Source of the DNA: Prosthecobacter dejongeii
GTDB lineage: Bacteria; Verrucomicrobiota; Verrucomicrobiia; Verrucomicrobiales; Verrucomicrobiaceae
DNA length: 64,000 bases
Direction: 5' to 3'
Assembly (NCBI RefSeq): GCF_014203045.1
Contig: NZ_JACHIF010000004.1
Coordinates: forward strand, 166,943 to 230,942
The notes beneath the pieces are model-generated. The model did no database searches, was not told the origin of the DNA, and saw only the letters and a program-made list of their open reading frames with translations. The position numbers were made by a program, and so were the translations under genes. Shown one piece after another: positions 1 through 64,000 of the stretch (position 1 is its first letter; each line of letters opens with the position of its first letter).

Positions 1-2
1 GC

Positions 3-3000
3 AGCCAAGGTGCGTCGCTGACGATCTCTAACTACAATCCGGCTGGTAACGGCAACCATGGGATTGCTGACTTGGCAGGTACCCGCTTGGCTGGAAATGC
101 AGGCCGTGGCGTGATCGGGAGAATGAATGGACTTTCTGAGATTGAAGTCGCCAACAAAGCGACCGCTGGAGATATCGCAGGGCTCAATGCCGCATTCCAA
201 CCTTTTGGCGGAGATTTTGCTCTCGATAGCTTGGGAGTGGCTGGAGCTTTTGAAGCGGAGTTGAATTTCGATACCCGGAACTCTGTGCGCCCAGGTTATG
301 GCGGCAGTCCGATCTATTTTTGGTCCTACAAAGGCACCTCCCGTATCAATGCCACCGAATATCTCCTGATTCGGTTAGGTTCGCTATTCCCGGTAGATTC
401 AGAAACGCTACCGCCTACGGTTTTGGAAGTGGCGGTGAATCCCGTCGGCGTTTCCACCATTCTCGCGGGTACCGCAGGTCCTGGTTCTTATGATTATGGC
501 CAGGGCAGCGGCCCTCTGGCGCTGTATCAGATGATTTCTACCTCCACGTCTTCCAACGTGGCCCCCATCGCCAACAATGGCGTGCTTGCTGCCTATTCCG
601 GCGTGCCGAAAAACGGCCTCCTCACCGCCTCCGATGCCAATAATGACGTGCTGACCTTTACCAAGGTTACCGATCCGACCAAGGGCGTCGTCGAGGTCCT
701 CGGTAACGGCAACTTCACCTACACTGCCAATGTCGGTCAGCTAGGTGCAGACAGCTTTACTTTCGTGGCCAATGACGGCACAGCGAACTCCGCCCCGGCT
801 ACCATCAACATCACGATTACCGAGCCACCGCCAAACGAGGCCCCTATTGCTATCCCGACGGAGATCTACGGCCGCGCAGGCGAGATCATCGCCGGAGTGC
901 TTGAAGGGACCGATGGCGACGATGACACGCTCACTTTTTCTGTGGTGGATCAGCCCGCCTCCGGGGTCATCACTGCTTTCACAAGTGATGGCCGCTTCAC
1001 CTATCGTCCAAATGTAGGCTTCATCGGCACTGATTCTTTCACCTTCAAGGTCAACGATGGGACCGTTGATTCAGCTACTGCCACCGTGCAGATCGTGATT
1101 GAGCAAGACATTCCGGCTTGGGTTTGGCTGGATGGTGACAACCTGCCTAAACAGCGCGGTATATACGGCTCCGTGGGTGTAGCTGCGGCTGCCAACAAAC
1201 CCGGTGCCAGAACCGAAGCTGCCAGCGTCAGCAGTTCCGGCGGCATTTCCTATCACTTCGGTGGCCTGGGTTACGGTGAAGGCACCAAGACCGGCGTCCT
1301 CAATGATCTCTGGAAGTACGACTCTGCCTCGGGCGAGTGGACTTGGATAAGTGGTAGTAAAGACGTCAATGCCCTGGGCACCTACGGCAACAAAGGCGAA
1401 GCATCTGAAACCAATGCCCCCCCAGCCCGCAGCGGTGCCCTCATGTGGCAGGACAATGACGGCTTTCTCTGGGTCTTCGGTGGTACCAATGCCACCAAGG
1501 GCCTCCTCAATGATCTCTGGAAGTATGACCTGAATGAAAACGAGTGGACTTGGGTCGGCGGAGCCAATACTGCCAACGCCACCGGCACCTACGGCAGCCT
1601 CGGTCAGCCAGATGCTTTGAATACTCCCGGGGCACGTGTAAACGCTGTCTCCTGGAAGGATGCCTCTGGCCGCCTCTTCCTTTTCGGCGGTCGTGGACTT
1701 CCCGCCACTGGCACCAAAGCGGGGCTCCTTAATGACCTTTGGGTCTTTGACATTGCTCTCGGCCAGTGGACTTGGCTGAGCGGCAGCAATGGCCTCGATG
1801 CCATCGGCGTGTATGGTTCTTCAGGCATTGCATCTGTAGGCAATGTTCCCGGGGGCCGCTCCGGCGCAGTCGCCTGGGTAGGCAACAGTGGTAACCTTTG
1901 GCTCTTCGGGGGCAATGGCCGTGGCAATGCCGCCAAGCTGGGCAATCTGAACGACCTCTGGCAGTTCGACTTTATCTCCAATGAATGGACCTGGATCTCA
2001 GGTTCCCAGGCTGTCAATGCCATCGGTGTTTACGGCACCCTCGGTGATCACGCCTTTAATACTGTCCCAGGTGCCCGTGCGGGTGCCACCTCATGGCTTG
2101 CTTCCGATGGTTCCCTCGTCCTCTTTGGCGGCCAGGGCTCTGGTCACTTCAATGACGTTTGGGTCTTCGATACAGAAAAGTACCAGTGGACTTGGCTGAA
2201 GGGGGCCTCCGCGCTCAATGGCCTCGCTTCGTATGGTCAGCTCGGCGTGCCTTCACCCTCCTCCACACCCGGCGCACGCCGTGGCTCCTCCGCCTTCACC
2301 GATGCCGAAGGCAATCTCGTAATCTTTGCCGGCACCAACGGGGCCAACAGCAACAACGACGTCTGGGTGCTCGACATCCCCGAGTTCCCCATCGTCGAGC
2401 TTCAGTCCATCGCCAGCATCACGGAAGACTCCGCCACGGTCACCGTGAAGATCAATCCCAATGGCAACTCCACCACTGCGGTCCTCAAGCTTATCAAGCT
2501 CACCGGTGGCGAAGATGAAGCTGAGATTGACCTCGGTGTCATCGGCAGCGGCAGCACCCCCATCACCGTGGTGGAAGAGCTGACCGATCTAGACCTCGGC
2601 TCCCGCTACGCCGTCATCGTCGAGGCCCAAAATATCCTCGGTTCCGGCCAGAGCCCCGTTTGCATCTTCACCACCCTCGGCACGGCACCCGCCGTCATTG
2701 CCAGTTTTGACGAAACCGAAAGTTTCCATCCGGAAGCCTCCGGTACCGTGGCTGTTCAAGTCGCCCTCACCTCTCCAGCGACTGAGGCTTTCACCCTCCC
2801 ATTCACCGTCAGCGGCACGGCTTCTGAAGGGGCCACCGGAGACTTTATCACCGCTCCGGCCTCCGGTTCAGTCAGCTTCTTCATCGGCCAGAGCCGTGCC
2901 ACAATCAATGTCGCGATCCGCGACGATCTCACCCTGGATCCTGACGAAACTGTCATTCTCACCCTCGGAACTCCTTCCGCCGCCAGCGTCACCACGGGTG

Positions 3001-4760
3001 AGGACGACGTCCACACCTTGACCATCCAGGACAACGATGGTCCACCTGTTTTTGTTCAGGCCCCGGGTTCGCAGCTCGCCCGTCTTGGTAGCAAGGTGAT
3101 CTTCGATGGCACCGCCACAGGCACCCCCGTCCTGGCTTACCAATGGCGCAAAGGCGCGACTAACATCGCCAAGGCCACTCTGCCGACTTACACCTTCGCC
3201 AGCGTAAAGCTCACAGATGCAGGCACCTACGGCGTCGATGTCCGCAACAGCATTGATACCCTCATTGCCAATTTCGACCTCGCCGTTGTGGATACCTCCG
3301 CTCGCAGCATCGTCCAGGCCGAGGGCACCACCGTCAGTGTCAAAGTGCTGAATGCAGGCACTGGCCTCACTTTTGCCTGGTTGAAAGAGGGCGACCCCAT
3401 CGGCCAAACCACGGATACCCTCACCATCCCAGATGCCACCGCCCTTGATTCCGGGGATTATGTCTGTGTCATTTCGAAAGACGGCAGCGCCCCGCTCACC
3501 ACTGGCATCATCCGTGTTAACATCTTTGCCGAAGTCGTCGCTCCGCCCGCCTTCCTTGCTGGCAACTACGTCGGTCTGGTCAGCCCAGATGAAAGCGCAG
3601 GCGCACCGCTCGGTGGCCGTTTTGACGTCGCCGTCACCACCAAAGGGGCCTATTCCGCCAAGCTCATCCTCGGCACCACTACCCTGACCGGTAAAGGCCA
3701 GCTCTACATCTCTGGCGATGCCACTGAGGCCGAAGGCCAGGCCACTGTCAGCTTTGTCCGCAAAGGCCTGCCCAATCTCACCGTCCAGTTCTTCCTCAGC
3801 GGCAATGCCGAAGAGCCCGTCGCCCAGGCTCTGGAAGGCCGTCTGGATGATCCTTTCAATGGTGGCAGCACCGGAATCGAAGGTTACCGCAACCCTTGGG
3901 TCGCCAAGCCCAAGGTCGGCAGCACCGATCTTCCTGCCACCAGCTACGCAGGCAGCTACACCTTCGGTCTGGACATTCCTGCCGATCTCGTCGGCATGCT
4001 CGACATCCCGCAGGGCAATGGCTTCGGTGCCGCCACCGTCACCACCGCAGGCACAGTGGCCTTCGTCGGTCGCACAGCTGATGGTGGCAAGTTCACCTTC
4101 TCCTCCATCGTGGGACCTGAGGGGGACGTTCCCTTCTACTCCGCCTTCAGCCTCACTCAGGGGTATCTCGCTGGCTTCACCGCCATCACTCCTGCTGGCA
4201 CAGATTTCGACAGCAACAGCTACGATGGCAACCTTGCCTGGAAGAAAGTGGCCGCCGATGCCAAGTCCAAGGAACTCGCCTATCGCGCCGGGTTTGATGA
4301 AATTGAACTCACACTCTTCGGTGGCAAATGGCAGCCGCCTGCCAGCGGCGGTGTCATCGCAGACCTAAACGATGTTGACAACAATGCTGTCCTTTTCCTC
4401 AACGAGGGCGGCTCTGCGCAGGCCGGGATCGAGCCCTTCACCTTCAGCATCCGCAACCTGAAGGACACCGGTGTCGTCCAGACCGTCATTGTTGATAAGA
4501 CCCTGGCCGTCAATCCGAACAGCGTCACCTTTAAGCTCATCGCGAATCCCGTGGGTCACTACTCGGGCACCTTCACCGTTCCAAATCCGGTGAAGACACT
4601 TGTCCGCACCGCCACCTATCAAGGCACGTTCATTCGCCTAACGACGGGCGAATTCGAAAGCGCTGGTTTCTTCCTCTTGGCCCAGCCACCGGAGCCTGGC
4701 CAGACGGTGAAAACCGCGCCTCAGCTCAGTGGCGAGGCCCAGGTCCGCCAGCCGCGCTGA
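3..4760 (+). CDS. Giant secreted/surface multidomain protein (tandem-95, kelch, Calx-beta, Ig-like), 5' partial
   Basis: The reading frame is open to the left edge, so the true start and any signal peptide lie outside the window; the TTG at 72 is only the first start-like codon. Two cadherin/tandem-95-like modules (about 575-1105) carry the DSFTF..NDGT signature. A kelch-type propeller follows (about 1110-2390), with repeated LNDLW.YD...W.W..G units. After it come an Fn3-like segment (about 2395-2680), a Calx-beta-like domain (about 2690-3035), two Ig-like segments (about 3045-3530) and a beta-rich C-terminal region of about 400 residues with no recognised domain. Such mosaics are usually exported adhesins or matrix proteins of PVC bacteria. 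The specific role is unknown. A strong terminator follows the stop. Confidence 0.9.
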   Translation, partial: SQGASLTISNYNPAGNGNHGIADLAGTRLAGNAGRGVIGRMNGLSEIEVANKATAGDIAGLNAAFQPFGGDFALDSLGVAGAFEAELNFDTRNSVRPGYGGSPIYFWSYKGTSRINATEYLLIRLGSLFPVDSETLPPTVLEVAVNPVGVSTILAGTAGPGSYDYGQGSGPLALYQMISTSTSSNVAPIANNGVLAAYSGVPKNGLLTASDANNDVLTFTKVTDPTKGVVEVLGNGNFTYTANVGQLGADSFTFVANDGTANSAPATINITITEPPPNEAPIAIPTEIYGRAGEIIAGVLEGTDGDDDTLTFSVVDQPASGVITAFTSDGRFTYRPNVGFIGTDSFTFKVNDGTVDSATATVQIVIEQDIPAWVWLDGDNLPKQRGIYGSVGVAAAANKPGARTEAASVSSSGGISYHFGGLGYGEGTKTGVLNDLWKYDSASGEWTWISGSKDVNALGTYGNKGEASETNAPPARSGALMWQDNDGFLWVFGGTNATKGLLNDLWKYDLNENEWTWVGGANTANATGTYGSLGQPDALNTPGARVNAVSWKDASGRLFLFGGRGLPATGTKAGLLNDLWVFDIALGQWTWLSGSNGLDAIGVYGSSGIASVGNVPGGRSGAVAWVGNSGNLWLFGGNGRGNAAKLGNLNDLWQFDFISNEWTWISGSQAVNAIGVYGTLGDHAFNTVPGARAGATSWLASDGSLVLFGGQGSGHFNDVWVFDTEKYQWTWLKGASALNGLASYGQLGVPSPSSTPGARRGSSAFTDAEGNLVIFAGTNGANSNNDVWVLDIPEFPIVELQSIASITEDSATVTVKINPNGNSTTAVLKLIKLTGGEDEAEIDLGVIGSGSTPITVVEELTDLDLGSRYAVIVEAQNILGSGQSPVCIFTTLGTAPAVIASFDETESFHPEASGTVAVQVALTSPATEAFTLPFTVSGTASEGATGDFITAPASGSVSFFIGQSRATINVAIRDDLTLDPDETVILTLGTPSAASVTTGEDDVHTLTIQDNDGPPVFVQAPGSQLARLGSKVIFDGTATGTPVLAYQWRKGATNIAKATLPTYTFASVKLTDAGTYGVDVRNSIDTLIANFDLAVVDTSARSIVQAEGTTVSVKVLNAGTGLTFAWLKEGDPIGQTTDTLTIPDATALDSGDYVCVISKDGSAPLTTGIIRVNIFAEVVAPPAFLAGNYVGLVSPDESAGAPLGGRFDVAVTTKGAYSAKLILGTTTLTGKGQLYISGDATEAEGQATVSFVRKGLPNLTVQFFLSGNAEEPVAQALEGRLDDPFNGGSTGIEGYRNPWVAKPKVGSTDLPATSYAGSYTFGLDIPADLVGMLDIPQGNGFGAATVTTAGTVAFVGRTADGGKFTFSSIVGPEGDVPFYSAFSLTQGYLAGFTAITPAGTDFDSNSYDGNLAWKKVAADAKSKELAYRAGFDEIELTLFGGKWQPPASGGVIADLNDVDNNAVLFLNEGGSAQAGIEPFTFSIRNLKDTGVVQTVIVDKTLAVNPNSVTFKLIANPVGHYSGTFTVPNPVKTLVRTATYQGTFIRLTTGEFESAGFFLLAQPPEPGQTVKTAPQLSGEAQVRQPR

Positions 4761-4783
4761 TCGCCATCTAAAATCCTCGTTTC

Positions 4784-4818
4784 AAAAAACATCCGGTCAC
4801 CACGACCGGATGTTTTTT
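4784..4818 (+). terminator. Rho-independent terminator after the kelch protein gene
   Basis: A perfect 15-bp inverted repeat (4784-4798 and 4804-4818) with a 5-nt loop has a GC-rich core ending in GGTC/GACC and an A6/T6 flank. It gives a U-tract on the plus strand and, by symmetry, on the minus strand. It separates the giant surface protein from the tetR promoter region. Confidence 0.9.
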
Positions 4819-4826
4819 GGAAAGTG

Positions 4827-4843
4827 TTTGACCGTTGGTCAAA
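4827..4843. promoter_or_regulatory. Candidate TetR operator O1 upstream of tetR
   Basis: A perfect 17-bp palindrome with core TTGACC-GTT-GGTCAA lies 18 bp before the preferred tetR start at 4862. Its left arm can serve as a -35 element (TTGACC, 4828-4833), with a weak -10 (AATACT, 4850-4855) after a 16-bp spacer. A bound repressor would then block transcription. A related site recurs at 5624-5638. Binding by the adjacent regulator is inferred from position and symmetry. Confidence 0.65.
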
Positions 4844-4861
4844 ATATTGAATACTCCGCTC

Positions 4862-5605
4862 ATGTCAGGGATCCAGTCCACCCCCACCCGCAAGGAACGC
4901 GAGTTCCAGGCGCGTGAGGAGTTGATCCTCACCCACGCCCGCCGCCTCCTCCTTGAGAAAGGCTTCCAGGCTTGGAACATGGAGCAGCTTGCCGAATCGG
5001 TTGAGTATTCCAAAGGCACTCTCTACCAGCATTTCATCTCCAAGGAGGATCTCGTCCTGGCTGTCGCCACTGCCTCTCTTCGCCAGCGGGCAGATCTATT
5101 TGAAAAGTCTTCTCACTTCAAAGGTCTCACCCGCGAGCGTTGCCGTGTTATCGGCTTTGCCTGCTGCGAGTTTGCCGTCAGTTGTCCAGAATACTTCCAT
5201 GTCGAGATGATGCTGAAGTCCGCTTCCTTCTGGGAGAAGGCCAGTGAGGCCCGCCGCCAGGCTCATGCATTCCAAGGGGCCCGCTGCTGGCGCGTACTCA
5301 ATCACATCATTGTCGAGGCCATGGCCCTCGGCGAAATGCCCCGCACCCACTTCACACCGGAGCAGGCCACCTTCGCCCTTGTCTCCGTCACTGTTGGCAG
5401 TCACCTCATGGGGCAGGAGCCCCAGCTCAAGGTCCAGGCCGGCATCACCAGCCCGATGCTTTCCGTACGGTTCAATCAAGACATCATCTGTGACGGCCTT
5501 GGCTGGAAGCCTCTCCTGCATGAGCACGACTACGCCGCTACCGACCGCCGCATCGTCGAGGAAGTTTTCCCCAATGCCGCATCCTGGCTCTACACGGAAA
5601 GTTGA
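4862..5605 (+). CDS. TetR/AcrR family transcriptional regulator
   Basis: The protein has 247 residues from the ATG at 4862. The upstream GTG at 4835 falls inside the palindromic operator, so I reject it. Residues about 15-65 form a TetR helix-turn-helix: A..LL.EKGF..W.ME.LAE...YSKGTLYQHF.SKEDL, where the GTLYQHF recognition-helix motif is typical. The rest is an alpha-helical ligand-binding domain that I cannot assign to a ligand. The gene sits directly upstream of, and in the same direction as, a cupin/ABC/HlyD/NodT efflux operon, and similar palindromes flank it on both sides. It therefore probably represses itself and the pump genes. No clear Shine-Dalgarno sequence precedes the start. Confidence 0.92.
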   Translation: MSGIQSTPTRKEREFQAREELILTHARRLLLEKGFQAWNMEQLAESVEYSKGTLYQHFISKEDLVLAVATASLRQRADLFEKSSHFKGLTRERCRVIGFACCEFAVSCPEYFHVEMMLKSASFWEKASEARRQAHAFQGARCWRVLNHIIVEAMALGEMPRTHFTPEQATFALVSVTVGSHLMGQEPQLKVQAGITSPMLSVRFNQDIICDGLGWKPLLHEHDYAATDRRIVEEVFPNAASWLYTES

Positions 5606-5623
5606 CTTTTTTTTGCCTGAAAA

Positions 5624-5638
5624 ATGACCATTAGTCAA
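5624..5638. promoter_or_regulatory. Candidate TetR operator O2 upstream of the efflux operon
   Basis: The sequence ATGACCATTAGTCAA matches the tetR-upstream palindrome at 12 of 15 positions and keeps the inverted TGAC...GTCA half-sites. It lies in the 49-bp gap between tetR and the cupin gene, 17 bp before the cupin start codon. Two similar palindromes bracketing one regulator gene support a shared autoregulatory operator; direct binding has not been shown. Confidence 0.6.
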
Positions 5639-5654
5639 TAAACGACCTTTATTC

Positions 5655-6128
5655 ATGAGCGCTCCCTCCACTGTATCTCCAACCCCGACCGATTCCGGCC
5701 TTTGCTTCCAGCACCTGAATTGGGGCAGTCTCAATTCGATCTCCCAGCAAGAGGTTGGCGGTGTTTCCGGAAAGCTTTTCCTCAAGGACCTGCTTGGCCT
5801 CACCGGCATGGAGGTTTCGGCCAATGTCATGGCCCCAGGGCAGGGCATGCCGTTCTGCCACAGCCATCGGCTGAATGAGGAACTCTACATTTTCCTCTCT
5901 GGCAGCGGCCAGTTCATGGTGGGGGATTCCGTCTTCATCGTCGGCCCCGGTTCCTGCGTGCGTGTCGCCCCTCAGGGTATCCGTTGCTGGCGCAATACGG
6001 GGGATGAACCTCTGCACTTCCTCTGCATCCAGGCACCTGCCGGGGGCCTCTCTAGCAACACTACCCAAGATGGCATTGGCGCGGGCCGCCCGCATTGGAA
6101 CTGCCGTCCTCAGGAGGTCGCACCATGA
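5655..6128 (+). CDS. Small cupin-domain protein, first gene of the efflux operon
   Basis: A 157-residue single-domain cupin. Motif 1 is well conserved (G.GMPFCHSH...EELYIFLSGSG), supplying two His and one Glu of the usual metal site. Motif 2 reads G.G...R.APQGIRCWRN, where the usual metal-binding His is replaced by Arg, so metal binding may be altered. The gene starts 49 bp after tetR, just after the second candidate operator, and its stop overlaps the permease start (ATGA). Its place at the head of a TetR-controlled transporter operon suggests ligand sensing or modification of the exported compound. The substrate is unknown. Confidence 0.85.
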   Translation: MSAPSTVSPTPTDSGLCFQHLNWGSLNSISQQEVGGVSGKLFLKDLLGLTGMEVSANVMAPGQGMPFCHSHRLNEELYIFLSGSGQFMVGDSVFIVGPGSCVRVAPQGIRCWRNTGDEPLHFLCIQAPAGGLSSNTTQDGIGAGRPHWNCRPQEVAP

Positions 6129-7261
6129 ACTTCATCGCCCTGCGCATGCTCATGTCGGATCGGGCCAAATACTTCGGCCTCATTTTCGCTTTCGCCTTTT
6201 CCACCTTTCTCCTGCAAAACCAGGTCAGCATCTTTTGCGGCATCATGAAGCGCACCGGTAGCCAGATCCTCGATGTCACCGATGCCGACGTCTGGGTCAT
6301 GGACCGCTACACGGAGTACTTCGAGCAGACCAAACCGCTGAAGGAAACCGACCTCACCCGCGTGCGCAGCGTCTCGGGGGTGGACTATGCGGTGCGTCTC
6401 TTCAAAGGCAACCCCACTGCCCGCACCCTGGCGGGAAAGTTCGCCTCCACCTTCACCCTCGGTGTGGATGATAGCACGCTCGTGGGCACTCCACGCCAGA
6501 TGCTCCTGGGCCGCTGGGAAAGCCTGCGTGAGGCCAACAGCATCATCATGGACCGCGCCGGATACGCTCTCCTCTTTCCGGGGGAAGCCCTGGAACTCGG
6601 CCGCGTACTGGAGCTCAATGACCACAAGGTTACCCTCGTCGGTATCTCGGATTGCAGCGCCCCTTTCGTCAGCTTTCCCGTCATCCACGCCCGCTACAGT
6701 GAGGCCATCAACTTTCAGGGCCGCGAGCGAAACCAGCTCAGCTTTGTCCTCGCTCGTCCCAGGCCTGGAATGAGTCCTGAAGCCCTCGCTCGCCAGATTG
6801 AACGCGAGACCGGTCTCAAGGCCCGCACCACTGCCGAGTTCGCCTGGGATTGCGTCATCTACTACATGAAGAACACCGGTATCCCGGTCAATTTCGGCAT
6901 CACCATCGCTGTTGCACTTATTGTTGGGCTGGCCGTCAGCGGGCAGACTTTCTACATGTTCACGGTGGAAAACCTTCGCCAATTCGGCGCGCTCAAGGCC
7001 ATCGGCGTCACCAATAGCCGCCTTGTCGCCATGGTTCTTCTTCAGGCCCTCGTCGCTGGGGCCATCGGTTACGCCATCGGTACCGGCATGGCGGCAGCGT
7101 TCTTTGAGGCCACCGCCTCCAATCTCGCCACCCGGGGCATTGTTCTCATGTGGCAGGCCGTAGCCGGAGTGGGCGTCCTCATGGCCGTTGTCGTCGCTGC
7201 TGTCAGCTTCCTCAGCGTCCGCAAAGTGCTCGTGCTAGAGCCCGCCTCTGTCTTCCGTTAA
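6125..7261 (+). CDS. ABC transporter permease, FtsX/DevC/MacB-type
   Basis: The protein has 378 residues from the ATG at 6125, whose ATGA overlaps the cupin stop and indicates translational coupling. An in-frame GTG upstream (6095) lies inside the cupin gene and is less likely. It has one N-terminal membrane helix (residues about 16-36), a large periplasmic domain, then three C-terminal helices (about residues 260-375), the FtsX-like layout. The segment VENLRQFGALKAIG just after the second helix is the usual coupling helix contacting the ATPase. With the downstream ATPase, HlyD adaptor and NodT channel it forms a DevBCA-TolC or MacAB-TolC-like exporter; the separate ATPase makes it closer to DevC than to fused MacB. 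Confidence 0.88.
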   Translation: MNFIALRMLMSDRAKYFGLIFAFAFSTFLLQNQVSIFCGIMKRTGSQILDVTDADVWVMDRYTEYFEQTKPLKETDLTRVRSVSGVDYAVRLFKGNPTARTLAGKFASTFTLGVDDSTLVGTPRQMLLGRWESLREANSIIMDRAGYALLFPGEALELGRVLELNDHKVTLVGISDCSAPFVSFPVIHARYSEAINFQGRERNQLSFVLARPRPGMSPEALARQIERETGLKARTTAEFAWDCVIYYMKNTGIPVNFGITIAVALIVGLAVSGQTFYMFTVENLRQFGALKAIGVTNSRLVAMVLLQALVAGAIGYAIGTGMAAAFFEATASNLATRGIVLMWQAVAGVGVLMAVVVAAVSFLSVRKVLVLEPASVFR

Positions 7262-7265
7262 TTTT

Positions 7266-7970
7266 ATGAATGCTCCTCTTTCTCTTCAGGCCGTTCAGTG
7301 TAAGGGCCTGCGAAAGCACTTTGGTGAGGGCGATGCCCGTGTCGAAGTCCTACGTGGCGTGGACTTCCAGGCCCGCCTTGGCGAGATGACCTTTCTGGTC
7401 GGCCCCAGCGGCTGCGGCAAGACCACCCTCATCTCCGTCATCGCCGGTCTGCTGGACCCCAGCGACGGAGACTTACAAGTGCTCGACTCCCGCCATGCCG
7501 AAATGAAGGCGCAGGAACGCATTCTTTTTCGTCGTAGGAACCTCGGCTTCGTCTTCCAGCAATACAATCTATTGCCCTCGCTGACAGCCGCAGAAAATGC
7601 TGCCGTCCCGCTCATTGCCGATGGAATGAAACGCAACCTTGCCGTCAAAAAGGCCACCGACTTGCTGGATCGTCTTGGGCTCGGTCACAAAGCCGCTGCC
7701 ATGCCAAGAGTCCTCTCCGGCGGCCAGCAGCAGCGTGTGGCCCTCGCCCGCGCCCTCGTCCATGAACCCCGCCTCATCATCTGCGATGAGCCCACTGCCG
7801 CTCTCGACCATAAAACGGGTGAGTCCGTCATGGAACTCCTCGCCACCGCCGCTCTCGCCCCTCAGCGCGCCGTCATCGTCGTCACTCATGACAACCGCGT
7901 CTTCCACTACGCCCACACCATCGCCCATATGGATGATGGCGTCGTCGTCCGGTCCGAATCCCGCCATTGA
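7266..7970 (+). CDS. ABC transporter ATP-binding protein (DevA/LolD/MacB-type)
   Basis: A 234-residue nucleotide-binding subunit with all core motifs: Walker A GPSGCGKTT (about residue 46), Q-loop region FVFQQYNLLPSLTA, signature LSGGQQQR, Walker B RLIICDEPTAALD and the switch His in VVTHD. The family powers FtsX-type permeases in lipoprotein release, macrolide export and glycolipid export. It starts 4 nt after the permease stop and is followed by the adaptor gene, so it is the motor of the tripartite pump. Length and motif spacing are normal. Confidence 0.93.
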   Translation: MNAPLSLQAVQCKGLRKHFGEGDARVEVLRGVDFQARLGEMTFLVGPSGCGKTTLISVIAGLLDPSDGDLQVLDSRHAEMKAQERILFRRRNLGFVFQQYNLLPSLTAAENAAVPLIADGMKRNLAVKKATDLLDRLGLGHKAAAMPRVLSGGQQQRVALARALVHEPRLIICDEPTAALDHKTGESVMELLATAALAPQRAVIVVTHDNRVFHYAHTIAHMDDGVVVRSESRH

Positions 7971-8008
7971 GCCTCTTTTTAGCTACCCCGTTTTCAACCT
8001 CGCCTTCC

Positions 8009-8959
8009 ATGAAAATTCCTGTTCTCCCCCTGGTCGCCCTCGGCTGCTTTGCCTGGGCCGTCTCCTCCGTCCTCAGCAGCCAGCCCCGGAGGGTGGTCAC
8101 TGAGCCGCCCGTCATGCCTCCTCGCACCACCTTTGCCCAAACAATCGCCGCTACTGGCCTGGTGGAGCCTAGCAGCGAAACCATCTCCGTGGGCACTCAT
8201 CGAAGTGGTGTGGTGGAGAAAGTCTTCGTCAAACTCGGCGATGAAGTCCGCCAGGGCCAGCCCCTGCTGAAGCTGGATACTCGCGACCTCGATGCTGAAC
8301 TCGCCGTCACCCAGGCCCAACTCGCCGAAGCTCAAGCCCAGGTCGCGGTGGCCGAGGCCGAGCGCATCCAGGCCCGGCGCAATCTCGACTACGCTGAAAA
8401 GCTGGACGATGCCCGCGCCATCTCGGCGGAAGAGCGCACTCAGCGTGAAACCTCTCTCGCCACAGTCAGCGCCCGACTCGAGGCCTCGCAGGCTGCGGTG
8501 CGCCTGGCTCAGGCCCGGGTGGAGGTCACCCGCACGGCAATTCAGCGTAGCATCGTCAACGCGCCGCTGGATGCCACTGTCCTCCAGCTCAAGGTCAGGG
8601 CAGGGGAGTTCATCTCGGCCTCGCCTGCCAGTAGCCCCTGGATGACCCTCGGCCAGACCCACCCCCTCCATCTCCGTGCGGATGTGGATGAGCATGAAGC
8701 CTGGCGCATCCAGGCCCAGGCCTCAGCCGTCGCTCATGTGCGTGGAAACCCGGATTTGAAAGCTAATTTGGAGTTCGTCTGCTTCGAGCCTATGGTCATT
8801 CCCAAGAAATCTCTTACCGGGGATGCGACCGAAAGAGTGGACACACGCGTACTTCAGGTCATCTACCGTTTGCAGAAACCTGCGTCTGCCGCTCTGTTCG
8901 TCGGTCAGCAGATGGATGTCTTTATTGTGGATGCGAGCCGCAAAAAAATAAACGAATAA
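8009..8959 (+). CDS. HlyD/DevB-family periplasmic adaptor (membrane fusion protein)
   Basis: The protein has 316 residues from the ATG at 8009; an upstream in-frame TTG (7967) overlaps the ATPase gene and is less likely. The N-terminus (MKIPVLPLVALGCFAWAVSS) is an uncleaved anchor or signal. The order is lipoyl half-motif (GVVEKVFVKLGDEVRQGQPL), an Ala/Gln/Glu-rich coiled-coil hairpin (about residues 95-185), second lipoyl half (IVNAPLDATVLQLKVRAGE) and a beta-barrel segment. This matches the short adaptors of DevBCA/MacA systems. It bridges the inner-membrane ABC pair and the NodT channel encoded next. Confidence 0.9.
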   Translation: MKIPVLPLVALGCFAWAVSSVLSSQPRRVVTEPPVMPPRTTFAQTIAATGLVEPSSETISVGTHRSGVVEKVFVKLGDEVRQGQPLLKLDTRDLDAELAVTQAQLAEAQAQVAVAEAERIQARRNLDYAEKLDDARAISAEERTQRETSLATVSARLEASQAAVRLAQARVEVTRTAIQRSIVNAPLDATVLQLKVRAGEFISASPASSPWMTLGQTHPLHLRADVDEHEAWRIQAQASAVAHVRGNPDLKANLEFVCFEPMVIPKKSLTGDATERVDTRVLQVIYRLQKPASAALFVGQQMDVFIVDASRKKINE

Positions 8960-8990
8960 ATTGCCCGCGACGATCTCTAACAACCTCCCC

Positions 8991-10442
8991 ATGTTTTTCC
9001 GCTCCTCCCTCAAGATCGCCTCACTCCGTCCTCGCGGTACGTTCGTCTTTGCCCTGGGCACCGCATGCCTCGTCAGTTCTTGTGTCGTCGGCCCGGATTA
9101 CCAATCTCCTGAGGCTAAGGTCTCCAAGCGCTGGAAGCAGCGGGCTGATGTCTCGGATCTTCCCGTCCCGGACCAGTGGTGGACCCTTTTCCGGGACAAC
9201 TCGCTGAATGGCCTGGTGGACCGTGCTCTCGCTAATAACCAGGACCTTCGTGCCGGCCTCGCCCGTGTGGATGCCGCCCGTGCCCTCACCGGAGTGCAGC
9301 AGGCCAACTGGTTCCCCCAGCTCAATCTGCAGAACAATGCCACCTATGAGCATTCCTCCGCCAACAGCATCGGGGCCAATCTCCCTTCCGGCGCCGGATT
9401 GCCTAACCTTGAGCGTGACCGCCATCGTGCAGCTTTGGGCCTGAACTATGAAGTGGACCTCTGGGGGCGCGTGCGCCGCAGTGTCGAAGGGGCCAAGGCC
9501 CGCGAAGACGCCTCGGTGGATACCCTCGCGGCCCAGCGCCTCGTCATCGCCGCCGAAGTCGCCCGTAGTTACTTCCTTGCCGCCTCCTTGGACAATCAGG
9601 AGCAGATCCTGCGCGAAACCATCTCCCTCCGCGAAGAGGCCCGCAAGCTACAGCAATCCCGTTTTGAAGGCGGCCTCGCCAATGAGATGGACGTCGCCCG
9701 CGCCCGCACCGAACTCGAACTCGCCAAGAACGACTTCGCTGCGATCGAGCGCCAGCGCGGCGCTGTGGAAAACTCGCTCGCCGTCCTCTGTGGCGATGCA
9801 CCCGCCGACTTTGGCTTGTCGAAAAACCGTCGCCTGCCTGCACCTCCCCGCGTCCCTGCTGGCATGCCCAGCACCCTGCTTCAGCGCCGCCCAGACATCC
9901 GCTCGGCCGAACAGACTCTGCGTGCTGCCAATGCCGACATAGGCGTGGCCAAGGCCAACTTCTATCCCGTCTTCAGCCTCACCGGTTCCGGTGGCCTGGA
10001 GTCCGTCGGGGCCGAAGACTTCTTCGAATGGAAAAGCCGCACCGCCAGCATCGGGCCACAGCTTACTGTTCCCATCTTTCAGGGAGGCCGTCTACGTGGC
10101 AACCTGCGTGCCGCTCAGGCTCGGTATGATGAAAGCCTAGCCACCTACCGCCAGACCATCCTCACTTCCCTTCGTGAAGTCGAAGACGCCATGCTGGACC
10201 TGAGAGCGTTTCAAAAACAACGCGCTGCCGTTGCCGCCGCCGTGGCTTCTGCTCAGGACACCAGCCGCCTCTCCCGCCTGCGGTATGACAAAGGTCTCGC
10301 CAGCTACTTCGAAGTCGTGGATGCCGACCGCGTCGTCCTCACCACCCGACTCACCCTCGCCCAGCTCGATGGCCAGCGCCTCACCTCCACCGTCCAGCTC
10401 CTCCGCGCCCTCGGCGGCGGCTGGAAAGGCAGCAGCAAATAA
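8991..10442 (+). CDS. NodT-family outer membrane efflux lipoprotein (TolC-like)
   Basis: The protein has 483 residues from the ATG at 8991. The signal peptide ends in the lipobox LVSSC (Cys about 31), followed by the NodT hallmark VVGPDYQ.P. Two repeated outer membrane efflux domains contain long helices, for example the stretch around ANADIGVAKANFYPVFSLTGSGG in the second half. It is the exit duct for the upstream ABC-HlyD pair. Encoding a dedicated channel in the same operon implies a self-contained pump. It is the last gene of the plus-strand run; an inverted repeat with a weak T-rich tail lies about 95 nt downstream. Confidence 0.93.
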   Translation: MFFRSSLKIASLRPRGTFVFALGTACLVSSCVVGPDYQSPEAKVSKRWKQRADVSDLPVPDQWWTLFRDNSLNGLVDRALANNQDLRAGLARVDAARALTGVQQANWFPQLNLQNNATYEHSSANSIGANLPSGAGLPNLERDRHRAALGLNYEVDLWGRVRRSVEGAKAREDASVDTLAAQRLVIAAEVARSYFLAASLDNQEQILRETISLREEARKLQQSRFEGGLANEMDVARARTELELAKNDFAAIERQRGAVENSLAVLCGDAPADFGLSKNRRLPAPPRVPAGMPSTLLQRRPDIRSAEQTLRAANADIGVAKANFYPVFSLTGSGGLESVGAEDFFEWKSRTASIGPQLTVPIFQGGRLRGNLRAAQARYDESLATYRQTILTSLREVEDAMLDLRAFQKQRAAVAAAVASAQDTSRLSRLRYDKGLASYFEVVDADRVVLTTRLTLAQLDGQRLTSTVQLLRALGGGWKGSSK

Positions 10443-10535
10443 CCTCCCGCAGCCGCGAAGCGTCCTGGATTGCGCAAGTCCTCTGGCGTTTTCGAAAGCT
10501 CACCAGTCTCCGAGCATTCTTACGCCCCCAAGGAG

Positions 10536-10554
10536 CGGGACTTGCCAAGTCCCG
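10536..10554 (+). terminator. Inverted repeat, weak terminator candidate after the efflux operon
   Basis: CGGGACTTG and its exact complement are separated by one base, giving an 8-bp stem with a 3-nt loop, followed by TCTCTTT. The T-run is poor, so this may be a terminator, an mRNA end-stabilising hairpin or an intergenic repeat. The rest of 10443-10669 shows no gene. Confidence 0.4.
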
Positions 10555-10669
10555 TCTCTTTGAACCAGCGACCATCTCCAGCCCTTCCCGAGAGGAGCGT
10601 GGAGATTCGCTTCGCAGCGTCCCACTTCCTCTCCTTTGGTCTAACAAAAAGTCTGTTAATCACACCTGC

Positions 10670-11014
10670 CTACCTTTTCCGGCTCAGCATGATCTCATTG
10701 CCTTCCGGGTCGGTGCACATCGCCAGATGCGGAGGTTCATCACCTTCTGGCTGTGGTTCCTTTGTCAGCGATCCCCCCGCCGCCACGATTTCTGCCGCCC
10801 CGGCCACTACGTCCGGCACCTGAAAGGTCAGTCCCGTCCACGTGCGTTCACCTTCGCCGCCGCCATGGATGGCCAGGATGCCTTGGCAGATTTCCACCTC
10901 GCTCACGTAGTCGTTTTGTTTGATGACCTTGGCCGCAAAGACGCCTGTGTAAAACTTCAGCGCACGCGCCATGTCAGCCGCCCAGATGGTGTATTTGAAT
11001 CGTTCAACTAGCAT
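10670..11014 (-). CDS. VOC (glyoxalase/bleomycin resistance) superfamily protein
   Basis: The protein has 114 residues from the ATG at 11014, chosen over an in-frame start 18 nt upstream because MLVERFKYTIWAADMARALKFY has the usual VOC beginning. It shows one betaalphabetabetabeta module pair: the N-terminal half ends near GILAIHGGG, and the C-terminal half contains the familiar FQVPDV, AAGG and DPEGNEIMLS segments. VOC proteins act as metal-dependent lyases, dioxygenases or binding proteins, and single-copy forms usually dimerise. No substrate can be inferred. It is the last gene of a minus-strand run starting at 14451, 66 nt downstream of the GGCT-like gene. Confidence 0.82.
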   Translation of the reverse strand: MLVERFKYTIWAADMARALKFYTGVFAAKVIKQNDYVSEVEICQGILAIHGGGEGERTWTGLTFQVPDVVAGAAEIVAAGGSLTKEPQPEGDEPPHLAMCTDPEGNEIMLSRKR

Positions 11015-11080
11015 GGCTGCCGATAGCCTCACCCTCTCACGGATGCCACCACATTCGTGCCACGAACTAAAGGTGACGAG

Positions 11081-11437
11081 TTACCACATCGTGCCAAGAT
11101 CTGGACGACCCTGAACGGATCTTAAGTAGCGATAGCCTTCGACTCGCAGTTCTTCATGCGGCGGCAGCAGCGGGATCACCTCGCGCACATATTCTCCACC
11201 TTCGATGTCTTCCAGTTCATCCAGCCGCGCCAGCCCTTCGGCATCTACCTCCCAGATCTCGCCCGTGATGCTCAGTCCATCCTCGGCACTGACCATTCCC
11301 GGATAACCGCCCATATCATGGAGCCGGTAATGAGCGGCGGTGCTGGCTTCCGCCACAAACCGCTGCCCGCGCATGTAAGCATGGTTAGACCTGCCGCGCT
11401 TCAGCGTGCCATAGAGGAAGAGAAGCCTGGTTTTCAT
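11081..11437 (-). CDS. Gamma-glutamylcyclotransferase-like (AIG2/GGCT) protein
   Basis: The protein has 118 residues. The N-terminal LFLYGTLKRGRSNHAY matches the substrate-binding YGTLxxG signature of the GGCT fold. Later segments GEIWEVDAEGLARLDELEDIEGG (conserved Glu and LD.LE) and YRYLR complete the small barrel. Family members cyclise gamma-glutamyl compounds; many bacterial AIG2-like proteins such as YtfP have unknown substrates. It starts 9 nt after the lipoyl-transferase-like gene, so the two are probably cotranscribed. Confidence 0.85.
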   Translation of the reverse strand: MKTRLLFLYGTLKRGRSNHAYMRGQRFVAEASTAAHYRLHDMGGYPGMVSAEDGLSITGEIWEVDAEGLARLDELEDIEGGEYVREVIPLLPPHEELRVEGYRYLRSVQGRPDLGTMW

Positions 11438-11446
11438 GATATCAAT

Positions 11447-12148
11447 TCAGATTCTGGGCAGGTGGTCATCGCGATCGGCCAGCCATTCCGGCAGGGCGTA
11501 GCGTCTTCGTTCCAGTTCGGTCGCGCGGGCCAGGACGGGCTCGGGGGCTGTTTCCACGGTGAGCACTTCCTTGGCCAGCCGCGTGGCCCATTGAGTCCAA
11601 AACTCGGGCTTCAGGATCACCTGCTGCACGCTGCCCTGATGCAGCAGCCCCAGCTTGCCCCGCCGTTGTCCTGCTCCCGCCACCTTCACGGGTCCCCGGA
11701 TCACATCATGCACCGCCGGGGCAACAAAGCAGAAAGGGGCCTCGATGACATCTTCTTGTAACGCCAGCCGACAACCTGGATGTCCATTTTGACTCAAGGC
11801 CTCTGCGAGGGAGCCATGGATGCGCCGGTAACTTTCCAGGGCCGTCGTTTCCGACCAAGGATCCGCCGATGGCACGATGACGGAGTAGGTGTAGTCCTCC
11901 TGGTGCAGCACCACACCGCCGCCCGTCCACCTGCGCACCACGGGCCAGCCGGGCAGGGCATCCTGCAGCTTGGGCAAACTCTGCGCATAACCCAGGGTCA
12001 CCGTGGGCTGGTCCCAGGTGTAAATACGCAGCACCGGAATCGTGCTGTGCTCCAGCCAGGCCTGGTCCACCGCCATGTTCATCGGCCCTGCATGGGTGCC
12101 GTCGAGATGCAGGATGAGTCGGTCAAAAAAAGGTTCTCCAAAGGACAC
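11447..12148 (-). CDS. Lipoate/octanoate protein transferase family (LplA/LipM-like)
   Basis: The protein has 233 residues and starts at GTG (12148); no upstream ATG is better placed. It shows the biotin/lipoate A/B protein ligase fold: MNMAVDQAWLE, a WDQPTVTLGYAQ segment, the binding motif VVRRWTGGGVVLH and the catalytic-lysine region GPVKVAGAGQRRGKLGLLHQG. The length fits a catalytic domain without the LplA C-terminal accessory domain, which points to a LipM/LipL-like amidotransferase or a short ligase. Its role is attaching octanoyl or lipoyl groups to lipoyl domains of 2-oxoacid dehydrogenases or GcvH. No lipA is visible nearby. Confidence 0.8.
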   Translation of the reverse strand: MSFGEPFFDRLILHLDGTHAGPMNMAVDQAWLEHSTIPVLRIYTWDQPTVTLGYAQSLPKLQDALPGWPVVRRWTGGGVVLHQEDYTYSVIVPSADPWSETTALESYRRIHGSLAEALSQNGHPGCRLALQEDVIEAPFCFVAPAVHDVIRGPVKVAGAGQRRGKLGLLHQGSVQQVILKPEFWTQWATRLAKEVLTVETAPEPVLARATELERRRYALPEWLADRDDHLPRI

Positions 12149-12197
12149 GGTGATCAGGGGATGAGATAAGTGAAGGACATCCGATTCAAGAATCGAG

Positions 12198-12539
12198 TCA
12201 GAGAGGCTTCTCCCACCAAGGAAAATTCATTGAGGGTGCCGATGGGAAGGGCTGCGAAGTGCAGCATCGGAAGTCCTCCTTTTTAAGGTTCAGCATCAGG
12301 CAGAGGAAATTGACGGTTCGTGGTTCTAATGTGCGCAGGGTGGTCACCACCTGCTTTAACTTTTCGTCACCGTAGTGGCTCCGCAATTTGTGCCACCCTT
12401 CCAAGCCTCCGCGTTCGACGACACGGCCAATGATCTGCCGGGCGTGCCTGTCCAGGTCCAGCGATTCGGGGCGTGCATCCCAGAACAGGGCACGCGGCAA
12501 CCCCAGGGGAGTCTTTGGCTTTTCCGTGGGGCTGATCAT
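12198..12539 (-). CDS. DUF6922-like small protein, orphan
   Basis: A 113-residue protein. Its core (LPRALFWDARPESLDLDRHA, IIGRVVERGGLEGW, HYGDEKLKQVV, NFLCLMLNL) looks like the DUF6922 family, whose members are often encoded beside a nucleotidyltransferase of the AbiEii type and are treated as antitoxin-like. No such partner is present: the next gene downstream is the lipoyl transferase and the gene upstream is UbiC-like. It starts 9 nt after the UbiC-like stop, so it is cotranscribed with metabolic genes. The last 20 residues look unrelated to the family core. Function is unknown. Confidence 0.65.
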   Translation of the reverse strand: MISPTEKPKTPLGLPRALFWDARPESLDLDRHARQIIGRVVERGGLEGWHKLRSHYGDEKLKQVVTTLRTLEPRTVNFLCLMLNLKKEDFRCCTSQPFPSAPSMNFPWWEKPL

Positions 12540-12548
12540 CGGCAGAAC

Positions 12549-13121
12549 CTACATCCCTCTGGGTAGGACCTCAACCACATCTGCCAGCACGCGGCCGCTG
12601 CCGTGGCGGAGTTCGTTACAGCGGCCAAAGAGGATCTGGCCGCTGGTGGCACCCAGGAGTTCGGCGAGGCGGGCATCCACGGCGATGCGGAAGAAACCTC
12701 GCGGGTGGCTGCTGTGGGGGACTTGGTAACGTTCTAGAATGGCACCGAAGGGGACGCGGCCTTCGATGACGAGGGTTTGGGCCTCTTCAGGCAGCAGGTC
12801 AAGGTGAATGCCGATGGCGCCAAACTCCACGGGCTTGCCATCGCTGCGGCGGTTGAGCACGCTGGCGCGTACGAGGTAGTTGCCGATGCGGGCCTTGGCA
12901 TGCACGTCGAGGTCAATGTCGCAGCCATGGCCGTCCCGCAGGCGCGGGGTCATGTCAATGTCATGGACCAGCAGCCAGCGCTCATGCTCTGGAAGTTCGT
13001 CGGGTGGCACAAAGGTCACACGCGGACGGGCGCTGCCGATGCCATAAAAGAACACCAGCGGAGCCAGATCATCCTCACGGACGGCATCGGTGCGCGGGGC
13101 AGCATCAAGTGTAGCGGGCAT
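12549..13121 (-). CDS. UbiC-like (chorismate lyase-fold) protein
   Basis: A 190-residue protein with the layout of the chorismate lyase/UTRA fold: LLVHDIDMT..L, YLVRASVL with the substrate Arg, PVEFGAIGIHL, RVPFGAILE (the PLG.iL element), LFGRCNEL (the GR element) and LADVVEVLP with a C-terminal Glu. In UbiC these elements hold chorismate and cut it to 4-hydroxybenzoate and pyruvate. Identity is low, so the reaction is only suggested. The gene overlaps the end of the upstream HemN-like radical SAM gene by 17 bp, so the two are translationally coupled. A role in quinone or aromatic-acid supply is inference. Confidence 0.55.
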   Translation of the reverse strand: MPATLDAAPRTDAVREDDLAPLVFFYGIGSARPRVTFVPPDELPEHERWLLVHDIDMTPRLRDGHGCDIDLDVHAKARIGNYLVRASVLNRRSDGKPVEFGAIGIHLDLLPEEAQTLVIEGRVPFGAILERYQVPHSSHPRGFFRIAVDARLAELLGATSGQILFGRCNELRHGSGRVLADVVEVLPRGM

Positions 13122-14451
13122 ACTGGCGGTGCTGGGGCAGGAAGAATTCGTGCAACAGACGGTCCACTTGCAGCAGGCCGTCGCGAGTCAGCGTGATGTC
13201 CTTGTCGGTGAGTTTGGCAAAGCCCTCGTTTTGCAGGTAGTTGAGCTGGGGGGCAAAGAAGGCCAGAGGGTCCTGGCCGAACTTGTTTTGGTAATAGGCA
13301 AATTCACTGTGGCCTAACTTCAACTTCAGAATGAATTCGCGTACGAAGCGCTCTTCGTGGGTGGTCTCATAGGCGCGGAAGATGGGGAGCTGCCCGGCAT
13401 CCACGGCCTGCATGTAGGGGCCCACTTCAGCCTGGTTCTGGTAATGCACGCCGCCTAAGTGACCAAAGGAAGCCACGCCGCAGCTCAGGAGGTCTGCGCC
13501 TTCCCAAAGGGCATCGCGATAGACGAACTTGATGCGCTGCGGGTCTTTTACCACGGTGTAGGCACTGGTGACGGTATAACCATTTTTGACGAATTCATCA
13601 AAAGCGTAGCTCACCCAGTCGCGTTTGGTCTGCCAGTCGGCCACGGGGGCCGTCACTTTGCCCTCTTCCTTCATCTGTTTGTACATGGTGGTGTTGTAGG
13701 GCACCTCCATCTGGTAGATGGTGACGGCATCGGGCCCGAGGGCGATACCTTTGGCTACGGTGTCCTTCCAGTTTTCCCAGGTCTCGTTCATCATACCAGC
13801 GATGAGGTCAATGTTAATGTGTTCGAAGCCGAGGGTGCGGGCAAAGCGGTAGGCCTTTTCGATTTCGCCGCTGCGGTGGGCGCGGCCATTGGTTTCCAAA
13901 ATGTGGTCGTCGAAGTTTTCCACGCCGAGGCTGAGGCGGGTAACGCCGACTTCACGGATGCCAGTGAGTTTTTTCTCGTTGAGGGTGCCAGGCTCAGCTT
14001 CAAAAGCGACTTCGGCTGCGCCATCCCAACTGACGAGGTCTTTCATTCGGTTGGTCAGATCCGTAAGCTGTGGGATGCTGAGGTAGCTGGGTGTGCCACC
14101 CCCGAAATAGACGAAGTGGGCTTTGCGGCCGTTGATGTAGGGTTGCTGTGCAAAGCGCTCCATCTCGCGCATGCCAGCATCAATGTAGGCCTTGATCTCT
14201 GAGGCATTCTTATCGGTATAGACCTTGAAATAGCAGAAGTGGCAGCGCTTCCGGCAAAAGGGAATGTGAAAATAAACGCCCAGCGGCGTGTTTGCAGGAG
14301 CGGGCTTAGCCAGCACATTTTCGATCACTGGCACCTGATCTGGCTTCCAGAATGAGAAGGGCGGGTAATTGCTAACAAAATAATTTCCCGCTTCAGTCTG
14401 TTCGACCTTTTTCTCGGCGGAGTGCGGGGGGGATTCCAGGGTGGTGGACAT
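13105..14451 (-). CDS. HemN/HemW-like radical SAM protein
   Basis: The protein has 448 residues. The cluster motif CRKRCHFCYF (CxxxCxxC) binds the [4Fe-4S]-SAM cluster. HFVYFGGGTPSYLS and FEAEPGTLNEKKL are characteristic of the coproporphyrinogen dehydrogenase-like group, as are RLSLGVENF and IDLIAGMMNETWENW. The C-terminal part (about residues 330-440) resembles the HemN C-terminal helical domain. True HemN makes protoporphyrinogen anaerobically, HemW is a heme chaperone, and others are methyltransferases, so I do not choose a reaction. It leads a minus-strand run of six closely spaced genes and overlaps the UbiC-like gene. The Cys-x3-Cys-x2-Cys spacing is intact. Confidence 0.85.
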   Translation of the reverse strand: MSTTLESPPHSAEKKVEQTEAGNYFVSNYPPFSFWKPDQVPVIENVLAKPAPANTPLGVYFHIPFCRKRCHFCYFKVYTDKNASEIKAYIDAGMREMERFAQQPYINGRKAHFVYFGGGTPSYLSIPQLTDLTNRMKDLVSWDGAAEVAFEAEPGTLNEKKLTGIREVGVTRLSLGVENFDDHILETNGRAHRSGEIEKAYRFARTLGFEHINIDLIAGMMNETWENWKDTVAKGIALGPDAVTIYQMEVPYNTTMYKQMKEEGKVTAPVADWQTKRDWVSYAFDEFVKNGYTVTSAYTVVKDPQRIKFVYRDALWEGADLLSCGVASFGHLGGVHYQNQAEVGPYMQAVDAGQLPIFRAYETTHEERFVREFILKLKLGHSEFAYYQNKFGQDPLAFFAPQLNYLQNEGFAKLTDKDITLTRDGLLQVDRLLHEFFLPQHRQYARYT

Positions 14452-14509
14452 GATAGATGTGTGAACAGGGAACGCAGGATATCGTTCACTTCTAAGCGTT
14501 AAACGTGCC

Positions 14510-14523
14510 GGAGACCAGTCTCC
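14510..14523. repeat. Short intergenic palindrome upstream of the HemN-like gene
   Basis: GGAGAC-CA-GTCTCC lies in the 156-bp space between the NAT-like gene end and the HemN-like gene start. It could be a hairpin at the 3' end of the NAT-like transcript or an operator. It has no U-tract on either strand and its function is unknown. Confidence 0.3.
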
Positions 14524-14607
14524 ACGCGAAGCTAGGACGCATCAGGGGCAAATTTATTGCGTCCTCAGTTCAGTAAATCAGGCGGCTGCCCGCAGTTCCT
14601 TACCTTG

Positions 14608-15471
14608 TCACGCCATGTGCAGTTCGGCTTTCCGAGATCCAGGCGGTGGTGGTGTGGGCACGTCTTGAGGCAGCCGTTGGGCTATTTCTTCGCTAAATCC
14701 CATTTCTTCGACAAGAAAAGCGGTGCGTTCCCCATGGGTGACGGGCCTACTTGTTACGCGACCGTCTTCGTGCAATGTCACGGCGTTACCAAAAGCAAAA
14801 CTGATGACCTCATTACCACGATTGAGTCGGGCACTGAGTTGATAATTAAAGGGACTCCAGCCACGTGTTTGATCGTAACGGCGTTCAAAGTCCAGGTACT
14901 CATCACCGAACGGTTCATAGCGGCAGACAAAGCCTGCTGTCATGTGCAAGGGGCGCCAATGGATATGCCAGCGCTCTTGCTGACGGGTGGCCTGGATGCC
15001 CCAGGCAGGGTGGGCGATGGCTGTAATCCCCCCGGAGTGCAGTCGCAGCGGCAGATGATGGAGGATGGATGTATCCACCAAGTAATTTTCGTCAGGGTCA
15101 AAATGGACGACGACCGTCCCGTGATTGGGCGAAAGGTCGGGCGCTGCCAGCATGGTGCCGATCTGGCGCTGCGCGGAAAAGCCCAGGCTGGTGAGTAAGG
15201 CCGCCAGCGCATTGGAGCCTGACCAGCAAGTGCCGCCTGTGCCGTGATCCAGCCAGTTGTTGAAGAAATCCTGCGCCGTGCTGCCTGGTAGGGCGGTATT
15301 ATGACCTCCTCTCACATGAATGAGTTTCTGGACATTATCGAAGGGTACTCGTTGGCACCAAGCCATGTAGATCTGGTTGAGGACTTCCAAGGATGGCGTG
15401 GTGGAAATGGATAAACCAAGCTTGCAGAGAATGCGTGTGAGAAGATCTGTGGGCAGGACGGCTGTAGGCAT
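14608..15471 (-). CDS. Arylamine N-acetyltransferase-like enzyme
   Basis: The protein has 287 residues from the ATG at 15471. Longer in-frame starts (15603, 15702) run into the divergent fabV region, and the extra residues look non-coding. The NAT signature is visible: RVPFDNVQKL, then GGTCWSGSNALAALLTSLGF with the catalytic Cys (about residue 82), NHGTVVVHF with the His and ENYLVDTS with the Asp. The usual R.GG.C.E.N motif is altered (GTGGTCWSGSN), so acceptor or donor may differ from classic NATs. NATs acetylate arylamines or close amide macrocycles. The gene is divergent from fabV with about 150 bp between starts and has no biosynthetic cluster next to it. Confidence 0.75.
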   Translation of the reverse strand: MPTAVLPTDLLTRILCKLGLSISTTPSLEVLNQIYMAWCQRVPFDNVQKLIHVRGGHNTALPGSTAQDFFNNWLDHGTGGTCWSGSNALAALLTSLGFSAQRQIGTMLAAPDLSPNHGTVVVHFDPDENYLVDTSILHHLPLRLHSGGITAIAHPAWGIQATRQQERWHIHWRPLHMTAGFVCRYEPFGDEYLDFERRYDQTRGWSPFNYQLSARLNRGNEVISFAFGNAVTLHEDGRVTSRPVTHGERTAFLVEEMGFSEEIAQRLPQDVPTPPPPGSRKAELHMA

Positions 15472-15621
15472 ATAGAGACTGAGAAAGTTGATTCTCCTTT
15501 TTGTTGCACCTGTTACGCATAATTTAATGAAATTTGCCTCGCAGGGTGGGGATCCCTGCCTCTGGGAGATGATAAAATCAGTTGCCAGCGGCCCTGTCTC
15601 CATTACCCGATGAGACTGACT

Positions 15622-16815
15622 ATGATCGTAGCACCCAAGATCCGAGGTTTTATTTGTACCACCGCTCACCCTGAGGGCTGCGCGAAACACGTGGCGGAGC
15701 AAATCGCTGTTGTGAAAAAAGGCGGTCTCATTGAAAACGGCCCTAAAAAGGTTCTGGTGATCGGCTCTTCGACTGGTTACGGCCTGTCCTCCCGCATCGC
15801 AGCAGCTTTTGGCGCTCAGGCCTCCACCATCGGCGTGTTTTTCGAGCGCCCCGGTGAAGATGACCGCACGGCCACGGCGGGATGGTATAACTCAGCAGCT
15901 TTTGAAAATGAGGCGAAGGCCGCAGGTCTGTATGCACGTTCTTTTAATGGCGATGCATACTCTGACACTATCAAAACGGAGGTTATTGACGCCATCAAGA
16001 CCGATCTCGGTCAGGTGGATTGCGTGATTTATAGCTTGGCTTCTCCTCGCCGCACGCATCCTAAGACAGCGGAGGTTTTTAAGTCGGTCTTGAAACCCAT
16101 CGGTGAAGTTTACACGAATAAAAACCTGAACACCACCACGGGTGTTGTGAATGAAATCTCCATTGAGCCTGCTCAGGGCGATGACGTAGCGCAGACGGTG
16201 GCTGTGATGGGCGGGGAAGACTGGGAAATGTGGATGGATGCCTTGATCGCGGCAGACGTCTTGGCTCCTGGCGTGCAGACCGTTTCCTATTCCTACATTG
16301 GGCCTGAAGTGACTTGGCCGATTTACAAAAATGGCACCATTGGCAAGGCTAAAGAAGATTTGGAAAAGGTGCAGCAGGCCCTGGATGCCAAGCTGGCACC
16401 TCTGAATGGTAAAGCCTGGGTTTCGGTGAACAAAGCCCTGGTCACACAGGCCAGTTCTGCCATCCCTGTGGTGCCTCTCTACATTTCCTTGCTCTATAAA
16501 GTGATGAAAGCAGAAGGCACTCATGAAGATACCATCGAGCAGATGGATCGTCTCTTCCGCGATCGTCTCTACAGTGGTAACCCACAGCCAGATGAAGCGG
16601 GGCGTATCCGTGTGGATGACTGGGAAATGAAGCCAGAAGTGCAGGCCCTGGTCGGCCAGCGCTGGACCGAAGTGAATACCGAAAATCTCAGCGAATACGG
16701 AGACTTTGCCGGTTATCAGGCGAGCTTCCTGCGTCTCTTTGGCTTCGGCCTGGAAGGTGTGGACTATACAGCTGAGACGAATCCAAACGTCCCGGTGCCA
16801 TCCATCGCTTCATAA
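15622..16815 (+). CDS. fabV: FabV, NADH-dependent trans-2-enoyl-ACP reductase
   Basis: The protein has 397 residues from the ATG at 15622. FabV proteins begin M-I-x-x-P-x-I-R-G-F, and MIVAPKIRGFICTTAHPEG fits exactly, so the start four codons upstream is not used. The dinucleotide-binding segment is KVLVIGSSTGYGLSSRIAAA. The FabV catalytic Y-x8-K is present in TWPIYKNGTIGKAKEDLEK. It catalyses the last step of the fatty acid elongation cycle in the cytoplasm. FabV enzymes are typically less triclosan-sensitive than FabI. It is monocistronic, with a strong terminator 37 nt after the stop. Confidence 0.96.
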   Translation: MIVAPKIRGFICTTAHPEGCAKHVAEQIAVVKKGGLIENGPKKVLVIGSSTGYGLSSRIAAAFGAQASTIGVFFERPGEDDRTATAGWYNSAAFENEAKAAGLYARSFNGDAYSDTIKTEVIDAIKTDLGQVDCVIYSLASPRRTHPKTAEVFKSVLKPIGEVYTNKNLNTTTGVVNEISIEPAQGDDVAQTVAVMGGEDWEMWMDALIAADVLAPGVQTVSYSYIGPEVTWPIYKNGTIGKAKEDLEKVQQALDAKLAPLNGKAWVSVNKALVTQASSAIPVVPLYISLLYKVMKAEGTHEDTIEQMDRLFRDRLYSGNPQPDEAGRIRVDDWEMKPEVQALVGQRWTEVNTENLSEYGDFAGYQASFLRLFGFGLEGVDYTAETNPNVPVPSIAS

Positions 16816-16851
16816 AAAGCAATTTAGCAAGAGGCGAGTTCTTTCACCTCG

Positions 16852-16880
16852 GCGCAGTCCTTCGGGGCTGCGCTTTTTTT
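16852..16880 (+). terminator. Rho-independent terminator after fabV
   Basis: A 9-bp stem GCGCAGTCC/GGGCTGCGC (one G-T wobble) capped by a TTCG tetraloop is followed directly by seven T. It ends the fabV transcript in front of the convergent membrane-protein gene. Confidence 0.95.
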
Positions 16881-16883
16881 GTA

Positions 16884-17450
16884 TTACACCGGGGTCGCTT
16901 TCACGGGTCTCGTAACGCGCAGCCAGAATAGAGCCGCGAGAAGGCCGAGCAAGCCGCCCAGGTAACTGGCATTGTGAATGTAACCCACACGGATAAAGGC
17001 CAGCGGGTCCTGTATGTTGTAGGAAATCAGCATGTCTTCCCAGGCCGGGAGGCGGGGATCTGCTAAAGATTTTGGAGCCCACTGCGCAGCCATCAGGGCC
17101 AGCGTGGCTGCGGCAATCATCATGCCCCCCACGCCCGAGGCACAACGACGGGCCGCCTGCGGCACCGACTCATGCGGCAGTGTGAGCCGAGCCATAAACC
17201 AAGCGGCGAAAAACCCCACCCACCAAGTGGCCAGAAAACCGATCTTCATCGCAGTGATGTGGATCGGGGCAGAGGGATCGAGGTAATAAAACTGCAGGAG
17301 CTTGAACTTCGTGAAATATTCCACCCCCAGTCGCAGCGTGATCTGATCGTGCACGATTCCGTAAAGGCCTGCGATGATGGAGCCGATGAGGCCAAAGACC
17401 AGCATCCAGCCAAATTGGCGTAACGTGAAGCGTGGATACAAAAGGTTCAT
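16884..17450 (-). CDS. Four-helix inner-membrane protein, unknown
   Basis: The protein has 188 residues. Four hydrophobic segments are visible (about residues 14-34, 68-88, 103-122 and 158-178), with a soluble loop between the first and second. An Arg-rich C-terminus (WLRVTRPVK) suggests that end is cytoplasmic. I recognise no family. It is the last gene of the dus-CxxC-amidase run, starting 20 nt after the amidase stop, so it is probably cotranscribed. Whether it acts in the cell envelope is inferred only from that neighbour. Confidence 0.75.
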   Translation of the reverse strand: MNLLYPRFTLRQFGWMLVFGLIGSIIAGLYGIVHDQITLRLGVEYFTKFKLLQFYYLDPSAPIHITAMKIGFLATWWVGFFAAWFMARLTLPHESVPQAARRCASGVGGMMIAAATLALMAAQWAPKSLADPRLPAWEDMLISYNIQDPLAFIRVGYIHNASYLGGLLGLLAALFWLRVTRPVKATPV

Positions 17451-17470
17451 TTAGTGGGCAGGGGCATCGC

Positions 17471-18187
17471 TCAGCCTCGGGCATCCCCAGCACGGCTAGG
17501 AGGTGCGTAGATCGGGCGTGGAATCGGGCCCATGCCCGCATCACCGTCGCGCGATTGATCGCGGATGGCACGGGCGATGGCTTCGGCTAACTTTTCACGG
17601 TAGGCAGAGGAAGCTGCAAGCTTGGCCTCACCGCTGTGGGTGAGGTAGCCGCATTCCACCAAAATGCAGGGGATGGTGGGATTGCGTGTCAGGCGCAGAC
17701 GACGGCGAACGAGGCCTGCATTGCCGGATTCATACGGTGCCACAGCCGAAAGATTCCTCTGCACGCGCTTTGCCAGCGCGTAGCTGTCGCTTCGCCAGTA
17801 ATAGGTCTCAGGCCCAGCGCGGCGGCGGTTGCCATAATTAAAGTGAATGCTGACCAGAACTGCATTCGGGTAGCGATTGGCGATCGAGACACGATTATCC
17901 AATTCCACGAAGCGATCTGACTCACGCATGAGCACTACCTTGTAGCTGGGCCATAGTTCAGAGCGCACTCGTTTAGCCACGTCTAAAGCCAGTTGTTTTT
18001 CTACAAGCCCACGGGCCTTAGCCCCTGAGTCTTTCCCGCCATGCCCAGCATCTACAATCACCGTGTTGAAACCTTGGGGGCCAGGGCGGTCACCGTAGGT
18101 GCTAGATCTCCCTTTTCCAGGTTGGCTTTGGCAGGAAGCCAGTAGGAGCAATAAACCGAAGGCGAACCTGGAAACGAAACGAGGCAT
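17471..18187 (-). CDS. N-acetylmuramoyl-L-alanine amidase, lipoprotein (Amidase_3)
   Basis: The protein has 238 residues. A signal peptide ends in LLLASC, a lipobox that would anchor it to a membrane. The Amidase_3 zinc and catalytic residues are all present: His in VIVDAGHGGKDSGA, Glu in GLVEKQLALDVAKRV, His in VLVSIHFN and Glu in ILVECGYLTHS. It should cleave the amide bond between MurNAc and L-Ala in peptidoglycan, in cell separation or remodelling. It lacks AMIN or SPOR targeting domains. The gene lies between the CxxC protein and a small membrane protein. Confidence 0.92.
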   Translation of the reverse strand: MPRFVSRFAFGLLLLLASCQSQPGKGRSSTYGDRPGPQGFNTVIVDAGHGGKDSGAKARGLVEKQLALDVAKRVRSELWPSYKVVLMRESDRFVELDNRVSIANRYPNAVLVSIHFNYGNRRRAGPETYYWRSDSYALAKRVQRNLSAVAPYESGNAGLVRRRLRLTRNPTIPCILVECGYLTHSGEAKLAASSAYREKLAEAIARAIRDQSRDGDAGMGPIPRPIYAPPSRAGDARG

Positions 18188-18217
18188 GAGTGTGATGACG
18201 CAAAGGGCGTGCCAAGG

Positions 18218-18769
18218 TTAAGCTCCGCCTTGTGCAGAGAAGACGGGCAGTGACTGTGGTGCAGTGACTTCTTCGATTTCGGGATATTCACCCTCGCTGG
18301 GAGGTCCGGGGAAATTTTCATCCACAAAGCGGCGCCAGGTATCGCGTGTCTTTACTGAAATGAGTTCCTGGATCCCATCTCCACACTGCCCACAGACCAT
18401 GATGCTGTGCAGAAGACTTGCTCCCTCACAGATGCCTGTGATGACGAAGTCATCCACCCCCTCTTCATTACGTGGCACTCCGCAAACAGAGCAGTGGTAG
18501 AGCCCACGATGCAGATCCACGTGCTCGTGTTGGTAGTCCGACAGACGCTTTTTGGATTCCTGGGAAAACTCTTCCATCATGGAGACTCGGCAATGGTCGC
18601 ACAGCGCATACTCCATCACGCACTCGCCTTTTTTATAGGCCTTGGAGATTTGAAATCCGCCCTGGTCATCTTCTAGTGTTTCACCACAACGTGTGCAGTG
18701 GCGAAAGGCACGCTCCTCGTATTCGCAATGCAGGTCCCGGGGAATAGGCGGGGGAATCTCGTCAGCCAT
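18218..18769 (-). CDS. Cys-rich CxxC (zinc-ribbon-like) protein, unknown
   Basis: The protein has 183 residues. Four pairs of metal-type cysteines occur: CTRCGE near the N-terminus, CDHC (about residue 57), CSVCGVPRNEEG (about 94) and CGQCGDG (about 127). This is enough for two zinc-ribbon-like sites. The protein is acidic, has no signal peptide or membrane segment, and is probably cytoplasmic. I recognise no named family. It sits 48 nt downstream of dus and 30 nt upstream of the amidase gene on the same strand. Confidence 0.75.
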   Translation of the reverse strand: MADEIPPPIPRDLHCEYEERAFRHCTRCGETLEDDQGGFQISKAYKKGECVMEYALCDHCRVSMMEEFSQESKKRLSDYQHEHVDLHRGLYHCSVCGVPRNEEGVDDFVITGICEGASLLHSIMVCGQCGDGIQELISVKTRDTWRRFVDENFPGPPSEGEYPEIEEVTAPQSLPVFSAQGGA

Positions 18770-18817
18770 GAACCCATCATGCGCTCAAAGTCAGCGTTTG
18801 CCAAGACCTATGACCGT

Positions 18818-19846
18818 TCAGTTGGTTTCCACAGGGACTTCATCATCCATGTCAGAGCGGCTGTTAAAGCGGTCGCTGTGAGTCAGGTACTCTGCCAAGA
18901 TGTCGTCCAGTTCCATCATGCTAGCGATTTGGCCGAAGCGCCCTCGCAAAAATTTACCTCCTGGAATGCAGCGTGTGTAGCTCATCAATCGAGAGCGCAT
19001 GGAGCGTACAATTTCAAACTCTCCTCCGCGTGTGCTGCGGGCCACGGCCAGTTCACAATGACGTCGCATGAGGGCAAAGCGCTGCTGCACCGTGGCTGGG
19101 GTGGCATGGGTGCCCGTAGAGAGATAATGCTTGGCCTCTTGGAAAACCCAGGGATTCGCCATCGCTGCACGGCCGATCATGATGCCCTTCACATTGGTCT
19201 GGGCTCGCCGCACTTCCACATCCATACCGCTGGTAATGTCTCCATTGCCAATGACGGGAATTTTGACTGCATCTGCCACTTGGCCGATGACGTCCCAGTC
19301 TGCCACACCTGTATAACCCTGGGCGCGGGTGCGACCATGGACGGTGATGGCCTGGATGCCGTTGTCCTCTAAAATGCGTGCGACTTCCACAGCGTTGATA
19401 TTTTCCGCATCCCAGCCGATGCGCATCTTGGCAGTAACCGGGATAGGCACTGCCTTGGCCACTTCGCGCGCGACTTCGGCCAGCAGCGGACAGTTTTTCA
19501 GCAACGACGAACCGCCATTTTTAGACACCACTTTGTTCACGGGGCAACCAAAGTTGATGTCAATGAAGTCCGGCTGCTTCCAGTCAATGACCTTCCGGGC
19601 AGCCTCGCCCATTCTCACGCCATCGGCGCCGAAAAGCTGGACCCCTAACGGCCGCTGGCCATCATCAAAGTCCGTGTAATGACGGGTGCGATCATCCCGC
19701 TGTAAAATGCCCTCGGCACTCACAAATTCAGTGACCATGACATCGGCACCCATCTCCTTACACATGCCACGGAAGGTCACGTCTGTGACTCCTGCCATGG
19801 GGGCTAAGTAGAGGGGAAATTGATCGCTATGCAGCCAAGGGAGCAT
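18818..19846 (-). CDS. tRNA-dihydrouridine synthase (DusB-like)
   Basis: The protein has 342 residues. The FMN-binding TIM barrel begins with LYLAPMAGVTD. The catalytic cysteine is in DINFGCPVNKVV, with SKNGGSSLL following, then VTAKMRIGW, ITVHGRTRAQGY and VIGNGDI, all standard Dus elements. It reduces specific uridines of tRNA to dihydrouridine with NADPH. The sequence style is nearest DusB. It is the first gene of a four-gene minus-strand run and is divergent from the unknown gene at 19931. Confidence 0.93.
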   Translation of the reverse strand: MLPWLHSDQFPLYLAPMAGVTDVTFRGMCKEMGADVMVTEFVSAEGILQRDDRTRHYTDFDDGQRPLGVQLFGADGVRMGEAARKVIDWKQPDFIDINFGCPVNKVVSKNGGSSLLKNCPLLAEVAREVAKAVPIPVTAKMRIGWDAENINAVEVARILEDNGIQAITVHGRTRAQGYTGVADWDVIGQVADAVKIPVIGNGDITSGMDVEVRRAQTNVKGIMIGRAAMANPWVFQEAKHYLSTGTHATPATVQQRFALMRRHCELAVARSTRGGEFEIVRSMRSRLMSYTRCIPGGKFLRGRFGQIASMMELDDILAEYLTHSDRFNSRSDMDDEVPVETN

Positions 19847-19930
19847 CGCGTAGAATAACCGAAGGAATGTCCGGGAGCAAGGTTCGTGCTTGATAACCCG
19901 CTGGCTCTGGCATGAAAGTGATCTTTGAAA

Positions 19931-21517
19931 ATGGAATCCAACTCGAAATCTAGCCCTGAAAACGCATCCACAGCGCTGGGGGATTTGTCTCTAGAGCCAG
20001 GGGCTTTAGATTTCGCGGTCGAAAAACCGACGGGATCTCCGTTTTCTCCACCGCCGGGAAACACCTCACTGCCAGATCCCGAAGTGGTGAAAACAGGAGC
20101 TGAGTTTGGCATGACTCGTTTTTGTGAGCAGTCATTTATCAACCCTGACTCTGCCCGGCAAGGGAGCCAAGCGCTCCTGCGGGCTTTTGATGACAGTGGT
20201 CTTTGGCTGGCCAGTCTGGTGCAGCCTGCGCATTTGGTTGCGGAGTTGCGCCAGCAATGCTGTTTGCTCACCCGCGTAGTCGTCACTCAATGGACGCGCC
20301 AGGGAGAAACCCATAAATTGGTACGGCTAGCGGAGGCTTTGCTCGAAGCTCAGCCGCCTGTTCTTTCCCATGAAGCCGGGCAAATCATGGCACTGATGGC
20401 CAGTTTACTAGGCGTGTTGCGTCCTGGGCAGGCCCCTCGTTGGCTGGAGTCCAGCCGCCCACTCTTGCGGGATTCGGTGGATCCTCATTTACTGAAGGAA
20501 GCCGCTCAGTGGGTCAGTGTAGGTCAATTGTTAGCATCCGTTCCTCAAGAAGATCGGCATTTTTGGAACCGTCGTTTACGGGAGCCTGAAGATGATTGGG
20601 AATGGGACAGTCACGAAGCTTTGGAGGCGCTGCAGAGGTTGATTCCGCTGCTCCCTGCCCAACATGAAACATTGCCTCTTTTCCAGGCCGTGATTCCACG
20701 CTGCTGGTGGGCACTTTGGCGTTCTCAGCAGACTGTAACTGTGCCAGTCTCCGCCCCGCAAAAGGTTGTCGGGGCACGGTCTTTATCCACCTTTGGTCTG
20801 GGGTTGGTCTCTGGCGTCGGCTGCATGATGTTGGCTGGCTGGTGGATCCTCTACCGGTTACCGCTACCTGAATGGGTTTATTTTGCGGAGTCTCAGCAGG
20901 CAGTGGCCGAAATTTCCACCAAACCAGCTCTGCCACCGGCTGTATCTTCCCCACCTGTGTTTTCTTTTCATGCCGTGGAACCGCAGGTTAAACCCCTGAT
21001 AACCTCAAGTGAGGAGGCTGTAGGGAAGGAGTCGAATCCCGTCAAAATCGCGAGTGTTAAAAGACCTGAAGCACCTGCCACTTCCACCATTGTCCATAAG
21101 GCGATGTCTTCTGCCATGCAGTCACGCCTCGCCGTAGCGGCAAAAATCGCCAGTGCCATGCCTGATCTTTCCCGTCTGCATAGCCTAGTGAAAAGTGGCA
21201 GTCTGCGGGAGGCGACCCCTCATGTCCAAGGCCGCACCATGGTGGCTTCTCAGGGGAGTCGCCAGCATCGGGCTTTGCTTCGCTGGTTGATGCTAGATCC
21301 ACCACTAAATTCTGAAGTTCGTGAACTGGTCGGGAAAACCGCTGTCCGAACTTTGGATTCTAAGGAGATGTATGAGACTCTGCGGCTCTGCCTGCATGAA
21401 GACTCCCCTAACCTACTCGAGGCCCGCGAATGTGCCTCTTTGCTGCTGGCTTTACGGGCTGAAGGACTCAACGAAACGGAGCGTCAAATGCTCACGGCTG
21501 CTTCTTTGGAAAAGTAG
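19931..21517 (+). CDS. Unknown single-pass membrane protein
   Basis: The protein has 528 residues from the ATG at 19931; a TTG six nt upstream is a weaker start. A Pro/Ser-rich N-terminus is followed by a Trp/Leu-rich helical region (about 60-275), one clear membrane helix (LGLVSGVGCMMLAGWWILY, near residue 300), a Pro/Val-rich linker and a helical C-terminal region (about 400-528). The arrangement, a cytoplasmic domain, one helix and an outer domain on a linker, resembles a signalling or scaffold protein. I recognise no catalytic motif or family. It is convergent with the TonB receptor gene and divergent from dus. Confidence 0.75.
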   Translation: MESNSKSSPENASTALGDLSLEPGALDFAVEKPTGSPFSPPPGNTSLPDPEVVKTGAEFGMTRFCEQSFINPDSARQGSQALLRAFDDSGLWLASLVQPAHLVAELRQQCCLLTRVVVTQWTRQGETHKLVRLAEALLEAQPPVLSHEAGQIMALMASLLGVLRPGQAPRWLESSRPLLRDSVDPHLLKEAAQWVSVGQLLASVPQEDRHFWNRRLREPEDDWEWDSHEALEALQRLIPLLPAQHETLPLFQAVIPRCWWALWRSQQTVTVPVSAPQKVVGARSLSTFGLGLVSGVGCMMLAGWWILYRLPLPEWVYFAESQQAVAEISTKPALPPAVSSPPVFSFHAVEPQVKPLITSSEEAVGKESNPVKIASVKRPEAPATSTIVHKAMSSAMQSRLAVAAKIASAMPDLSRLHSLVKSGSLREATPHVQGRTMVASQGSRQHRALLRWLMLDPPLNSEVRELVGKTAVRTLDSKEMYETLRLCLHEDSPNLLEARECASLLLALRAEGLNETERQMLTAASLEK

Positions 21518-21547
21518 TCAGGTGGAATAAGGTGACTTGTCCCCCCA

Positions 21548-21578
21548 TAAAAAAGGTGCCTGCTCTCACAGGCACCTT
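21548..21578 (-). terminator. Rho-independent terminator of the TonB receptor gene
   Basis: On the minus strand, a 10-bp perfect stem (21578-21569 and 21562-21553) with a 6-nt loop runs directly into a T-rich tail. It lies 23 nt past the receptor stop codon and also separates that gene from the convergent unknown gene. Confidence 0.93.
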
Positions 21579-21600
21579 GGGAAATTTCACGAAATGGATC

Positions 21601-23736
21601 TTAAAACTGGAAAGACCCACCCACGTAAAAATTACGGCCGTACCCGGGATCAATCCCGTCGTTGCGAACTCGTGAGTAGTAGCTTTCGTCGAAGACATTG
21701 TTCAGGCCTGCCATGGCGGTGAAGTTTTTGGTCACTTTCACTTCGGCGGTCAAATCCCATGTCATGTAGCCTGGGATGAAGCGATTGGCTGTCTGGGCAT
21801 CATCGGCGAAATGGTCATCCACAAAGGTTCCCAGAAAGGAAATTTTAACCTTGTTCTTCAAGTTGTAGATCAAGCCAGTGCGAATGATGTATTCGGGGGC
21901 ATATTGAGGGGTAGCCCCGTCATTTGGACCACCGTAAAGCTTGGCCTGTAGGAGGGTGGCATTGGCATACACATTCAGGGAACCGATACGCTCGACGTTA
22001 TTCGTTCCGTTGAGTTGATCTGCCAGACCGATAACGTCCACCTGCATGGCTCCATCCCACCCGTAGTTGATGCTGCGTCCGACACTGCGCAGAACATTGC
22101 CATTGAGCCCAAATCGGTTATCCAAATCCACCAGGAAAAGGCTAGTGTCATAGGTGATCCAGGTGCGGGGAGTGCCGCGGTATCCTATTTCGTAGTTCCA
22201 GCCTACGCTCGGGCCTGCATCAGTGGTGGTCACGCCTGTTTCTGCCACGATCGCCTCACTGAAAACGGTGGTGCGGTAGCTCTGAGATACGTTGGCATAC
22301 AATTCCGTGTCACTGCCTAGATCATAGGAAATTCCCAAGCCGAACAAAGGCTGGGCTTCGAAATCCGCACGGGCTGCTTCACTGGTCAGCGCACCTGTTG
22401 CCGGATTGTAGTTCTGCACATTGACGGACTGATTGATCATCTCCATGCGGAAGCCTGGAGTGATGGATAATTTGCCAAAGGTGAATTTGTTTTCGACAAA
22501 CAGAGAGCCATAAACGGTCTCACGCAGGGAATCTTGAGTGGTGATGCCATTGTCAGCATCTGGCTCAAAGCCGCGCTGATCTTGGCGCGGAGACGTCAGG
22601 TAATAAAACTGCATGCCAGCCGCCAGGGTGTGGGTATTTCCCCAGGCTTCCCAGTCGTGGCGGACGCGAGGCTCAAAGCCGAAGGTGTAAAATTCCTGGT
22701 TTTCGATCGAGTTGGTCGAGGCATTGGCGCCAGTCGGCAAGGTGCCAAAACCGCCCCCGCGCTGGCGTTTGCTCCAGCGTTGATAATAGCCCGCCCAGGA
22801 CTTCACACTCAGCTCCGTACCTGGTTGGAAGGTGTGCTGGAGCTCCAGAGTGCCTGCGTAACGCTTCAGACGGAATTGATCGTTAAATCGGGTCGTTTTG
22901 TCCGGGTTCTTGGCGAAATCAGAAGCTGTCAGCCCTCCTGGTTCGCCATGTTCTTCCTCATAACCATCGAAACCAAAAATGAGGCGCGTATCGGCATCAA
23001 TGTCCCATGCTAGTTTAAAGTGCCCTCCGTCCAGTCGGTAGTCACTGTTGGCCTCCCGGAAGCCGTTCGATTCCCGGTGATTGAAGTAGCCGTAGTAGCC
23101 TAGGCTCCCCAAGGTGCCATCCACTGCCGTATAGCTGGAGAACAGATCATCCGAACCCACAATGTTTTGAGTCCGGAAAGAAAACGGGGACTCTCGATTG
23201 GGCATGTACGTGATGTAATTGAGGGCACCCCCAGGTTGCGGACCATACATGAGGGAACCTCCTCCACGGATGAATTCGATGCGGTCCACTGTATCCAAGG
23301 GCGGTGTGTAGTATGCTTCAGGATAACCAAAAGGATCCGCATGAATCGGGATGCCGTCTTTTAACACCTGCATGAACTGCATGCGGTGAGGCTCTCCGAT
23401 CCCGCGATAGCCCAGGCTGACGAGAGGCGTGGTTTCCTCTGAGAAGAGCAGGCCCGGCGTCAAGGCCAGCGCTTGGCGGTAGTTATTGGCCTGCACTTTC
23501 GGCAGCGCATCCAGATCAATCACCGTCGCTCTTTTACCTGCAAAAACTTTGGTTCCCTCTACTGGGGCCAAGAAGGGATTTTGAATGACCGAATCACCCT
23601 CGGCCTCGCCATAAACCGTGATTTCTTCCAGCACGGGTGCATCTGAGGTAGATTGCCCTTGTGGGCTAACGGTCTGGGAAAAAGCGCTTGTGCTCCCGAC
23701 GAGAAGTAAGGCGGATAGTCGATAAAGTCGTTTCAT
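21601..23736 (-). CDS. TonB-dependent outer membrane receptor (FecA-like)
   Basis: The protein has 711 residues. A signal peptide ends near SAFSQ. A TonB-box-like EEITVYGE precedes a plug domain (about residues 50-170, with VLKDGIPIHADPFG and VDRIEFIRGGGSLMYGPQPGGALNYIT), then a 22-strand-type barrel ending in the expected aromatic residue (GGSFQF). It resembles ferric-siderophore or Fe-dicitrate receptors, importing an iron chelate or similar ligand with TonB-ExbBD energy. No ABC importer or FecR/FecI genes are adjacent. The next gene upstream, transcribed the same way, makes siroheme/heme precursors, which loosely fits iron-porphyrin metabolism. Confidence 0.92.
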   Translation of the reverse strand: MKRLYRLSALLLVGSTSAFSQTVSPQGQSTSDAPVLEEITVYGEAEGDSVIQNPFLAPVEGTKVFAGKRATVIDLDALPKVQANNYRQALALTPGLLFSEETTPLVSLGYRGIGEPHRMQFMQVLKDGIPIHADPFGYPEAYYTPPLDTVDRIEFIRGGGSLMYGPQPGGALNYITYMPNRESPFSFRTQNIVGSDDLFSSYTAVDGTLGSLGYYGYFNHRESNGFREANSDYRLDGGHFKLAWDIDADTRLIFGFDGYEEEHGEPGGLTASDFAKNPDKTTRFNDQFRLKRYAGTLELQHTFQPGTELSVKSWAGYYQRWSKRQRGGGFGTLPTGANASTNSIENQEFYTFGFEPRVRHDWEAWGNTHTLAAGMQFYYLTSPRQDQRGFEPDADNGITTQDSLRETVYGSLFVENKFTFGKLSITPGFRMEMINQSVNVQNYNPATGALTSEAARADFEAQPLFGLGISYDLGSDTELYANVSQSYRTTVFSEAIVAETGVTTTDAGPSVGWNYEIGYRGTPRTWITYDTSLFLVDLDNRFGLNGNVLRSVGRSINYGWDGAMQVDVIGLADQLNGTNNVERIGSLNVYANATLLQAKLYGGPNDGATPQYAPEYIIRTGLIYNLKNKVKISFLGTFVDDHFADDAQTANRFIPGYMTWDLTAEVKVTKNFTAMAGLNNVFDESYYSRVRNDGIDPGYGRNFYVGGSFQF

Positions 23737-23756
23737 TTGGGGATGGTCGGCATCTC

Positions 23757-23779
23757 ATGCGACTGAGAAGCGGTCGCAT
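23757..23779. promoter_or_regulatory. Inverted repeat upstream of the TonB receptor
   Basis: ATGCGAC and its exact complement GTCGCAT are 9 bp apart, 21 bp upstream of the receptor start. A second, imperfect TTGCGA...TCGCA element lies near 23826-23844. Neither looks like a Fur box. They may bind an unidentified regulator of receptor expression. Confidence 0.35.
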
Positions 23780-23849
23780 TTTGTTCGTGCGGATGGTGGC
23801 AATGGATTAAAAACGCGCAAGTGAATTGTGCGAATGCGTCGCAATAACT

Positions 23850-23880
23850 AAAACGGGGCACCTGATGCCAGGTGCCCCGT
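23850..23880 (-). terminator. Rho-independent terminator of cobA-hemD
   Basis: On the minus strand, a perfect 12-bp GC-rich stem (23880-23869 and 23864-23853) with a 4-nt loop is followed by a short T-run. It starts 16 nt after the CobA-HemD stop codon. Confidence 0.93.
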
Positions 23881-23896
23881 TGAGGTGTTAACGCGG

Positions 23897-25426
23897 TTAC
23901 TTCAAAGCTTTCAACACGGCCGCCACGAGGCCTGGAATGGTATTCGTTTCAGCCTCCACATTCACCGTCAGCCCACGTTTGCGGGCAGCTTCAGAGGTGA
24001 TCGGGCCGATGCTTGCCACCTGAATATCAGCGGGCAGGGGAATATTTAGGTCCAGGAAGCACTCCACGGTGCTCGCGCTCGTGAAGGTGATCATATCTGC
24101 GCCTTCGGCCACAAGCCGTGCGATGGCTTCCAGGTTGTCATCCTTCTCCGGAACGGTGCGGTAGGCGATGGCTTCATCCACGATCGCACCTAAGCCTGTC
24201 AGTTCATTGGCAATCACCTCACGTGTTTCTTCACCACGGACCCACAGAACATTGACATTTTCCATGTTCTGAAAGTCTTTGAAGGCAGCGACCAAGCCTT
24301 CTGCCACAAAATTCTTTTCTGGCATCAAGTCCACCGCCAGATGGTGCTCCTTCACTTTCTCTGCCGTGCCAGGGCCTACCACAGCAATGCGCACACCACC
24401 AATGCTGCGAGCATCATTGTAGATTTTGTAAAACATCTTAAAGAAAGCCTCCACAGCATTTGGACTGGTGAAAACCAGCCACTCATAAGTGTGGCAATCC
24501 TGGACGAGCTCCCCAAAGGCCATCAAATTATGCGGTTCTTCGATGCGAATGGTGGGTAGTTCGATCACATCGGCACCCAATATCCGCAGTTTTTTACTCA
24601 ATGCGCCGATCTGTTGTCTTGTGCGGGTGACCACCACGCGCTTGCCAAACAAAGGCCGATTTTCAAACCAATTGATGTTCTTCCGCTCCTTCACCACATC
24701 GCCTACGACGGCCACCGCCGGAGCTTTGAATCCAGCCTCCTTTACCTTGGCTGCCATGGTGCCCAATGTGGCGATCAGCGTTTGCTGTCGGCCATGAGTG
24801 GCCCAGCGAACCAAAGCCATAGGCGTTTCTGGATTCGCTCCATTTTCGATGAATTTCCCCGTGATTTCTTCCATGCGCTCCACGCCCATGAGGAAAACTT
24901 TGGTGCCATCTGCCTTCGCCAGCTTCGCATAGTCCAGGCTCGTTTCTTCTTTGGTGGGGTCTTCGTGGCCTGTGAAAATCGTCAGTTGGCTGCAATGGTC
25001 TCGGTGCGTCACGGGAATGCCCGCGTAAGCAGGCCCTGCGATAGCGCTAGTAATCCCAGGCACGATCTCAAAAGCCACACCCGCTTCAGCCAGCTCAGCC
25101 GCTTCTTCCGCTCCACGTCCAAATAAAACTGGGTCTCCACCTTTCAATCGCGTCACCACTTTCCCCTCACGGGTGAGTTTGACGATCAATTCATTGATTT
25201 GGTCTTGAGTCAGCGTGTGATCTTTGGCCTTTTTGCCCACATAGATCCGCTCCGTTCCAGGGCGCGCATACCGCAGGAACTCTGGATTGCACAGGTAATC
25301 ATAGACGAGAACGTCAGCGACCTCGATGCACTCTTTACCTTTGATCGTCAGCAGGCCGGGATCTCCCGGGCCAGCGCCAACGAGGTAACAGATGCCTGGG
25401 GAAGAAGGTGCAGATGATTTTGACAT
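23897..25426 (-). CDS. cobA-hemD: Fused uroporphyrinogen-III C-methyltransferase / uroporphyrinogen-III synthase
   Basis: The protein has 509 residues from the ATG at 25426. A longer start at 25483 would read toward the SRP RNA gene and is rejected. Residues about 10-250 are a SUMT/CobA domain: YLVGAGPGDPGLLTIKG, VVTRLKGGDPVLFGRGAEE and GITSAIAGPAYAGIPVTHRD. Residues about 260-505 are a HemD domain (GKRVVVTRTRQQ near its start, DMITFTSASTVECF near its end). The protein makes uroporphyrinogen III and methylates it twice to precorrin-2, the entry to siroheme and cobalamin. Such fusions occur in several phyla. Its own terminator makes it monocistronic. Confidence 0.95.
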   Translation of the reverse strand: MSKSSAPSSPGICYLVGAGPGDPGLLTIKGKECIEVADVLVYDYLCNPEFLRYARPGTERIYVGKKAKDHTLTQDQINELIVKLTREGKVVTRLKGGDPVLFGRGAEEAAELAEAGVAFEIVPGITSAIAGPAYAGIPVTHRDHCSQLTIFTGHEDPTKEETSLDYAKLAKADGTKVFLMGVERMEEITGKFIENGANPETPMALVRWATHGRQQTLIATLGTMAAKVKEAGFKAPAVAVVGDVVKERKNINWFENRPLFGKRVVVTRTRQQIGALSKKLRILGADVIELPTIRIEEPHNLMAFGELVQDCHTYEWLVFTSPNAVEAFFKMFYKIYNDARSIGGVRIAVVGPGTAEKVKEHHLAVDLMPEKNFVAEGLVAAFKDFQNMENVNVLWVRGEETREVIANELTGLGAIVDEAIAYRTVPEKDDNLEAIARLVAEGADMITFTSASTVECFLDLNIPLPADIQVASIGPITSEAARKRGLTVNVEAETNTIPGLVAAVLKALK

Positions 25427-25498
25427 GATGAGAAAGGGGCTACGACTGTGGCGAGCCTGCCGCACATGGCAACTCCCGCTCAATCGTGGAGCAAAGGA

Positions 25499-25592
25499 GT
25501 GTCAGGGAACCGCAGCATGGACAGGCATGCTGCCGTTGCTTCCGTCAGGACCTGGCGGGATTCACAAGCTGGACATCCGCGGCCCCTGACAC
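25499..25592 (-). ncRNA. ffs: Bacterial small signal recognition particle RNA (4.5S-type)
   Basis: On the minus strand a roughly 94-nt element opens with GTGTCAGGG and closes with its exact complement CCCTGACAC, forming the terminal helix. Its middle holds the SRP helix-8 signature CCAGGTCC-TGAC-GGAAGCA: conserved AGGUCC on the 5' side and GGAAGCA on the 3' side of the apical loop. The loop is UGAC, of the URRC type, instead of the GGAA found in E. coli. The RNA binds Ffh for co-translational targeting; the receptor gene ftsY is also in this window (52139). It sits 73 nt upstream of cobA-hemD on the same strand. The exact ends are inferred from the pairing. Confidence 0.87.
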
Positions 25593-25598
25593 TTTTGG

Positions 25599-25625
25599 AT
25601 TAGTGCAAAGAAAGCACTTCGACAA
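25599..25625 (-). promoter_or_regulatory. Candidate promoter of the SRP RNA gene
   Basis: On the minus strand TTGTCG (25625-25620) and ACTAAT (25604-25599) are separated by 15 bp, placing a start about 7 nt after the -10, exactly at the predicted RNA 5' end at 25592. The spacer is shorter than ideal. Confidence 0.4.
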
Positions 25626-25751
25626 GCAGCAAAAGAGATCTTTCTCAGATAAAAATCACATGAAATGCCCAGATGTGAAAAATGGTGTTGTCGAAAAAGC
25701 ACAGATTCGGTAGAAGACGGGACTTAATTCACATTTCCCAACAACAATATC

Positions 25752-26840
25752 ATGGTCTGGAAGATTCTATCTGCACTCACAGCTGCCTGCCTCGCAGGTG
25801 CCGCCTACTTCGCATGGTCCAATCAAGCGGACTTGAAAAATGAGCGTACACGCCTCGCTGCCGCGAATGATAACCTCAAGGCTGCGCAAGAGCGCAAAAC
25901 AGCCGGCGATACTGCCTTGAAAGAGAAACAGCAGATTCTCGCAGATGCTCAAAAAGAGCGCGATGCCGCCCGTGAAGAAGTGCTAAAACAAACGGCTGAG
26001 GCCCAGGAAAAAGAAGCCGCTCTTGCCGTCATCAAAGGCAACCTGGATCAAGTTTCTTCCCAGGTCACTTCAGTTGAAAAGCAAATCGAAGACGCTGGTG
26101 ATATCGAAAAGCTGGTCGCTCAGATCGAAAAGCTCAAACAAGAGCAGCAAGATGCTGAAGGCGCTGTGGCTAATCAAAGCCAGCGTGTGGCTGCTGCCAA
26201 AGAGCAGTATGATTATGTGGTGAACCAAACCAATAAGCTCCGTGACACGGAGGCCCAAGGCCGTCGTGGTGTGGTTGCGGCTGATTTCACCGCTCGTGTG
26301 GCGCAATACTTCCCTGAGTGGGATTTCGCTATCCTGACCAAAGGCAATTCCCAAGGTGTTTTCGCCAACGCAGACCTGGAAGTGAAGCGCGGACGTCAGG
26401 TCATCGCAAAGCTGAAGGTTCGTAATGTTGAGCAGAATGGTTCCATCGCGGATTTGATCCCTGGAACGCTGGCAAAAGGAGATGCCATTCGCACGGGCGA
26501 CGTCGTCGTGGCGGCTGCTAAGCAGAGCGCCGAAGATGAGAAGAAGACGACCCCAAATCAGACTGCTGCTCCTAATGCTGAGGCTCCTGCGCCTGTGACG
26601 CCTCCTGCCGGTGCTCCAGCGATGAGTGATCCCTTTGGTGCCCCTGCTGGAACTCCAGCGCCAGCCGCTCCGATGAACTCTGATCCCTTTGGTGCTCCAG
26701 CGGCTCCCGCTCCGGCTCCTGCTGCCCCAGCTAACTCCGATCCTTTCGGCGCAGCCCCCGCTCCAGCAGCTCCTGCTGGCGGCGCTCCTATGAATTCTGA
26801 TCCCTTCGGTGCAGCCCCTGCTCCTGCCCCTGCCAACTAA
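25752..26840 (+). CDS. Membrane-anchored coiled-coil protein with DPFGA repeats (paralogue A)
   Basis: The protein has 362 residues. An N-terminal signal anchor (ILSALTAACLAGAAYFAW) is followed by a long Lys/Glu/Ala-rich coiled coil (about residues 25-165). A beta-rich domain follows (about 175-260: WDFAILTKGNSQGVFANADL, ADLIPGTLAKGDAI, TGDVVV). The tail (about 265-362) is Ala/Pro-rich with four DPFGA units, three of them preceded by NS. The middle beta domain is clearly related to the C-terminal domain of the next gene product. The anchor points to an inner-membrane protein reaching into the periplasm. The family is not recognised. Confidence 0.8.
   Translation: MVWKILSALTAACLAGAAYFAWSNQADLKNERTRLAAANDNLKAAQERKTAGDTALKEKQQILADAQKERDAAREEVLKQTAEAQEKEAALAVIKGNLDQVSSQVTSVEKQIEDAGDIEKLVAQIEKLKQEQQDAEGAVANQSQRVAAAKEQYDYVVNQTNKLRDTEAQGRRGVVAADFTARVAQYFPEWDFAILTKGNSQGVFANADLEVKRGRQVIAKLKVRNVEQNGSIADLIPGTLAKGDAIRTGDVVVAAAKQSAEDEKKTTPNQTAAPNAEAPAPVTPPAGAPAMSDPFGAPAGTPAPAAPMNSDPFGAPAAPAPAPAAPANSDPFGAAPAPAAPAGGAPMNSDPFGAAPAPAPAN
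26620..26837 (+). repeat. In-gene repeat encoding DPFGA units
   Basis: Four copies of a unit encoding (N/M)SDPFGA(P/A)A, separated by Ala/Pro linkers of 12-16 residues, form the C-terminal tail of the coiled-coil protein. Copy spacing is about 50-65 nt. The near-identical DNA could expand or contract by slippage. Confidence 0.8.
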
Positions 26841-26897
26841 GAGAACCCGGTTCTCTGTTGTTCTTCATTTCTCAGGCCACTTTATTTTCCCTCCCCA

Positions 26898-27683
26898 ATG
26901 ACCAAAGTCCTCTTCATCCTCAGCGCGGTCGTCATGCTCGTCGCCACTTTCTTCGCTTACCAAAATGGTCGAGCTTTTGTGGACGTGCGCCAGAGCGTCG
27001 CTACCACCAACGTTAAAGTTCAAAGTGAACTGACAGCTGCGACCGCCATCGTGAAACAGGTCACTGACGTCGCAAACAACGTGGATGCAGTTAAACAAGA
27101 ACTGGATGTTGAATCTGAGAAGATCAAATCTCAGAAACTGAAAATCACCCAGGCAGACAACGACACCAAGCGCACTCAGGAAGACCTTGATGGTCGCAAA
27201 AAGAAGCTGGATGAACTGAAGCTCAAGCTCGCCAAACTTCCCCAGGGTGTGAAGCCTGAGACTCTTGAAGAAGACAAAAACACCATCAAGAAGGCTGTTG
27301 CTGAACTTCAAGTCGCCGCAGAATTGAAAAAGAAAGAAGTGGCTGCTGAAGAAATCAAAGTGGTCGAAGCTCGCAAGGGATTGGATGATCTCGTCCGCAA
27401 GATTGAAGATCGTAAAAAATCCTTCGAGCGCAACGGCCTTACCGCTCAGGTGGTGGCTGTAAATAACGACTGGGGATTTGTGGTCGTAAATGCTGGCCAG
27501 AGCAAAGGTATCACGGAAGCGACCAAGCTACTGGTGACTCGTGGCACCCAGACTGTCGGTAAACTCAGCATCGTTTCTATCCAGGGAAATCGCACCATTG
27601 CCAACATTTTGCCTGATACCTTGGGTGAAGGCATGACGATCGCCCCCGGAGATCGTGTCATTTTGGAAAATCTGTATCAGTAA
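26898..27683 (+). CDS. Membrane-anchored coiled-coil protein (paralogue B)
   Basis: The protein has 261 residues. It shares the architecture of the preceding gene product: N-terminal anchor (VLFILSAVVMLVATFFAY), a long Lys/Glu/Asp-rich coiled coil (about residues 30-175) and a C-terminal beta domain (about 180-261). Aligned landmarks of that domain are W.F(A/V)(I/V).(K/N)(A/G)..(Q/K)G(V/I), then (V/L)..RG.Q......L.(V/I)..(V/I)..N..IA(D/N)(L/I)(I/L)P.TL..G, then GD.V. It lacks the DPFGA tail of paralogue A. The gene follows 57 nt after paralogue A. The two probably arose by tandem duplication and may pair through their coiled coils. Confidence 0.8.
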   Translation: MTKVLFILSAVVMLVATFFAYQNGRAFVDVRQSVATTNVKVQSELTAATAIVKQVTDVANNVDAVKQELDVESEKIKSQKLKITQADNDTKRTQEDLDGRKKKLDELKLKLAKLPQGVKPETLEEDKNTIKKAVAELQVAAELKKKEVAAEEIKVVEARKGLDDLVRKIEDRKKSFERNGLTAQVVAVNNDWGFVVVNAGQSKGITEATKLLVTRGTQTVGKLSIVSIQGNRTIANILPDTLGEGMTIAPGDRVILENLYQ

Positions 27684-27709
27684 TTCCTAAACGTGCGTAG
27701 TTTGAGATC

Positions 27710-27910
27710 ATGAATCCTCGCTTCATCCTTCAGACTCTTTTGGCCTTGGCCATGGTTCAGATGTTTTCCGCTTGTTCTTCATCGGACAATCGGAAGCGTC
27801 GCGAGCGTGTTCCTCCGCCAGCCGTCGGTGACAGCAGCCTGCCATGGAATCGTCCCCCTAAATGGGAAGGTAACGCTCGTTATGGCTCCATGATGCCACA
27901 GAGCCGATAA
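27710..27910 (+). CDS. Small lipoprotein, third gene of the coiled-coil operon
   Basis: The protein has 66 residues. A signal peptide ends in the lipobox FSAC, leaving a mature lipoprotein of about 45 residues that is Ser-rich, then basic (NRKRRERVPPP) and Trp/Pro-containing. It begins 26 nt after paralogue B and is followed by a strong terminator, so it closes the operon. A basic, extended lipoprotein could contact peptidoglycan or the coiled-coil partners; that is inference. No family is recognised. Confidence 0.7.
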   Translation: MNPRFILQTLLALAMVQMFSACSSSDNRKRRERVPPPAVGDSSLPWNRPPKWEGNARYGSMMPQSR

Positions 27911-27933
27911 ATCTTTTTCGAACTTCATCTTTT

Positions 27934-27970
27934 CAAAAGGCAGCCTTTTTTGGCTGCCTTTTGTTTTTTT
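27934..27970 (+). terminator. Rho-independent terminator of the coiled-coil operon
   Basis: A perfect 12-bp stem CAAAAGGCAGCC/GGCTGCCTTTTG with a T6 loop is followed by a T7 tract. It lies 23 nt after the small lipoprotein stop. Confidence 0.95.
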
Positions 27971-28101
27971 GCGCTAGCTGGGATTAGATGTTCGTTTCAA
28001 TATTTGTGAAGACGGCCCTAATTAGCCGCGCATTCGTGAGATGAGCGATTTCTTACCTTCGTTATTCATTCTCTTTATTTTTTGCCCGTCCTTTTGCTCA
28101 G

Positions 28102-29328
28102 ATGATTTTTTCTCTCACCTCTCGCATGTTGCGCACCGTGGACCCAAAGTGTCTCACGAAAATCGCCTGGAACTTCGGTTACAAAGGCGCACGCTCTGTG
28201 TTGCTCTTTAAAAAACGAATGGAGCAGGGGACTTATTTTCCTCCCTTTCTCTACATTTCCATTCTGAATTCCTGCAACCTCCGTTGCCAGGGCTGCTGGG
28301 TAGATGTAGATAAACCGCGTGAGGCCATCAATTTGGATGAGCTGAATAAGATCGTGAACGATGCCAAAAAACACGGCAACGCATTCTTTGGATTGCTAGG
28401 GGGAGAGCCCTTCATGCATCCTGAATTGCTGGATCTGCTAGCCATGCATCCAGATTGTTACTTCCAGATTTTTACCAATGGCCAGTTGATCACAGCGAAG
28501 ACGGCCGAGGCCCTTCGCAAGCTGGGCAATGCTACACCTCTCGTCAGTGTCGAGGGCAACAGCACCGTCAGTGACGAGCGTCGAGGTAAGAAAGATGTTC
28601 TGAACAAGACTCTTCGCGGCCTGCAAAACTGCCTGGATGCCAAGCTTTTGACGGGCGTAGCCACCAGTCTTTGCCAAACCAATATCCATGACCTGCTGAC
28701 CCGTGAGTGGCTGCAAAAGCTCATTGATAAGGGCGTCCACTACACCTGGTACCACACTTACCGTCCGGTCGGGCCCAAGATTAACGATCAGCTAGCCCTC
28801 ACGCCGGATCAGATCACTCAAGTGCGCCGCTTTGTCACCAGCATGCGTGCAGAGATGCCCATCGCCATCGTGGATGCCTATTACGATCACAATGGCAAGG
28901 CGCTCTGTCCCATGGCCACAGGGATCAGTCACCACATTGGCCCGACGGGTGGTCTTGAGCCCTGTCCCATCATCCAGTTTGCGACCGAAAACATTCGCAC
29001 TGACCGTGATATCTTCGATGTTTTTAATGAGTCAGGTTTCCTCAAAGATTTCCGTGAAACAGCCGCTCAGCATACCCGTGGGTGCATTGTCCTAGAACGC
29101 CCAGATTTGGTGAAAAACTTGGCGCTCAAACATGGAGCGAAAGACACCACTATCCGGCAGACTGCCATGGCGGAATTAGAGGCGATGAAACCTCGCACGA
29201 GCCAGTGGCGGGAAGAGGAAGAGATTCCGGAAAAGCATTGGATGTACAAGATTGCCAAACGTTACTTTTACCACGACTTCGGCGTCTATAAGCAGCTAGA
29301 TCCCAAGGCGCACTCACCCAGCATCTAA
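28102..29328 (+). CDS. Radical SAM protein with SPASM-like C-terminus
   Basis: The protein has 408 residues. The cluster motif is CNLRCQGCW (CxxxCxxC), followed by the GGEPF motif in LLGGEPFMHPELLDLL. Further Cys residues occur in ALCPMATG, GLEPCPIIQFA and RGCIVLE, which suggests an auxiliary Fe-S cluster of the SPASM/twitch kind. It probably acts in the cytoplasm on a peptide, lipid or cofactor. The N-terminal 60 residues before the cluster (KIAWNFGYKGARSVLLFKKR) recall lipid-associated radical SAM enzymes such as HpnH, but no hopanoid genes are nearby. The substrate is not assigned. Confidence 0.85.
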   Translation: MIFSLTSRMLRTVDPKCLTKIAWNFGYKGARSVLLFKKRMEQGTYFPPFLYISILNSCNLRCQGCWVDVDKPREAINLDELNKIVNDAKKHGNAFFGLLGGEPFMHPELLDLLAMHPDCYFQIFTNGQLITAKTAEALRKLGNATPLVSVEGNSTVSDERRGKKDVLNKTLRGLQNCLDAKLLTGVATSLCQTNIHDLLTREWLQKLIDKGVHYTWYHTYRPVGPKINDQLALTPDQITQVRRFVTSMRAEMPIAIVDAYYDHNGKALCPMATGISHHIGPTGGLEPCPIIQFATENIRTDRDIFDVFNESGFLKDFRETAAQHTRGCIVLERPDLVKNLALKHGAKDTTIRQTAMAELEAMKPRTSQWREEEEIPEKHWMYKIAKRYFYHDFGVYKQLDPKAHSPSI

Positions 29329-29407
29329 ATCCAACTGGTCAGAGAGCCGGCCCACGGCAACTTCTCCTTTGACCTCACTTGGCTAGCAGGACAGACCTCC
29401 ACACCTC

Positions 29408-30052
29408 ATGAGCACTCCTTCCGATATCCTTTCTGCATTGAACTGGCGCTACGCCTGCAAAGTCTTCGACCCGACTAAAAAAATCCCAGTCGAAATCTGG
29501 ACCGCTCTGGAAGAATCTATGGTTCTCACACCTTCCAGCTTTGGCCTGCAACCTTGGAAATTCATCGTCGTTCAAGACGTGGAACTTCGTGAAAAATTGG
29601 TCGCTCATGCCTGGAATCAAAGACAGGTGGCCGATGCCTCGCACTTGGTCATCATGGCTGTTCCCAAGGTGATGCCAGAATCTCACATTGATGCAAACTT
29701 AATGCGAATGGCTGAAGTTCGTGGGGGCACTCCAGATGCTCTCCTGGGTTTTCGCAAGATGCTCACAGGATTTCGCGACGGCATGGAGGTTAAAGGTGGG
29801 CTGGAGCAGTGGGCCAAACTGCAATCCTACATCGCTCTGGGACAGTTCATGATGACTGCGGCTTTGTTAGGCGTGGATACTTGTCCCATGGAGGGATTTG
29901 TTCCCGCGAAGTTCGATGAGATTTTGGGGCTTGATACCCAGGGCTGGACTACCGCCGTGCTGTGTCCTGCAGGTTATCGTCATCCAGATGATCGTTACGC
30001 TAGCCTGCCGAAGGTGCGTTTTGATCCAGCCTTTGTCATAGAGCATCGTTAA
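29408..30052 (+). CDS. Nitroreductase-family FMN-dependent NAD(P)H oxidoreductase
   Basis: The protein has 214 residues. The opening LNWRYACKVFDPTKKIP matches the FMN-phosphate-binding start of NfsB-like nitroreductases, and LTPSSFGLQPWKFIVV is the conserved S.(F/G)LQPW segment. DTCPMEGFVPAKFDEILGL and the RHPDDRYASLPKVR end are also typical. Such enzymes reduce quinones, nitroaromatics or flavins as dimers in the cytoplasm. The length is standard. The gene stands 79 nt after the radical SAM gene without a visible terminator between them. Confidence 0.93.
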   Translation: MSTPSDILSALNWRYACKVFDPTKKIPVEIWTALEESMVLTPSSFGLQPWKFIVVQDVELREKLVAHAWNQRQVADASHLVIMAVPKVMPESHIDANLMRMAEVRGGTPDALLGFRKMLTGFRDGMEVKGGLEQWAKLQSYIALGQFMMTAALLGVDTCPMEGFVPAKFDEILGLDTQGWTTAVLCPAGYRHPDDRYASLPKVRFDPAFVIEHR

Positions 30053-30113
30053 GGCCTACGTTGGCTTCTGAAAAGGTGAAACCAAGGTCACTTGCCAAAC
30101 GCACTTTCCCCAG

Positions 30114-31241
30114 ATGTTGCGTCTTACCCTGGCTTCATTTGGCCTGCTCCTTTCTCTACCACTGCTGGTCACCCTCCATACCTTATGGTTTTGGAAAGTG
30201 ACGCTCCTGGTGGGTGAATATGGTCATCGTCTGGCCCTCTTGACTGCACTGCTGGCTTGGTGGTGCTGGCGCGGGAAGGAAGTGACCGCAAGTTTGATAG
30301 CCCTCACGGCAACCGGCATTCTACTCACTCCATTTTTATCTGCTGCGTGGCTAGCTCAAAAACTTCCCTCTCAGATGGAAGCTGCTTTTGGAGAATCCGC
30401 CTCCGGTGAATCGCTGTCCTGGAAAGATCTTTGGTTAGGCTGGACCACCGCTAAAGTCGCGCCGCGTGAATACCAAATGGAGGCGACTCCTTCATGCCTT
30501 GTCGTAAGGCGTCTTTTACTCTATCCCGCAGCATCATCCCAGCCTGCTCCTGTCATTTTGGTGATTCATGGCGGTGGCTGGCAAAACGGCTCGGCGGAGG
30601 AGTTTCCTGGCTGGAGCAGTCAGTGGGCTACCGAAGGATATGCGGTCGTGTCTTTAGACTATCGTTTGGCACCTAAGTGGACTTGGCCTGCTCCCTTGGA
30701 TGATGTCCGCGATGCCTTGGCTTATTTGCGAATTCATGCTGCTGAAATGAACGTGGACGCCAGTCGTGTGGTTTTATTTGGTCGCAGTGCGGGTGGCCAG
30801 ATTGCTACCGCAGCGGCTGTGCAGTTGCGAGATCCTTCCATTCGCGGCGTGGTCAGCCTTTACGCGCCGGCAGACATGGTGTTTGCCCATCGTTTTGCCG
30901 ACCCTGAAGATGTGTTGGATTCATTCAAACTCATTGGGCAGTACATGGGGGGAGACCCTGATAAGCGGCCAGATCTCTTTCAATCAGCCTCAGCCACTCT
31001 CACAGCAGATTCTTCCTGCCCCCCCATGCTGTTGGTTCATGGGCAGCGCGATATTTTAGTCTGGCATCTGCAGAGTAGCCGGCTGGCTGAGCATTTGCGG
31101 AAACAAGGGGTTCCTCATCATTTTATGGATCTGCCTTGGGCCACGCATGCCTTTGACTACCCACAGCACGGCCCTGGTTCACAGTTGCTACGCTACGCTT
31201 TGCGTGGTTTTCTAACGGCTAGGTTAGGCCAACGAGAATAA
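30114..31241 (+). CDS. Membrane-anchored alpha/beta hydrolase (esterase/lipase-like)
   Basis: The protein has 375 residues. About three hydrophobic helices lie within residues 1-85, followed by an alpha/beta-hydrolase domain. The oxyanion motif is VIHGGGWQ, the nucleophile Ser is in LFGRSAGGQ, an acid is probably the Asp in HGQRDILVW and the His is in THAFDY. The HGGG plus G-x-S-A-G pattern is that of the hormone-sensitive-lipase/BD-FAE type acting on small esters or acetylated sugars. The anchor places catalysis at the inner membrane, orientation unknown. It begins 61 nt after the nitroreductase gene. Confidence 0.87.
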   Translation: MLRLTLASFGLLLSLPLLVTLHTLWFWKVTLLVGEYGHRLALLTALLAWWCWRGKEVTASLIALTATGILLTPFLSAAWLAQKLPSQMEAAFGESASGESLSWKDLWLGWTTAKVAPREYQMEATPSCLVVRRLLLYPAASSQPAPVILVIHGGGWQNGSAEEFPGWSSQWATEGYAVVSLDYRLAPKWTWPAPLDDVRDALAYLRIHAAEMNVDASRVVLFGRSAGGQIATAAAVQLRDPSIRGVVSLYAPADMVFAHRFADPEDVLDSFKLIGQYMGGDPDKRPDLFQSASATLTADSSCPPMLLVHGQRDILVWHLQSSRLAEHLRKQGVPHHFMDLPWATHAFDYPQHGPGSQLLRYALRGFLTARLGQRE

Positions 31242-31342
31242 CGCGGCGTTGCTGGATCCGACACATATTTTGCCGTGGGTTTTCGTGAAAGATAACGTTT
31301 CAAATAACGCAACCACGCACATTCATTGTGCGCCTACCCACC

Positions 31343-34300
31343 ATGAAATTGACTCTACTATTGACCCTCGTTTTAGGGGCTATGGGACTCTCTGCAGTCC
31401 AGGCCCAAGACGGATTTCGCCCGTTGTTCAACGGCAAAGACCTTACCGGCTGGGATGGTAACCCCGAGCTGTGGAGCGTGGAAGACGGCTGCATCACGGG
31501 TAAAACCACAGGGCCAGAGCAACTAAGCTACAATCAATTCCTCATTTGGCGTGGAGGAGAAGTTAAGAACTTCGAACTCCGCATCAAGGCCAAGGTCACA
31601 GGCAACAACACCGGCATTCAGTACCGCAGTAAAGAACTGCCGCATGTAGGCAAGTGGTCCATCGGTGGTTACCAGTGTGACATCCATCCCGCAGCGCCCA
31701 ACAATGCCATGGTTTATGAGGAGCGTGGGCGCGGCATCATCTGCCAGAACGGCCAGAGCGTCGTTATTGATCCCCAGGCTAGCCAATGGATTGTCGCCGA
31801 GCGCGACCCTGTAGCCGCAGACGTGGCCCAGTGGAATGAATACACCGTCATCGCTCAGGGAAATCATCTCATTCATAAATTGAATGGCAAGGTGACCATT
31901 GACCTGGTGGATCATGAGGAAAAAGCCTTGTCGCTTTCAGGCCTGTTGGCCTTCCAGATCCATCGGGGACCTGCCATGCAGGTTCAGATTAAAGAGGTCA
32001 TGTTCAAGGAATTGCCTGAAGGCGGTCGCATCTCTTTTGCCAAAACCGAAATCCCGAACGACGCACAAAAGGTCGAAAAACCGGCTCCAGGTGCGAAGAA
32101 GGCTCAGGCAGCTAAAGCTAAAGTTGCAGCTAAAGCGCCAGCACCCGCTCCAGCGAAAGCTCGCCGCCCAGACGCCGTTGGTCCTGCCATTGGCGAGAAC
32201 AAAGCCACACCCGTGGCTCGTATCAAGGCAGCCAAAGATTTCAAAGTGGAACTGCTCTACTCCGTTCCTGGCGGCGAGCAGGGCTCATGGGTGGCTCTTT
32301 GCCTGGATGATAAAGGTCGCCTCTACGCCAGTGATCAGTATGGCGATCTCTACCGTTTTGCTCCACCTGCTGCCGGGCAGGTCTTGAAGGCTGAAGAAGT
32401 GCAAAAAGTTCCCGTCAACATCCGGGCCATCAACGGCATGGTGTTTGCCTTCGGCGCTCTGTATGCAGGCGTGAATGATTACGAGCAGAAGACCCAGAGT
32501 GGCCTATATCGCATCTCCGATAGCGATAGCGATGACCAGCTCGATAAAGTGGAACTGCTGCGTGGGTTTGATTCCAAAAGCGATCACGGTGTTCATGCCG
32601 TGATGCCCACCCCAGATGGTAAAGCACTTTACCTGATCACGGGAAACAATGCCGTCCTGAACGAGGGCCCCATCGCAGGCACTCCGGCGAGCTCTCCTGT
32701 CGCAAAGCTGTGGGGCGATGACCATCTGCTGCCACGCATGCCGGATGGCCGTGGTCATAACCGACACGTCCTTGCTCCTGGTGGCATCATTTATCGCGTG
32801 TCGCCCGATGGCAAACAGTTCGAAATCTTCGCTTCTGGTTTCCGCAATATCTATGACGCTGGCCTCAACAGCGATGGTGAACTCTTCACTTACGATGCTG
32901 ACATGGAATATGACTTCAATACGCCCTGGTATCGCCCAACTCGCGTCAATCACGTCGTCAGTGGCGGCGAGTATGGCTGGCGGAATGGGGCAGGGAAGTA
33001 CCCGGAATTTTACTCTGACAACTTGCCTGCTACGCTGAATATTGGCCCAGGCTCACCCACCGGTACCACTTTTGGTTATGGAGCTAAATTTCCAGCGAAA
33101 TACCAAAAGGCTTACTACATCATGGATTGGAGTTGGGGAAAACTCTATGCCGTGCATCTGAAGGAGGAGGGATCCACCTACAGCGCAGTCAAAGAAGACT
33201 TCATCACCGGCTCCCCTCTGCCGCTGACAGACGCTGTTGTTAATCCGAAAGATGGAGCCATGTATTTTGCCATCGGCGGTCGTCGCGTGCAGTCCGGTCT
33301 CTATCGCGTCACCTACGTCGGCAGTGAAGACACTTCACCTGTAGATATGACGGCAAAAACCACACCTGACCGCGCACTGCGTCATCAGCTTGAGGCTTTT
33401 CATGGCAAACAAGATCCTAAAGCCATAGCTGCTGCCTGGCCACATCTGAACAACAAAGATCGCTTCATCCGCAGCGCAGCACGGGTGGTGCTGGAGCATC
33501 AGCCTGTGGCTGAGTGGCAAGCCAAGGCCCTCGCAGAGCCCGATGCTGGTCGTCAGCTTGAGGCCTTGTTAGCTCTTGCTCGCGTCACCGGTAGCAGTGT
33601 GGGTCATCGCCCTGCTGATGCCGTGGTGAATACGGCCAGCCGCGATCAAATGTTGGCCGCCTTGCTGAAGCTCGATTGGTCTGCCCTCTCGGCAGAGCAG
33701 CGCCTCGGCTATGTGCGTCTGACTCAGATCATCCTGCATCGTTTCGGCAACCCTGATCAAACCACCATCGAGGCCCTCATTGCCAAGCTGGATCCGGCTT
33801 TCCCAGCCGAGAGCTTTGAGCTGAATTGGCTGCTTTGCGAAACACTGGCTTACCTTCAGGCACCCAATACAGCCGCTAAGGGCATGGCCCTGATCGCCGC
33901 CGCAGACAGCCAGGAGCCGCAGATGGAGTTTGCTCGCAGTCTGCGCATGCTGAAAGCCGGGTGGACTCCGGAGCTTCGCACCGCCCAGCTTGAGTGGTTT
34001 CTGAAAGCCGCGAACTACAAGGGGGGCGCCAGCTTCGACAAGTTCATTGAGTTCATCCGCAATGACAGTCTCGCCACTTTCACCGAAGCCGAGAAAACAC
34101 AGCTCGCAGCGCTCATCGCCAAAAAGCCAGAGCGCAAATCGGCCATCGAAAACGTCGGTGCCATGCTCGTCGGTCGCACACCCACGATGTGGACTTTGGA
34201 GGAGCTCAGCGCCGCTACCAAGACCGGCATGAAAGATCGAAACTTTGACAACGGTCGCAAAATGTTTGGCGCCGCAGCTTGTTACGCATGCCATCGTTTT

Positions 34301-34681
34301 GGCAACGCTGGCGGGATGAACGGTCCTGATCTCACGGGTGCTGGTGGCCGTTACAGCCCGCATGATCTGCTGGATCAAATCATCAATCCGAGCAAGGAGA
34401 TCAATGAGCAATTCGCTCCGATCGTCGTCACCAAAAACAATGGTGAAGTACTCAGTGGTGTGGTGGTGAATCTCAGCGGTGACAGCGTTACTTTGAATAC
34501 CGACCTCAGCGATCCTAACCAGCGTACCAATGTAGATCGCAAAGAGGTGAAAAGCATCGAGCCCAGCAAGGTCTCACCGATGCCTCCTATGCTTCTGGCC
34601 ATGCTGAAGAAAGAAGAAATTCTCGATCTTCTGGCCTATGTCCTCAGTGGTGGGGATAAGACCAACGCCATGTTCAAGTAA
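31343..34681 (+). CDS. Large secreted DUF1080 + sorbosone-dehydrogenase-like propeller + heme-binding protein
   Basis: The protein has 1112 residues from the ATG at 31343. A signal peptide ends near VQAQ. A DUF1080 domain (3-keto-glycoside hydrolase fold) follows, with FRPLFNGKDLTGW...WSVEDGCITGK. After an Ala/Lys/Pro linker comes a beta-propeller of the glucose/sorbosone dehydrogenase type (about 285-690: YASDQYGDLYRF, HGVHAVMPTPDGKALYLITG, ASGFRNIYDAGLNSDGELF). A helical HEAT-like region precedes a c-type heme domain with CYACH at about 980-984. It probably degrades or oxidises sugars in the periplasm, a PVC specialty. A strong terminator follows. Confidence 0.92.
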   Translation: MKLTLLLTLVLGAMGLSAVQAQDGFRPLFNGKDLTGWDGNPELWSVEDGCITGKTTGPEQLSYNQFLIWRGGEVKNFELRIKAKVTGNNTGIQYRSKELPHVGKWSIGGYQCDIHPAAPNNAMVYEERGRGIICQNGQSVVIDPQASQWIVAERDPVAADVAQWNEYTVIAQGNHLIHKLNGKVTIDLVDHEEKALSLSGLLAFQIHRGPAMQVQIKEVMFKELPEGGRISFAKTEIPNDAQKVEKPAPGAKKAQAAKAKVAAKAPAPAPAKARRPDAVGPAIGENKATPVARIKAAKDFKVELLYSVPGGEQGSWVALCLDDKGRLYASDQYGDLYRFAPPAAGQVLKAEEVQKVPVNIRAINGMVFAFGALYAGVNDYEQKTQSGLYRISDSDSDDQLDKVELLRGFDSKSDHGVHAVMPTPDGKALYLITGNNAVLNEGPIAGTPASSPVAKLWGDDHLLPRMPDGRGHNRHVLAPGGIIYRVSPDGKQFEIFASGFRNIYDAGLNSDGELFTYDADMEYDFNTPWYRPTRVNHVVSGGEYGWRNGAGKYPEFYSDNLPATLNIGPGSPTGTTFGYGAKFPAKYQKAYYIMDWSWGKLYAVHLKEEGSTYSAVKEDFITGSPLPLTDAVVNPKDGAMYFAIGGRRVQSGLYRVTYVGSEDTSPVDMTAKTTPDRALRHQLEAFHGKQDPKAIAAAWPHLNNKDRFIRSAARVVLEHQPVAEWQAKALAEPDAGRQLEALLALARVTGSSVGHRPADAVVNTASRDQMLAALLKLDWSALSAEQRLGYVRLTQIILHRFGNPDQTTIEALIAKLDPAFPAESFELNWLLCETLAYLQAPNTAAKGMALIAAADSQEPQMEFARSLRMLKAGWTPELRTAQLEWFLKAANYKGGASFDKFIEFIRNDSLATFTEAEKTQLAALIAKKPERKSAIENVGAMLVGRTPTMWTLEELSAATKTGMKDRNFDNGRKMFGAAACYACHRFGNAGGMNGPDLTGAGGRYSPHDLLDQIINPSKEINEQFAPIVVTKNNGEVLSGVVVNLSGDSVTLNTDLSDPNQRTNVDRKEVKSIEPSKVSPMPPMLLAMLKKEEILDLLAYVLSGGDKTNAMFK

Positions 34682-34698
34682 CGTCCTTGAGTGAAGAG

Positions 34699-34735
34699 GC
34701 TGCCCCTTCAGCTTAGCTGTCGGGGCAGCTTTTTT
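34699..34735 (+). terminator. Rho-independent terminator after the DUF1080/heme gene
   Basis: An 8-bp stem GCTGCCCC/GGGGCAGC with a 15-nt loop is followed by TTTTTT, 17 nt after the stop. Confidence 0.92.
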
Positions 34736-34788
34736 GTTTTGTGTCATTCGCCTTGCCGTTCAGCCCAGATGGGGTTTTCTCAGCTCTG

Positions 34789-35799
34789 ATGAAAACCCTT
34801 TTGTTTCTCTTGCTGGGCCTAGCTTGGCCAACGGTAGCCGCAGAGACTCTGCACGTCTATACCTGGGCAGATTATGTTTCACCTGAGGTTGTGGAGAAGT
34901 TCGAAGAAAAGCATGGCTGCCAAGTGGTGGTGGATACCTTCGATTCGAACGAAGCGATGTTTGCTAAACTGAAGGCCGGTGCATCAGGATACGATGTGAT
35001 TTTCCCCACCAGCTACATGATCCAGGTGATGGAGGCGGAGAACATGCTGCTAGACCTCGATCGTTCTCTGCTGCCTAACATCAAGCATGTAGATCCCTCC
35101 GTCTTAGAAAAGATCCACGACCACAGCATGAAACGCAGCGTGCCCTACACCGTGGGGTATGCCATTTTAGCGTGCCGAAAAGACAAGTTACCTGCTGATC
35201 CAGATACTTGGAAAGTTTTTGAACACCAGTCTTTAGCTGGCCGGATGACCTTGCTGGATGACATGCGTGAAACCATCGGTGCAGCCCTCAAGAGTCTCGG
35301 TTACAGCATCAATACTCGAGATGAAAAGCAATTGAACGAAGCCCAACAGGTGTTGCTGAAATGGAAGGCCAACATCGCGAAATTTGACAATGAAGGGTAT
35401 AAGGCGGGACTGGATTCCGGTGAGTTTCTGCTCGTCCATGGTTACAGCGGAGACCTGTTCCAGGTGGCTCAGGAAAATAGCAAAGTTCAGCTTCTGATCC
35501 CGCAGCAAGGAGTGACCATGAGTTGCGATGAAATGGTCATTCCTAAAACGACCAAGCAAAGAGCATTGGCCCATGCCTTCATCAACTTCCTTCTCGATCC
35601 ACCCATGGCCGCAGAGAACATGGAGTGGATGGGCTACCTTTGCCCTAACCTTGAGGCCCTGAAAAAAGTCAGCCCTGAATTTCTCCAAAACCCAGCCATA
35701 ACGATCCCCGTGGAGATCAAGGCTAAGTGCGAAGTGATCCAAGATCTAGGAGCTGATTTGGCTAAATACACCCGGGTTTGGGACGCTGTGAAAAAATGA
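34789..35799 (+). CDS. Polyamine-type ABC transporter substrate-binding protein (PotD/PotF-like)
   Basis: The protein has 336 residues from the ATG at 34789, chosen over 34741 because it begins a clean signal peptide (MKTLLFLLLGLAWPTVAA). The mature start ETLHVYTWADYVSPEV is diagnostic of PotD/PotF proteins; YDVIFPTSYMIQ, LLDLDRSLLPNIKHVD and PYTVGYAI complete the pattern. It should bind spermidine or putrescine in the periplasm for an ABC importer. No PotA, PotB or PotC gene is adjacent, since an unrelated operon converges from the right. It either works with a distant transporter or acts as a sensor. Confidence 0.88.
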   Translation: MKTLLFLLLGLAWPTVAAETLHVYTWADYVSPEVVEKFEEKHGCQVVVDTFDSNEAMFAKLKAGASGYDVIFPTSYMIQVMEAENMLLDLDRSLLPNIKHVDPSVLEKIHDHSMKRSVPYTVGYAILACRKDKLPADPDTWKVFEHQSLAGRMTLLDDMRETIGAALKSLGYSINTRDEKQLNEAQQVLLKWKANIAKFDNEGYKAGLDSGEFLLVHGYSGDLFQVAQENSKVQLLIPQQGVTMSCDEMVIPKTTKQRALAHAFINFLLDPPMAAENMEWMGYLCPNLEALKKVSPEFLQNPAITIPVEIKAKCEVIQDLGADLAKYTRVWDAVKK

Positions 35800-35831
35800 G
35801 CTCTGTGGCCAGGTCAGGGCTCACTAGCTTT

Positions 35832-36680
35832 TCATATTTCCATCCACTCCACTTCACTGTACCGCTCGCACAGAGCTTGAATCTCATCGGGCGTCATGAT
35901 CATGAACGCGGTCGAAAGCGCGTCTGAGAGCGCGGCGGTGGGGGCGATGGCATAGCTGCGTTTTCCTTGCACGGGCACGGGCTTCAGAGTGCGAGGATTC
36001 ATGATGTGAGCCCCCTTCACCATGAAGCCACTGCCACTGAGGGCTTGGTGAAGAAGTTTTTTTTCTTGGGTGCCATCGGCCAAAGTCACGGCCCAGGTTT
36101 CTTCGCCTGATGGGCTATCCAGGGCGACCAAGGTGCTGTCTCCAGCATTTAAAAAAGCCCGTGTGATGCTCCAGTCCTGCAGCACCTGCACCGCCTGATC
36201 TAAGGCATAGCCTTTGCCAACAGCCCCCAGATCGAAGACCATATGATCTGCCAAGACACGCACCAAACATCCCTCTTCGCGTAATTCAAAAAGCTGGCTG
36301 CCGATGCTATGACGCGCCAACTCCAGACGCTCTTCATCAGGTTGGATCAAGTTGCCCTCTGCATCTCGCCAGAGGTGCATCAATGGGCCGACGGTGATGT
36401 CAAAAGCGCCCGCCGTTTCTTCGTGCACTGTTTTTGCTAAATTCAGGCAATCCCAGGCTGCTAGGGAGATGGCGAGGCATTCTCCTGCGCCTAACTGATT
36501 GAGTCTGAAAATGTCGCTGCCTGGACGGAAGCGGCTCAGTTCATCTTCAAGACGATCAATCTCGGCAAACACCGCTTGTGCAGCCTGTGCCGCATACATC
36601 TCATCCACATCATCTTGAGCGATGATGACCTCAAAAGAGGTGGCCATCGCATCATGAGAGAAACGATGGTAATCGGTCAT
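35832..36680 (-). CDS. apbE: ApbE-family FAD:protein FMN transferase
   Basis: The protein has 282 residues. It contains MATSFEVIIA near the start, AGAFDITVGPLMHLW, the conserved DLGAVGKGYALDQA, RAFLNAGDSTLVAL (one Gly fewer than the usual NAGGD) and SDALSTAFMIM, whose Asp binds Mg2+. It attaches FMN covalently to Thr/Ser of redox proteins such as Na+-NQR or Rnf subunits. No signal peptide is visible, whereas many ApbE proteins are exported lipoproteins, so this one may be cytoplasmic. Its start overlaps the stop of the Agl23-like gene by 4 bp, which suggests coupling. Confidence 0.9.
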   Translation of the reverse strand: MTDYHRFSHDAMATSFEVIIAQDDVDEMYAAQAAQAVFAEIDRLEDELSRFRPGSDIFRLNQLGAGECLAISLAAWDCLNLAKTVHEETAGAFDITVGPLMHLWRDAEGNLIQPDEERLELARHSIGSQLFELREEGCLVRVLADHMVFDLGAVGKGYALDQAVQVLQDWSITRAFLNAGDSTLVALDSPSGEETWAVTLADGTQEKKLLHQALSGSGFMVKGAHIMNPRTLKPVPVQGKRSYAIAPTAALSDALSTAFMIMTPDEIQALCERYSEVEWMEI

Positions 36681-38428
36681 GGCTGTGGCGTGAGCCCCCC
36701 AGGGAAAGCTGGCAGGGTGGGGGAAAATATGGGCTGTTTGGAAATGGTGCCCTCTGGCGGCACCATGGAGGGCGGGGGATTGCTCAGTGGCGTGGGGTCA
36801 TTGACGGCACTCGCTGGCGCGGCATCCAGCTTTTCAGGAACAGTCGTGGGTGTCGGCTGAATTTTACGCAGGAACAGCGTCAAAATGATGCCAGGGCGCA
36901 GGCCATAGGGGTAGTGCTCCGAGTAGCTGTCCGCAGGGATCTTGGCTTTGATCTGATCGTAAAACTCAGTGTCCGCCACGATGACTTCGCCATCTAAAGT
37001 GGCTGGCAGCTTGTCCAGGTATTCCACATTTTTCCAGGTGCGCCAGTACCAGGGCAGGGGCCAACCTACATCGCGGGTGATGACTTGAATTTTAGGGGCT
37101 TTGGCTTGTGCCTTCACGAACGTCTTCACCTCATCCACCAATTTCAGCAGGCTCTTTTGAGTGTGCGAATAGACATACGGATTGCGGGCATCCGCCGAGT
37201 ATTCGAACTGGGGATTCCGGTGTGTCCCCGTCAGGCGGATGGACTGGTCACACAGGTGATAAAGCCCCACGGCCAAAGCTGCGTTGAAAATCCAGCGAAT
37301 CGTGCGCCCAGGCATGGCCGACCACACCGCATTCGCCCCTACCCCGGCCAGCAAGGTCAGTGCGTGCTGCGCGCTGAGGATGGACCAGGGCGTCTTGTAG
37401 CTCAGAAATGAATAGCCGCTAAGCAGCACGACGCAGTAAACGGAGAGAAAAACCAAAAAGGCCTGTCGCCCCGTGTTTTTGAATTCAGCAACGACAGAAT
37501 AGCCCATTCCGATCACGGCCAAGCCCACAATGAGTGCCTCTGACCACACTAGGGTATCTTTATGCCAGACCAGCAGCATCAAATAATAGTGCCAAGGTTT
37601 TTCATGCCCACTGCCACCGCTGCGCTCCAAGTAGCTAATATAAGTGGTGAAGCTGTCTGCCACACCCTGCCAGTCGCGGAACCCGTTTGAGAAAGCCGCG
37701 ACGGAAACCAAAACGGCTGGTACCGCCACCCATAACCATGGGCGCGTAGGGCGGCCTTTGGCTCGGGACGGGCCTAGGCTCATGCTGTTGCCTTTGCGTG
37801 GCACAAATTCACCCACCAGGGCACGTGCCACTAGCCAGCCAGCAAAAGCAGCACCCACGTTCAGGACAAAAGTTTCCTTGGTCGCATGCTGAAAGCCCAG
37901 CGCACAACCACCTAAAATGAGCCATAGCCGCGTTCCACCCTGTGAATAGCGCCAGAAGCAGCCCAAAGTTAGGGAGATCAGCAGGACTAGTTGCATCTCC
38001 ATGATGAAATATCGGCTGTAGTAAACCATCATGGGCGAAACCGCTGTCAGCAGCATGGCTATCGCTGTGCCGTAACGACCCAGGGCATCGGCAAAAAGTA
38101 AAGTCGTCAACAGCACTCCCAGACCGCATAAGGCCACGACCAGCCGCAGATCTGTCTCGGTCCACGTTTCAGGCGTGCCCCAGCCAGCTAGTTTTGCCCA
38201 CAATAGGCTTGTTTGATGAAGCGCTGGGCCGTGAAAATCCTTGGGGTCGTACTGAAAATGTCCTGTTTGCCAAAACTCCCCCAATTTGATCCCTAAAATC
38301 GCTTCATCCGTGTGCATGGGGCGTGTCCCCAGACTAGGCAGTCTGTAAAAAGAGGCCAATCCCAGGGAAAGAGCCGCTAGGAGGATAAGCGTAAACAGAG
38401 ATAGGGTGACTTCTTTGCGCGGGGCCAT
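36677..38428 (-). CDS. Agl23/ArnT-like polytopic membrane glycosyltransferase
   Basis: The protein has 583 residues. The N-terminal helix is followed by RPMHTDEAILGIK, whose DE pair matches the catalytic-loop acidic motif of GT-C enzymes of the ArnT/PMT type. About ten membrane helices run to residue 400. The HYYLMLLVWHKDTLVWSE segment resembles the flippase-associated Agl23/TIGR03663 family. A soluble domain (about 415-540) precedes a Pro-rich tail. It probably transfers a lipid-linked sugar outside the membrane; donor and acceptor are unknown. The C-terminal overlap with apbE places both in one transcript. Confidence 0.8.
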   Translation of the reverse strand: MAPRKEVTLSLFTLILLAALSLGLASFYRLPSLGTRPMHTDEAILGIKLGEFWQTGHFQYDPKDFHGPALHQTSLLWAKLAGWGTPETWTETDLRLVVALCGLGVLLTTLLFADALGRYGTAIAMLLTAVSPMMVYYSRYFIMEMQLVLLISLTLGCFWRYSQGGTRLWLILGGCALGFQHATKETFVLNVGAAFAGWLVARALVGEFVPRKGNSMSLGPSRAKGRPTRPWLWVAVPAVLVSVAAFSNGFRDWQGVADSFTTYISYLERSGGSGHEKPWHYYLMLLVWHKDTLVWSEALIVGLAVIGMGYSVVAEFKNTGRQAFLVFLSVYCVVLLSGYSFLSYKTPWSILSAQHALTLLAGVGANAVWSAMPGRTIRWIFNAALAVGLYHLCDQSIRLTGTHRNPQFEYSADARNPYVYSHTQKSLLKLVDEVKTFVKAQAKAPKIQVITRDVGWPLPWYWRTWKNVEYLDKLPATLDGEVIVADTEFYDQIKAKIPADSYSEHYPYGLRPGIILTLFLRKIQPTPTTVPEKLDAAPASAVNDPTPLSNPPPSMVPPEGTISKQPIFSPTLPAFPGGLTPQP

Positions 38429-38631
38429 GTGCTTCTAAGATGGCGGCTCTCGGCCTCCGTGCCAGTGAGAATATTCGTGGGAGGCGACCGAGTTTGCCCT
38501 TCAAAACCTGGAACAGGGTGAAATTGAGGTTCCCAACATCTGAAAAAAGCCTCGAAGATCCCAAAACAGCTCAAAAAGTCCCTCAAGTGCCCCCAAAACA
38601 CGAAAAAAATGCAAAAACATGCATTTATGTC

Positions 38632-38659
38632 TTGCACGCTTCAGGAAATGCTCCATACT
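38632..38659 (+). promoter_or_regulatory. Promoter of tRNA-Gly
   Basis: TTGCAC (38632-38637) and CATACT (38654-38659) are separated by 16 bp. The start would fall about 10 nt before the mature tRNA. The 38429-38631 stretch upstream is A-rich and shows no gene. Confidence 0.5.
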
Positions 38660-38675
38660 AACGGCCCAGCAAAAA

Positions 38676-38750
38676 GCGGGTGTAGCTCAGTGGTAGAGCA
38701 CTTCCTTGCCAAGGAAGATGTCGCGCGTTCGAATCGCGTCACCCGCTCCA
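38676..38750 (+). tRNA. tRNA-Gly (anticodon GCC)
   Basis: A full cloverleaf is visible: acceptor GCGGGTG/CACCCGC, D-arm GCTC...GAGC, anticodon stem CTTCC/GGAAG around the loop TTGCCAA (anticodon GCC), T-arm with TTCGAAT, discriminator T and an encoded CCA. It reads GGC and GGU glycine codons. The gene is single, followed by a hairpin and then prmA. Confidence 0.98.
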
Positions 38751-38772
38751 GTTCTAAAAAACAAAGAACTGG
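38748..38772 (+). other. Hairpin formed by the tRNA 3' CCA and its trailer
   Basis: CCAGTTCT (38748-38755), whose first three bases are the tRNA CCA, pairs perfectly with AGAACTGG (38765-38772) across a 9-nt A-rich loop. No T-tract follows, so it is not a standard terminator. It lies between the tRNA and the prmA start at 38805 and may affect 3' processing or read-through. Confidence 0.55.
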
Positions 38773-38804
38773 AGGGCACCTTCAGCCAATTACCTAATTT
38801 ATTC

Positions 38805-39653
38805 ATGTTTGTCTGGTCCAAGCTGTCTTCTGAAAAGTGGAGCGACGCCTGGGAGGAACGTTTCACAGGCAATCCAGCTCTTAATCTGGTTATTACTACC
38901 GTCCCTGGTCGCACGACCATCCGCGTCGAAGTTTATGCGGAGAAACGCAAAGACGTAATCGCTATTCAAAAAATGTTCGGAGGCAGTGTCCGAGAAATTA
39001 AAAACCGAAATTGGGCTGCTCTTTCAGCCGGGGCCATGCCGCCCATCCAAGTGCGCGGTCAATTGGTGGTGTGCAGTGCACGAACAGCCGCTGAACTTAA
39101 ACAGGCCCGCAGTGAGCATGAGGGCAAAGAAATCATCGCCATTCCTGCGGACATGGCTTTTGGCACCGGTCACCATGCGACCACGGCCACTGTTTTGCGG
39201 ATGCTGGTAGATGCTGCCTTGCCTTTACGGGGGCGTTCTTGGAAAATGGCAGATCTCGGTTGTGGCAGTGGCATTCTCGCCATCGCCGCCGCTAAGCTAG
39301 GAGCCACAAAAATCTGGGGTTGCGATTTCGACCCCAAAGCAGTGGAGGTCTCTGAAGACAATGCACGCCGCAACGGTACTCCGGAGATCAAATTTACCGA
39401 AACGGACATCCTCAAATGGAAAGCCCGTGAGCAATATGACATCGTCATAGCCAATATCTTCTATGATATCTTAGAAGCTGGCTTTCCCCAGATTGTCCGG
39501 TCAGTACGTCCGGGAGGAACCCTCATGGTATCTGGTATTTTGAAAACACAGGCCACCGCCTGTTTAGCGGTAGCGACCTCACTAGGTGTCCATTGGGACC
39601 GCGTCGTGACACGTGGCAAATGGGTGTCGGCTTCCGGAACGGCGCCGAAATAA
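38805..39653 (+). CDS. prmA: PrmA, ribosomal protein L11 methyltransferase
   Basis: The protein has 282 residues from the ATG at 38805; upstream in-frame starts overlap the tRNA and are rejected. After an N-terminal substrate-recognition domain comes the PrmA signature IPADMAFGTGHHATT, then SAM motif I DLGCGSGILAIAAAKLG, the acidic WGCDFDPKAVE and the catalytic-loop region IVIANIFYDIL. It trimethylates L11 amino groups. The usual NILA.PL stretch is altered to NIFYDIL, a mild deviation. The gene is just downstream of tRNA-Gly and could be cotranscribed with it. A terminator shared with the convergent deaminase gene ends it. Confidence 0.93.
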   Translation: MFVWSKLSSEKWSDAWEERFTGNPALNLVITTVPGRTTIRVEVYAEKRKDVIAIQKMFGGSVREIKNRNWAALSAGAMPPIQVRGQLVVCSARTAAELKQARSEHEGKEIIAIPADMAFGTGHHATTATVLRMLVDAALPLRGRSWKMADLGCGSGILAIAAAKLGATKIWGCDFDPKAVEVSEDNARRNGTPEIKFTETDILKWKAREQYDIVIANIFYDILEAGFPQIVRSVRPGGTLMVSGILKTQATACLAVATSLGVHWDRVVTRGKWVSASGTAPK

Positions 39654-39687
39654 AGGCCAATGGCCTGATTTTACCATTCAACCCATC

Positions 39688-39711
39688 AAGGGGCCCCAAA
39701 ACGGGCCTCTT
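39688..39711 (+). terminator. Terminator between prmA and the convergent deaminase gene
   Basis: A 9-bp stem AAGGGGCCC/GGGCCTCTT (one wobble) with loop CAAAAC runs into TTAGTTTT, part of which is the end of the convergent coding sequence. It works best on the plus strand. Confidence 0.8.
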
Positions 39712-40170
39712 TTAGTTTTCAAAAGGCGAAACGATCTGTGGGTAATCCGTTAGTTGCACGAGCTGAATGCCGTAACGATGCGCGATGGCCGCCGCTTCAG
39801 ATTCTGGGTATTCGTCTCTATAATAGACTTCTTTGATCCCATAAGCACAGAGCATCTGCATGCAGCTTGTGCACGGCTGGGTCGTACAGGCCACGAGTTT
39901 GACGTTTCCACGGGTGAATAGGCTGCAGAGATTCACCTCAGCGTGCAGCATGTATTTGCGGCGATCATCCCGATCAATCCAGAACTCCGGTGCTGCGTCA
40001 TAGCCAGGTGCTAGCCCATTGTAGGCGGTGCCGATGACCCGATTGTCAAAATCAATCGCCACGGCTCCTACTTTTCGAAAGGGATCCTCAGAGCGCAAAC
40101 TAGCTACATGTGCTAGCGCCATTGCATATTCAGGAATCGTCAGTCGGGTTTTCGAACTTGGCATGCTCAT
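39712..40170 (-). CDS. dCMP/cytidine deaminase-family protein
   Basis: The protein has 152 residues. The zinc site and catalytic Glu are in MLHAEVNLCS, and the second zinc motif is QPCTSCMQML. The dCMP deaminase family style is seen in DPFRKVGAVAID and NGLAPG, followed by KYMLHAE. It probably converts dCMP to dUMP for thymidylate supply. It is divergent from the 71-residue gene behind the LexA-like box. The box is about 90 bp upstream of this start, so shared DNA-damage control is possible but unproven. Confidence 0.88.
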   Translation of the reverse strand: MSMPSSKTRLTIPEYAMALAHVASLRSEDPFRKVGAVAIDFDNRVIGTAYNGLAPGYDAAPEFWIDRDDRRKYMLHAEVNLCSLFTRGNVKLVACTTQPCTSCMQMLCAYGIKEVYYRDEYPESEAAAIAHRYGIQLVQLTDYPQIVSPFEN

Positions 40171-40233
40171 GAAAAAGCCTTAGCGCCAAAAATCGTCAAC
40201 GAAGAAGGCTAAAATTGGAATAATTGTGACAAC

Positions 40234-40271
40234 TGTTCAAATGAGTTATTGCAAGACTGTTCAAAAGAACT
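40234..40271 (+). promoter_or_regulatory. Candidate LexA (SOS) box pair
   Basis: TGTTC-AAAA-GAACT at 40258-40271 matches 13 of 14 positions of the published Verrucomicrobia LexA consensus TGTTC-N4-GAACA, as I recall it. A second, half-conserved copy, TGTTC-AAAT-GAGTT, lies exactly 24 bp upstream (40234-40247). An extended -10 (TGATAAT, 40279-40285) follows, so the box covers the -35 region and would repress the downstream 71-residue gene. Confidence 0.65.
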
Positions 40272-40293
40272 AATCTCATGATAATTCATCTTT

Positions 40294-40509
40294 ATGAACC
40301 AACAGCGCCACAATAAAATCTCTCGTCTCATTCGTCACCTGAAACACGTGATCCATACAGACAATGGATCCTTGGTCCGCCGTCGGGATTTGCTCTCAAG
40401 CCGTCAGGGCGACATACAACTGGAATTGGACTTTGGGGATACCCGCAGTGCCCTAGCCCGGCAGCGGTGGTTAGCGGTCAGCGAGGCTGAGGCCTCCATC
40501 CTGCATTAA
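40294..40509 (+). CDS. Small basic protein behind a LexA-like box, unknown
   Basis: The protein has 71 residues. The N-terminal half is very basic and His-rich (QQRHNKISRLIRHLKHVIH); the C-terminal half is more acidic (DIQLELDFGD). There is no signal peptide, membrane helix or known domain. The ATG lies 9 nt after a TGATAAT -10 element, so the mRNA would be almost leaderless. The LexA-like box over the promoter suggests a DNA-damage-induced small protein, a class that elsewhere includes division inhibitors, toxins and polymerase accessory factors. Which of these, if any, is unknown. Confidence 0.6.
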   Translation: MNQQRHNKISRLIRHLKHVIHTDNGSLVRRRDLLSSRQGDIQLELDFGDTRSALARQRWLAVSEAEASILH

Positions 40510-40713
40510 ACCCGATCTCGAATTAAAAAGTGCGAAATGTCTTTGAGGTTCAATGCGTTTGAATGGGGCTCTAAGTGATAAAAAAATGACAATTGAGGCA
40601 GTCTGTTCACCTCAAAGGTTGTTTTTAGGATAGACAAGCGGCATCACAGTTGCTTTTATCACTTTTTAGCGAATCGGAATTTATCCCCCCAATCTCCGTA
40701 CTTCCCCTTACGT

Positions 40714-42501
40714 ATGACAGCCCGCTCACCCCATCCTCGTCGCTCTTTGTTGATCGCCATCGCATTAGGCGGCGTGCAGTTGATGGGACTCTCTTCTGCT
40801 CTTGCTCAATATGGGGCCTCTCCCACGCAGACAGGATTGTTCTTCGATGATCTCCGTGCCCGTCAAAAAGCTGAACGCGCGGCAACCAACTCGGGCACCC
40901 GTGATGGGGATGTCACGTATGATTACAAGAGCGGTGTGTATCGCACCAACGAAGACGCTGAAATGGGCCAGCGTTCCACAGACTATCAGGCGGCTCGTGA
41001 GATTGCCCGTCCATCCGTTCGCAGTGGTGGTGCCGCCTACTCTGCGCGCACAGTCGGGGACTACACCAACTACGCGGGGCAATACACTTCGCCGACAGGC
41101 TTCTTCGCTCCCACCTACGTCTCCGATCCATTCCTGAACGGTCGTCGGAACGTTCGTGTTGGTCCTATCAACGTCGGTTTTGGTTTCTACCAGGGTTTTG
41201 AATACAACGACAACATTAACCGCTCCGGGACTAATCCCCAGTCGGATGTCATCAGCACCTCTTTGCTGAACATTGATGCGAATTATCAAATCACTCAAAA
41301 CAATCGCCTGTCCATCTCGACTGCCATTGGTTTTGACCACTACTTTAACAATCCTGATCTGGCTCCCTACGGAAACGGTGATTTTGTGCTGAACGTCCTC
41401 CCCGGCAGCACCATCGCGTTCGATATCAAGGCAGGTCCGGTCTTTATCACGGTTTATAACCGCACCTCCGTTCGTCCAGCTGTGCGTAACGACTTCGCGT
41501 TGACTCAAAATCAGGTCTTCGGCGTGTTGCAAAATGACACAGGTGTTGCTGCCAACTGGCGCATCAATTCCGACTGGACTCTAGCCATGAACTACATGCA
41601 TTCGTTCGCCGACCCGCTGGAAGAGGCCGATAATCCAAATGTGGCTCGTGTGGACAACTCTCAGAACTTTGGTCGCACGACGGATTCAATTCACGGCTCC
41701 CTTAGCTACAGCCCAACGAATACTTGGGTGGCAGGGATCGAAGGCGGCATCACCAGCCTCGAATATGAAGGTGGTTTCAACAACGCAGGCACGCTCAGCA
41801 ACCTGGGTGCTTTCTTCGTTCTGCCGGTCGGGAATACAACCTACATTCGTCTAGCCGCTGGTTACCAAGACTTCAGCTTTGATGATATTGATCTGACTGG
41901 CGATCCGACTCGTCCGTTTCCTCGTCGTGGGGGAGTATATGCCTCTGCCTCTCCTCTCACGAACGAAGACAATTCTGATCTGAGTGACTTCTATTACGGT
42001 GTCACCATTAGCAATCAGTTGAATTCACGGATCAGTCAGTCTCTGTCTTTTGGACGTGAATCCTCGCTGAACGTGACTTCCAACTTCATTACCTCTGACT
42101 ACATCAACTATGGTCTATCTGTGATCGCCTGGAAGGGCAGTCGCATCTCCGTCAGTGGCTTTTATGAAGATGCTTCGGCTTCAGGAGGTGTATATGCTCA
42201 GGATGTTAATCAATACGGGATTGATTTCCATGTGTCTCATCGCCTTTCTTCAAAGGTCAATCTCGGTACCGGTTACCATTTCGGACGTAACAGCACCGAC
42301 GCTATCGGAGATTTCGCCACCCAGGGCGACTTTGATCAGCACGCCTTCAATTTAGACGTCACTTATGTGCTGTCGCCTAAGTGCAATATTTCCCTCGGAT
42401 ATCGCTTTTATGTGACCGATGTTACAGATGGTGCAGGCAATTTTGACGATCAAGATTTTGAACAAAATCGCGTTATCCTGGGTATCAATTATAACTTTTG
42501 A
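40714..42501 (+). CDS. Outer-membrane beta-barrel protein of the polysaccharide export operon
   Basis: The protein has 595 residues. A signal-like N-terminus (ALGGVQLMGLSSALAQ) precedes a linker rich in Arg, Ser, Tyr and Gly (about 40-145). A long barrel of alternating beta strands follows, with many aromatic and Asn/Asp turns and an aromatic C-terminal end (VILGINYNF). It resembles the large outer-membrane barrels found beside Wza/Wzc genes, such as GumB-neighbourhood or VpsM-like proteins. It probably forms the outer-membrane route or an accessory for exopolysaccharide export. It is followed 30 nt later by the Wza-like gene. Confidence 0.8.
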   Translation: MTARSPHPRRSLLIAIALGGVQLMGLSSALAQYGASPTQTGLFFDDLRARQKAERAATNSGTRDGDVTYDYKSGVYRTNEDAEMGQRSTDYQAAREIARPSVRSGGAAYSARTVGDYTNYAGQYTSPTGFFAPTYVSDPFLNGRRNVRVGPINVGFGFYQGFEYNDNINRSGTNPQSDVISTSLLNIDANYQITQNNRLSISTAIGFDHYFNNPDLAPYGNGDFVLNVLPGSTIAFDIKAGPVFITVYNRTSVRPAVRNDFALTQNQVFGVLQNDTGVAANWRINSDWTLAMNYMHSFADPLEEADNPNVARVDNSQNFGRTTDSIHGSLSYSPTNTWVAGIEGGITSLEYEGGFNNAGTLSNLGAFFVLPVGNTTYIRLAAGYQDFSFDDIDLTGDPTRPFPRRGGVYASASPLTNEDNSDLSDFYYGVTISNQLNSRISQSLSFGRESSLNVTSNFITSDYINYGLSVIAWKGSRISVSGFYEDASASGGVYAQDVNQYGIDFHVSHRLSSKVNLGTGYHFGRNSTDAIGDFATQGDFDQHAFNLDVTYVLSPKCNISLGYRFYVTDVTDGAGNFDDQDFEQNRVILGINYNF

Positions 42502-42531
42502 TGCTGTTAAGTTGGGCCTGAAGCGCCCTGT

Positions 42532-43278
42532 ATGTTTTCCTTCCTGACCGCCATGTCTGTTTTCCGTTCGAGCTTTCTCGCCTTCGTTTCTTTTGTCAGT
42601 CTTACCATAGCTCAGGATCCTGGGTTTCGTGAAATTGATGAGCGCCGTGCAGCGACTCCTGCTACGACACCGACTGGGGATGTGGCTCGTTCCGCAGCAG
42701 TTTTGAATTCCATGGAAGTTCTGGACGATACCCAGATCATTGAGCCAGGGGACCTCATTAGTATGCGTGTGGTTGAAGATCGCCGTGAGCCTCAGCAGAT
42801 GCGCGTCGGTGCCACAGGGGAAGTTACAGCACCCCACATCGGCTTGGTCAAAGCCGCTGGGCGGACCTGTCGTCAACTCGCCAATGAGGTGAAGCGCCGT
42901 CTGGAGCAGAATTACTACAATTCTGCGACCGTCGTGGTATCCATCGACCTCAAAAGACAGGATGACCCGAATGCACGCATGCGTTATGGCAGTTCTGAGA
43001 TCGATTTCTTCACCGTCTATGGCCAGGTGCTTCGCCAGGGTAAATACGAGTTGCCACAGGACGAAGACATTACCATCAGCCAAGCCATTCTTCGTGCCGG
43101 AGGTTTCGCTCAGTTCGCCAATCCCCAAAAAGTGAAGCTGGTTCGCAAAACGGCCCAGGGGAACAAAACCATTCTCGTGAATTTGGATAGCATCATGCGC
43201 CAGGGAAATCTTGATTATGATGTCTATCTCCGCAAAAACGATGTCATCATCGTGGACGAGAAGAAAGTGAATTTCTGA
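42532..43278 (+). CDS. Wza-like polysaccharide export protein
   Basis: The protein has 248 residues; MSVFRSS at 42553 is an alternative start. The signal peptide ends near LTIAQ. A polysaccharide-export (PES) domain with IEPGDLISMRVVEDR and VGATGEVTAPHIGLVKAAGRT is followed by an SLBB-like segment (VYGQVLRQGKYELPQDEDITISQAILRAGGF). There is no lipobox Cys and only one SLBB-like repeat, so it is shorter than E. coli Wza (379 residues). It probably makes the periplasmic or outer-membrane part of an exopolysaccharide channel with the barrel protein before it and the kinase after it. Confidence 0.88.
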   Translation: MFSFLTAMSVFRSSFLAFVSFVSLTIAQDPGFREIDERRAATPATTPTGDVARSAAVLNSMEVLDDTQIIEPGDLISMRVVEDRREPQQMRVGATGEVTAPHIGLVKAAGRTCRQLANEVKRRLEQNYYNSATVVVSIDLKRQDDPNARMRYGSSEIDFFTVYGQVLRQGKYELPQDEDITISQAILRAGGFAQFANPQKVKLVRKTAQGNKTILVNLDSIMRQGNLDYDVYLRKNDVIIVDEKKVNF

Positions 43279-43358
43279 GTCCCTGGTCAGGATAGGTGGG
43301 TTGTGTTTTTTGAACTTATACCTGCCTTGAACTTTCCAATGCGGAGACTGTTTTTGCG

Positions 43359-43371
43359 TGGCATAATGCCA
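43359..43371. promoter_or_regulatory. Palindrome upstream of the Wzc-like gene
   Basis: TGGCAT-A-ATGCCA is a perfect 13-bp palindrome with a TATAAT-like centre (CATAAT), in the 134-bp gap between the Wza-like and Wzc-like genes. It may mark an internal promoter or a regulator site. No regulator is known. Confidence 0.3.
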
Positions 43372-43412
43372 AACTGTGCGTTTTTCGTCACAGACGATCC
43401 TTTCTCTTTGCC

Positions 43413-45614
43413 GTGAACAACCCACCACCGAATCCCCTGGATGCCAGCCTGTCTCTACCTGGGCAGAACCCATCCACGAACCTCAACCGGATTCATGAGA
43501 CTTCGGCGAAATTTCAGCGCTATCGGCTTTTGCTGGCTCGTCGTTGGTGGTTTCTGCTCTTGACTGCTAGCATCGGGGTTTGTGTGGCTGCCTTGCATCT
43601 GATGAACCAACCCGTGAATTACACGTCGTTGGCGAAGCTGGTGGCAGGTGGGCGTATGGTGGCTCAGGGAGATTTGAATTGGCAGGAGACCATGCAGGAT
43701 TTCTACGGCACGATCATTGAAACCTTGGAAAGTGCCGATCTCAAAAAGCGCACGCTGACGCGCGTGCAGGCTTTGCACCCCGATTTAAAAGACTCCGAGG
43801 TGGAAATCAAAGTCAGTCAGACTCGTGGCTCGGCTATCTTCAATGTCTTTGCTATCGGTGCTGAGCAAAAATACACGCAGATTTTCCTGGAGGCTTTACT
43901 GGATGAGTTCGTTTCTTTCCGCCAACAGATCCGTGAGCAGGGATTGGAACGTGCTCTCAATACCTTCACTGAAACTGTGGTGAAAAAGAGCAAAGAGTTG
44001 GAAGATCGTGGAGCCAAACTCGAAGCTTTTCGCAAAGGCAATAACATTGTGACGCTGACGAATGGCAACAATGAAGCTGCCGCTTTTCTGATCAGTCTAA
44101 AGATCAAAAAGAAGTCTCTGGAGACTGAGCTCAATGACATCACCCTGGCACTGCAAGATGTTGACCAAGCGATGATCAATCGTGAGCGCTCTTTGACATC
44201 TGCCCCTGCGAGTGCAGCTCCTACGAGTGCCGCTTCTTCCACAGAAAATGCGACACCGAACGTTGAAACCGCTCAGAATAGCTTGGGGCTCACCTCGGTA
44301 GAGCGTGACTATTTGGAAACTCGCAAAGGCATTTTGAGGCTGGAGAATGAGCGTTTGAAACTCCTGAAATCCTTCAAACCGCAGCATCCCATGGTGGTGG
44401 ATGTAGATGAAAAAATCGAGTTTGAGAAAGGCTTATTGGCCAATTTTCAGGAGGAGATCATCAAAGAGCTTCGTGGTCAGCAGGCAGACCTTGAGCGGCG
44501 TGTGCGTGGCATGGAGCAGCAAATCATTGCTCAGGAAAAAGAAGCTATCGAACTGGGGTCCAAGTTAGCTCAGCATGAACGTTTGGAAGAAGAGTTTAAG
44601 GCCACCAAGCTGGCTCACGATCGCATGTTTGAGCGCGTGCAGGAGTTTCAACAGTTGCAGAATGTGCAGACAGACTATGTGGCAGTTCAGGAGCATGCTT
44701 CCTTGGCGATTAAGGCCAATCCAAAGTGGATTCCACCCCTTAGCATCGGTTTGGTCGTCGGCCTTGTTGCGGGCATTTTGATTCTTCTGATCTTCGACCA
44801 CCTGGATGATCGAATGAATTCCTTCAGTGAATTCCAAGCGCTCTTTCCTGCCGAGGCAGTTTTGGGGCAGGTCCCTGATCAGCGTCAGCGTGGTGATGTG
44901 CAGTTGCTGAAACCCAATGATGAGCGCCATCTCTATGCAGAGGCTTTCCGCAATATCCGTTCTTCCATTCTGTTTAAAAATTGGCAGGGTAAAATGCCAA
45001 AGACGATTTTGGTGACCAGTGCAGTGCCGAATGAGGGGAAAACGACGGTGACTTCTAACTTGGCTGTTACCTTGGCTCTAGGTGGTGCCCGTGTGCTATT
45101 GGCAGACTGTGACTTGCGTCGTGGGGGTGTCAGTGAGCTGTTTAAACTGCCGACCAGCCCTGGCCTCAGTGAGGTGCTGCGTGGCAATCTTCATTGGCGC
45201 GATGCTGTGCAAGAGACTTCCACTCGGAATCTTCATTTGCTAGCACGTGGGGAGGTTTTTGACCAAACTTCTGAAATGCTTCTCTCCAAGAAAGCTGAGG
45301 AAGTGCTTCACGAAATGGGTGCTGAGTACGATTACGTGGTTTTTGATAGCGCCCCGGTTTTGGTGGCTGATGACACTGGAAGCTTTGCTCCCAAGGTGGA
45401 CACCGTGCTATTCGTTGTTCGCATGTCTTCCACCATGGCACGCCTCAGCGGCAAGGCTCTCGACTCACTTTATGAGCGTCAGGTCAATGTGGGCGGGGTC
45501 ATTTTGAATCGAGCCTCTACAAGCCTGAAAGAGTACACTTATTACAACTACGCCAGTTACTATTACACCCCGGCGGCTAAGAAAGAGGTTCCCCAGGCTC
45601 CAGCCAAGGCTTGA
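43413..45614 (+). CDS. Wzc-like chain-length determinant / BY-kinase fusion
   Basis: The protein has 733 residues with a GTG start; no nearby ATG fits better. The first Wzz-type helix lies near residues 43-62, followed by a periplasmic domain with long coiled coil (about 170-420) and a second helix near 445-465. The cytoplasmic tyrosine kinase has Walker A SAVPNEGKTTVTSNLA (about 540), Walker A' VLLADCDLRRGG and Walker B VVFDSAPV. The tail EYTYYNYASYYYT holds seven Tyr for autophosphorylation. Both halves are fused as in proteobacterial Wzc. It controls polysaccharide polymerisation and export. A terminator follows. Confidence 0.94.
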   Translation: MNNPPPNPLDASLSLPGQNPSTNLNRIHETSAKFQRYRLLLARRWWFLLLTASIGVCVAALHLMNQPVNYTSLAKLVAGGRMVAQGDLNWQETMQDFYGTIIETLESADLKKRTLTRVQALHPDLKDSEVEIKVSQTRGSAIFNVFAIGAEQKYTQIFLEALLDEFVSFRQQIREQGLERALNTFTETVVKKSKELEDRGAKLEAFRKGNNIVTLTNGNNEAAAFLISLKIKKKSLETELNDITLALQDVDQAMINRERSLTSAPASAAPTSAASSTENATPNVETAQNSLGLTSVERDYLETRKGILRLENERLKLLKSFKPQHPMVVDVDEKIEFEKGLLANFQEEIIKELRGQQADLERRVRGMEQQIIAQEKEAIELGSKLAQHERLEEEFKATKLAHDRMFERVQEFQQLQNVQTDYVAVQEHASLAIKANPKWIPPLSIGLVVGLVAGILILLIFDHLDDRMNSFSEFQALFPAEAVLGQVPDQRQRGDVQLLKPNDERHLYAEAFRNIRSSILFKNWQGKMPKTILVTSAVPNEGKTTVTSNLAVTLALGGARVLLADCDLRRGGVSELFKLPTSPGLSEVLRGNLHWRDAVQETSTRNLHLLARGEVFDQTSEMLLSKKAEEVLHEMGAEYDYVVFDSAPVLVADDTGSFAPKVDTVLFVVRMSSTMARLSGKALDSLYERQVNVGGVILNRASTSLKEYTYYNYASYYYTPAAKKEVPQAPAKA

Positions 45615-45634
45615 TTGAATATCGAAGAATAAAG

Positions 45635-45673
45635 CCCCCAAAGTTCGAATGAACTTGGGGGTTATTTGTTTTT
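45635..45673 (+). terminator. Terminator of the polysaccharide export operon
   Basis: A stem CCCCC-AA-GTTC/GAAC-TT-GGGGG with one bulged A and a 4-nt loop is followed by TTATTTGTTTTT. It starts 20 nt after the Wzc-like stop. The remaining space up to 45849 shows no gene. Confidence 0.85.
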
Positions 45674-45849
45674 AGAAAGGAGGGGTGGTTGCTCATGACC
45701 CTCGCGAACTCATTGAGTCCTGTTTGCGATCTCTGTGAAAGGGTTAAGAAGCCCTTCTTTGAAGACAATGAGTGCGGATGATCTCAGCGCTTCATGAAGG
45801 CTGGACCCAAGGATGGGGGAATGGATTTTAGGCGAAGATTACGTGACCT

Positions 45850-48800
45850 TTAGTATCGCGTGATGGTCTCGTGGAGATTCAAGACCACGCGACAAAGGCT
45901 CGTCCAAGCAGCCAATTCTGCCTGATGAGACGTTGGGATAGGGCGAAGACCCGTAGCGAGGAGTTTCTGCGCATCTTCAGGGGAGGCTTTGAAGACATCT
46001 CGTTGGCTTTGCAAAAAGCCTAACAAGCTATGCGTTTCCGCAGGTTTGGGGGAACGAGCTAAGGTTCTCAAGAAAATAGTTTCGAGCCGCTCTGAATCAC
46101 TGCCTTGAGTTAAACTTTCTGCCAGCGTCCGAGCGGCTTCAACGAAAGTTGGATCATTAAGTAGGGTCAAAGCCTGCTGCGGAGTGTTGGAGACATTGCG
46201 TGTGGCAGTGCATTCATCGCGGGCAGGCGCGTCAAAATTGGCAAGCATGGGATGTAGAAAGGTTCGCTGCCAATGCATGTAAACACCACGCCGCCACTGC
46301 TGATCATCTGTACTGGCCACGTAATCACGGCTGGGAAACTGAAGGTTTTCATAATAACCGCTTGGCTGGTAGGGTTTCACACTGGGCCCCCCGATGTCTA
46401 GATTGAGCAATCCCGCAGCAAAGAGGGCATTGTCACGTACGAACTCGGCTTCGAGTCGCCGTGGATTTTGGAAGGCTAGAAGGCGGTTGCTCGGATCTAG
46501 GTCTTTCAGTTCTGGCCGGGTGCGGCTATCCTGTAGGTAAGTGTGGCTGGAGACGATGAGACGCATGAGGTGCTGAATGTCCCAGCCGCTGTCTCGAAAC
46601 TCTGCCGCCAGCCAGTCGAGCAGTTCTGGGTGGCTTGGTGTTTCGCCTTGTGCGCCAAGGTCGTCCACAGCCAGGGAGAGACCATTGCCAAAGAATTGCT
46701 TCCAGAGACGATTTACAAAGGTGCGGGCGGTGAGGGGATTCTCAGCCGAGGTCAGCCATTTGGCTAAATCCACACGCGACTGGCGGGTGCTTTTAGGGCG
46801 GTTTCCAGTCAGAAACTGGGGCGGGGCAGGTGGGCAGATTTCGCCCGTTTCGTCCATCCAGTTTCCGCGTGGAAGTCGGCGGATGGTGAGCGGTTCTTTG
46901 ACGGGGACAGTCACCTGAGTCCAGGCTTTGCCCTGATTGCATTCCAAGGTTTGCGTATGAATGTTTTTCCAAACGGCTTTGACCTTGGGGTTTTGCCCTG
47001 ACTGTAGAAGCCAAGTTTGCGCTAGCAGGGCGTCATTGAAGTCGTTCTTTTCTAAAGCAGACAGTAGAGCCTGACTCCAACTTTCCGCTAAAGGACTCGG
47101 GGGCGCGATGCTAGCGATGGAGATGCGCAGACAGCCCGCTGTGTGGTTAGGCAGGTGGATGATGAAGGCTTCTCCCTTCTTGAGATCCACGGGTTCATCC
47201 AGGATCCACACGGATGTCTGCTGAGTTCGGGCTTTTTTCGCGGCAGTCTTCCAACCTGTGGTTACACCAGCTTTTTCGACCGTGCCTGCATAGACGGCTT
47301 CCTTGTGATCAGCATCTGCAAAGAAGACGGGCAGGCTTTTATCTTTGTCCGTGCCTAAGGCGCGATGGCTAAATGCTGGGACGAGCAGCATGCCCTTGGC
47401 CGCTCCGGCTAGCTCAATGCTGTCTTGATGCGCTGAGTTCGGGAGGAGTTCAATCTTCACGGCCGCTATTCGGCCACCTTCAGGTTTTAATGTGATCGTG
47501 GTGTTTTGCGCCACATTAGCCGTGATGAGAAGGGTGCCTTCTGGAGTTTGAGCGATGCTGGACGAATCTACTGGGGGCGCATTCTTTTTCGCTTTTTGAG
47601 CCTTGGCTCCTTTTGAGGCAGGAGGCGATGTCACGGTAGTTGCTGTCAGAGAAGGGATAAACCAGATGTCTTTCTTCCTCGTCAAGGCCGCTAGTGTTTG
47701 CTGCACCCATGGCTTCAATTGCTCTTGAGGGGCGTCGTGGATGGCTTGACGTGCTAGGGCAGCCATCTGTCTTTGGAGTTTGCCCAAACGGCTTTTGAGG
47801 TAAGGGCTATCCACCAAAATTTCAGGCGGGAAGGGGTGTTCATTGCTCCAACCTTTGAGTTCTTCGACTGGGGTATAGCCATAGCTGGCATAGACCCCAA
47901 ATTGCTTTACATCGGCAAAGAAGGCCGACATCGAATAAAAATCCCTTGCTGTGTAGGGATCGAATTTGTGGTCATGGCATTCTGCGCAGCCCAGGGTGGC
48001 CCCCATCCAAGTACCTCCGACCGTCCTCACGCGATCAGCCTGGTATTTGGCTAAGTACTCTTTGGGTTGAGCGCCGCCCTCACGCGTCATCATATTCAGC
48101 CGATTAAAGCCTGTGGCCACGAGTTGTTCGGTCGTGGGATTTGAGAGCAGATCCCCGGCCAGCTGTTCGAGGGTGAATTGATCAAACCTTTTGTTAGAAT
48201 TAAAGGAGTTAATGACGTAGTCGCGGTACGGGAAAATGCGCTGATTTTGATCGCCGTGAAAGCCGACGGTGTCTGCAAAGCGGGCCACATCCAGCCACCA
48301 GGCGGCCCAGCGTTCACCGAAGTGGGGCGATTTCATCAAGCGTGTCGTCCATGTTCTCACAGCAGCTTGAGGATCCGCCTTGAAGGCTTGCTCAAAGGCA
48401 GTCGCTTCTTCCGGTGTAGGGGGGAGGCCGATGAGATCCAGGCTTAGCCTGCGCAAAAGGGTGCGCGCGGAAGCGATGGGGGAAGGGGAGATGTTTCTTT
48501 TAGTCAGAGCATCTTGGATGAATGCATCCACGGGGTGGGCCGTGCCTGTTTCTTGGCGGGCCGCAGGTAGATTAGGCCTAACAAGAGGTGTGTAAGACCA
48601 GTGTGGCTCGTATTCGGCCCCTTGGCGGATCCATTCCGTTAATAATGCTTTTTGGGCTTCAGTCAGCGTTTTCTTAGACTCTGGTGGTGGCATCACGTCA
48701 TCTTCATCATGACTGTGGATGCGCTCCAGAATGCTACTTCCTTCTGGTTTTCCCGGCAGGATGGCCTTCATCTCGATCGCGGCCTCTCGTACATCCAGCC

Positions 48801-48957
48801 GCAGATCAGCCTCGCGGTGATTTTTATCTGGCCCATGGCAGGCGAAGCAGTAGTCCGACAAGATGGGGCGAATATCTCGATTGTACCGCAGTTTTCCCCC
48901 GGACGCAGCTTGGGCAGCGGTGGTAAGAACTAAGAATAAGAGCAACGGGGACTTCAT
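45850..48957 (-). CDS. PVC-type DUF1549/DUF1553 protein with N-terminal cytochrome c (PSCyt1/PSD1)
   Basis: The protein has 1035 residues from the ATG at 48957. A signal peptide (LLLFLVLTTAAQA) is followed by a planctomycete cytochrome c domain with CFACHGPD and the MPPPESKKTLT loop. Next come DUF1549 (YTPLVRPNLPA..., LSLDLIGLPPTPEEA, LGCAECHDHKFDPYTARDFY), a central beta-rich insert (about 440-700) and C-terminal DUF1553 (FVNRLWKQFFGNGL, HPELLDWLA, NVSNTPQQALTLLNDPTFVEAA). Such proteins are typical of PVC bacteria and usually paired with a DUF1501 partner; none is adjacent here. A periplasmic oxidative or polysaccharide-related role is assumed for the family. Confidence 0.93.
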   Translation of the reverse strand: MKSPLLLFLVLTTAAQAASGGKLRYNRDIRPILSDYCFACHGPDKNHREADLRLDVREAAIEMKAILPGKPEGSSILERIHSHDEDDVMPPPESKKTLTEAQKALLTEWIRQGAEYEPHWSYTPLVRPNLPAARQETGTAHPVDAFIQDALTKRNISPSPIASARTLLRRLSLDLIGLPPTPEEATAFEQAFKADPQAAVRTWTTRLMKSPHFGERWAAWWLDVARFADTVGFHGDQNQRIFPYRDYVINSFNSNKRFDQFTLEQLAGDLLSNPTTEQLVATGFNRLNMMTREGGAQPKEYLAKYQADRVRTVGGTWMGATLGCAECHDHKFDPYTARDFYSMSAFFADVKQFGVYASYGYTPVEELKGWSNEHPFPPEILVDSPYLKSRLGKLQRQMAALARQAIHDAPQEQLKPWVQQTLAALTRKKDIWFIPSLTATTVTSPPASKGAKAQKAKKNAPPVDSSSIAQTPEGTLLITANVAQNTTITLKPEGGRIAAVKIELLPNSAHQDSIELAGAAKGMLLVPAFSHRALGTDKDKSLPVFFADADHKEAVYAGTVEKAGVTTGWKTAAKKARTQQTSVWILDEPVDLKKGEAFIIHLPNHTAGCLRISIASIAPPSPLAESWSQALLSALEKNDFNDALLAQTWLLQSGQNPKVKAVWKNIHTQTLECNQGKAWTQVTVPVKEPLTIRRLPRGNWMDETGEICPPAPPQFLTGNRPKSTRQSRVDLAKWLTSAENPLTARTFVNRLWKQFFGNGLSLAVDDLGAQGETPSHPELLDWLAAEFRDSGWDIQHLMRLIVSSHTYLQDSRTRPELKDLDPSNRLLAFQNPRRLEAEFVRDNALFAAGLLNLDIGGPSVKPYQPSGYYENLQFPSRDYVASTDDQQWRRGVYMHWQRTFLHPMLANFDAPARDECTATRNVSNTPQQALTLLNDPTFVEAARTLAESLTQGSDSERLETIFLRTLARSPKPAETHSLLGFLQSQRDVFKASPEDAQKLLATGLRPIPTSHQAELAAWTSLCRVVLNLHETITRY

Positions 48958-49176
48958 GGGCAGGGGCAAATCACAGTATGCAGGAACATACGTGTCTTTG
49001 TCTGCATGGATTTCGCGCTGGCATGGTGATCACTGCTTAAAGGCATGGGTAATTAGCGGATGTGTTCCTTTGCTGGTTGTCATGCAAAGTTCATGAAATA
49101 ACGGATTTTTAACAAAGGGTGAATACTTCCAGGCCGAGAGAGGTCTATGCAGAAGTAACCAACCCCTTTCCCCCCC

Positions 49177-50892
49177 ATGAAAAATTTCACTTCTTCTTCC
49201 GTTCTGGAAACCTTGGAGTCCCGACTGGCTCCTGCTGGTCTAGTGACGCTCAACCTCACGGCGGCGGGTGCCTTGACTGTAACGGGGGATGTGGATCACA
49301 ATGATTTTGTCATTACGGAATCCGGTGATCAATGGACCATCTCAGCTTTGACGGATGGCGCCACGGCGACTCGATTCAGTCTCAATGGAGGGGCTGAGGC
49401 CACTTCGCTGACCTTTGATGCTCCGCTTTCCGTCAAAGCTGTTTTAGGAGCTGGCGATGATGAAATGATCCTCGATGGTGTTTTGCTTCCTGGCACACTG
49501 AATGTGAATACCGGAGATGGAGACGACATCCTCGATCTGACCTCTACGACACTTGGCGGCACGGTAACGGTGCTCATGGGCAATGGGGGGGATTATTTCA
49601 CCGCAGGTGGGGATCTTTTTTTTGGAAAGGGGCTGAGTGTGAACCTGGGCAATGGAGCAAATACTTTTGAGGTGAACGCAACTGCGCTGACCTCCAATGG
49701 TAACATTTCAGCCCTGGCGGGTGGCACAGCTTTTGAAGGGCAAGAATTTTTGTTCAAAACGGGTATCGGCCAAGTGAATGGGGCTCTGACCCTGCGGACG
49801 ACGACCAACAGCTTCACTGATTTTGAAATTGGTGATTCGCTGACAGATTCTTTGACTGTGACCAAGGCCATGACATTGCAGTCCCTGGCGGGGACTGACA
49901 ATGTCACCCTGCGGGGAGATTTGAATGTGGGCGGGTTGCTGGCCCTGCGGGTGGGGAATGGCACAAACACCGTCATCACGACGAATCTAGATGAACTTGC
50001 CTCCCGGGGCTTCACCTACACGGGGGGGACTGGCACGGACGACTTTTTGCTGGAAGCGCGAGAAGTGATCATTGAGGGGAATTTTGCTTTCAGCGCTGGC
50101 GCAGGCACCAATAAGCTGGACATCTTTACTTCGGAATACTTCGGTGCCTCAGGTGCTCTGACTTACACGGGGGGCATCGGCCAAGACGACCTGATCCTCG
50201 ACGGTCCTGAAGTTTACGTAGGCGGCATCGTCACCATGAATGCCTCCAGCGGGACCAACTCTTTTGGCCTGAATGCTTTGGCGGCCAGTGTGGGGGGCGT
50301 CCGTTACACCGGTGGCACGGGTGAGGATATCGTGGACATCGGCCAGTTCGAGGGCGACTCCAATCTCATCACTGTGCGTGGATCTGTGAGCATCAGCACT
50401 GGGGCGGGGGATTCAGAGGTGATGGTGCGCAATGGTGACATCTATGGCAACCTCAGTGTGATCACCACCGCTGGACTCGGTTTTGTGGATACCGTCCAGT
50501 TTCTGGAAAGTGATTTCCGTGGGAATGTCTCCGTCAGTCTGCGTGGTAATGCGGACAGTGATGTGTTCGTTCGCGACAGCATCTTTGATCGCAATGTGAC
50601 CGTGGCGACGGGCAATGGGGTGGACTACGTGCAGTTTGATACGGATACGGAAGTGTCCTCCATTTACAGCGTGTTTGACGGTTACGTCCGGGTGCTCTTG
50701 GGAAATGGCGATGACGTTTTCCTCGCCGGAGCCAATCCTTCCGTTGAGACTGTGGGGAACGACTTCAATAGCTACATTGATGTGGATGGAGGTGCCGGTT
50801 ATGACATTGCCTACTTCATGGACAGTGTGGCTTACAACAATGCCTTCAATGGCCCGCTTCCTTGGACCTACCGGGTAGAAGACTATGCGTGA
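49177..50892 (+). CDS. Beta-helical surface protein with N-terminal LESRLAPA motif
   Basis: The protein has 571 residues. The N-terminus SSVLETLESRLAPAG matches the LE.LE.R..PA motif (LEPR-like) that PVC bacteria carry at the start of many exported proteins, in place of a classical signal. The rest is a long series of beta-helix-like turns of about 20-40 residues rich in G-N/D-G (for example VLGAGDDEMILDG and NTGDGDDILDLTST), recalling calcium-binding or parallel-beta-helix surface proteins. It ends without a visible anchor. It is monocistronic and followed by a terminator. Confidence 0.82.
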   Translation: MKNFTSSSVLETLESRLAPAGLVTLNLTAAGALTVTGDVDHNDFVITESGDQWTISALTDGATATRFSLNGGAEATSLTFDAPLSVKAVLGAGDDEMILDGVLLPGTLNVNTGDGDDILDLTSTTLGGTVTVLMGNGGDYFTAGGDLFFGKGLSVNLGNGANTFEVNATALTSNGNISALAGGTAFEGQEFLFKTGIGQVNGALTLRTTTNSFTDFEIGDSLTDSLTVTKAMTLQSLAGTDNVTLRGDLNVGGLLALRVGNGTNTVITTNLDELASRGFTYTGGTGTDDFLLEAREVIIEGNFAFSAGAGTNKLDIFTSEYFGASGALTYTGGIGQDDLILDGPEVYVGGIVTMNASSGTNSFGLNALAASVGGVRYTGGTGEDIVDIGQFEGDSNLITVRGSVSISTGAGDSEVMVRNGDIYGNLSVITTAGLGFVDTVQFLESDFRGNVSVSLRGNADSDVFVRDSIFDRNVTVATGNGVDYVQFDTDTEVSSIYSVFDGYVRVLLGNGDDVFLAGANPSVETVGNDFNSYIDVDGGAGYDIAYFMDSVAYNNAFNGPLPWTYRVEDYA

Positions 50893-50940
50893 TCGGGTAA
50901 CAAGTGAGCTGATTCTACACTTAGCCTGAATTGCCTAACA

Positions 50941-50974
50941 AAAAAGTCTTCGGCATCACTGCCGAAGACTTTTT
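50941..50974 (+). terminator. Bidirectional terminator between the surface protein and DUF6807 genes
   Basis: A perfect 15-bp stem AAAAAGTCTTCGGCA/TGCCGAAGACTTTTT has a TCAC loop. The A/T flanks give U-tracts on both strands, so it can end the plus-strand surface protein gene and the convergent minus-strand gene. Confidence 0.95.
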
Positions 50975-51009
50975 ATTTTGAACTTGGTTAGACCGTTCGA
51001 TCAAAGGTC

Positions 51010-52002
51010 TCAGGGCTCCTTGGCATAATCCGCGTAGGCTTCAGCGATCTTTGCGGCTTTCTCATCCCCTAGGTGGAAGATGAAGCGATGACGCAGAGTG
51101 AGCTTTTCACCTTTCTTCAAGGTCAAAGCTCCGCTTTCAGACTTCGGGTCCAGGGACTGAAGGCCGAAGGGATTGGCGGTGAAAAGACCGTAGGTGCGGA
51201 CGTGCCATGGGGTGGGGTGGCGAAAGCTTTTGGGGTGATTCAGCATGGCGACGCCCACGTGCTTGCCGTCCACGATGCCGTGGTAGTCGCACCAGGTGGC
51301 ACGCTTCGCCCAGGCGTCAGCGTCGGTCTGGCCTTCGCTGTTGATGATCTTGCCGGTGCCACGCTCTTTCTTTTCCTTTTCCACGGCCATGTTAGTCGGC
51401 ACGCGAATGCTGAGGCCAGAGTCCTTTTTGTCATCCACCAGGGTGTCGCCTTCAGTGGCGATGAGATCAATGTCCACATCAATCAGACGGGTGTCATTGA
51501 CGACTTTGAAGGTGTGGCGGCGCACTTCTTCGAGGGTCTTTTTGCCGGAGGCATCAACATAGTCGGCCACGGTCGTGAAGGCTGCTGTCTCGCCTGCCTG
51601 GATGTCTTTGAGCTCGCGATGTTTGATAGCACCCAGGTGCTTCACGCGCTCTTCGGACTTCGCGTTGGGTTTGTCGCCAAAGGTCGCGCGTTCAGCCCAG
51701 GTATCGTATCCGCCGATGTTTTCATGGCCAAAGCACAGGCCGCGATGGTGAGGGTGGTCATGCTGCTCACCTTCCACCGTCTTCATAGGGTAGGCGCGGG
51801 TCATGGTCTGGCCGCCTGGGCCAATGATGGGCCAGAGGTAGGGTTTATTCGCCTGATCCACGACGTATTCGGTGAAAAATTCACCGTCAATTTTCACCAC
51901 AGCCCCGCCAGTGGCGGTTTTTTCCACCGTGAAGGTGGCGGCTGCAGCAGTGAATGAAAAGGTGCCAAGAAGGATGGCGGAAAGCAAGGGCGTGAACTTC
52001 AT
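51010..52002 (-). CDS. Secreted DUF6807 (PmoA-family) protein
   Basis: The protein has 330 residues from the ATG at 52002; the longer start at 52065 adds residues before a clean signal peptide (MKFTPLLSAILLGTFSFTAAA). The DUF6807 hallmarks are YLWPIIGPGGQTMTR, HDHPHHRGLCFGH, WCDYHG and HPTPWHVRTYGLFTANPFG. The His-rich HDHPHHRG segment probably lines a sugar-binding or metal site. Members are named PmoA by old association but are not methane monooxygenase; they occur in polysaccharide-use loci of PVC bacteria. It is periplasmic and divergent from ftsY, 136 bp apart. Confidence 0.88.
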   Translation of the reverse strand: MKFTPLLSAILLGTFSFTAAAATFTVEKTATGGAVVKIDGEFFTEYVVDQANKPYLWPIIGPGGQTMTRAYPMKTVEGEQHDHPHHRGLCFGHENIGGYDTWAERATFGDKPNAKSEERVKHLGAIKHRELKDIQAGETAAFTTVADYVDASGKKTLEEVRRHTFKVVNDTRLIDVDIDLIATEGDTLVDDKKDSGLSIRVPTNMAVEKEKKERGTGKIINSEGQTDADAWAKRATWCDYHGIVDGKHVGVAMLNHPKSFRHPTPWHVRTYGLFTANPFGLQSLDPKSESGALTLKKGEKLTLRHRFIFHLGDEKAAKIAEAYADYAKEP

Positions 52003-52138
52003 GATGGAGGGTGAAACAAGGGCATACAACAACGCCGCTGCAACGTGTATTCTTCCGGTCGGCATTCATCATTCCGTGATGGCATCCTCGCTAAAATGGA
52101 GTAAGCAGACGGCCCCTTTTCCTCTCTTACTTCCCATT

Positions 52139-52984
52139 ATGGCCGGATTCTTTAAATCTCTCCTTCAGCGCTTCACCAAACCCGACATTGACTGGGATGA
52201 ACTGGAGGCGGCCCTCATCACTGGAGATCTCGGGCCGAAGTTATCCATGCAGATCGTGGATGACCTGAAGGCTCAAAGCCGTAAATTGCATGGCGCAGAC
52301 ATTGTGCAGGTAGCGCGCGAGCACATCCGCAAAATCTTGCCTGAAAAGGCTGAGACACTGACGCCTCTGGACGGTAAACCCAAGGTGGTCCTGGTGATCG
52401 GGGTGAATGGCACTGGAAAGACCACCTCCACGGCCAAACTGGCCCATCTTCTCCATAAAGGCGGAAAAAAGGTGGTGCTAGCCGCAGCAGATACTTTCCG
52501 CGCAGCCGCCGTGGAGCAGCTGGAAGTCTGGTCTCAGCGCCTAAACATCCCCATGGTGAAAGGGCCGCCAAATGGTGATCCCGCCTCTGTTTGTTTTGAG
52601 GCGTATGACCTCGCCAGTCGCACTCAGGCGGACTTCCTGCTATGTGACACGGCGGGCCGCTTACACAACAAGCACAACCTCATGGAAGAGCTGAAAAAGA
52701 TCCACCGCATCCTGGGGCGTAAAGACAGCACCTCTCCCCACGAAGTTCTTTTGGTGGTGGATGCCACCACGGGGGCCAATGCCCTCCAGCAGGCACGCGA
52801 GTTTCACAAGATCATCCCACTGACGGGCGTCATCGTCACCAAGCTGGATGGCAGTGGTAAAGGCGGCATTTTAGTGACCATCCAGCAGGAGCTGGGGGTG
52901 CCCACCCGCTACATCGGCCTGGGTGAAAAAGTGGAGGAATTTCAGCCCTTCAACAGTCAACGTTTCGTCGAGGAACTGCTATGA
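52139..52984 (+). CDS. ftsY: FtsY, signal recognition particle receptor
   Basis: The protein has 281 residues from the ATG at 52139; an in-frame start far upstream (51872) would overlap the divergent gene. It contains the NG core only: an N domain (residues about 1-75) and a GTPase with GVNGTGKTTSTAKLA (P-loop), DTFRAAAVEQL, DTAGRLHNKHNLMEEL and TKLDGSGKGG. The acidic A domain of E. coli FtsY is absent, as in many other phyla, so membrane contact must use the N-terminal helix. It docks ribosome-nascent chain-SRP complexes; the SRP RNA gene is at 25499-25592. The stop overlaps the tadA start by 4 bp. Confidence 0.96.
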   Translation: MAGFFKSLLQRFTKPDIDWDELEAALITGDLGPKLSMQIVDDLKAQSRKLHGADIVQVAREHIRKILPEKAETLTPLDGKPKVVLVIGVNGTGKTTSTAKLAHLLHKGGKKVVLAAADTFRAAAVEQLEVWSQRLNIPMVKGPPNGDPASVCFEAYDLASRTQADFLLCDTAGRLHNKHNLMEELKKIHRILGRKDSTSPHEVLLVVDATTGANALQQAREFHKIIPLTGVIVTKLDGSGKGGILVTIQQELGVPTRYIGLGEKVEEFQPFNSQRFVEELL

Positions 52985-53544
52985 GCCTGGAACTTCCCCA
53001 AACCATTGATCTCGTCTCGGATGAGCACTTCATGCGCGAGGCTCTACGTCTGGCCAAAAAAGCAGCCCGTCAGGATGAGGTGCCCATTGGCGCGGTCATC
53101 GTTCACAAAGGGCAGATCATCGGTCGTGCCTGGAATCAGGTGGAAACGCTGAAAGATGCCACCGCTCATGCCGAAATGCTGGCTCTGACTCAGGCGGAGA
53201 GTGCGATGGAAGACTGGCGTTTAGCGGAGTGTGATCTCTACGTTACCAAAGAGCCTTGTCCCATGTGTGCCGGGGCGATTGTCCACTGCCGGATTCGGCG
53301 GGTCATCTTCGGTTGTGTGGATGTCAAAGGTGGGGCGGCAGGGGGATTTTGGAATCTGCTGCAAGCTCCCAATCTCAACCATCGCAGCGAGATCACGCCC
53401 GGTGTTTTGGCGGATGACAGCATCGCTTTGCTAAAGGCTTTTTTTGCCGATGCGCGCAAGCGGAAAGCTCTGGGCCTAGCCCATACGAAGGGGATTGGCA
53501 CGCCTCCTCAGATATCGGACTCGACGATCTTTGATGGCCCTTAA
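52981..53544 (+). CDS. tadA: TadA-type tRNA adenosine(34) deaminase
   Basis: The protein has 187 residues. Zinc ligands and catalytic Glu are in ATAHAEMLAL (HAE) and EPCPMCAGAIVHCRI (PCPMC). The flanking FMREALRLAKKAARQDEVPIGAVIV and VIFGCVDVKGGAAGG are TadA hallmarks. It converts A34 to inosine in tRNA-Arg(ACG) wobble positions. The C-terminal 35 residues after the deaminase fold are an unusual extension. It overlaps ftsY with ATGA, which suggests translational coupling. Confidence 0.95.
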   Translation: MSLELPQTIDLVSDEHFMREALRLAKKAARQDEVPIGAVIVHKGQIIGRAWNQVETLKDATAHAEMLALTQAESAMEDWRLAECDLYVTKEPCPMCAGAIVHCRIRRVIFGCVDVKGGAAGGFWNLLQAPNLNHRSEITPGVLADDSIALLKAFFADARKRKALGLAHTKGIGTPPQISDSTIFDGP

Positions 53545-53645
53545 ACGGGAGTCCTTTGTCCCAGGTTAGCATGCGTTCTGCCCGGTCATCGGTTTTCTCA
53601 TTTTTTTCTTCCGGTGGCTGGGGGGCATTCGCTAACATCTGAGAC

Positions 53646-54197
53646 ATGAGCGATACGACCTGGCATCTCATCAAAGCGGCTGACAATCAAGAATACGGCC
53701 CCATCACCACCGAGACCCTTTTGGGCTGGGCTAGCGAGGCTAAAATTTCGCCCATGGATAAGTTATCCAATGACGGGCGACAGACCTGGCAGCGGGCACC
53801 CATGATCCAGGAATTGCAGATGGATTGGCTGATCCAAATGCCGGATCAGTATCTTTATGGGCCGACCAATGTCGCCACCATTCAGGAGTTTTTAGCCACA
53901 GGAGAAATTGATGAAAATGTCGTTCTGATCAATTGCGTGGATGCCACGGAATCCCGGCTTTCAGATCAGGCCTTCTTTGGTTTTAGCCCGCATCACACGC
54001 GCAGCGCCGAAACTACCTTGGTGGGTGCCCAGTGGCCAGATCTGCAGAAGGGGAGTGGGGACGCGCTTTTGCAGCAGCGTGTCGGCCTTTTAGAAAAGCA
54101 AATCGTGGAATATCAGCGCTCACTGGATCAATGGGAAACCAGCTACCAGAGCCTGCGTCAGCAATTCATAGAGGCCACTGGGCGCGAGCCGCTTTAA
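53646..54197 (+). CDS. GYF_2-domain protein with C-terminal coiled coil
   Basis: The protein has 183 residues. The first about 50 residues are a GYF_2 domain (WHLIKAADNQEYGPI, ETLLGWASEAKISPMD, WQRAP). A second, weaker copy begins near LIQMPDQYLYGPTN. The C-terminal about 45 residues are a predicted coiled coil (LLQQRVGLLEKQIVEYQRSLDQ). The pattern is of an adaptor binding a proline-rich or disordered partner. There is no signal peptide or membrane segment. It stands alone, 101 nt after tadA, convergent with the TRIC gene. The function is unknown. Confidence 0.8.
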   Translation: MSDTTWHLIKAADNQEYGPITTETLLGWASEAKISPMDKLSNDGRQTWQRAPMIQELQMDWLIQMPDQYLYGPTNVATIQEFLATGEIDENVVLINCVDATESRLSDQAFFGFSPHHTRSAETTLVGAQWPDLQKGSGDALLQQRVGLLEKQIVEYQRSLDQWETSYQSLRQQFIEATGREPL

Positions 54198-54207
54198 CAG
54201 GGAGATT

Positions 54208-54825
54208 TCACTTTTTGGGTCGTGTCTGGAAAGTGGGTAATCGCAGTTTCCAGCGCATGGCGGCGAGCCGCAGAATTAAGATCACCGACATAGCTATATA
54301 GCGATGGCTTTCTGAAGGTGGAAGCCATCGTTCCAGCAACACAAAAATGGTGGCCCCTATGCCCACTGCGGTCGCATAAAGTTCAACCTCCGCTCTCAGG
54401 ACCCAAGGAATTTCACTTCGCAAAACATCCCGGAGGATACCTCCCGCGACTCCCGTGACGATGCCCAGGAGGACTGCTACGATGGCAGGTGAGCCTAGGA
54501 GAAGGGCTTTCTCCGTACCGACAATGCCAAAGAGGGCCAGCCCAAAGGCATCTGCCAAGGTCAATGCTCGATTGGGTATTTCGATGAACCCCGCCAGCAC
54601 AAACGTGCTCACCGCAGCTACAAGAGACCACGTGATGTGGTCAGGAGCCTGAATCCAGAAAACGGGGCGTACACCCAGGCACAGATCGCGTATCGTTCCG
54701 CCACCCACCGCTGCCACGAGAGCTAAAACTACCGCTCCAAAGAGGTCCATGCGTTTTCCCTCGGCTGCAAGCACGCCGGAAATGGCGCATACAGCACAGG
54801 CAGAATACTCAATCCAGGGTGGCAT
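54208..54825 (-). CDS. TRIC-family (UPF0126) cation channel
   Basis: The protein has 205 residues from the ATG at 54825. An upstream in-frame start (54942) would add 39 residues unlike the family's beginning. Seven hydrophobic segments form the two UPF0126 repeats: YSACAVCAISGVLAAEGKRMD, VVLALVAAVGGGTIRDLC and then ALFGIVGTEKALLL, GVAGGILRDVL. The glycine-rich GGG.(I/L)RD motif occurs in each repeat. Bacterial homologues are K+-permeable, trimeric inner-membrane channels. It is divergent from nuoH, about 235 bp apart. Physiological role is unknown. Confidence 0.92.
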   Translation of the reverse strand: MPPWIEYSACAVCAISGVLAAEGKRMDLFGAVVLALVAAVGGGTIRDLCLGVRPVFWIQAPDHITWSLVAAVSTFVLAGFIEIPNRALTLADAFGLALFGIVGTEKALLLGSPAIVAVLLGIVTGVAGGILRDVLRSEIPWVLRAEVELYATAVGIGATIFVLLERWLPPSESHRYIAMSVILILRLAAMRWKLRLPTFQTRPKK

Positions 54826-54996
54826 CTGGTCATTTTGAACCAAAAAACGCAGAAATCGAAGACCAAGTCTGCTCCTTTCTAAAGACATCCATGGGTGATG
54901 GATGTCTCGCAGCATGGTTTTCCCCGTCCGGCAACCTCTCAATTTGGTAAAAAAAGGGTCAAAAGAGGGGGCTTAGGGCCCACAAAAGTGTGAGCT

Positions 54997-55012
54997 TGTG
55001 AAATTTTTCACA
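54997..55012 (+). promoter_or_regulatory. CRP/FNR-type operator upstream of nuoH
   Basis: TGTGA-AATTTT-TCACA is a perfect match to the CRP-family consensus TGTGA-N6-TCACA and lies in an 18-bp perfect palindrome (54996-55013). It ends 8 bp before the candidate -35 of nuoH and is centred about 50 bp before the predicted start. No crp-like gene is visible in the window. Confidence 0.65.
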
Positions 55013-55020
55013 AATTCGGG

Positions 55021-55048
55021 TTGCCCGTCGTAAAGCCTTCCTGATAAT
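55021..55048 (+). promoter_or_regulatory. Candidate sigma-70 promoter of the nuoH-N operon
   Basis: TTGCCC (55021-55026) and GATAAT (55043-55048, preceded by T, an extended TGATAAT) are 16 bp apart. The start would fall near 55055, only about 6 nt before the nuoH ATG, so the leader would be very short. Confidence 0.55.
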
Positions 55049-55060
55049 GCACACGCCCCC

Positions 55061-56329
55061 ATGGCAGCACTTCTCGCCAGCTTCGACTTTGCCTTCCTCA
55101 TCACTTCGGTGGTGAAGATCGTTTTCCTGACCTTTTTGGTCATCTTGCCCATGGTCGCTTACTCCGTTTATGCGGAGAGGCGATTTTCGGCCATCATCCA
55201 GGACCGTGTCGGCCCCAACCGAACCGGGATCCCCTTGACGCTTTTTGGCTTCAAGAAGGATATCCAGATCTTTGGGATCGGGGGCCTGGTGCAGCCCATG
55301 GCAGATGGTTTGAAGTTTCTTCTCAAAGAAGATTTCACCCCGAAGTCCGTCAATACTTTCTACTATTGGTTGGCTCCAGCGCTGACAATGGTCCCGGCAC
55401 TGATGACTTGTGCCGTGTTGCCTTTTGGGAGCGAATTGGATTTTTCATTCCTCAATCCAATGATTGAAAAATTGGGTGGAACAGGCTTTTCCGCACCTGT
55501 GAAGTCTGTGATTGCTGACCTGAATGTCGGGCCGCTTTTCACCTTCGCTATCGCGTCCTTGGGGGTTTACGGGATCGTCCTAGCAGGATGGTCCTCGAAC
55601 TCGAAGTATCCCTTCCTCGGAGGGGTTCGCTCCTCGGCGCAGATGATCTCCTATGAACTGTCCCTGGGGCTTTCGATCATTCCTGTTTTGATGGTGTTCG
55701 GTGAGCTGAATCTCTCTAAGATGTCAGCGTTCCAAGACGCGAACGGTTGGCTCCTGCTGCCTTTCTGGGGTGAAGGTTTGACGGCTGAACGCTGGGTGCT
55801 GCTGGTGCCCATGGTCATTTCCTTCTGCATTTTCACGGTGGCGATGTTTGCTGAGACCAATCGCTTGCCTTTTGACCTGGCGGAGTGCGAAACGGAACTC
55901 GTTGCAGGTTACCATACGGAATACAGCTCCATGAAATTTGCCCTCTTCTTCTTGGGCGAATATGCAGCCATGATCATTGGATCGGGTTTGGCCGTTACCT
56001 TGTTCCTGGGCGGCTGGAGCATTCCTTTCTGGCCCTTCTTTGAATACGTCGGGAACATGATCGGGTTGGATACTGCCTTTGGCTGGCTCGGGAGCAGCTT
56101 TCAGCTTCATTACTCCGCAGGTTCCACGCCTTTTTGGCTTGGACTTCTACACATTGGCGTCTTCTTTTTGAAGGTCATCGTCTTCATTCTTTTCTTCATC
56201 CTCATTCGCTGGTCACTGCCGCGGTTCCGCTTTGACCAACTTATGAAATTGGGCTGGCTGTTCATGTTTGAACTGGCTCTGGCCAATGTCATCCTGACTG
56301 CCGTGATCATGGCCTGCTTCACGAAGTAA
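55061..56329 (+). CDS. nuoH: NuoH, complex I membrane subunit H
   Basis: The protein has 422 residues, longer than the usual 320-340 because of extended loops (for example around LDFSFLNPMIEKLGG and WSIPFWPFFEYVGNMIGLD). About eight to nine membrane helices are visible. Hallmarks are ERRFSAIIQDRVGPNR near the quinone tunnel, QPMADGLKFLLKEDF, and ETNRLPFDLAECETELVAGYHTEY, whose acidic residues form the quinone/proton site. NuoH connects the peripheral arm to the membrane arm. It is first in the nuoH-I-J-K-L-M-N run. The gene before it is an unrelated divergent channel, so nuoA-G lie elsewhere. Confidence 0.95.
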   Translation: MAALLASFDFAFLITSVVKIVFLTFLVILPMVAYSVYAERRFSAIIQDRVGPNRTGIPLTLFGFKKDIQIFGIGGLVQPMADGLKFLLKEDFTPKSVNTFYYWLAPALTMVPALMTCAVLPFGSELDFSFLNPMIEKLGGTGFSAPVKSVIADLNVGPLFTFAIASLGVYGIVLAGWSSNSKYPFLGGVRSSAQMISYELSLGLSIIPVLMVFGELNLSKMSAFQDANGWLLLPFWGEGLTAERWVLLVPMVISFCIFTVAMFAETNRLPFDLAECETELVAGYHTEYSSMKFALFFLGEYAAMIIGSGLAVTLFLGGWSIPFWPFFEYVGNMIGLDTAFGWLGSSFQLHYSAGSTPFWLGLLHIGVFFLKVIVFILFFILIRWSLPRFRFDQLMKLGWLFMFELALANVILTAVIMACFTK

Positions 56330-56341
56330 TTTCCCCCTCCG

Positions 56342-56887
56342 ATGGCAACAATTATCGTCCAACGCCCCAAGCTCGCCTGGCATGAGAGATGGTTCATCTC
56401 CACGCTCGTCAAAGGTTTGAAAATTACGCTCGGGCACGCCCTTAAAACATTCCGCGAGATCGTAGGCGGCAAGGAAAAGGTGACCATGGAATACCCTGAG
56501 CAAAAATGGGATGCCAATCTGCCTTCCTACTACCGGGGTGCTCCCGCTTTGGTGACCGATGAACAGGAACGTGAGCGCTGCGTGAGCTGCCAACTTTGCG
56601 AGTTCATTTGCCCTCCAAAGGCCATCCGTATCACTCCCGGTGAAATCCCCAGCGATGATCCATGGGCCAAAGTGGAAAAGCGGCCGAAGGAGTTCGATAT
56701 TGATATGACTCGCTGCATCTACTGCGGCATGTGTGAAGAAGTTTGTCCTGAACAGGCCATCTATTTGCGTAAAGATTACGCCATCACAGGTGAATCCCGT
56801 GCTGAATTGATGCACAACAAGAAGAAGCTCTATGAGATCGGCGGCAAGCGCGTTGGCCTCGTCAACAAGTGGAATGAATTGAAGTAG
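56342..56887 (+). CDS. nuoI: NuoI, complex I 2x[4Fe-4S] subunit
   Basis: The protein has 181 residues. Two ferredoxin-type motifs carry the N6a and N6b clusters: CVSCQLCEFICPPKAI and CIYCGMCEEVCPEQAI. The N-terminal amphipathic segment lies on the membrane beside NuoH. It passes electrons toward quinone. It begins 12 nt after nuoH. Confidence 0.97.
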   Translation: MATIIVQRPKLAWHERWFISTLVKGLKITLGHALKTFREIVGGKEKVTMEYPEQKWDANLPSYYRGAPALVTDEQERERCVSCQLCEFICPPKAIRITPGEIPSDDPWAKVEKRPKEFDIDMTRCIYCGMCEEVCPEQAIYLRKDYAITGESRAELMHNKKKLYEIGGKRVGLVNKWNELK

Positions 56888-56891
56888 AGCC

Positions 56892-57467
56892 ATGCCTTCT
56901 ATCCTCTTTTATCTTTTCAGCGCGATGACCTTAGGCTTTGGCCTGTTGGTCGTCACGGCGCGAAATCCCGTTACCAGTGCTCTGTCTTTAGCGGGTAGCT
57001 TCGTTGGTCTTGCGGCTCTTTTCTTGAGCTTGGATGCTTACTTCATCGGAACCATCCAGATCCTTGTTTACGCAGGTGCCGTGATGGTGCTTTTCCTCTT
57101 CATCATTATGTTGTTGGATATCAAGGCGGAGGAAGGCAAGAAGCCCAACCTCCCCGCTGTCATCGGAGGTATTGTTTTGGCCGTTATTTTGGCGCTTCAG
57201 ATCGCGACAGTTTGCAGCAGTTTTAGCAACGGAGCTGTTAAAATTAAAGACGCTCCTCTCGTGCTTCAGAAAGCAGGCGAGTTGGCCAAGATTCCAACCA
57301 TTGCTAATGACCTAAAGGCAGGAGTGCTTCCTGATGCCAAACTGATGGGCCTCACTTTGTTTCAGAAATACGGCTTTCACCTCCAGGTGGTCGGTTTGTT
57401 GCTCCTTGTGGGCACGATTGGCGTGGTGGTGCTGAGCAAGCGTGAGAAAGGAGTCAAGGACGCCTGA
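56892..57467 (+). CDS. nuoJ: NuoJ, complex I membrane subunit J
   Basis: The protein has 191 residues with five membrane helices. The TM3 segment with IQILVYAGAVMVLFLFIIML is diagnostic, including the Tyr-Ala-Gly pi-bulge region important for proton coupling. A periplasmic loop between the last two helices (about 105-155) is longer than average. It starts 4 nt after nuoI, and its TGA overlaps the nuoK ATG by one base. Confidence 0.95.
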   Translation: MPSILFYLFSAMTLGFGLLVVTARNPVTSALSLAGSFVGLAALFLSLDAYFIGTIQILVYAGAVMVLFLFIIMLLDIKAEEGKKPNLPAVIGGIVLAVILALQIATVCSSFSNGAVKIKDAPLVLQKAGELAKIPTIANDLKAGVLPDAKLMGLTLFQKYGFHLQVVGLLLLVGTIGVVVLSKREKGVKDA

Positions 57468-57784
57468 TGATCACACTCAATCATTACCTTATTATCAGCG
57501 GGATGCTGTTTGCGCTTGGCCTCGCTGGGGTCATCGCGCGGCGTAACATCATCATCATCTACATGTGTCTCGAGATGATGTTGAGTGCTGCCAACCTCAC
57601 TCTCGTGGCTTTTTCTCGTTTCCGTGTGACGGAGGGGCTGCCTGACTATGCCGCTCAGTCTCTAGTGTTTTTCACCATCACGGTGGCCGCTGCCGAAGTG
57701 GCCGTTGGTCTTGCCATCATCGTTGCGCTCTACCGTTCGAAGCAGAGTGTCGAAACTGAATCCGTCACTAAGCTGCAAGGCTAA
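57467..57784 (+). CDS. nuoK: NuoK, complex I membrane subunit K
   Basis: The protein has 105 residues with three helices. The NuoK signature IIIIYMCLEMMLSAANL carries the essential buried Glu in helix 2. It is a MrpC-like proton-channel subunit. The overlap with nuoJ (TGATG) implies coupled translation. Confidence 0.97.
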   Translation: MITLNHYLIISGMLFALGLAGVIARRNIIIIYMCLEMMLSAANLTLVAFSRFRVTEGLPDYAAQSLVFFTITVAAAEVAVGLAIIVALYRSKQSVETESVTKLQG

Positions 57785-57808
57785 GCGCAACCGAGAATCT
57801 CCCGCTCC

Positions 57809-59713
57809 ATGCCCGCCCCGGACGCCGCCCCCACACTCCCCTCTCTGCTGTTGCTGTTGCCGTTTTTTACGGCACTGACCATTTTGCTTGGACACAAGCT
57901 GCTGAAAAACGCCAGCGTGTTTCTGTCGGTCGCTTCGGCCACTGTTTGCTTTGTGATCAGTGTGCTTTTGCTGCACTCTCAGGATTCCAATCCCGTTCTT
58001 TTGCCGTTCGTCAGCATTGGGAAGTTTAAGATCGCCATTGATGCGCTGATTGATCAGCAGAGTCGTGGAATGATGTTGATCGTCACCTCGATTGGTTTGC
58101 TGGTGCATATTTTCTCACTCGGCTACATGAAGGAAGATGCGGGCAAGATCCGCTTTTTCGGGGCTCTCTCACTCTTCATGTTCTCCATGACTGGAATTGT
58201 GCTGGCCGGTAACTTGGTGATGATGTTCATCTTCTGGGAGTTGGTCGGTCTTAGCTCTTACTTGTTGATTGGACATTGGTTCGAAAAAGCTTCTGCTGCT
58301 GACGCTTCTAAGAAAGCTTTTCTCACCAATCGAATCGGGGACTTTGGTTTCATGATCGGTATCCTGATGTTGTTTGCGGCCAACCATGGCAATGTCGATT
58401 TCGCAGGTGCGGATGGTCTTCGTGAAGGTTTTGCGACAGGGAATTTGCACCATTTTGCTGAGACGCAGCCTTGGTTCATGTTTGCTGCTGCACTTTGCTT
58501 ATTCATGGGGGCGGTGGGTAAGTCTGCGCAGGTTCCTCTGCATGTGTGGTTGCCAGATGCCATGGAAGGCCCAACCCCAGTATCTGCACTTATTCATGCG
58601 GCGACGATGGTGGCTGCGGGTGTGTTCATGCTCGTGCGTTGTTCTTTTGTGATCGAAGCATCGCCAGATGCAGCTCAGGTCATCGCCTGGATCGGCGGCA
58701 TCACTGCTATCTTTGCAGCCCTGATGGCCACGCAGCAGAACGATATCAAACGCGTGCTGGCCTATTCTACTTTGTCCCAACTCGGTTACATGGTCATGGC
58801 AGTCGGTCTTCTCGCCATGCAGGTTGGTGGACATCATCATGAGGCTGGACCAGGCCACCCGGCGATGTTCCATCTTTACACTCATGCTTTCTTCAAAGCT
58901 ATGTTGTTCCTCGGTTCAGGTGCTATCATCTATGCTTGCCATCATGAGCAAGACATGTGGAAAATGGGCGGACTGAGAAAGCACATGCCAGTGACCTTCG
59001 TCACCTTTACCATTGGAACCGCTTCGCTAATGGGGATTCCTGTCATTACCAGTGGGTTCTGGAGTAAGGAAGCCATTCTTGGAGTCGCATTTGAGGTTGA
59101 AGGTGGAAGACCTCTGTTTTGGATCGGTATCGTTACGGCCATGCTGACGGCCTTCTATATGACCCGCATGTTTGTGGTAACGTTCTTTGGCAAACCACGG
59201 ACAGACTCCGCCCACCACGCCGTGGAAGCGCCTGTCATCATGGTGCTACCGCTGATTGCTTTGGCGCTGCTAACGATTCTAAGTCTGTTCGACAAAGTGG
59301 GAGGATGGTTGGAGGCTATGCTTCCACAGCACGCGCAAGATCACCCGACCGTATTCATCGCTTCTATTTGTGCCTTGCTTATCGGCATGGGAGTTGCTTT
59401 TTGGCTCTACCGAGGCAAAGACAAAGATCCGCTGAACATAAAATTGTTCGCCAATAAGTTTTACGTGGACGAGGTTTATGCGGTCATCGTTAAAGTGTTT
59501 CAGGATGCGGTGGCGTGGATTGTAGCAGGGCTTGAGCGTCTGATCGTGGACGGTGTCATGGCTCGCCTTCCTGCTTATCTTGCTGCGCGTGTCGGTTCTG
59601 CCGCGCGGATTCTTCAGGGCGGTCACTTGCAGGGTTATACATTCCTGCTGGGTCTCGGCGTCCTGCTTGTTGTTTATGTTGTCGTGTTTGTCCTGCCCTC
59701 TGTGGGCCATTGA
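57809..59713 (+). CDS. nuoL: NuoL, complex I antiporter-like subunit L
   Basis: The protein has 634 residues. The antiporter fold contains WELVGLSSYLLIGHWFEK with a key acidic residue in helix 5, GKSAQVPLHVWLPDAMEGPTPVSALIHAATMV and DIKRVLAYSTLSQLGYM around the broken helices. A C-terminal amphipathic lateral helix and final membrane helix (YTFLLGLGVLLVVYVVVFVLP) are present, so it is a full NuoL. It pumps protons at the end of the membrane arm. Confidence 0.97.
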   Translation: MPAPDAAPTLPSLLLLLPFFTALTILLGHKLLKNASVFLSVASATVCFVISVLLLHSQDSNPVLLPFVSIGKFKIAIDALIDQQSRGMMLIVTSIGLLVHIFSLGYMKEDAGKIRFFGALSLFMFSMTGIVLAGNLVMMFIFWELVGLSSYLLIGHWFEKASAADASKKAFLTNRIGDFGFMIGILMLFAANHGNVDFAGADGLREGFATGNLHHFAETQPWFMFAAALCLFMGAVGKSAQVPLHVWLPDAMEGPTPVSALIHAATMVAAGVFMLVRCSFVIEASPDAAQVIAWIGGITAIFAALMATQQNDIKRVLAYSTLSQLGYMVMAVGLLAMQVGGHHHEAGPGHPAMFHLYTHAFFKAMLFLGSGAIIYACHHEQDMWKMGGLRKHMPVTFVTFTIGTASLMGIPVITSGFWSKEAILGVAFEVEGGRPLFWIGIVTAMLTAFYMTRMFVVTFFGKPRTDSAHHAVEAPVIMVLPLIALALLTILSLFDKVGGWLEAMLPQHAQDHPTVFIASICALLIGMGVAFWLYRGKDKDPLNIKLFANKFYVDEVYAVIVKVFQDAVAWIVAGLERLIVDGVMARLPAYLAARVGSAARILQGGHLQGYTFLLGLGVLLVVYVVVFVLPSVGH

Positions 59714-59725
59714 TGGAGGAATGGA

Positions 59726-61222
59726 ATGAGCGTTCTCGAAATCGTCATCCTGCTGCCAATTATCGCCGCTCTAGCCATTTGGCTTGGGGCACCAGCTCGT
59801 GCCACCTCGGTGGGTGCGGCTATTCTCAACCTGCTTATCGTCCTGGGACTTCTGTTTCAGTTCAAATCAGCCTCGGCTGGAGGTTCCGGCATGGCTTTTG
59901 AAAGTGCCCGAGTGGTGTTGGACAATCCAGCGATTACCTTCGGAGTCGGTGCTGACGGCGTCTCTCTCATTCTGGCTTTACTGACTGCACTCGTCACCTT
60001 CGCGGCAGTCTGGCAGATCGCTGCGGATAAACCGGCCATTTATCACATTGCATCTTTGTTGATTGCAGGTGGCGGTTTGGGAGCCTTCCTTTCGACGGAT
60101 GTGTTCTTTATCTACGCTTTCCACGAGTTGGCCTTGATTCCCACCTTCCTCATGATCGGTCTTTATGGTCACGGTGAGGATTCTCATCGCAAAGCGGTTG
60201 CCTGGAAAACCACGATCTACTTGGGGGCTGGTAGCCTTGTCTTATTGGCAGGTCTCGCCTGGTTGGTGTTGGAATACAGCGGGGGTCAGAAACTGACTTT
60301 TGATCTCAATGCGCTTCGTGCACAGGCTGCATTGACCCCGTTGCCCGTGGAAAAACAGGGCCTTATTTTCTTTGTCTTGCTGCTAGGCTTCGGCACCTTG
60401 GTCAGCTTGTTCCCATTGCATAGCTGGGCGGCTCCTGCGTATGCGACGGCTCCTACACCTGTAGCGATGCTGCACGCTGGAGTACTCAAGAAGTTTGGAT
60501 TGTATGGCTTGATTCGTATTGCTCTGCCTCTGTTGCCTCAAGGGGCACAAGTCGAATGGGTCCAGCAAGCACTGTTGTTCATGCTTTTGGGCAATATTTT
60601 GATCATGGGCTTCGTCACGATCGCTCAGCGCTCCTTGGATCAAGTCCTGGGAAATTCTTCGGTGATGCACATGGGCTATATTTTCCTCGGCATTGCCGCA
60701 GGTACCGAGATTGCTTTACAGGGCGCTGTTTTGCTCATGTTCGCCCACGGAATCTCGATTGCTCTCTTGTTCGCACTAGCGGGGCGCATGAGGAACCAGT
60801 TGGGAACCTTGGAATTGTCGAAATTGGGCGGCCTTGCTTCCCATGCTCCGATTTTCACCCTGTTGTTTGCTTTCGGCGCTTTCGCTTCTTTAGGTCTCCC
60901 TGGCTTGGCCAACTTTGCTGGTGAAGTAATGGTCTTTCTTGGTGCTTTTGGTAGCAATGGCAGCACAGAATTTGGGCCTATGCAGTGGGCCGTCGTCGTG
61001 GCTCTATGGGGAGTGGTGATGTCCGCCGTCTATATGCTGAGAGCTTTTCGTGATATTTTCCAGGGTACAGCGAATGCTGGACTGTTCATGAATGACCCTG
61101 TGCTAAGCCAGCGCATTCCTTTGATTCTCCTCGCCGCTGCGCTTCTGATTGTCGGTTGCTGCCCTTGGCTTCTGCTGGACCTGCTGAAGTCTTTATCTGC
61201 CGCTAAAGTGGCTGCGATGTAG
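59726..61222 (+). CDS. nuoM: NuoM, complex I antiporter-like subunit M
   Basis: The protein has 498 residues with about 14 helices. Conserved segments are FFIYAFHELALIPTFLMIG (acidic residue in helix 5), SLFPLHSWAAPAYATAPTPVAMLHAGVLKKFGLYGLIR (broken helix 7) and SVMHMGYIFLGIA. A good Shine-Dalgarno sequence (GGAGG at 59714-59718) lies 7 nt before the ATG at 59726, which confirms this start over an ATG at 59710. It is one of three proton-pump modules. Confidence 0.96.
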   Translation: MSVLEIVILLPIIAALAIWLGAPARATSVGAAILNLLIVLGLLFQFKSASAGGSGMAFESARVVLDNPAITFGVGADGVSLILALLTALVTFAAVWQIAADKPAIYHIASLLIAGGGLGAFLSTDVFFIYAFHELALIPTFLMIGLYGHGEDSHRKAVAWKTTIYLGAGSLVLLAGLAWLVLEYSGGQKLTFDLNALRAQAALTPLPVEKQGLIFFVLLLGFGTLVSLFPLHSWAAPAYATAPTPVAMLHAGVLKKFGLYGLIRIALPLLPQGAQVEWVQQALLFMLLGNILIMGFVTIAQRSLDQVLGNSSVMHMGYIFLGIAAGTEIALQGAVLLMFAHGISIALLFALAGRMRNQLGTLELSKLGGLASHAPIFTLLFAFGAFASLGLPGLANFAGEVMVFLGAFGSNGSTEFGPMQWAVVVALWGVVMSAVYMLRAFRDIFQGTANAGLFMNDPVLSQRIPLILLAAALLIVGCCPWLLLDLLKSLSAAKVAAM

Positions 61223-61243
61223 AAACTGATTCTCTCCTGATCC

Positions 61244-62713
61244 ATGTCCGTTTTCTCCGTCGAAATCTTCTTGGTTGTTTTTGGTCTCGCACTTTTGTGC
61301 CTTGAGGCCTTCGTTCCTACTTTGAATCGCCGCACGCTCGCGGGGATCAGCATCGGTGGCGTAGCGTTGGCTTTCATATTGTTCGTTTTCGCTTCGAAAT
61401 CGGCCACAGATCTCCCTGCATTTGTTCAGCCTTACCACCAATTGGATACCTTGGCCGTGTTTTATAAGGGCTTTGCCTTAGTCATCACACTTTTGGTGCT
61501 TTGGCTGACGGTTGAAAGCTCTGCTTATCTCACAAAGTTTACCCCCGGTGGTAACTACAGCGAGTTGTTCAGTTTACCTATTTTTGTCTGTGTGGGCATG
61601 ATGTGGATGGCATCTGCTAAAGATTTGATCACCGTTTTCGTTTCTCTGGAACTGGTGACCGTTTCGTTTTACGTCCTGGTCGCCTTTGCTCGCAAGAGCA
61701 ACTTGGCTCTTGAAGCCGGCGTAAAGTATCTGATTTTGGGCGCTCTAAGCACTGGTGTCTTGGTTTACGGTATCGCTTGGATTTATGGCGTTACGGGTGC
61801 TCTTAGTTTTGAAGGTATTGGCGCAGCATTGGCTCTCCCAGCGACTTCCAAATCTGCGGCCCTGTTAGCTGCTGCATTTTTGCTTTCGGGTCTGGCTTTT
61901 AAAGTGGCTGCTGCACCTTTCCAAATGTGGGTGCCTGATGTTTACCAAGGGGCGCCGATTCCTGTAACGGCGTTTCTTTCTGTCGGCTCTAAAGCCGCTG
62001 GTTTTGTCGTTCTCACACGCACCGTGGAAGCCTTTGTTGTTAAGGGTTCAATCATTGCTTCCGAAGTGCAGGGACTGCTGATTGTGGGGGGGGCGTTGAC
62101 GATTTTACTCGGTAGCTTGCCTGCTATTTTTCAGACCAGCGTAAAACGTTTGTTGGCTTACTCCAGCATCAGTCATGCGGGTTATTTGCTGCTCGCTCTG
62201 GGAGCAGGCTCTGCTCGTTTTGACCTAAATCCAGGGGGTGTCGTTGCTTTTTATCTGGCGACTTATTTGCCTATGACCGTTTTAGGTTTCCTCGTGTTGG
62301 CTGTTCTGCGTGCACATGGTGGTGGTGAAGATTTGCAGGATTTCCGAGGTTTGTCCAAACGCAGCCCGTTGCTGGCTCTGGCCATGACTCTGGCTCTCGC
62401 CTCGTTGGCGGGTTTGCCATTGACAGCTGGTTTCATGGGGAAACTCTTTGTGTTTACCGGGCTTGTGGATCAAGCCGCTTGGGGGGCTCTCGTCTGTGCT
62501 GTGATCGGCGCGGCTACAGGGTTCTACTACTACTTCCGGGCTATCTTGGTAATGTATACAAGCGATTCTCAGAAAGCTGATCTCTTAAAGCTTTCCGTTG
62601 GTACAAAAATTGGTGCTGCTGCCCTCGCGGTGGTGATTGTGGTGATCGGGGTTTACCCGAAGCCTCTCCAGCATCTCCTGATGCCGGCAACGGTTTCGGT
62701 GGTTGCTCACTGA
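61244..62713 (+). CDS. nuoN: NuoN, complex I antiporter-like subunit N
   Basis: The protein has 489 residues with about 14 helices. FVSLELVTVSFYVLVAF holds the helix-5 Glu, FKVAAAPFQMWVPDVYQGAPIPVTAFLSVGSKAAGF is the broken-helix region and LLAYSSISHAGYLLLALG follows. It is the antiporter module next to NuoK in the assembled arm. It begins 21 nt after nuoM and ends the nuo run. Confidence 0.96.
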   Translation: MSVFSVEIFLVVFGLALLCLEAFVPTLNRRTLAGISIGGVALAFILFVFASKSATDLPAFVQPYHQLDTLAVFYKGFALVITLLVLWLTVESSAYLTKFTPGGNYSELFSLPIFVCVGMMWMASAKDLITVFVSLELVTVSFYVLVAFARKSNLALEAGVKYLILGALSTGVLVYGIAWIYGVTGALSFEGIGAALALPATSKSAALLAAAFLLSGLAFKVAAAPFQMWVPDVYQGAPIPVTAFLSVGSKAAGFVVLTRTVEAFVVKGSIIASEVQGLLIVGGALTILLGSLPAIFQTSVKRLLAYSSISHAGYLLLALGAGSARFDLNPGGVVAFYLATYLPMTVLGFLVLAVLRAHGGGEDLQDFRGLSKRSPLLALAMTLALASLAGLPLTAGFMGKLFVFTGLVDQAAWGALVCAVIGAATGFYYYFRAILVMYTSDSQKADLLKLSVGTKIGAAALAVVIVVIGVYPKPLQHLLMPATVSVVAH

Positions 62714-62781
62714 GTTTTTGGAAGAATTGAGAGATTGTGAATGCAACAAGCGTCGTTGAGAGACGTTTGTTCACGCTCTTT

Positions 62782-63648
62782 ATGAAGTTCTCCGTCGCTT
62801 GTCTGTTTCTTGCTCTCAGTTTTAGTCTCCACGCTGCCCCCCAGGATGACCAATATGTCTTGGGGCCAGACTCCCAAGTACAATCGGGAGTGCCGCAAGG
62901 GAAGGTGACCCAAATGCCGGCTTGGACTGAGTCTAAGATCTTTCCGGGGACCTCCCGAGATTGGTGGGTGTATGTGCCTGCCCAGTATTCCAAAGAGAAG
63001 CCAGCCTCGGTCATGGTCTTTTGTGATGGAGCGGGTTTCGTAAAACCTGACGGCCAGTTTCGCGCTCCAGTGGTCTTTGATAACCTGATTGCCAAAGGTG
63101 AGATGCCAGTCACGATCGGCATTTTCATTCAGCCCGGCTCCTTCCCGAATAAGGATCCGAAGGTGAAGGCCCGCAGCAATCGCAGCTTTGAATATGATTC
63201 TTTGGGTGATCTTTACGCCCGTTTTCTACTGGAAGAAATTTTGCCTGCTGTGGCGAAAGACTATAATCTGAGCAGCAACCCTGACGACCGAGCTATCTGT
63301 GGAAATAGCAGTGGTGGGATCTGTGCCTTCACGGTGGCGTGGGAAAAACCAGATTCATTTCGCAAGGTGGTGAGTCACATTGGGTCTTTTACCAATATTC
63401 GTGGTGGCCATGTTTACCCTGCTTTGATTCGGAAGACGGATAAGAAGCCTCTCAAAGTCTTTTTACAGGATGGAAAAAACGATCTGGATAACCAATTCGG
63501 TAATTGGCCTTTGGCGAATCAAGACATGGCTGCGGCATTAAAATTTGCCGGCTATGATTACCAATTTGTGCTGGGTGAAGGAACTCATAACGGCAAACAT
63601 GGGGCTGCCATGTTGCCTGACACCCTGCGCTGGCTTTGGAAAAAATAG
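62782..63648 (+). CDS. Secreted esterase of the enterochelin-esterase/Fes-like type
   Basis: The protein has 288 residues from the ATG at 62782, the start that gives a clean signal peptide ([20 protein letters not shown]). It has an alpha/beta-hydrolase fold of the putative esterase (PF00756-like) group: [11 protein letters not shown], the strand [11 protein letters not shown], nucleophile Ser in [12 protein letters not shown], acid probably in [10 protein letters not shown] and His in [11 protein letters not shown]. Related enzymes cleave acetyl-xylan, feruloyl or siderophore esters. It lies 68 nt after nuoN and just upstream of an SMP-30-like gene, a typical carbohydrate-degradation pair in this phylum. 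Confidence 0.88.
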
Positions 63649-63685
63649 GTGGGTTATTTTGACTCAACATTTGGTTATTCACTTT

Positions 63686-64000
63686 ATGAAATATCTCGCT
63701 TTTTTGTCTTTAGCTTTCTTCCCCTTGCTGTCCTTTGGTCAGGACACCTCGTTGCATGAATACCTCAGCGATGACCAGCCCTGGAAGGAAGCAGTCTCGG
63801 GTTATACCTTTACAGATGGCCTTTGCACTGATGCTGCAGGCAATTTGTTTTTTACCGATGTAAAAGCAGGCAAGGGCATCTACAAGCTGGATGTCGTGAC
63901 GGGCAAAACGGATTTATTCCTGGATAATCTACCTGGTATCAGTGGTCTCCAAATCGGCCCTGATGGGCGTTTTTATGCCTGTCATAATCGGGAACAACGT
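63686..64000 (+). CDS. SMP-30/gluconolactonase-like protein, 3' partial
   Basis: At least 105 residues are encoded from the ATG at 63686 to the window edge. A signal peptide (KYLAFLSLAFFPLLSFGQ) is followed by the start of a six-bladed propeller: FTDGLCTDAAGNLFFTDVKAGKGIYKLD and ISGLQIGPDGRFYACHN. This is the SMP-30/gluconolactonase/LRE-like beginning with its metal-site DG. Its placement next to a secreted esterase suggests joint sugar-ester and lactone hydrolysis. Confidence 0.85.
   Translation, partial: MKYLAFLSLAFFPLLSFGQDTSLHEYLSDDQPWKEAVSGYTFTDGLCTDAAGNLFFTDVKAGKGIYKLDVVTGKTDLFLDNLPGISGLQIGPDGRFYACHNREQR

Follow-up and report, generated by a model that had tools for sequence, protein, structure and literature searches.

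The window analysed here, a 64,000-nucleotide stretch of a Prosthecobacter dejongeii contig, carries three consecutive open reading frames on the forward strand, to which the features described within them and the terminator behind them also belong. We refer to them as genes A (25752–26840, 362 aa), B (26898–27683, 261 aa) and C (27710–27910, a 66-residue lipoprotein). A and B are separated by 57 nt, B and C by 26 nt, and a strong intrinsic terminator (27934–27971, with a 12-bp stem at 27934–27963 followed by a T run) closes the unit. Reading frames, order, spacing and terminator were all as given by a previous sequence-only reading of this DNA, and the three genes form one operon-like unit of envelope proteins. 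A sigma-70-like promoter was looked for and not found between 25450 and 28150; we thus infer a single A-B-C transcript from the spacing, the shared strand, the terminator and, above all, the conservation of the arrangement. Upstream of A, and divergent from it, lies a gene for a CobA-HemD fusion (uroporphyrinogen methyltransferase and uroporphyrinogen-III synthase; window positions 23897–25441). Elsewhere in the window, the large protein encoded at 31328–34681 shows by eye a cytochrome-c-like CxxCH segment (CYACH) in its C-terminal part, which resembles other large proteins of Verrucomicrobiota and Planctomycetota, again as judged by eye only.

The two large proteins had been described as paralogs, and this is borne out by both comparisons that we made. 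BLASTP aligns 144 aa of A and B at 30% identity (E=2e-13), and a profile-profile alignment (probability 100%, E=7e-47) spans the anchor, the coil and the beta domain entirely; paralogy by these alignments extends along the entire part that the two have in common. Both are predicted to be anchored in the inner membrane, A by an uncleaved-type signal anchor and B, the conserved core protein, by a helix that begins at residue 2. AlphaFold2 models based on 25-row family alignments place helices at residues 2–114 and 118–172 of A and beta structure at 180–254 (mean pLDDT 77, pTM 0.40), and helices at residues 2–112 and 121–179 of B, followed by six strands at 183–256 (mean pLDDT 81, pTM 0.38). Anchor, coil and beta domain follow one another in both proteins in the same way, and the coil, previously described as a rod, is predicted to be a helical hairpin and not one straight rod in models of modest input (25 rows, pTM 0.38–0.40). 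In B the predicted turn covers residues 113–120 (27234–27257), and homologs carry a helix-cap-like PEE/PET segment (TPEEI, EPEEI and similar) just past it, in agreement with a hairpin. The beta domain, a barrel in the models, occupies 26283–26516 in A (residues about 178–255) and 27435–27668 in B (residues 180–257), and four positions of the latter, F194, R215, G251 and D252, are invariant in the phylum-wide alignment. We also noted a third, short paralog of about 229 aa (L003:1054–1743, G000:C8) that has an anchor, a linker rich in Pro and this beta domain, but not the long coil; it adjoins a TlyA-like methyltransferase gene, and most genomes of the genus give similar matches.

An Ala/Pro tail (26517–26837) follows the beta domain in A only, as had been stated. 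It contains four DPFGA units (at 26628, 26682, 26739 and 26799), of which B has none, and its low pLDDT from residue 262 onwards indicates that it is probably disordered. At least two DPF motifs arose by chance in 11 of 20,000 shuffles of the tail. Such repeats are common among the A proteins of several order families and absent from those of the Akkermansia-like family f2. At one locus (L047) the linker is Gly-rich instead of Ala/Pro and the repeats are still present; the persistence of DPF through this change of linker suggests that selection may act on the motif itself.

Gene C encodes a signal peptide and a lipobox with the lipid-attachment cysteine at residue 22 (27773–27775), which leaves a mature chain of 45 residues. 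In an alignment of 46 homologs this cysteine is invariant and the residue preceding it is Gly, Ser or Ala throughout, as is typical of bacterial lipoproteins. Asp is found at position +2 in 0 of the 46. Under the E. coli sorting rule a lipoprotein without Asp at +2 is directed to the outer membrane, and C is predicted to reside there, probably on the inner face, to the extent that a rule unproven for Verrucomicrobiota applies to them. The description of C as a basic lipoprotein of 66 residues holds for its length, lipobox and cysteine, but not for its charge as a family trait: mature chains of 27–47 residues range in charge from −6 to +5, and the basic character is, on this alignment, lineage-specific. 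Near the C-terminus of the homologs lies the signature PWN-x-P-x-x-WE, which pattern matching places at 27842–27868 in C, in the form PWNRPPKWE.

B was matched in all 56 genomes of the genus and order, and its profile in 139 of the 141 genomes of the class and, at 1e-4, in 280 of the 289 genomes of the phylum sample, where weak matches may represent the coil only. For C, the cut-off was set at E≤1e-6 because beyond about 1e-5 the profile picks up ordinary signal peptides of lipoproteins, and about 237 of the 289 genomes (counted by hand) carry the gene at this level; a tally of 286 of 289 at E≤0.01 was discarded as inflated. A DNA pattern for the C motif yielded 66 sites in 65 of the 289 genomes, as compared with one site for the reversed-pattern control, and most of the sites read in other classes lie in very short lipoprotein genes that come right after a B-like gene. 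Gene order, which had been proposed as a check, is conserved as well: C lies immediately downstream of B in 79 of the 81 Verrucomicrobiota genomes with strong matches to both, a count made from profile-match coordinates compiled by hand.

Within the order, A precedes B in nearly all the loci that we fetched, and C comes next in most of those with enough sequence. The A-B-C arrangement spans several families of the order, and its flanking genes vary even within the genus. Class loci outside the order usually hold B and then C alone, and the B-C pair recurs across the phylum; further families contain more divergent B-C cassettes, and in some families the two genes are unlinked. Conservation beyond close strains, the test set by the sequence-only reading, is thus order-wide for A-B-C and phylum-wide for B-C. 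The conserved core is, as judged from these distributions, B plus C and not all three genes, and the proposal of two rods with a lipoprotein as the conserved system is not supported in that form: A is a duplicate confined to the order, and in many members it has acquired a disordered extension in which DPF(G) recurs. All the named organisms among the matches listed are Verrucomicrobiota, and our hypothesis is that B-C is specific to this phylum.

Neighbouring genes provided no clue to function. Those that recur beside B-C are metabolic or regulatory and often convergent, and include, as named by eye, Asd-like, LeuB-like, ArgH-like, Fur-like and NYN-like proteins. Loci L208, L211, L195, L243, L245 and L266 display what looks like an ancient synteny of B-C with the Asd-like gene across classes, and in some families a NYN-domain-like gene lies upstream (genes named by eye).

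The history of the duplications was approached with a tree of the beta domain plus the 35 preceding residues (92 rows, 112 columns; quick method, no bootstrap). The first copies of the order, 25 in number, all clustered together with an SH-aLRT of 96. The 25 second copies, which adjoin C, likewise formed a single group, but with a support of only 59, and it is placed near the single-copy members of the class. Tandem B copies of families f55 and f58 and of one f35 genome group apart from those of the order, which, in a tree of few columns and no bootstrap, points to tandem duplication of B having occurred repeatedly and independently. The loci with such duplications are L309–L315 and L200:5273–6862. 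The ancestral unit is, on this phylogenetic picture, one rod (B) together with C. In f58, PWN-x-P-x-x-WE forms the C-terminus of a larger lipoprotein (about 150 residues), and B is located elsewhere; at these loci (L260:5154–5603, L261:5083–5538) the peptide looks like a portable tag.

Scans of Pfam, NCBIfam and PHROG with whole A, B and C returned no covering family, only generic coiled-coil or signal-peptide noise, and the B profile, run in full against PDB sequences, returned coiled coils only, such as myosin. The previous statement that no known system matches thus stands as regards curated families, but the beta domain has distant relatives in the MreC barrel core and the C-terminal domain of FlgT. 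Used alone, it matched FlgT_C, its closest remote Pfam family, in 10 of 22 members (best 3.1e-6) and the MreC barrel core (PF04085) in 12 of 22 (best 1.4e-4). The corresponding profile gave a marginal match to MreC among PDB sequences (E=0.12), and a second match at chance level. In Foldseek searches the best solved-structure match of B was FlgT (4e-4), with EmrA at 2e-3, while A matched F1-ATPase-type barrels and MreC at 2e-3 to 4e-3 (MreC 3.6e-3) and EmrA at 1e-2. In our reading B carries a barrel of the MreC/FlgT_C type on its anchored coil, the relationship being remote, and we regard the A/B/C unit as an MreC-like anchored scaffold with a small lipoprotein, for which we found neither a family model nor a description in open-access papers.

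The best explanation of these data, which we hold tentatively and at somewhat less than an even chance, is that B-C is an envelope module of the Verrucomicrobiota in which an MreC-like inner-membrane scaffold and an outer-membrane lipoprotein serve as a tether or scaffold. B would hold its N-terminal helix in the inner membrane, extend an antiparallel coiled-coil hairpin into the periplasm and carry the small beta-barrel at its end. C, a very short lipoprotein that probably sits on the periplasmic side of the outer membrane, would display PWN-x-P-x-x-WE on an unstructured chain, and this peptide could be bound by the B barrel or by something docked on it. The pair would hold or position a machine of the outer membrane, or one linked to the wall, with respect to the inner membrane; within the order, copy A would pair with B, and in many members would add a disordered arm of DPF(G) docking motifs. 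A physical trans-envelope complex, as suggested earlier, is a plausible hypothesis.

Lineages that keep C and have no detectable B are the main reason for our limited confidence. Families f60 and f53 have a strong C and no strong B, and two single-contig genomes of 0.9 Mb retain C (L276:5496–5759 and L307:5207–5461), while a six-frame search there found nothing of B; in these, C stays in the ancestral neighbourhood of Fur-like, ArgH-like and TatC-like genes, which flank B-C elsewhere. Since C is kept in this manner in several lineages, B cannot be its sole partner, and C must, as far as gene content indicates, also act without B. These losses favour a second, more basic partner. That C outlasts B speaks for an alternative, unlikely in our estimate, in which C is an LptM-like accessory subunit of a Bam- or Lpt-type outer-membrane assembly machine and B an optional factor that delivers or positions it. 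E. coli LptM (YifL) is likewise a lipoprotein of the outer-membrane type, very small and with a conserved peptide of short length (PMC10567701), and C, with a mature chain of 27–47 residues and one conserved aromatic peptide, is similar in size and style. The NCBIfam LptM model matched 1 of the 46 C members weakly (0.0063), probably through the signal peptide. However, the two proteins have no sequence relationship beyond the lipobox: the peptide of C lies near its C-terminus, the N-terminal CGLKGPLY-type segment of LptM is absent from the C alignment, and the gene partner is a different one. The linkage of B and C in 79 of 81 genomes, in addition, argues for a shared job, and the neighbours that we identified include no recurrent Bam or Lpt gene.

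MreC is a periplasmic scaffold, and its likeness to A and B in the order of N-terminal anchor, coiled coil and beta-barrel, seen in the AlphaFold2 models, would fit a second MreC that regulates wall synthases within the elongation or wall machine, with C as the link to the outer membrane. We consider this distinctly improbable. A and B differ from MreC in their single barrel, their long predicted hairpin and the lipoprotein encoded next to them; neither whole protein matches PF04085 at the curated cut-off, and no link of A or B to mreB, mreD or other mre genes was seen. Canonical MreC is encoded separately in the same genome, on another contig, and is present in 12 of 12 further genomes tested, most of them picked for having no detectable B, which means that B is not a replacement for MreC; a role of B as the missing MreC was ruled out on the same grounds. 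B as a substitute for Pal/OmpA was likewise unsupported: genomes have OmpA-domain proteins whether or not B is present.

The anchor and antiparallel helical hairpin of A and B, together with their weak fold matches to EmrA, are also features of periplasmic adaptors of export pumps (EmrA/HlyD type), for which C would be an outer-membrane accessory. This is very unlikely: the barrel of A and B comes only after the hairpin, which lacks the flanking lipoyl/barrel halves of such adaptors, the EmrA alignments have an rmsd of 28–30 Å, HlyD was matched at no better than E=0.11, and the unit is accompanied by unrelated metabolic genes and not by a pump or TolC-like gene. A part in a flagellar or pilus basal ring, by analogy with FlgT and its partners FlgO and FlgP, can hardly be credited, as the FlgT likeness, although the best that B has among solved structures and remote Pfam families, is limited to the small C-terminal barrel domain (PF16538), no FlgT N or middle domain was seen in A and B, which add a membrane anchor and a coiled coil, and the unit occurs almost throughout the phylum, without flagellar or pilus genes as recurrent neighbours.

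Two further comparisons concern the lipoprotein. Rz/Rz1 spanins also combine an inner-membrane coiled coil with a small outer-membrane lipoprotein, but A, B and C are chromosomal core genes phylum-wide, include a beta-barrel domain and do not form a phage lysis cassette, and PHROG spanin matches were at noise level (E 0.026 or worse). WP_009060351 of Methylacidiphilum is a lipoprotein of 139 aa, encoded beside amylase genes, whose conserved 53-aa C-terminal domain, with Tyr and Lys, has been reported only in Verrucomicrobiota and for which a link between outer membrane and wall was proposed (PMC10260701); by its description it looks different from C and is probably a distinct protein.

Returning to the tether or scaffold module, a wider claim, possible but in our view doubtful, is that C is a core outer-membrane lipoprotein throughout the phylum, that it forms with B a Verrucomicrobiota-specific system, for envelope tethering or outer-membrane assembly, that other phyla lack, and that PWN-x-P-x-x-WE is a portable docking tag. 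Independently of this, the retention of B-C across most of a diverse phylum, and of C alone in genomes of 0.9 Mb, makes the pair very likely to be important for the envelope. The repeated duplications of B, and its losses with C retained, constitute a natural experiment on scaffold evolution, and PWN-x-P-x-x-WE offers a peptide signature by which hundreds of small unannotated lipoproteins could be named. Verrucomicrobiota, to which the gut bacterium Akkermansia belongs, would gain a defined envelope module testable by deletion and pull-down.
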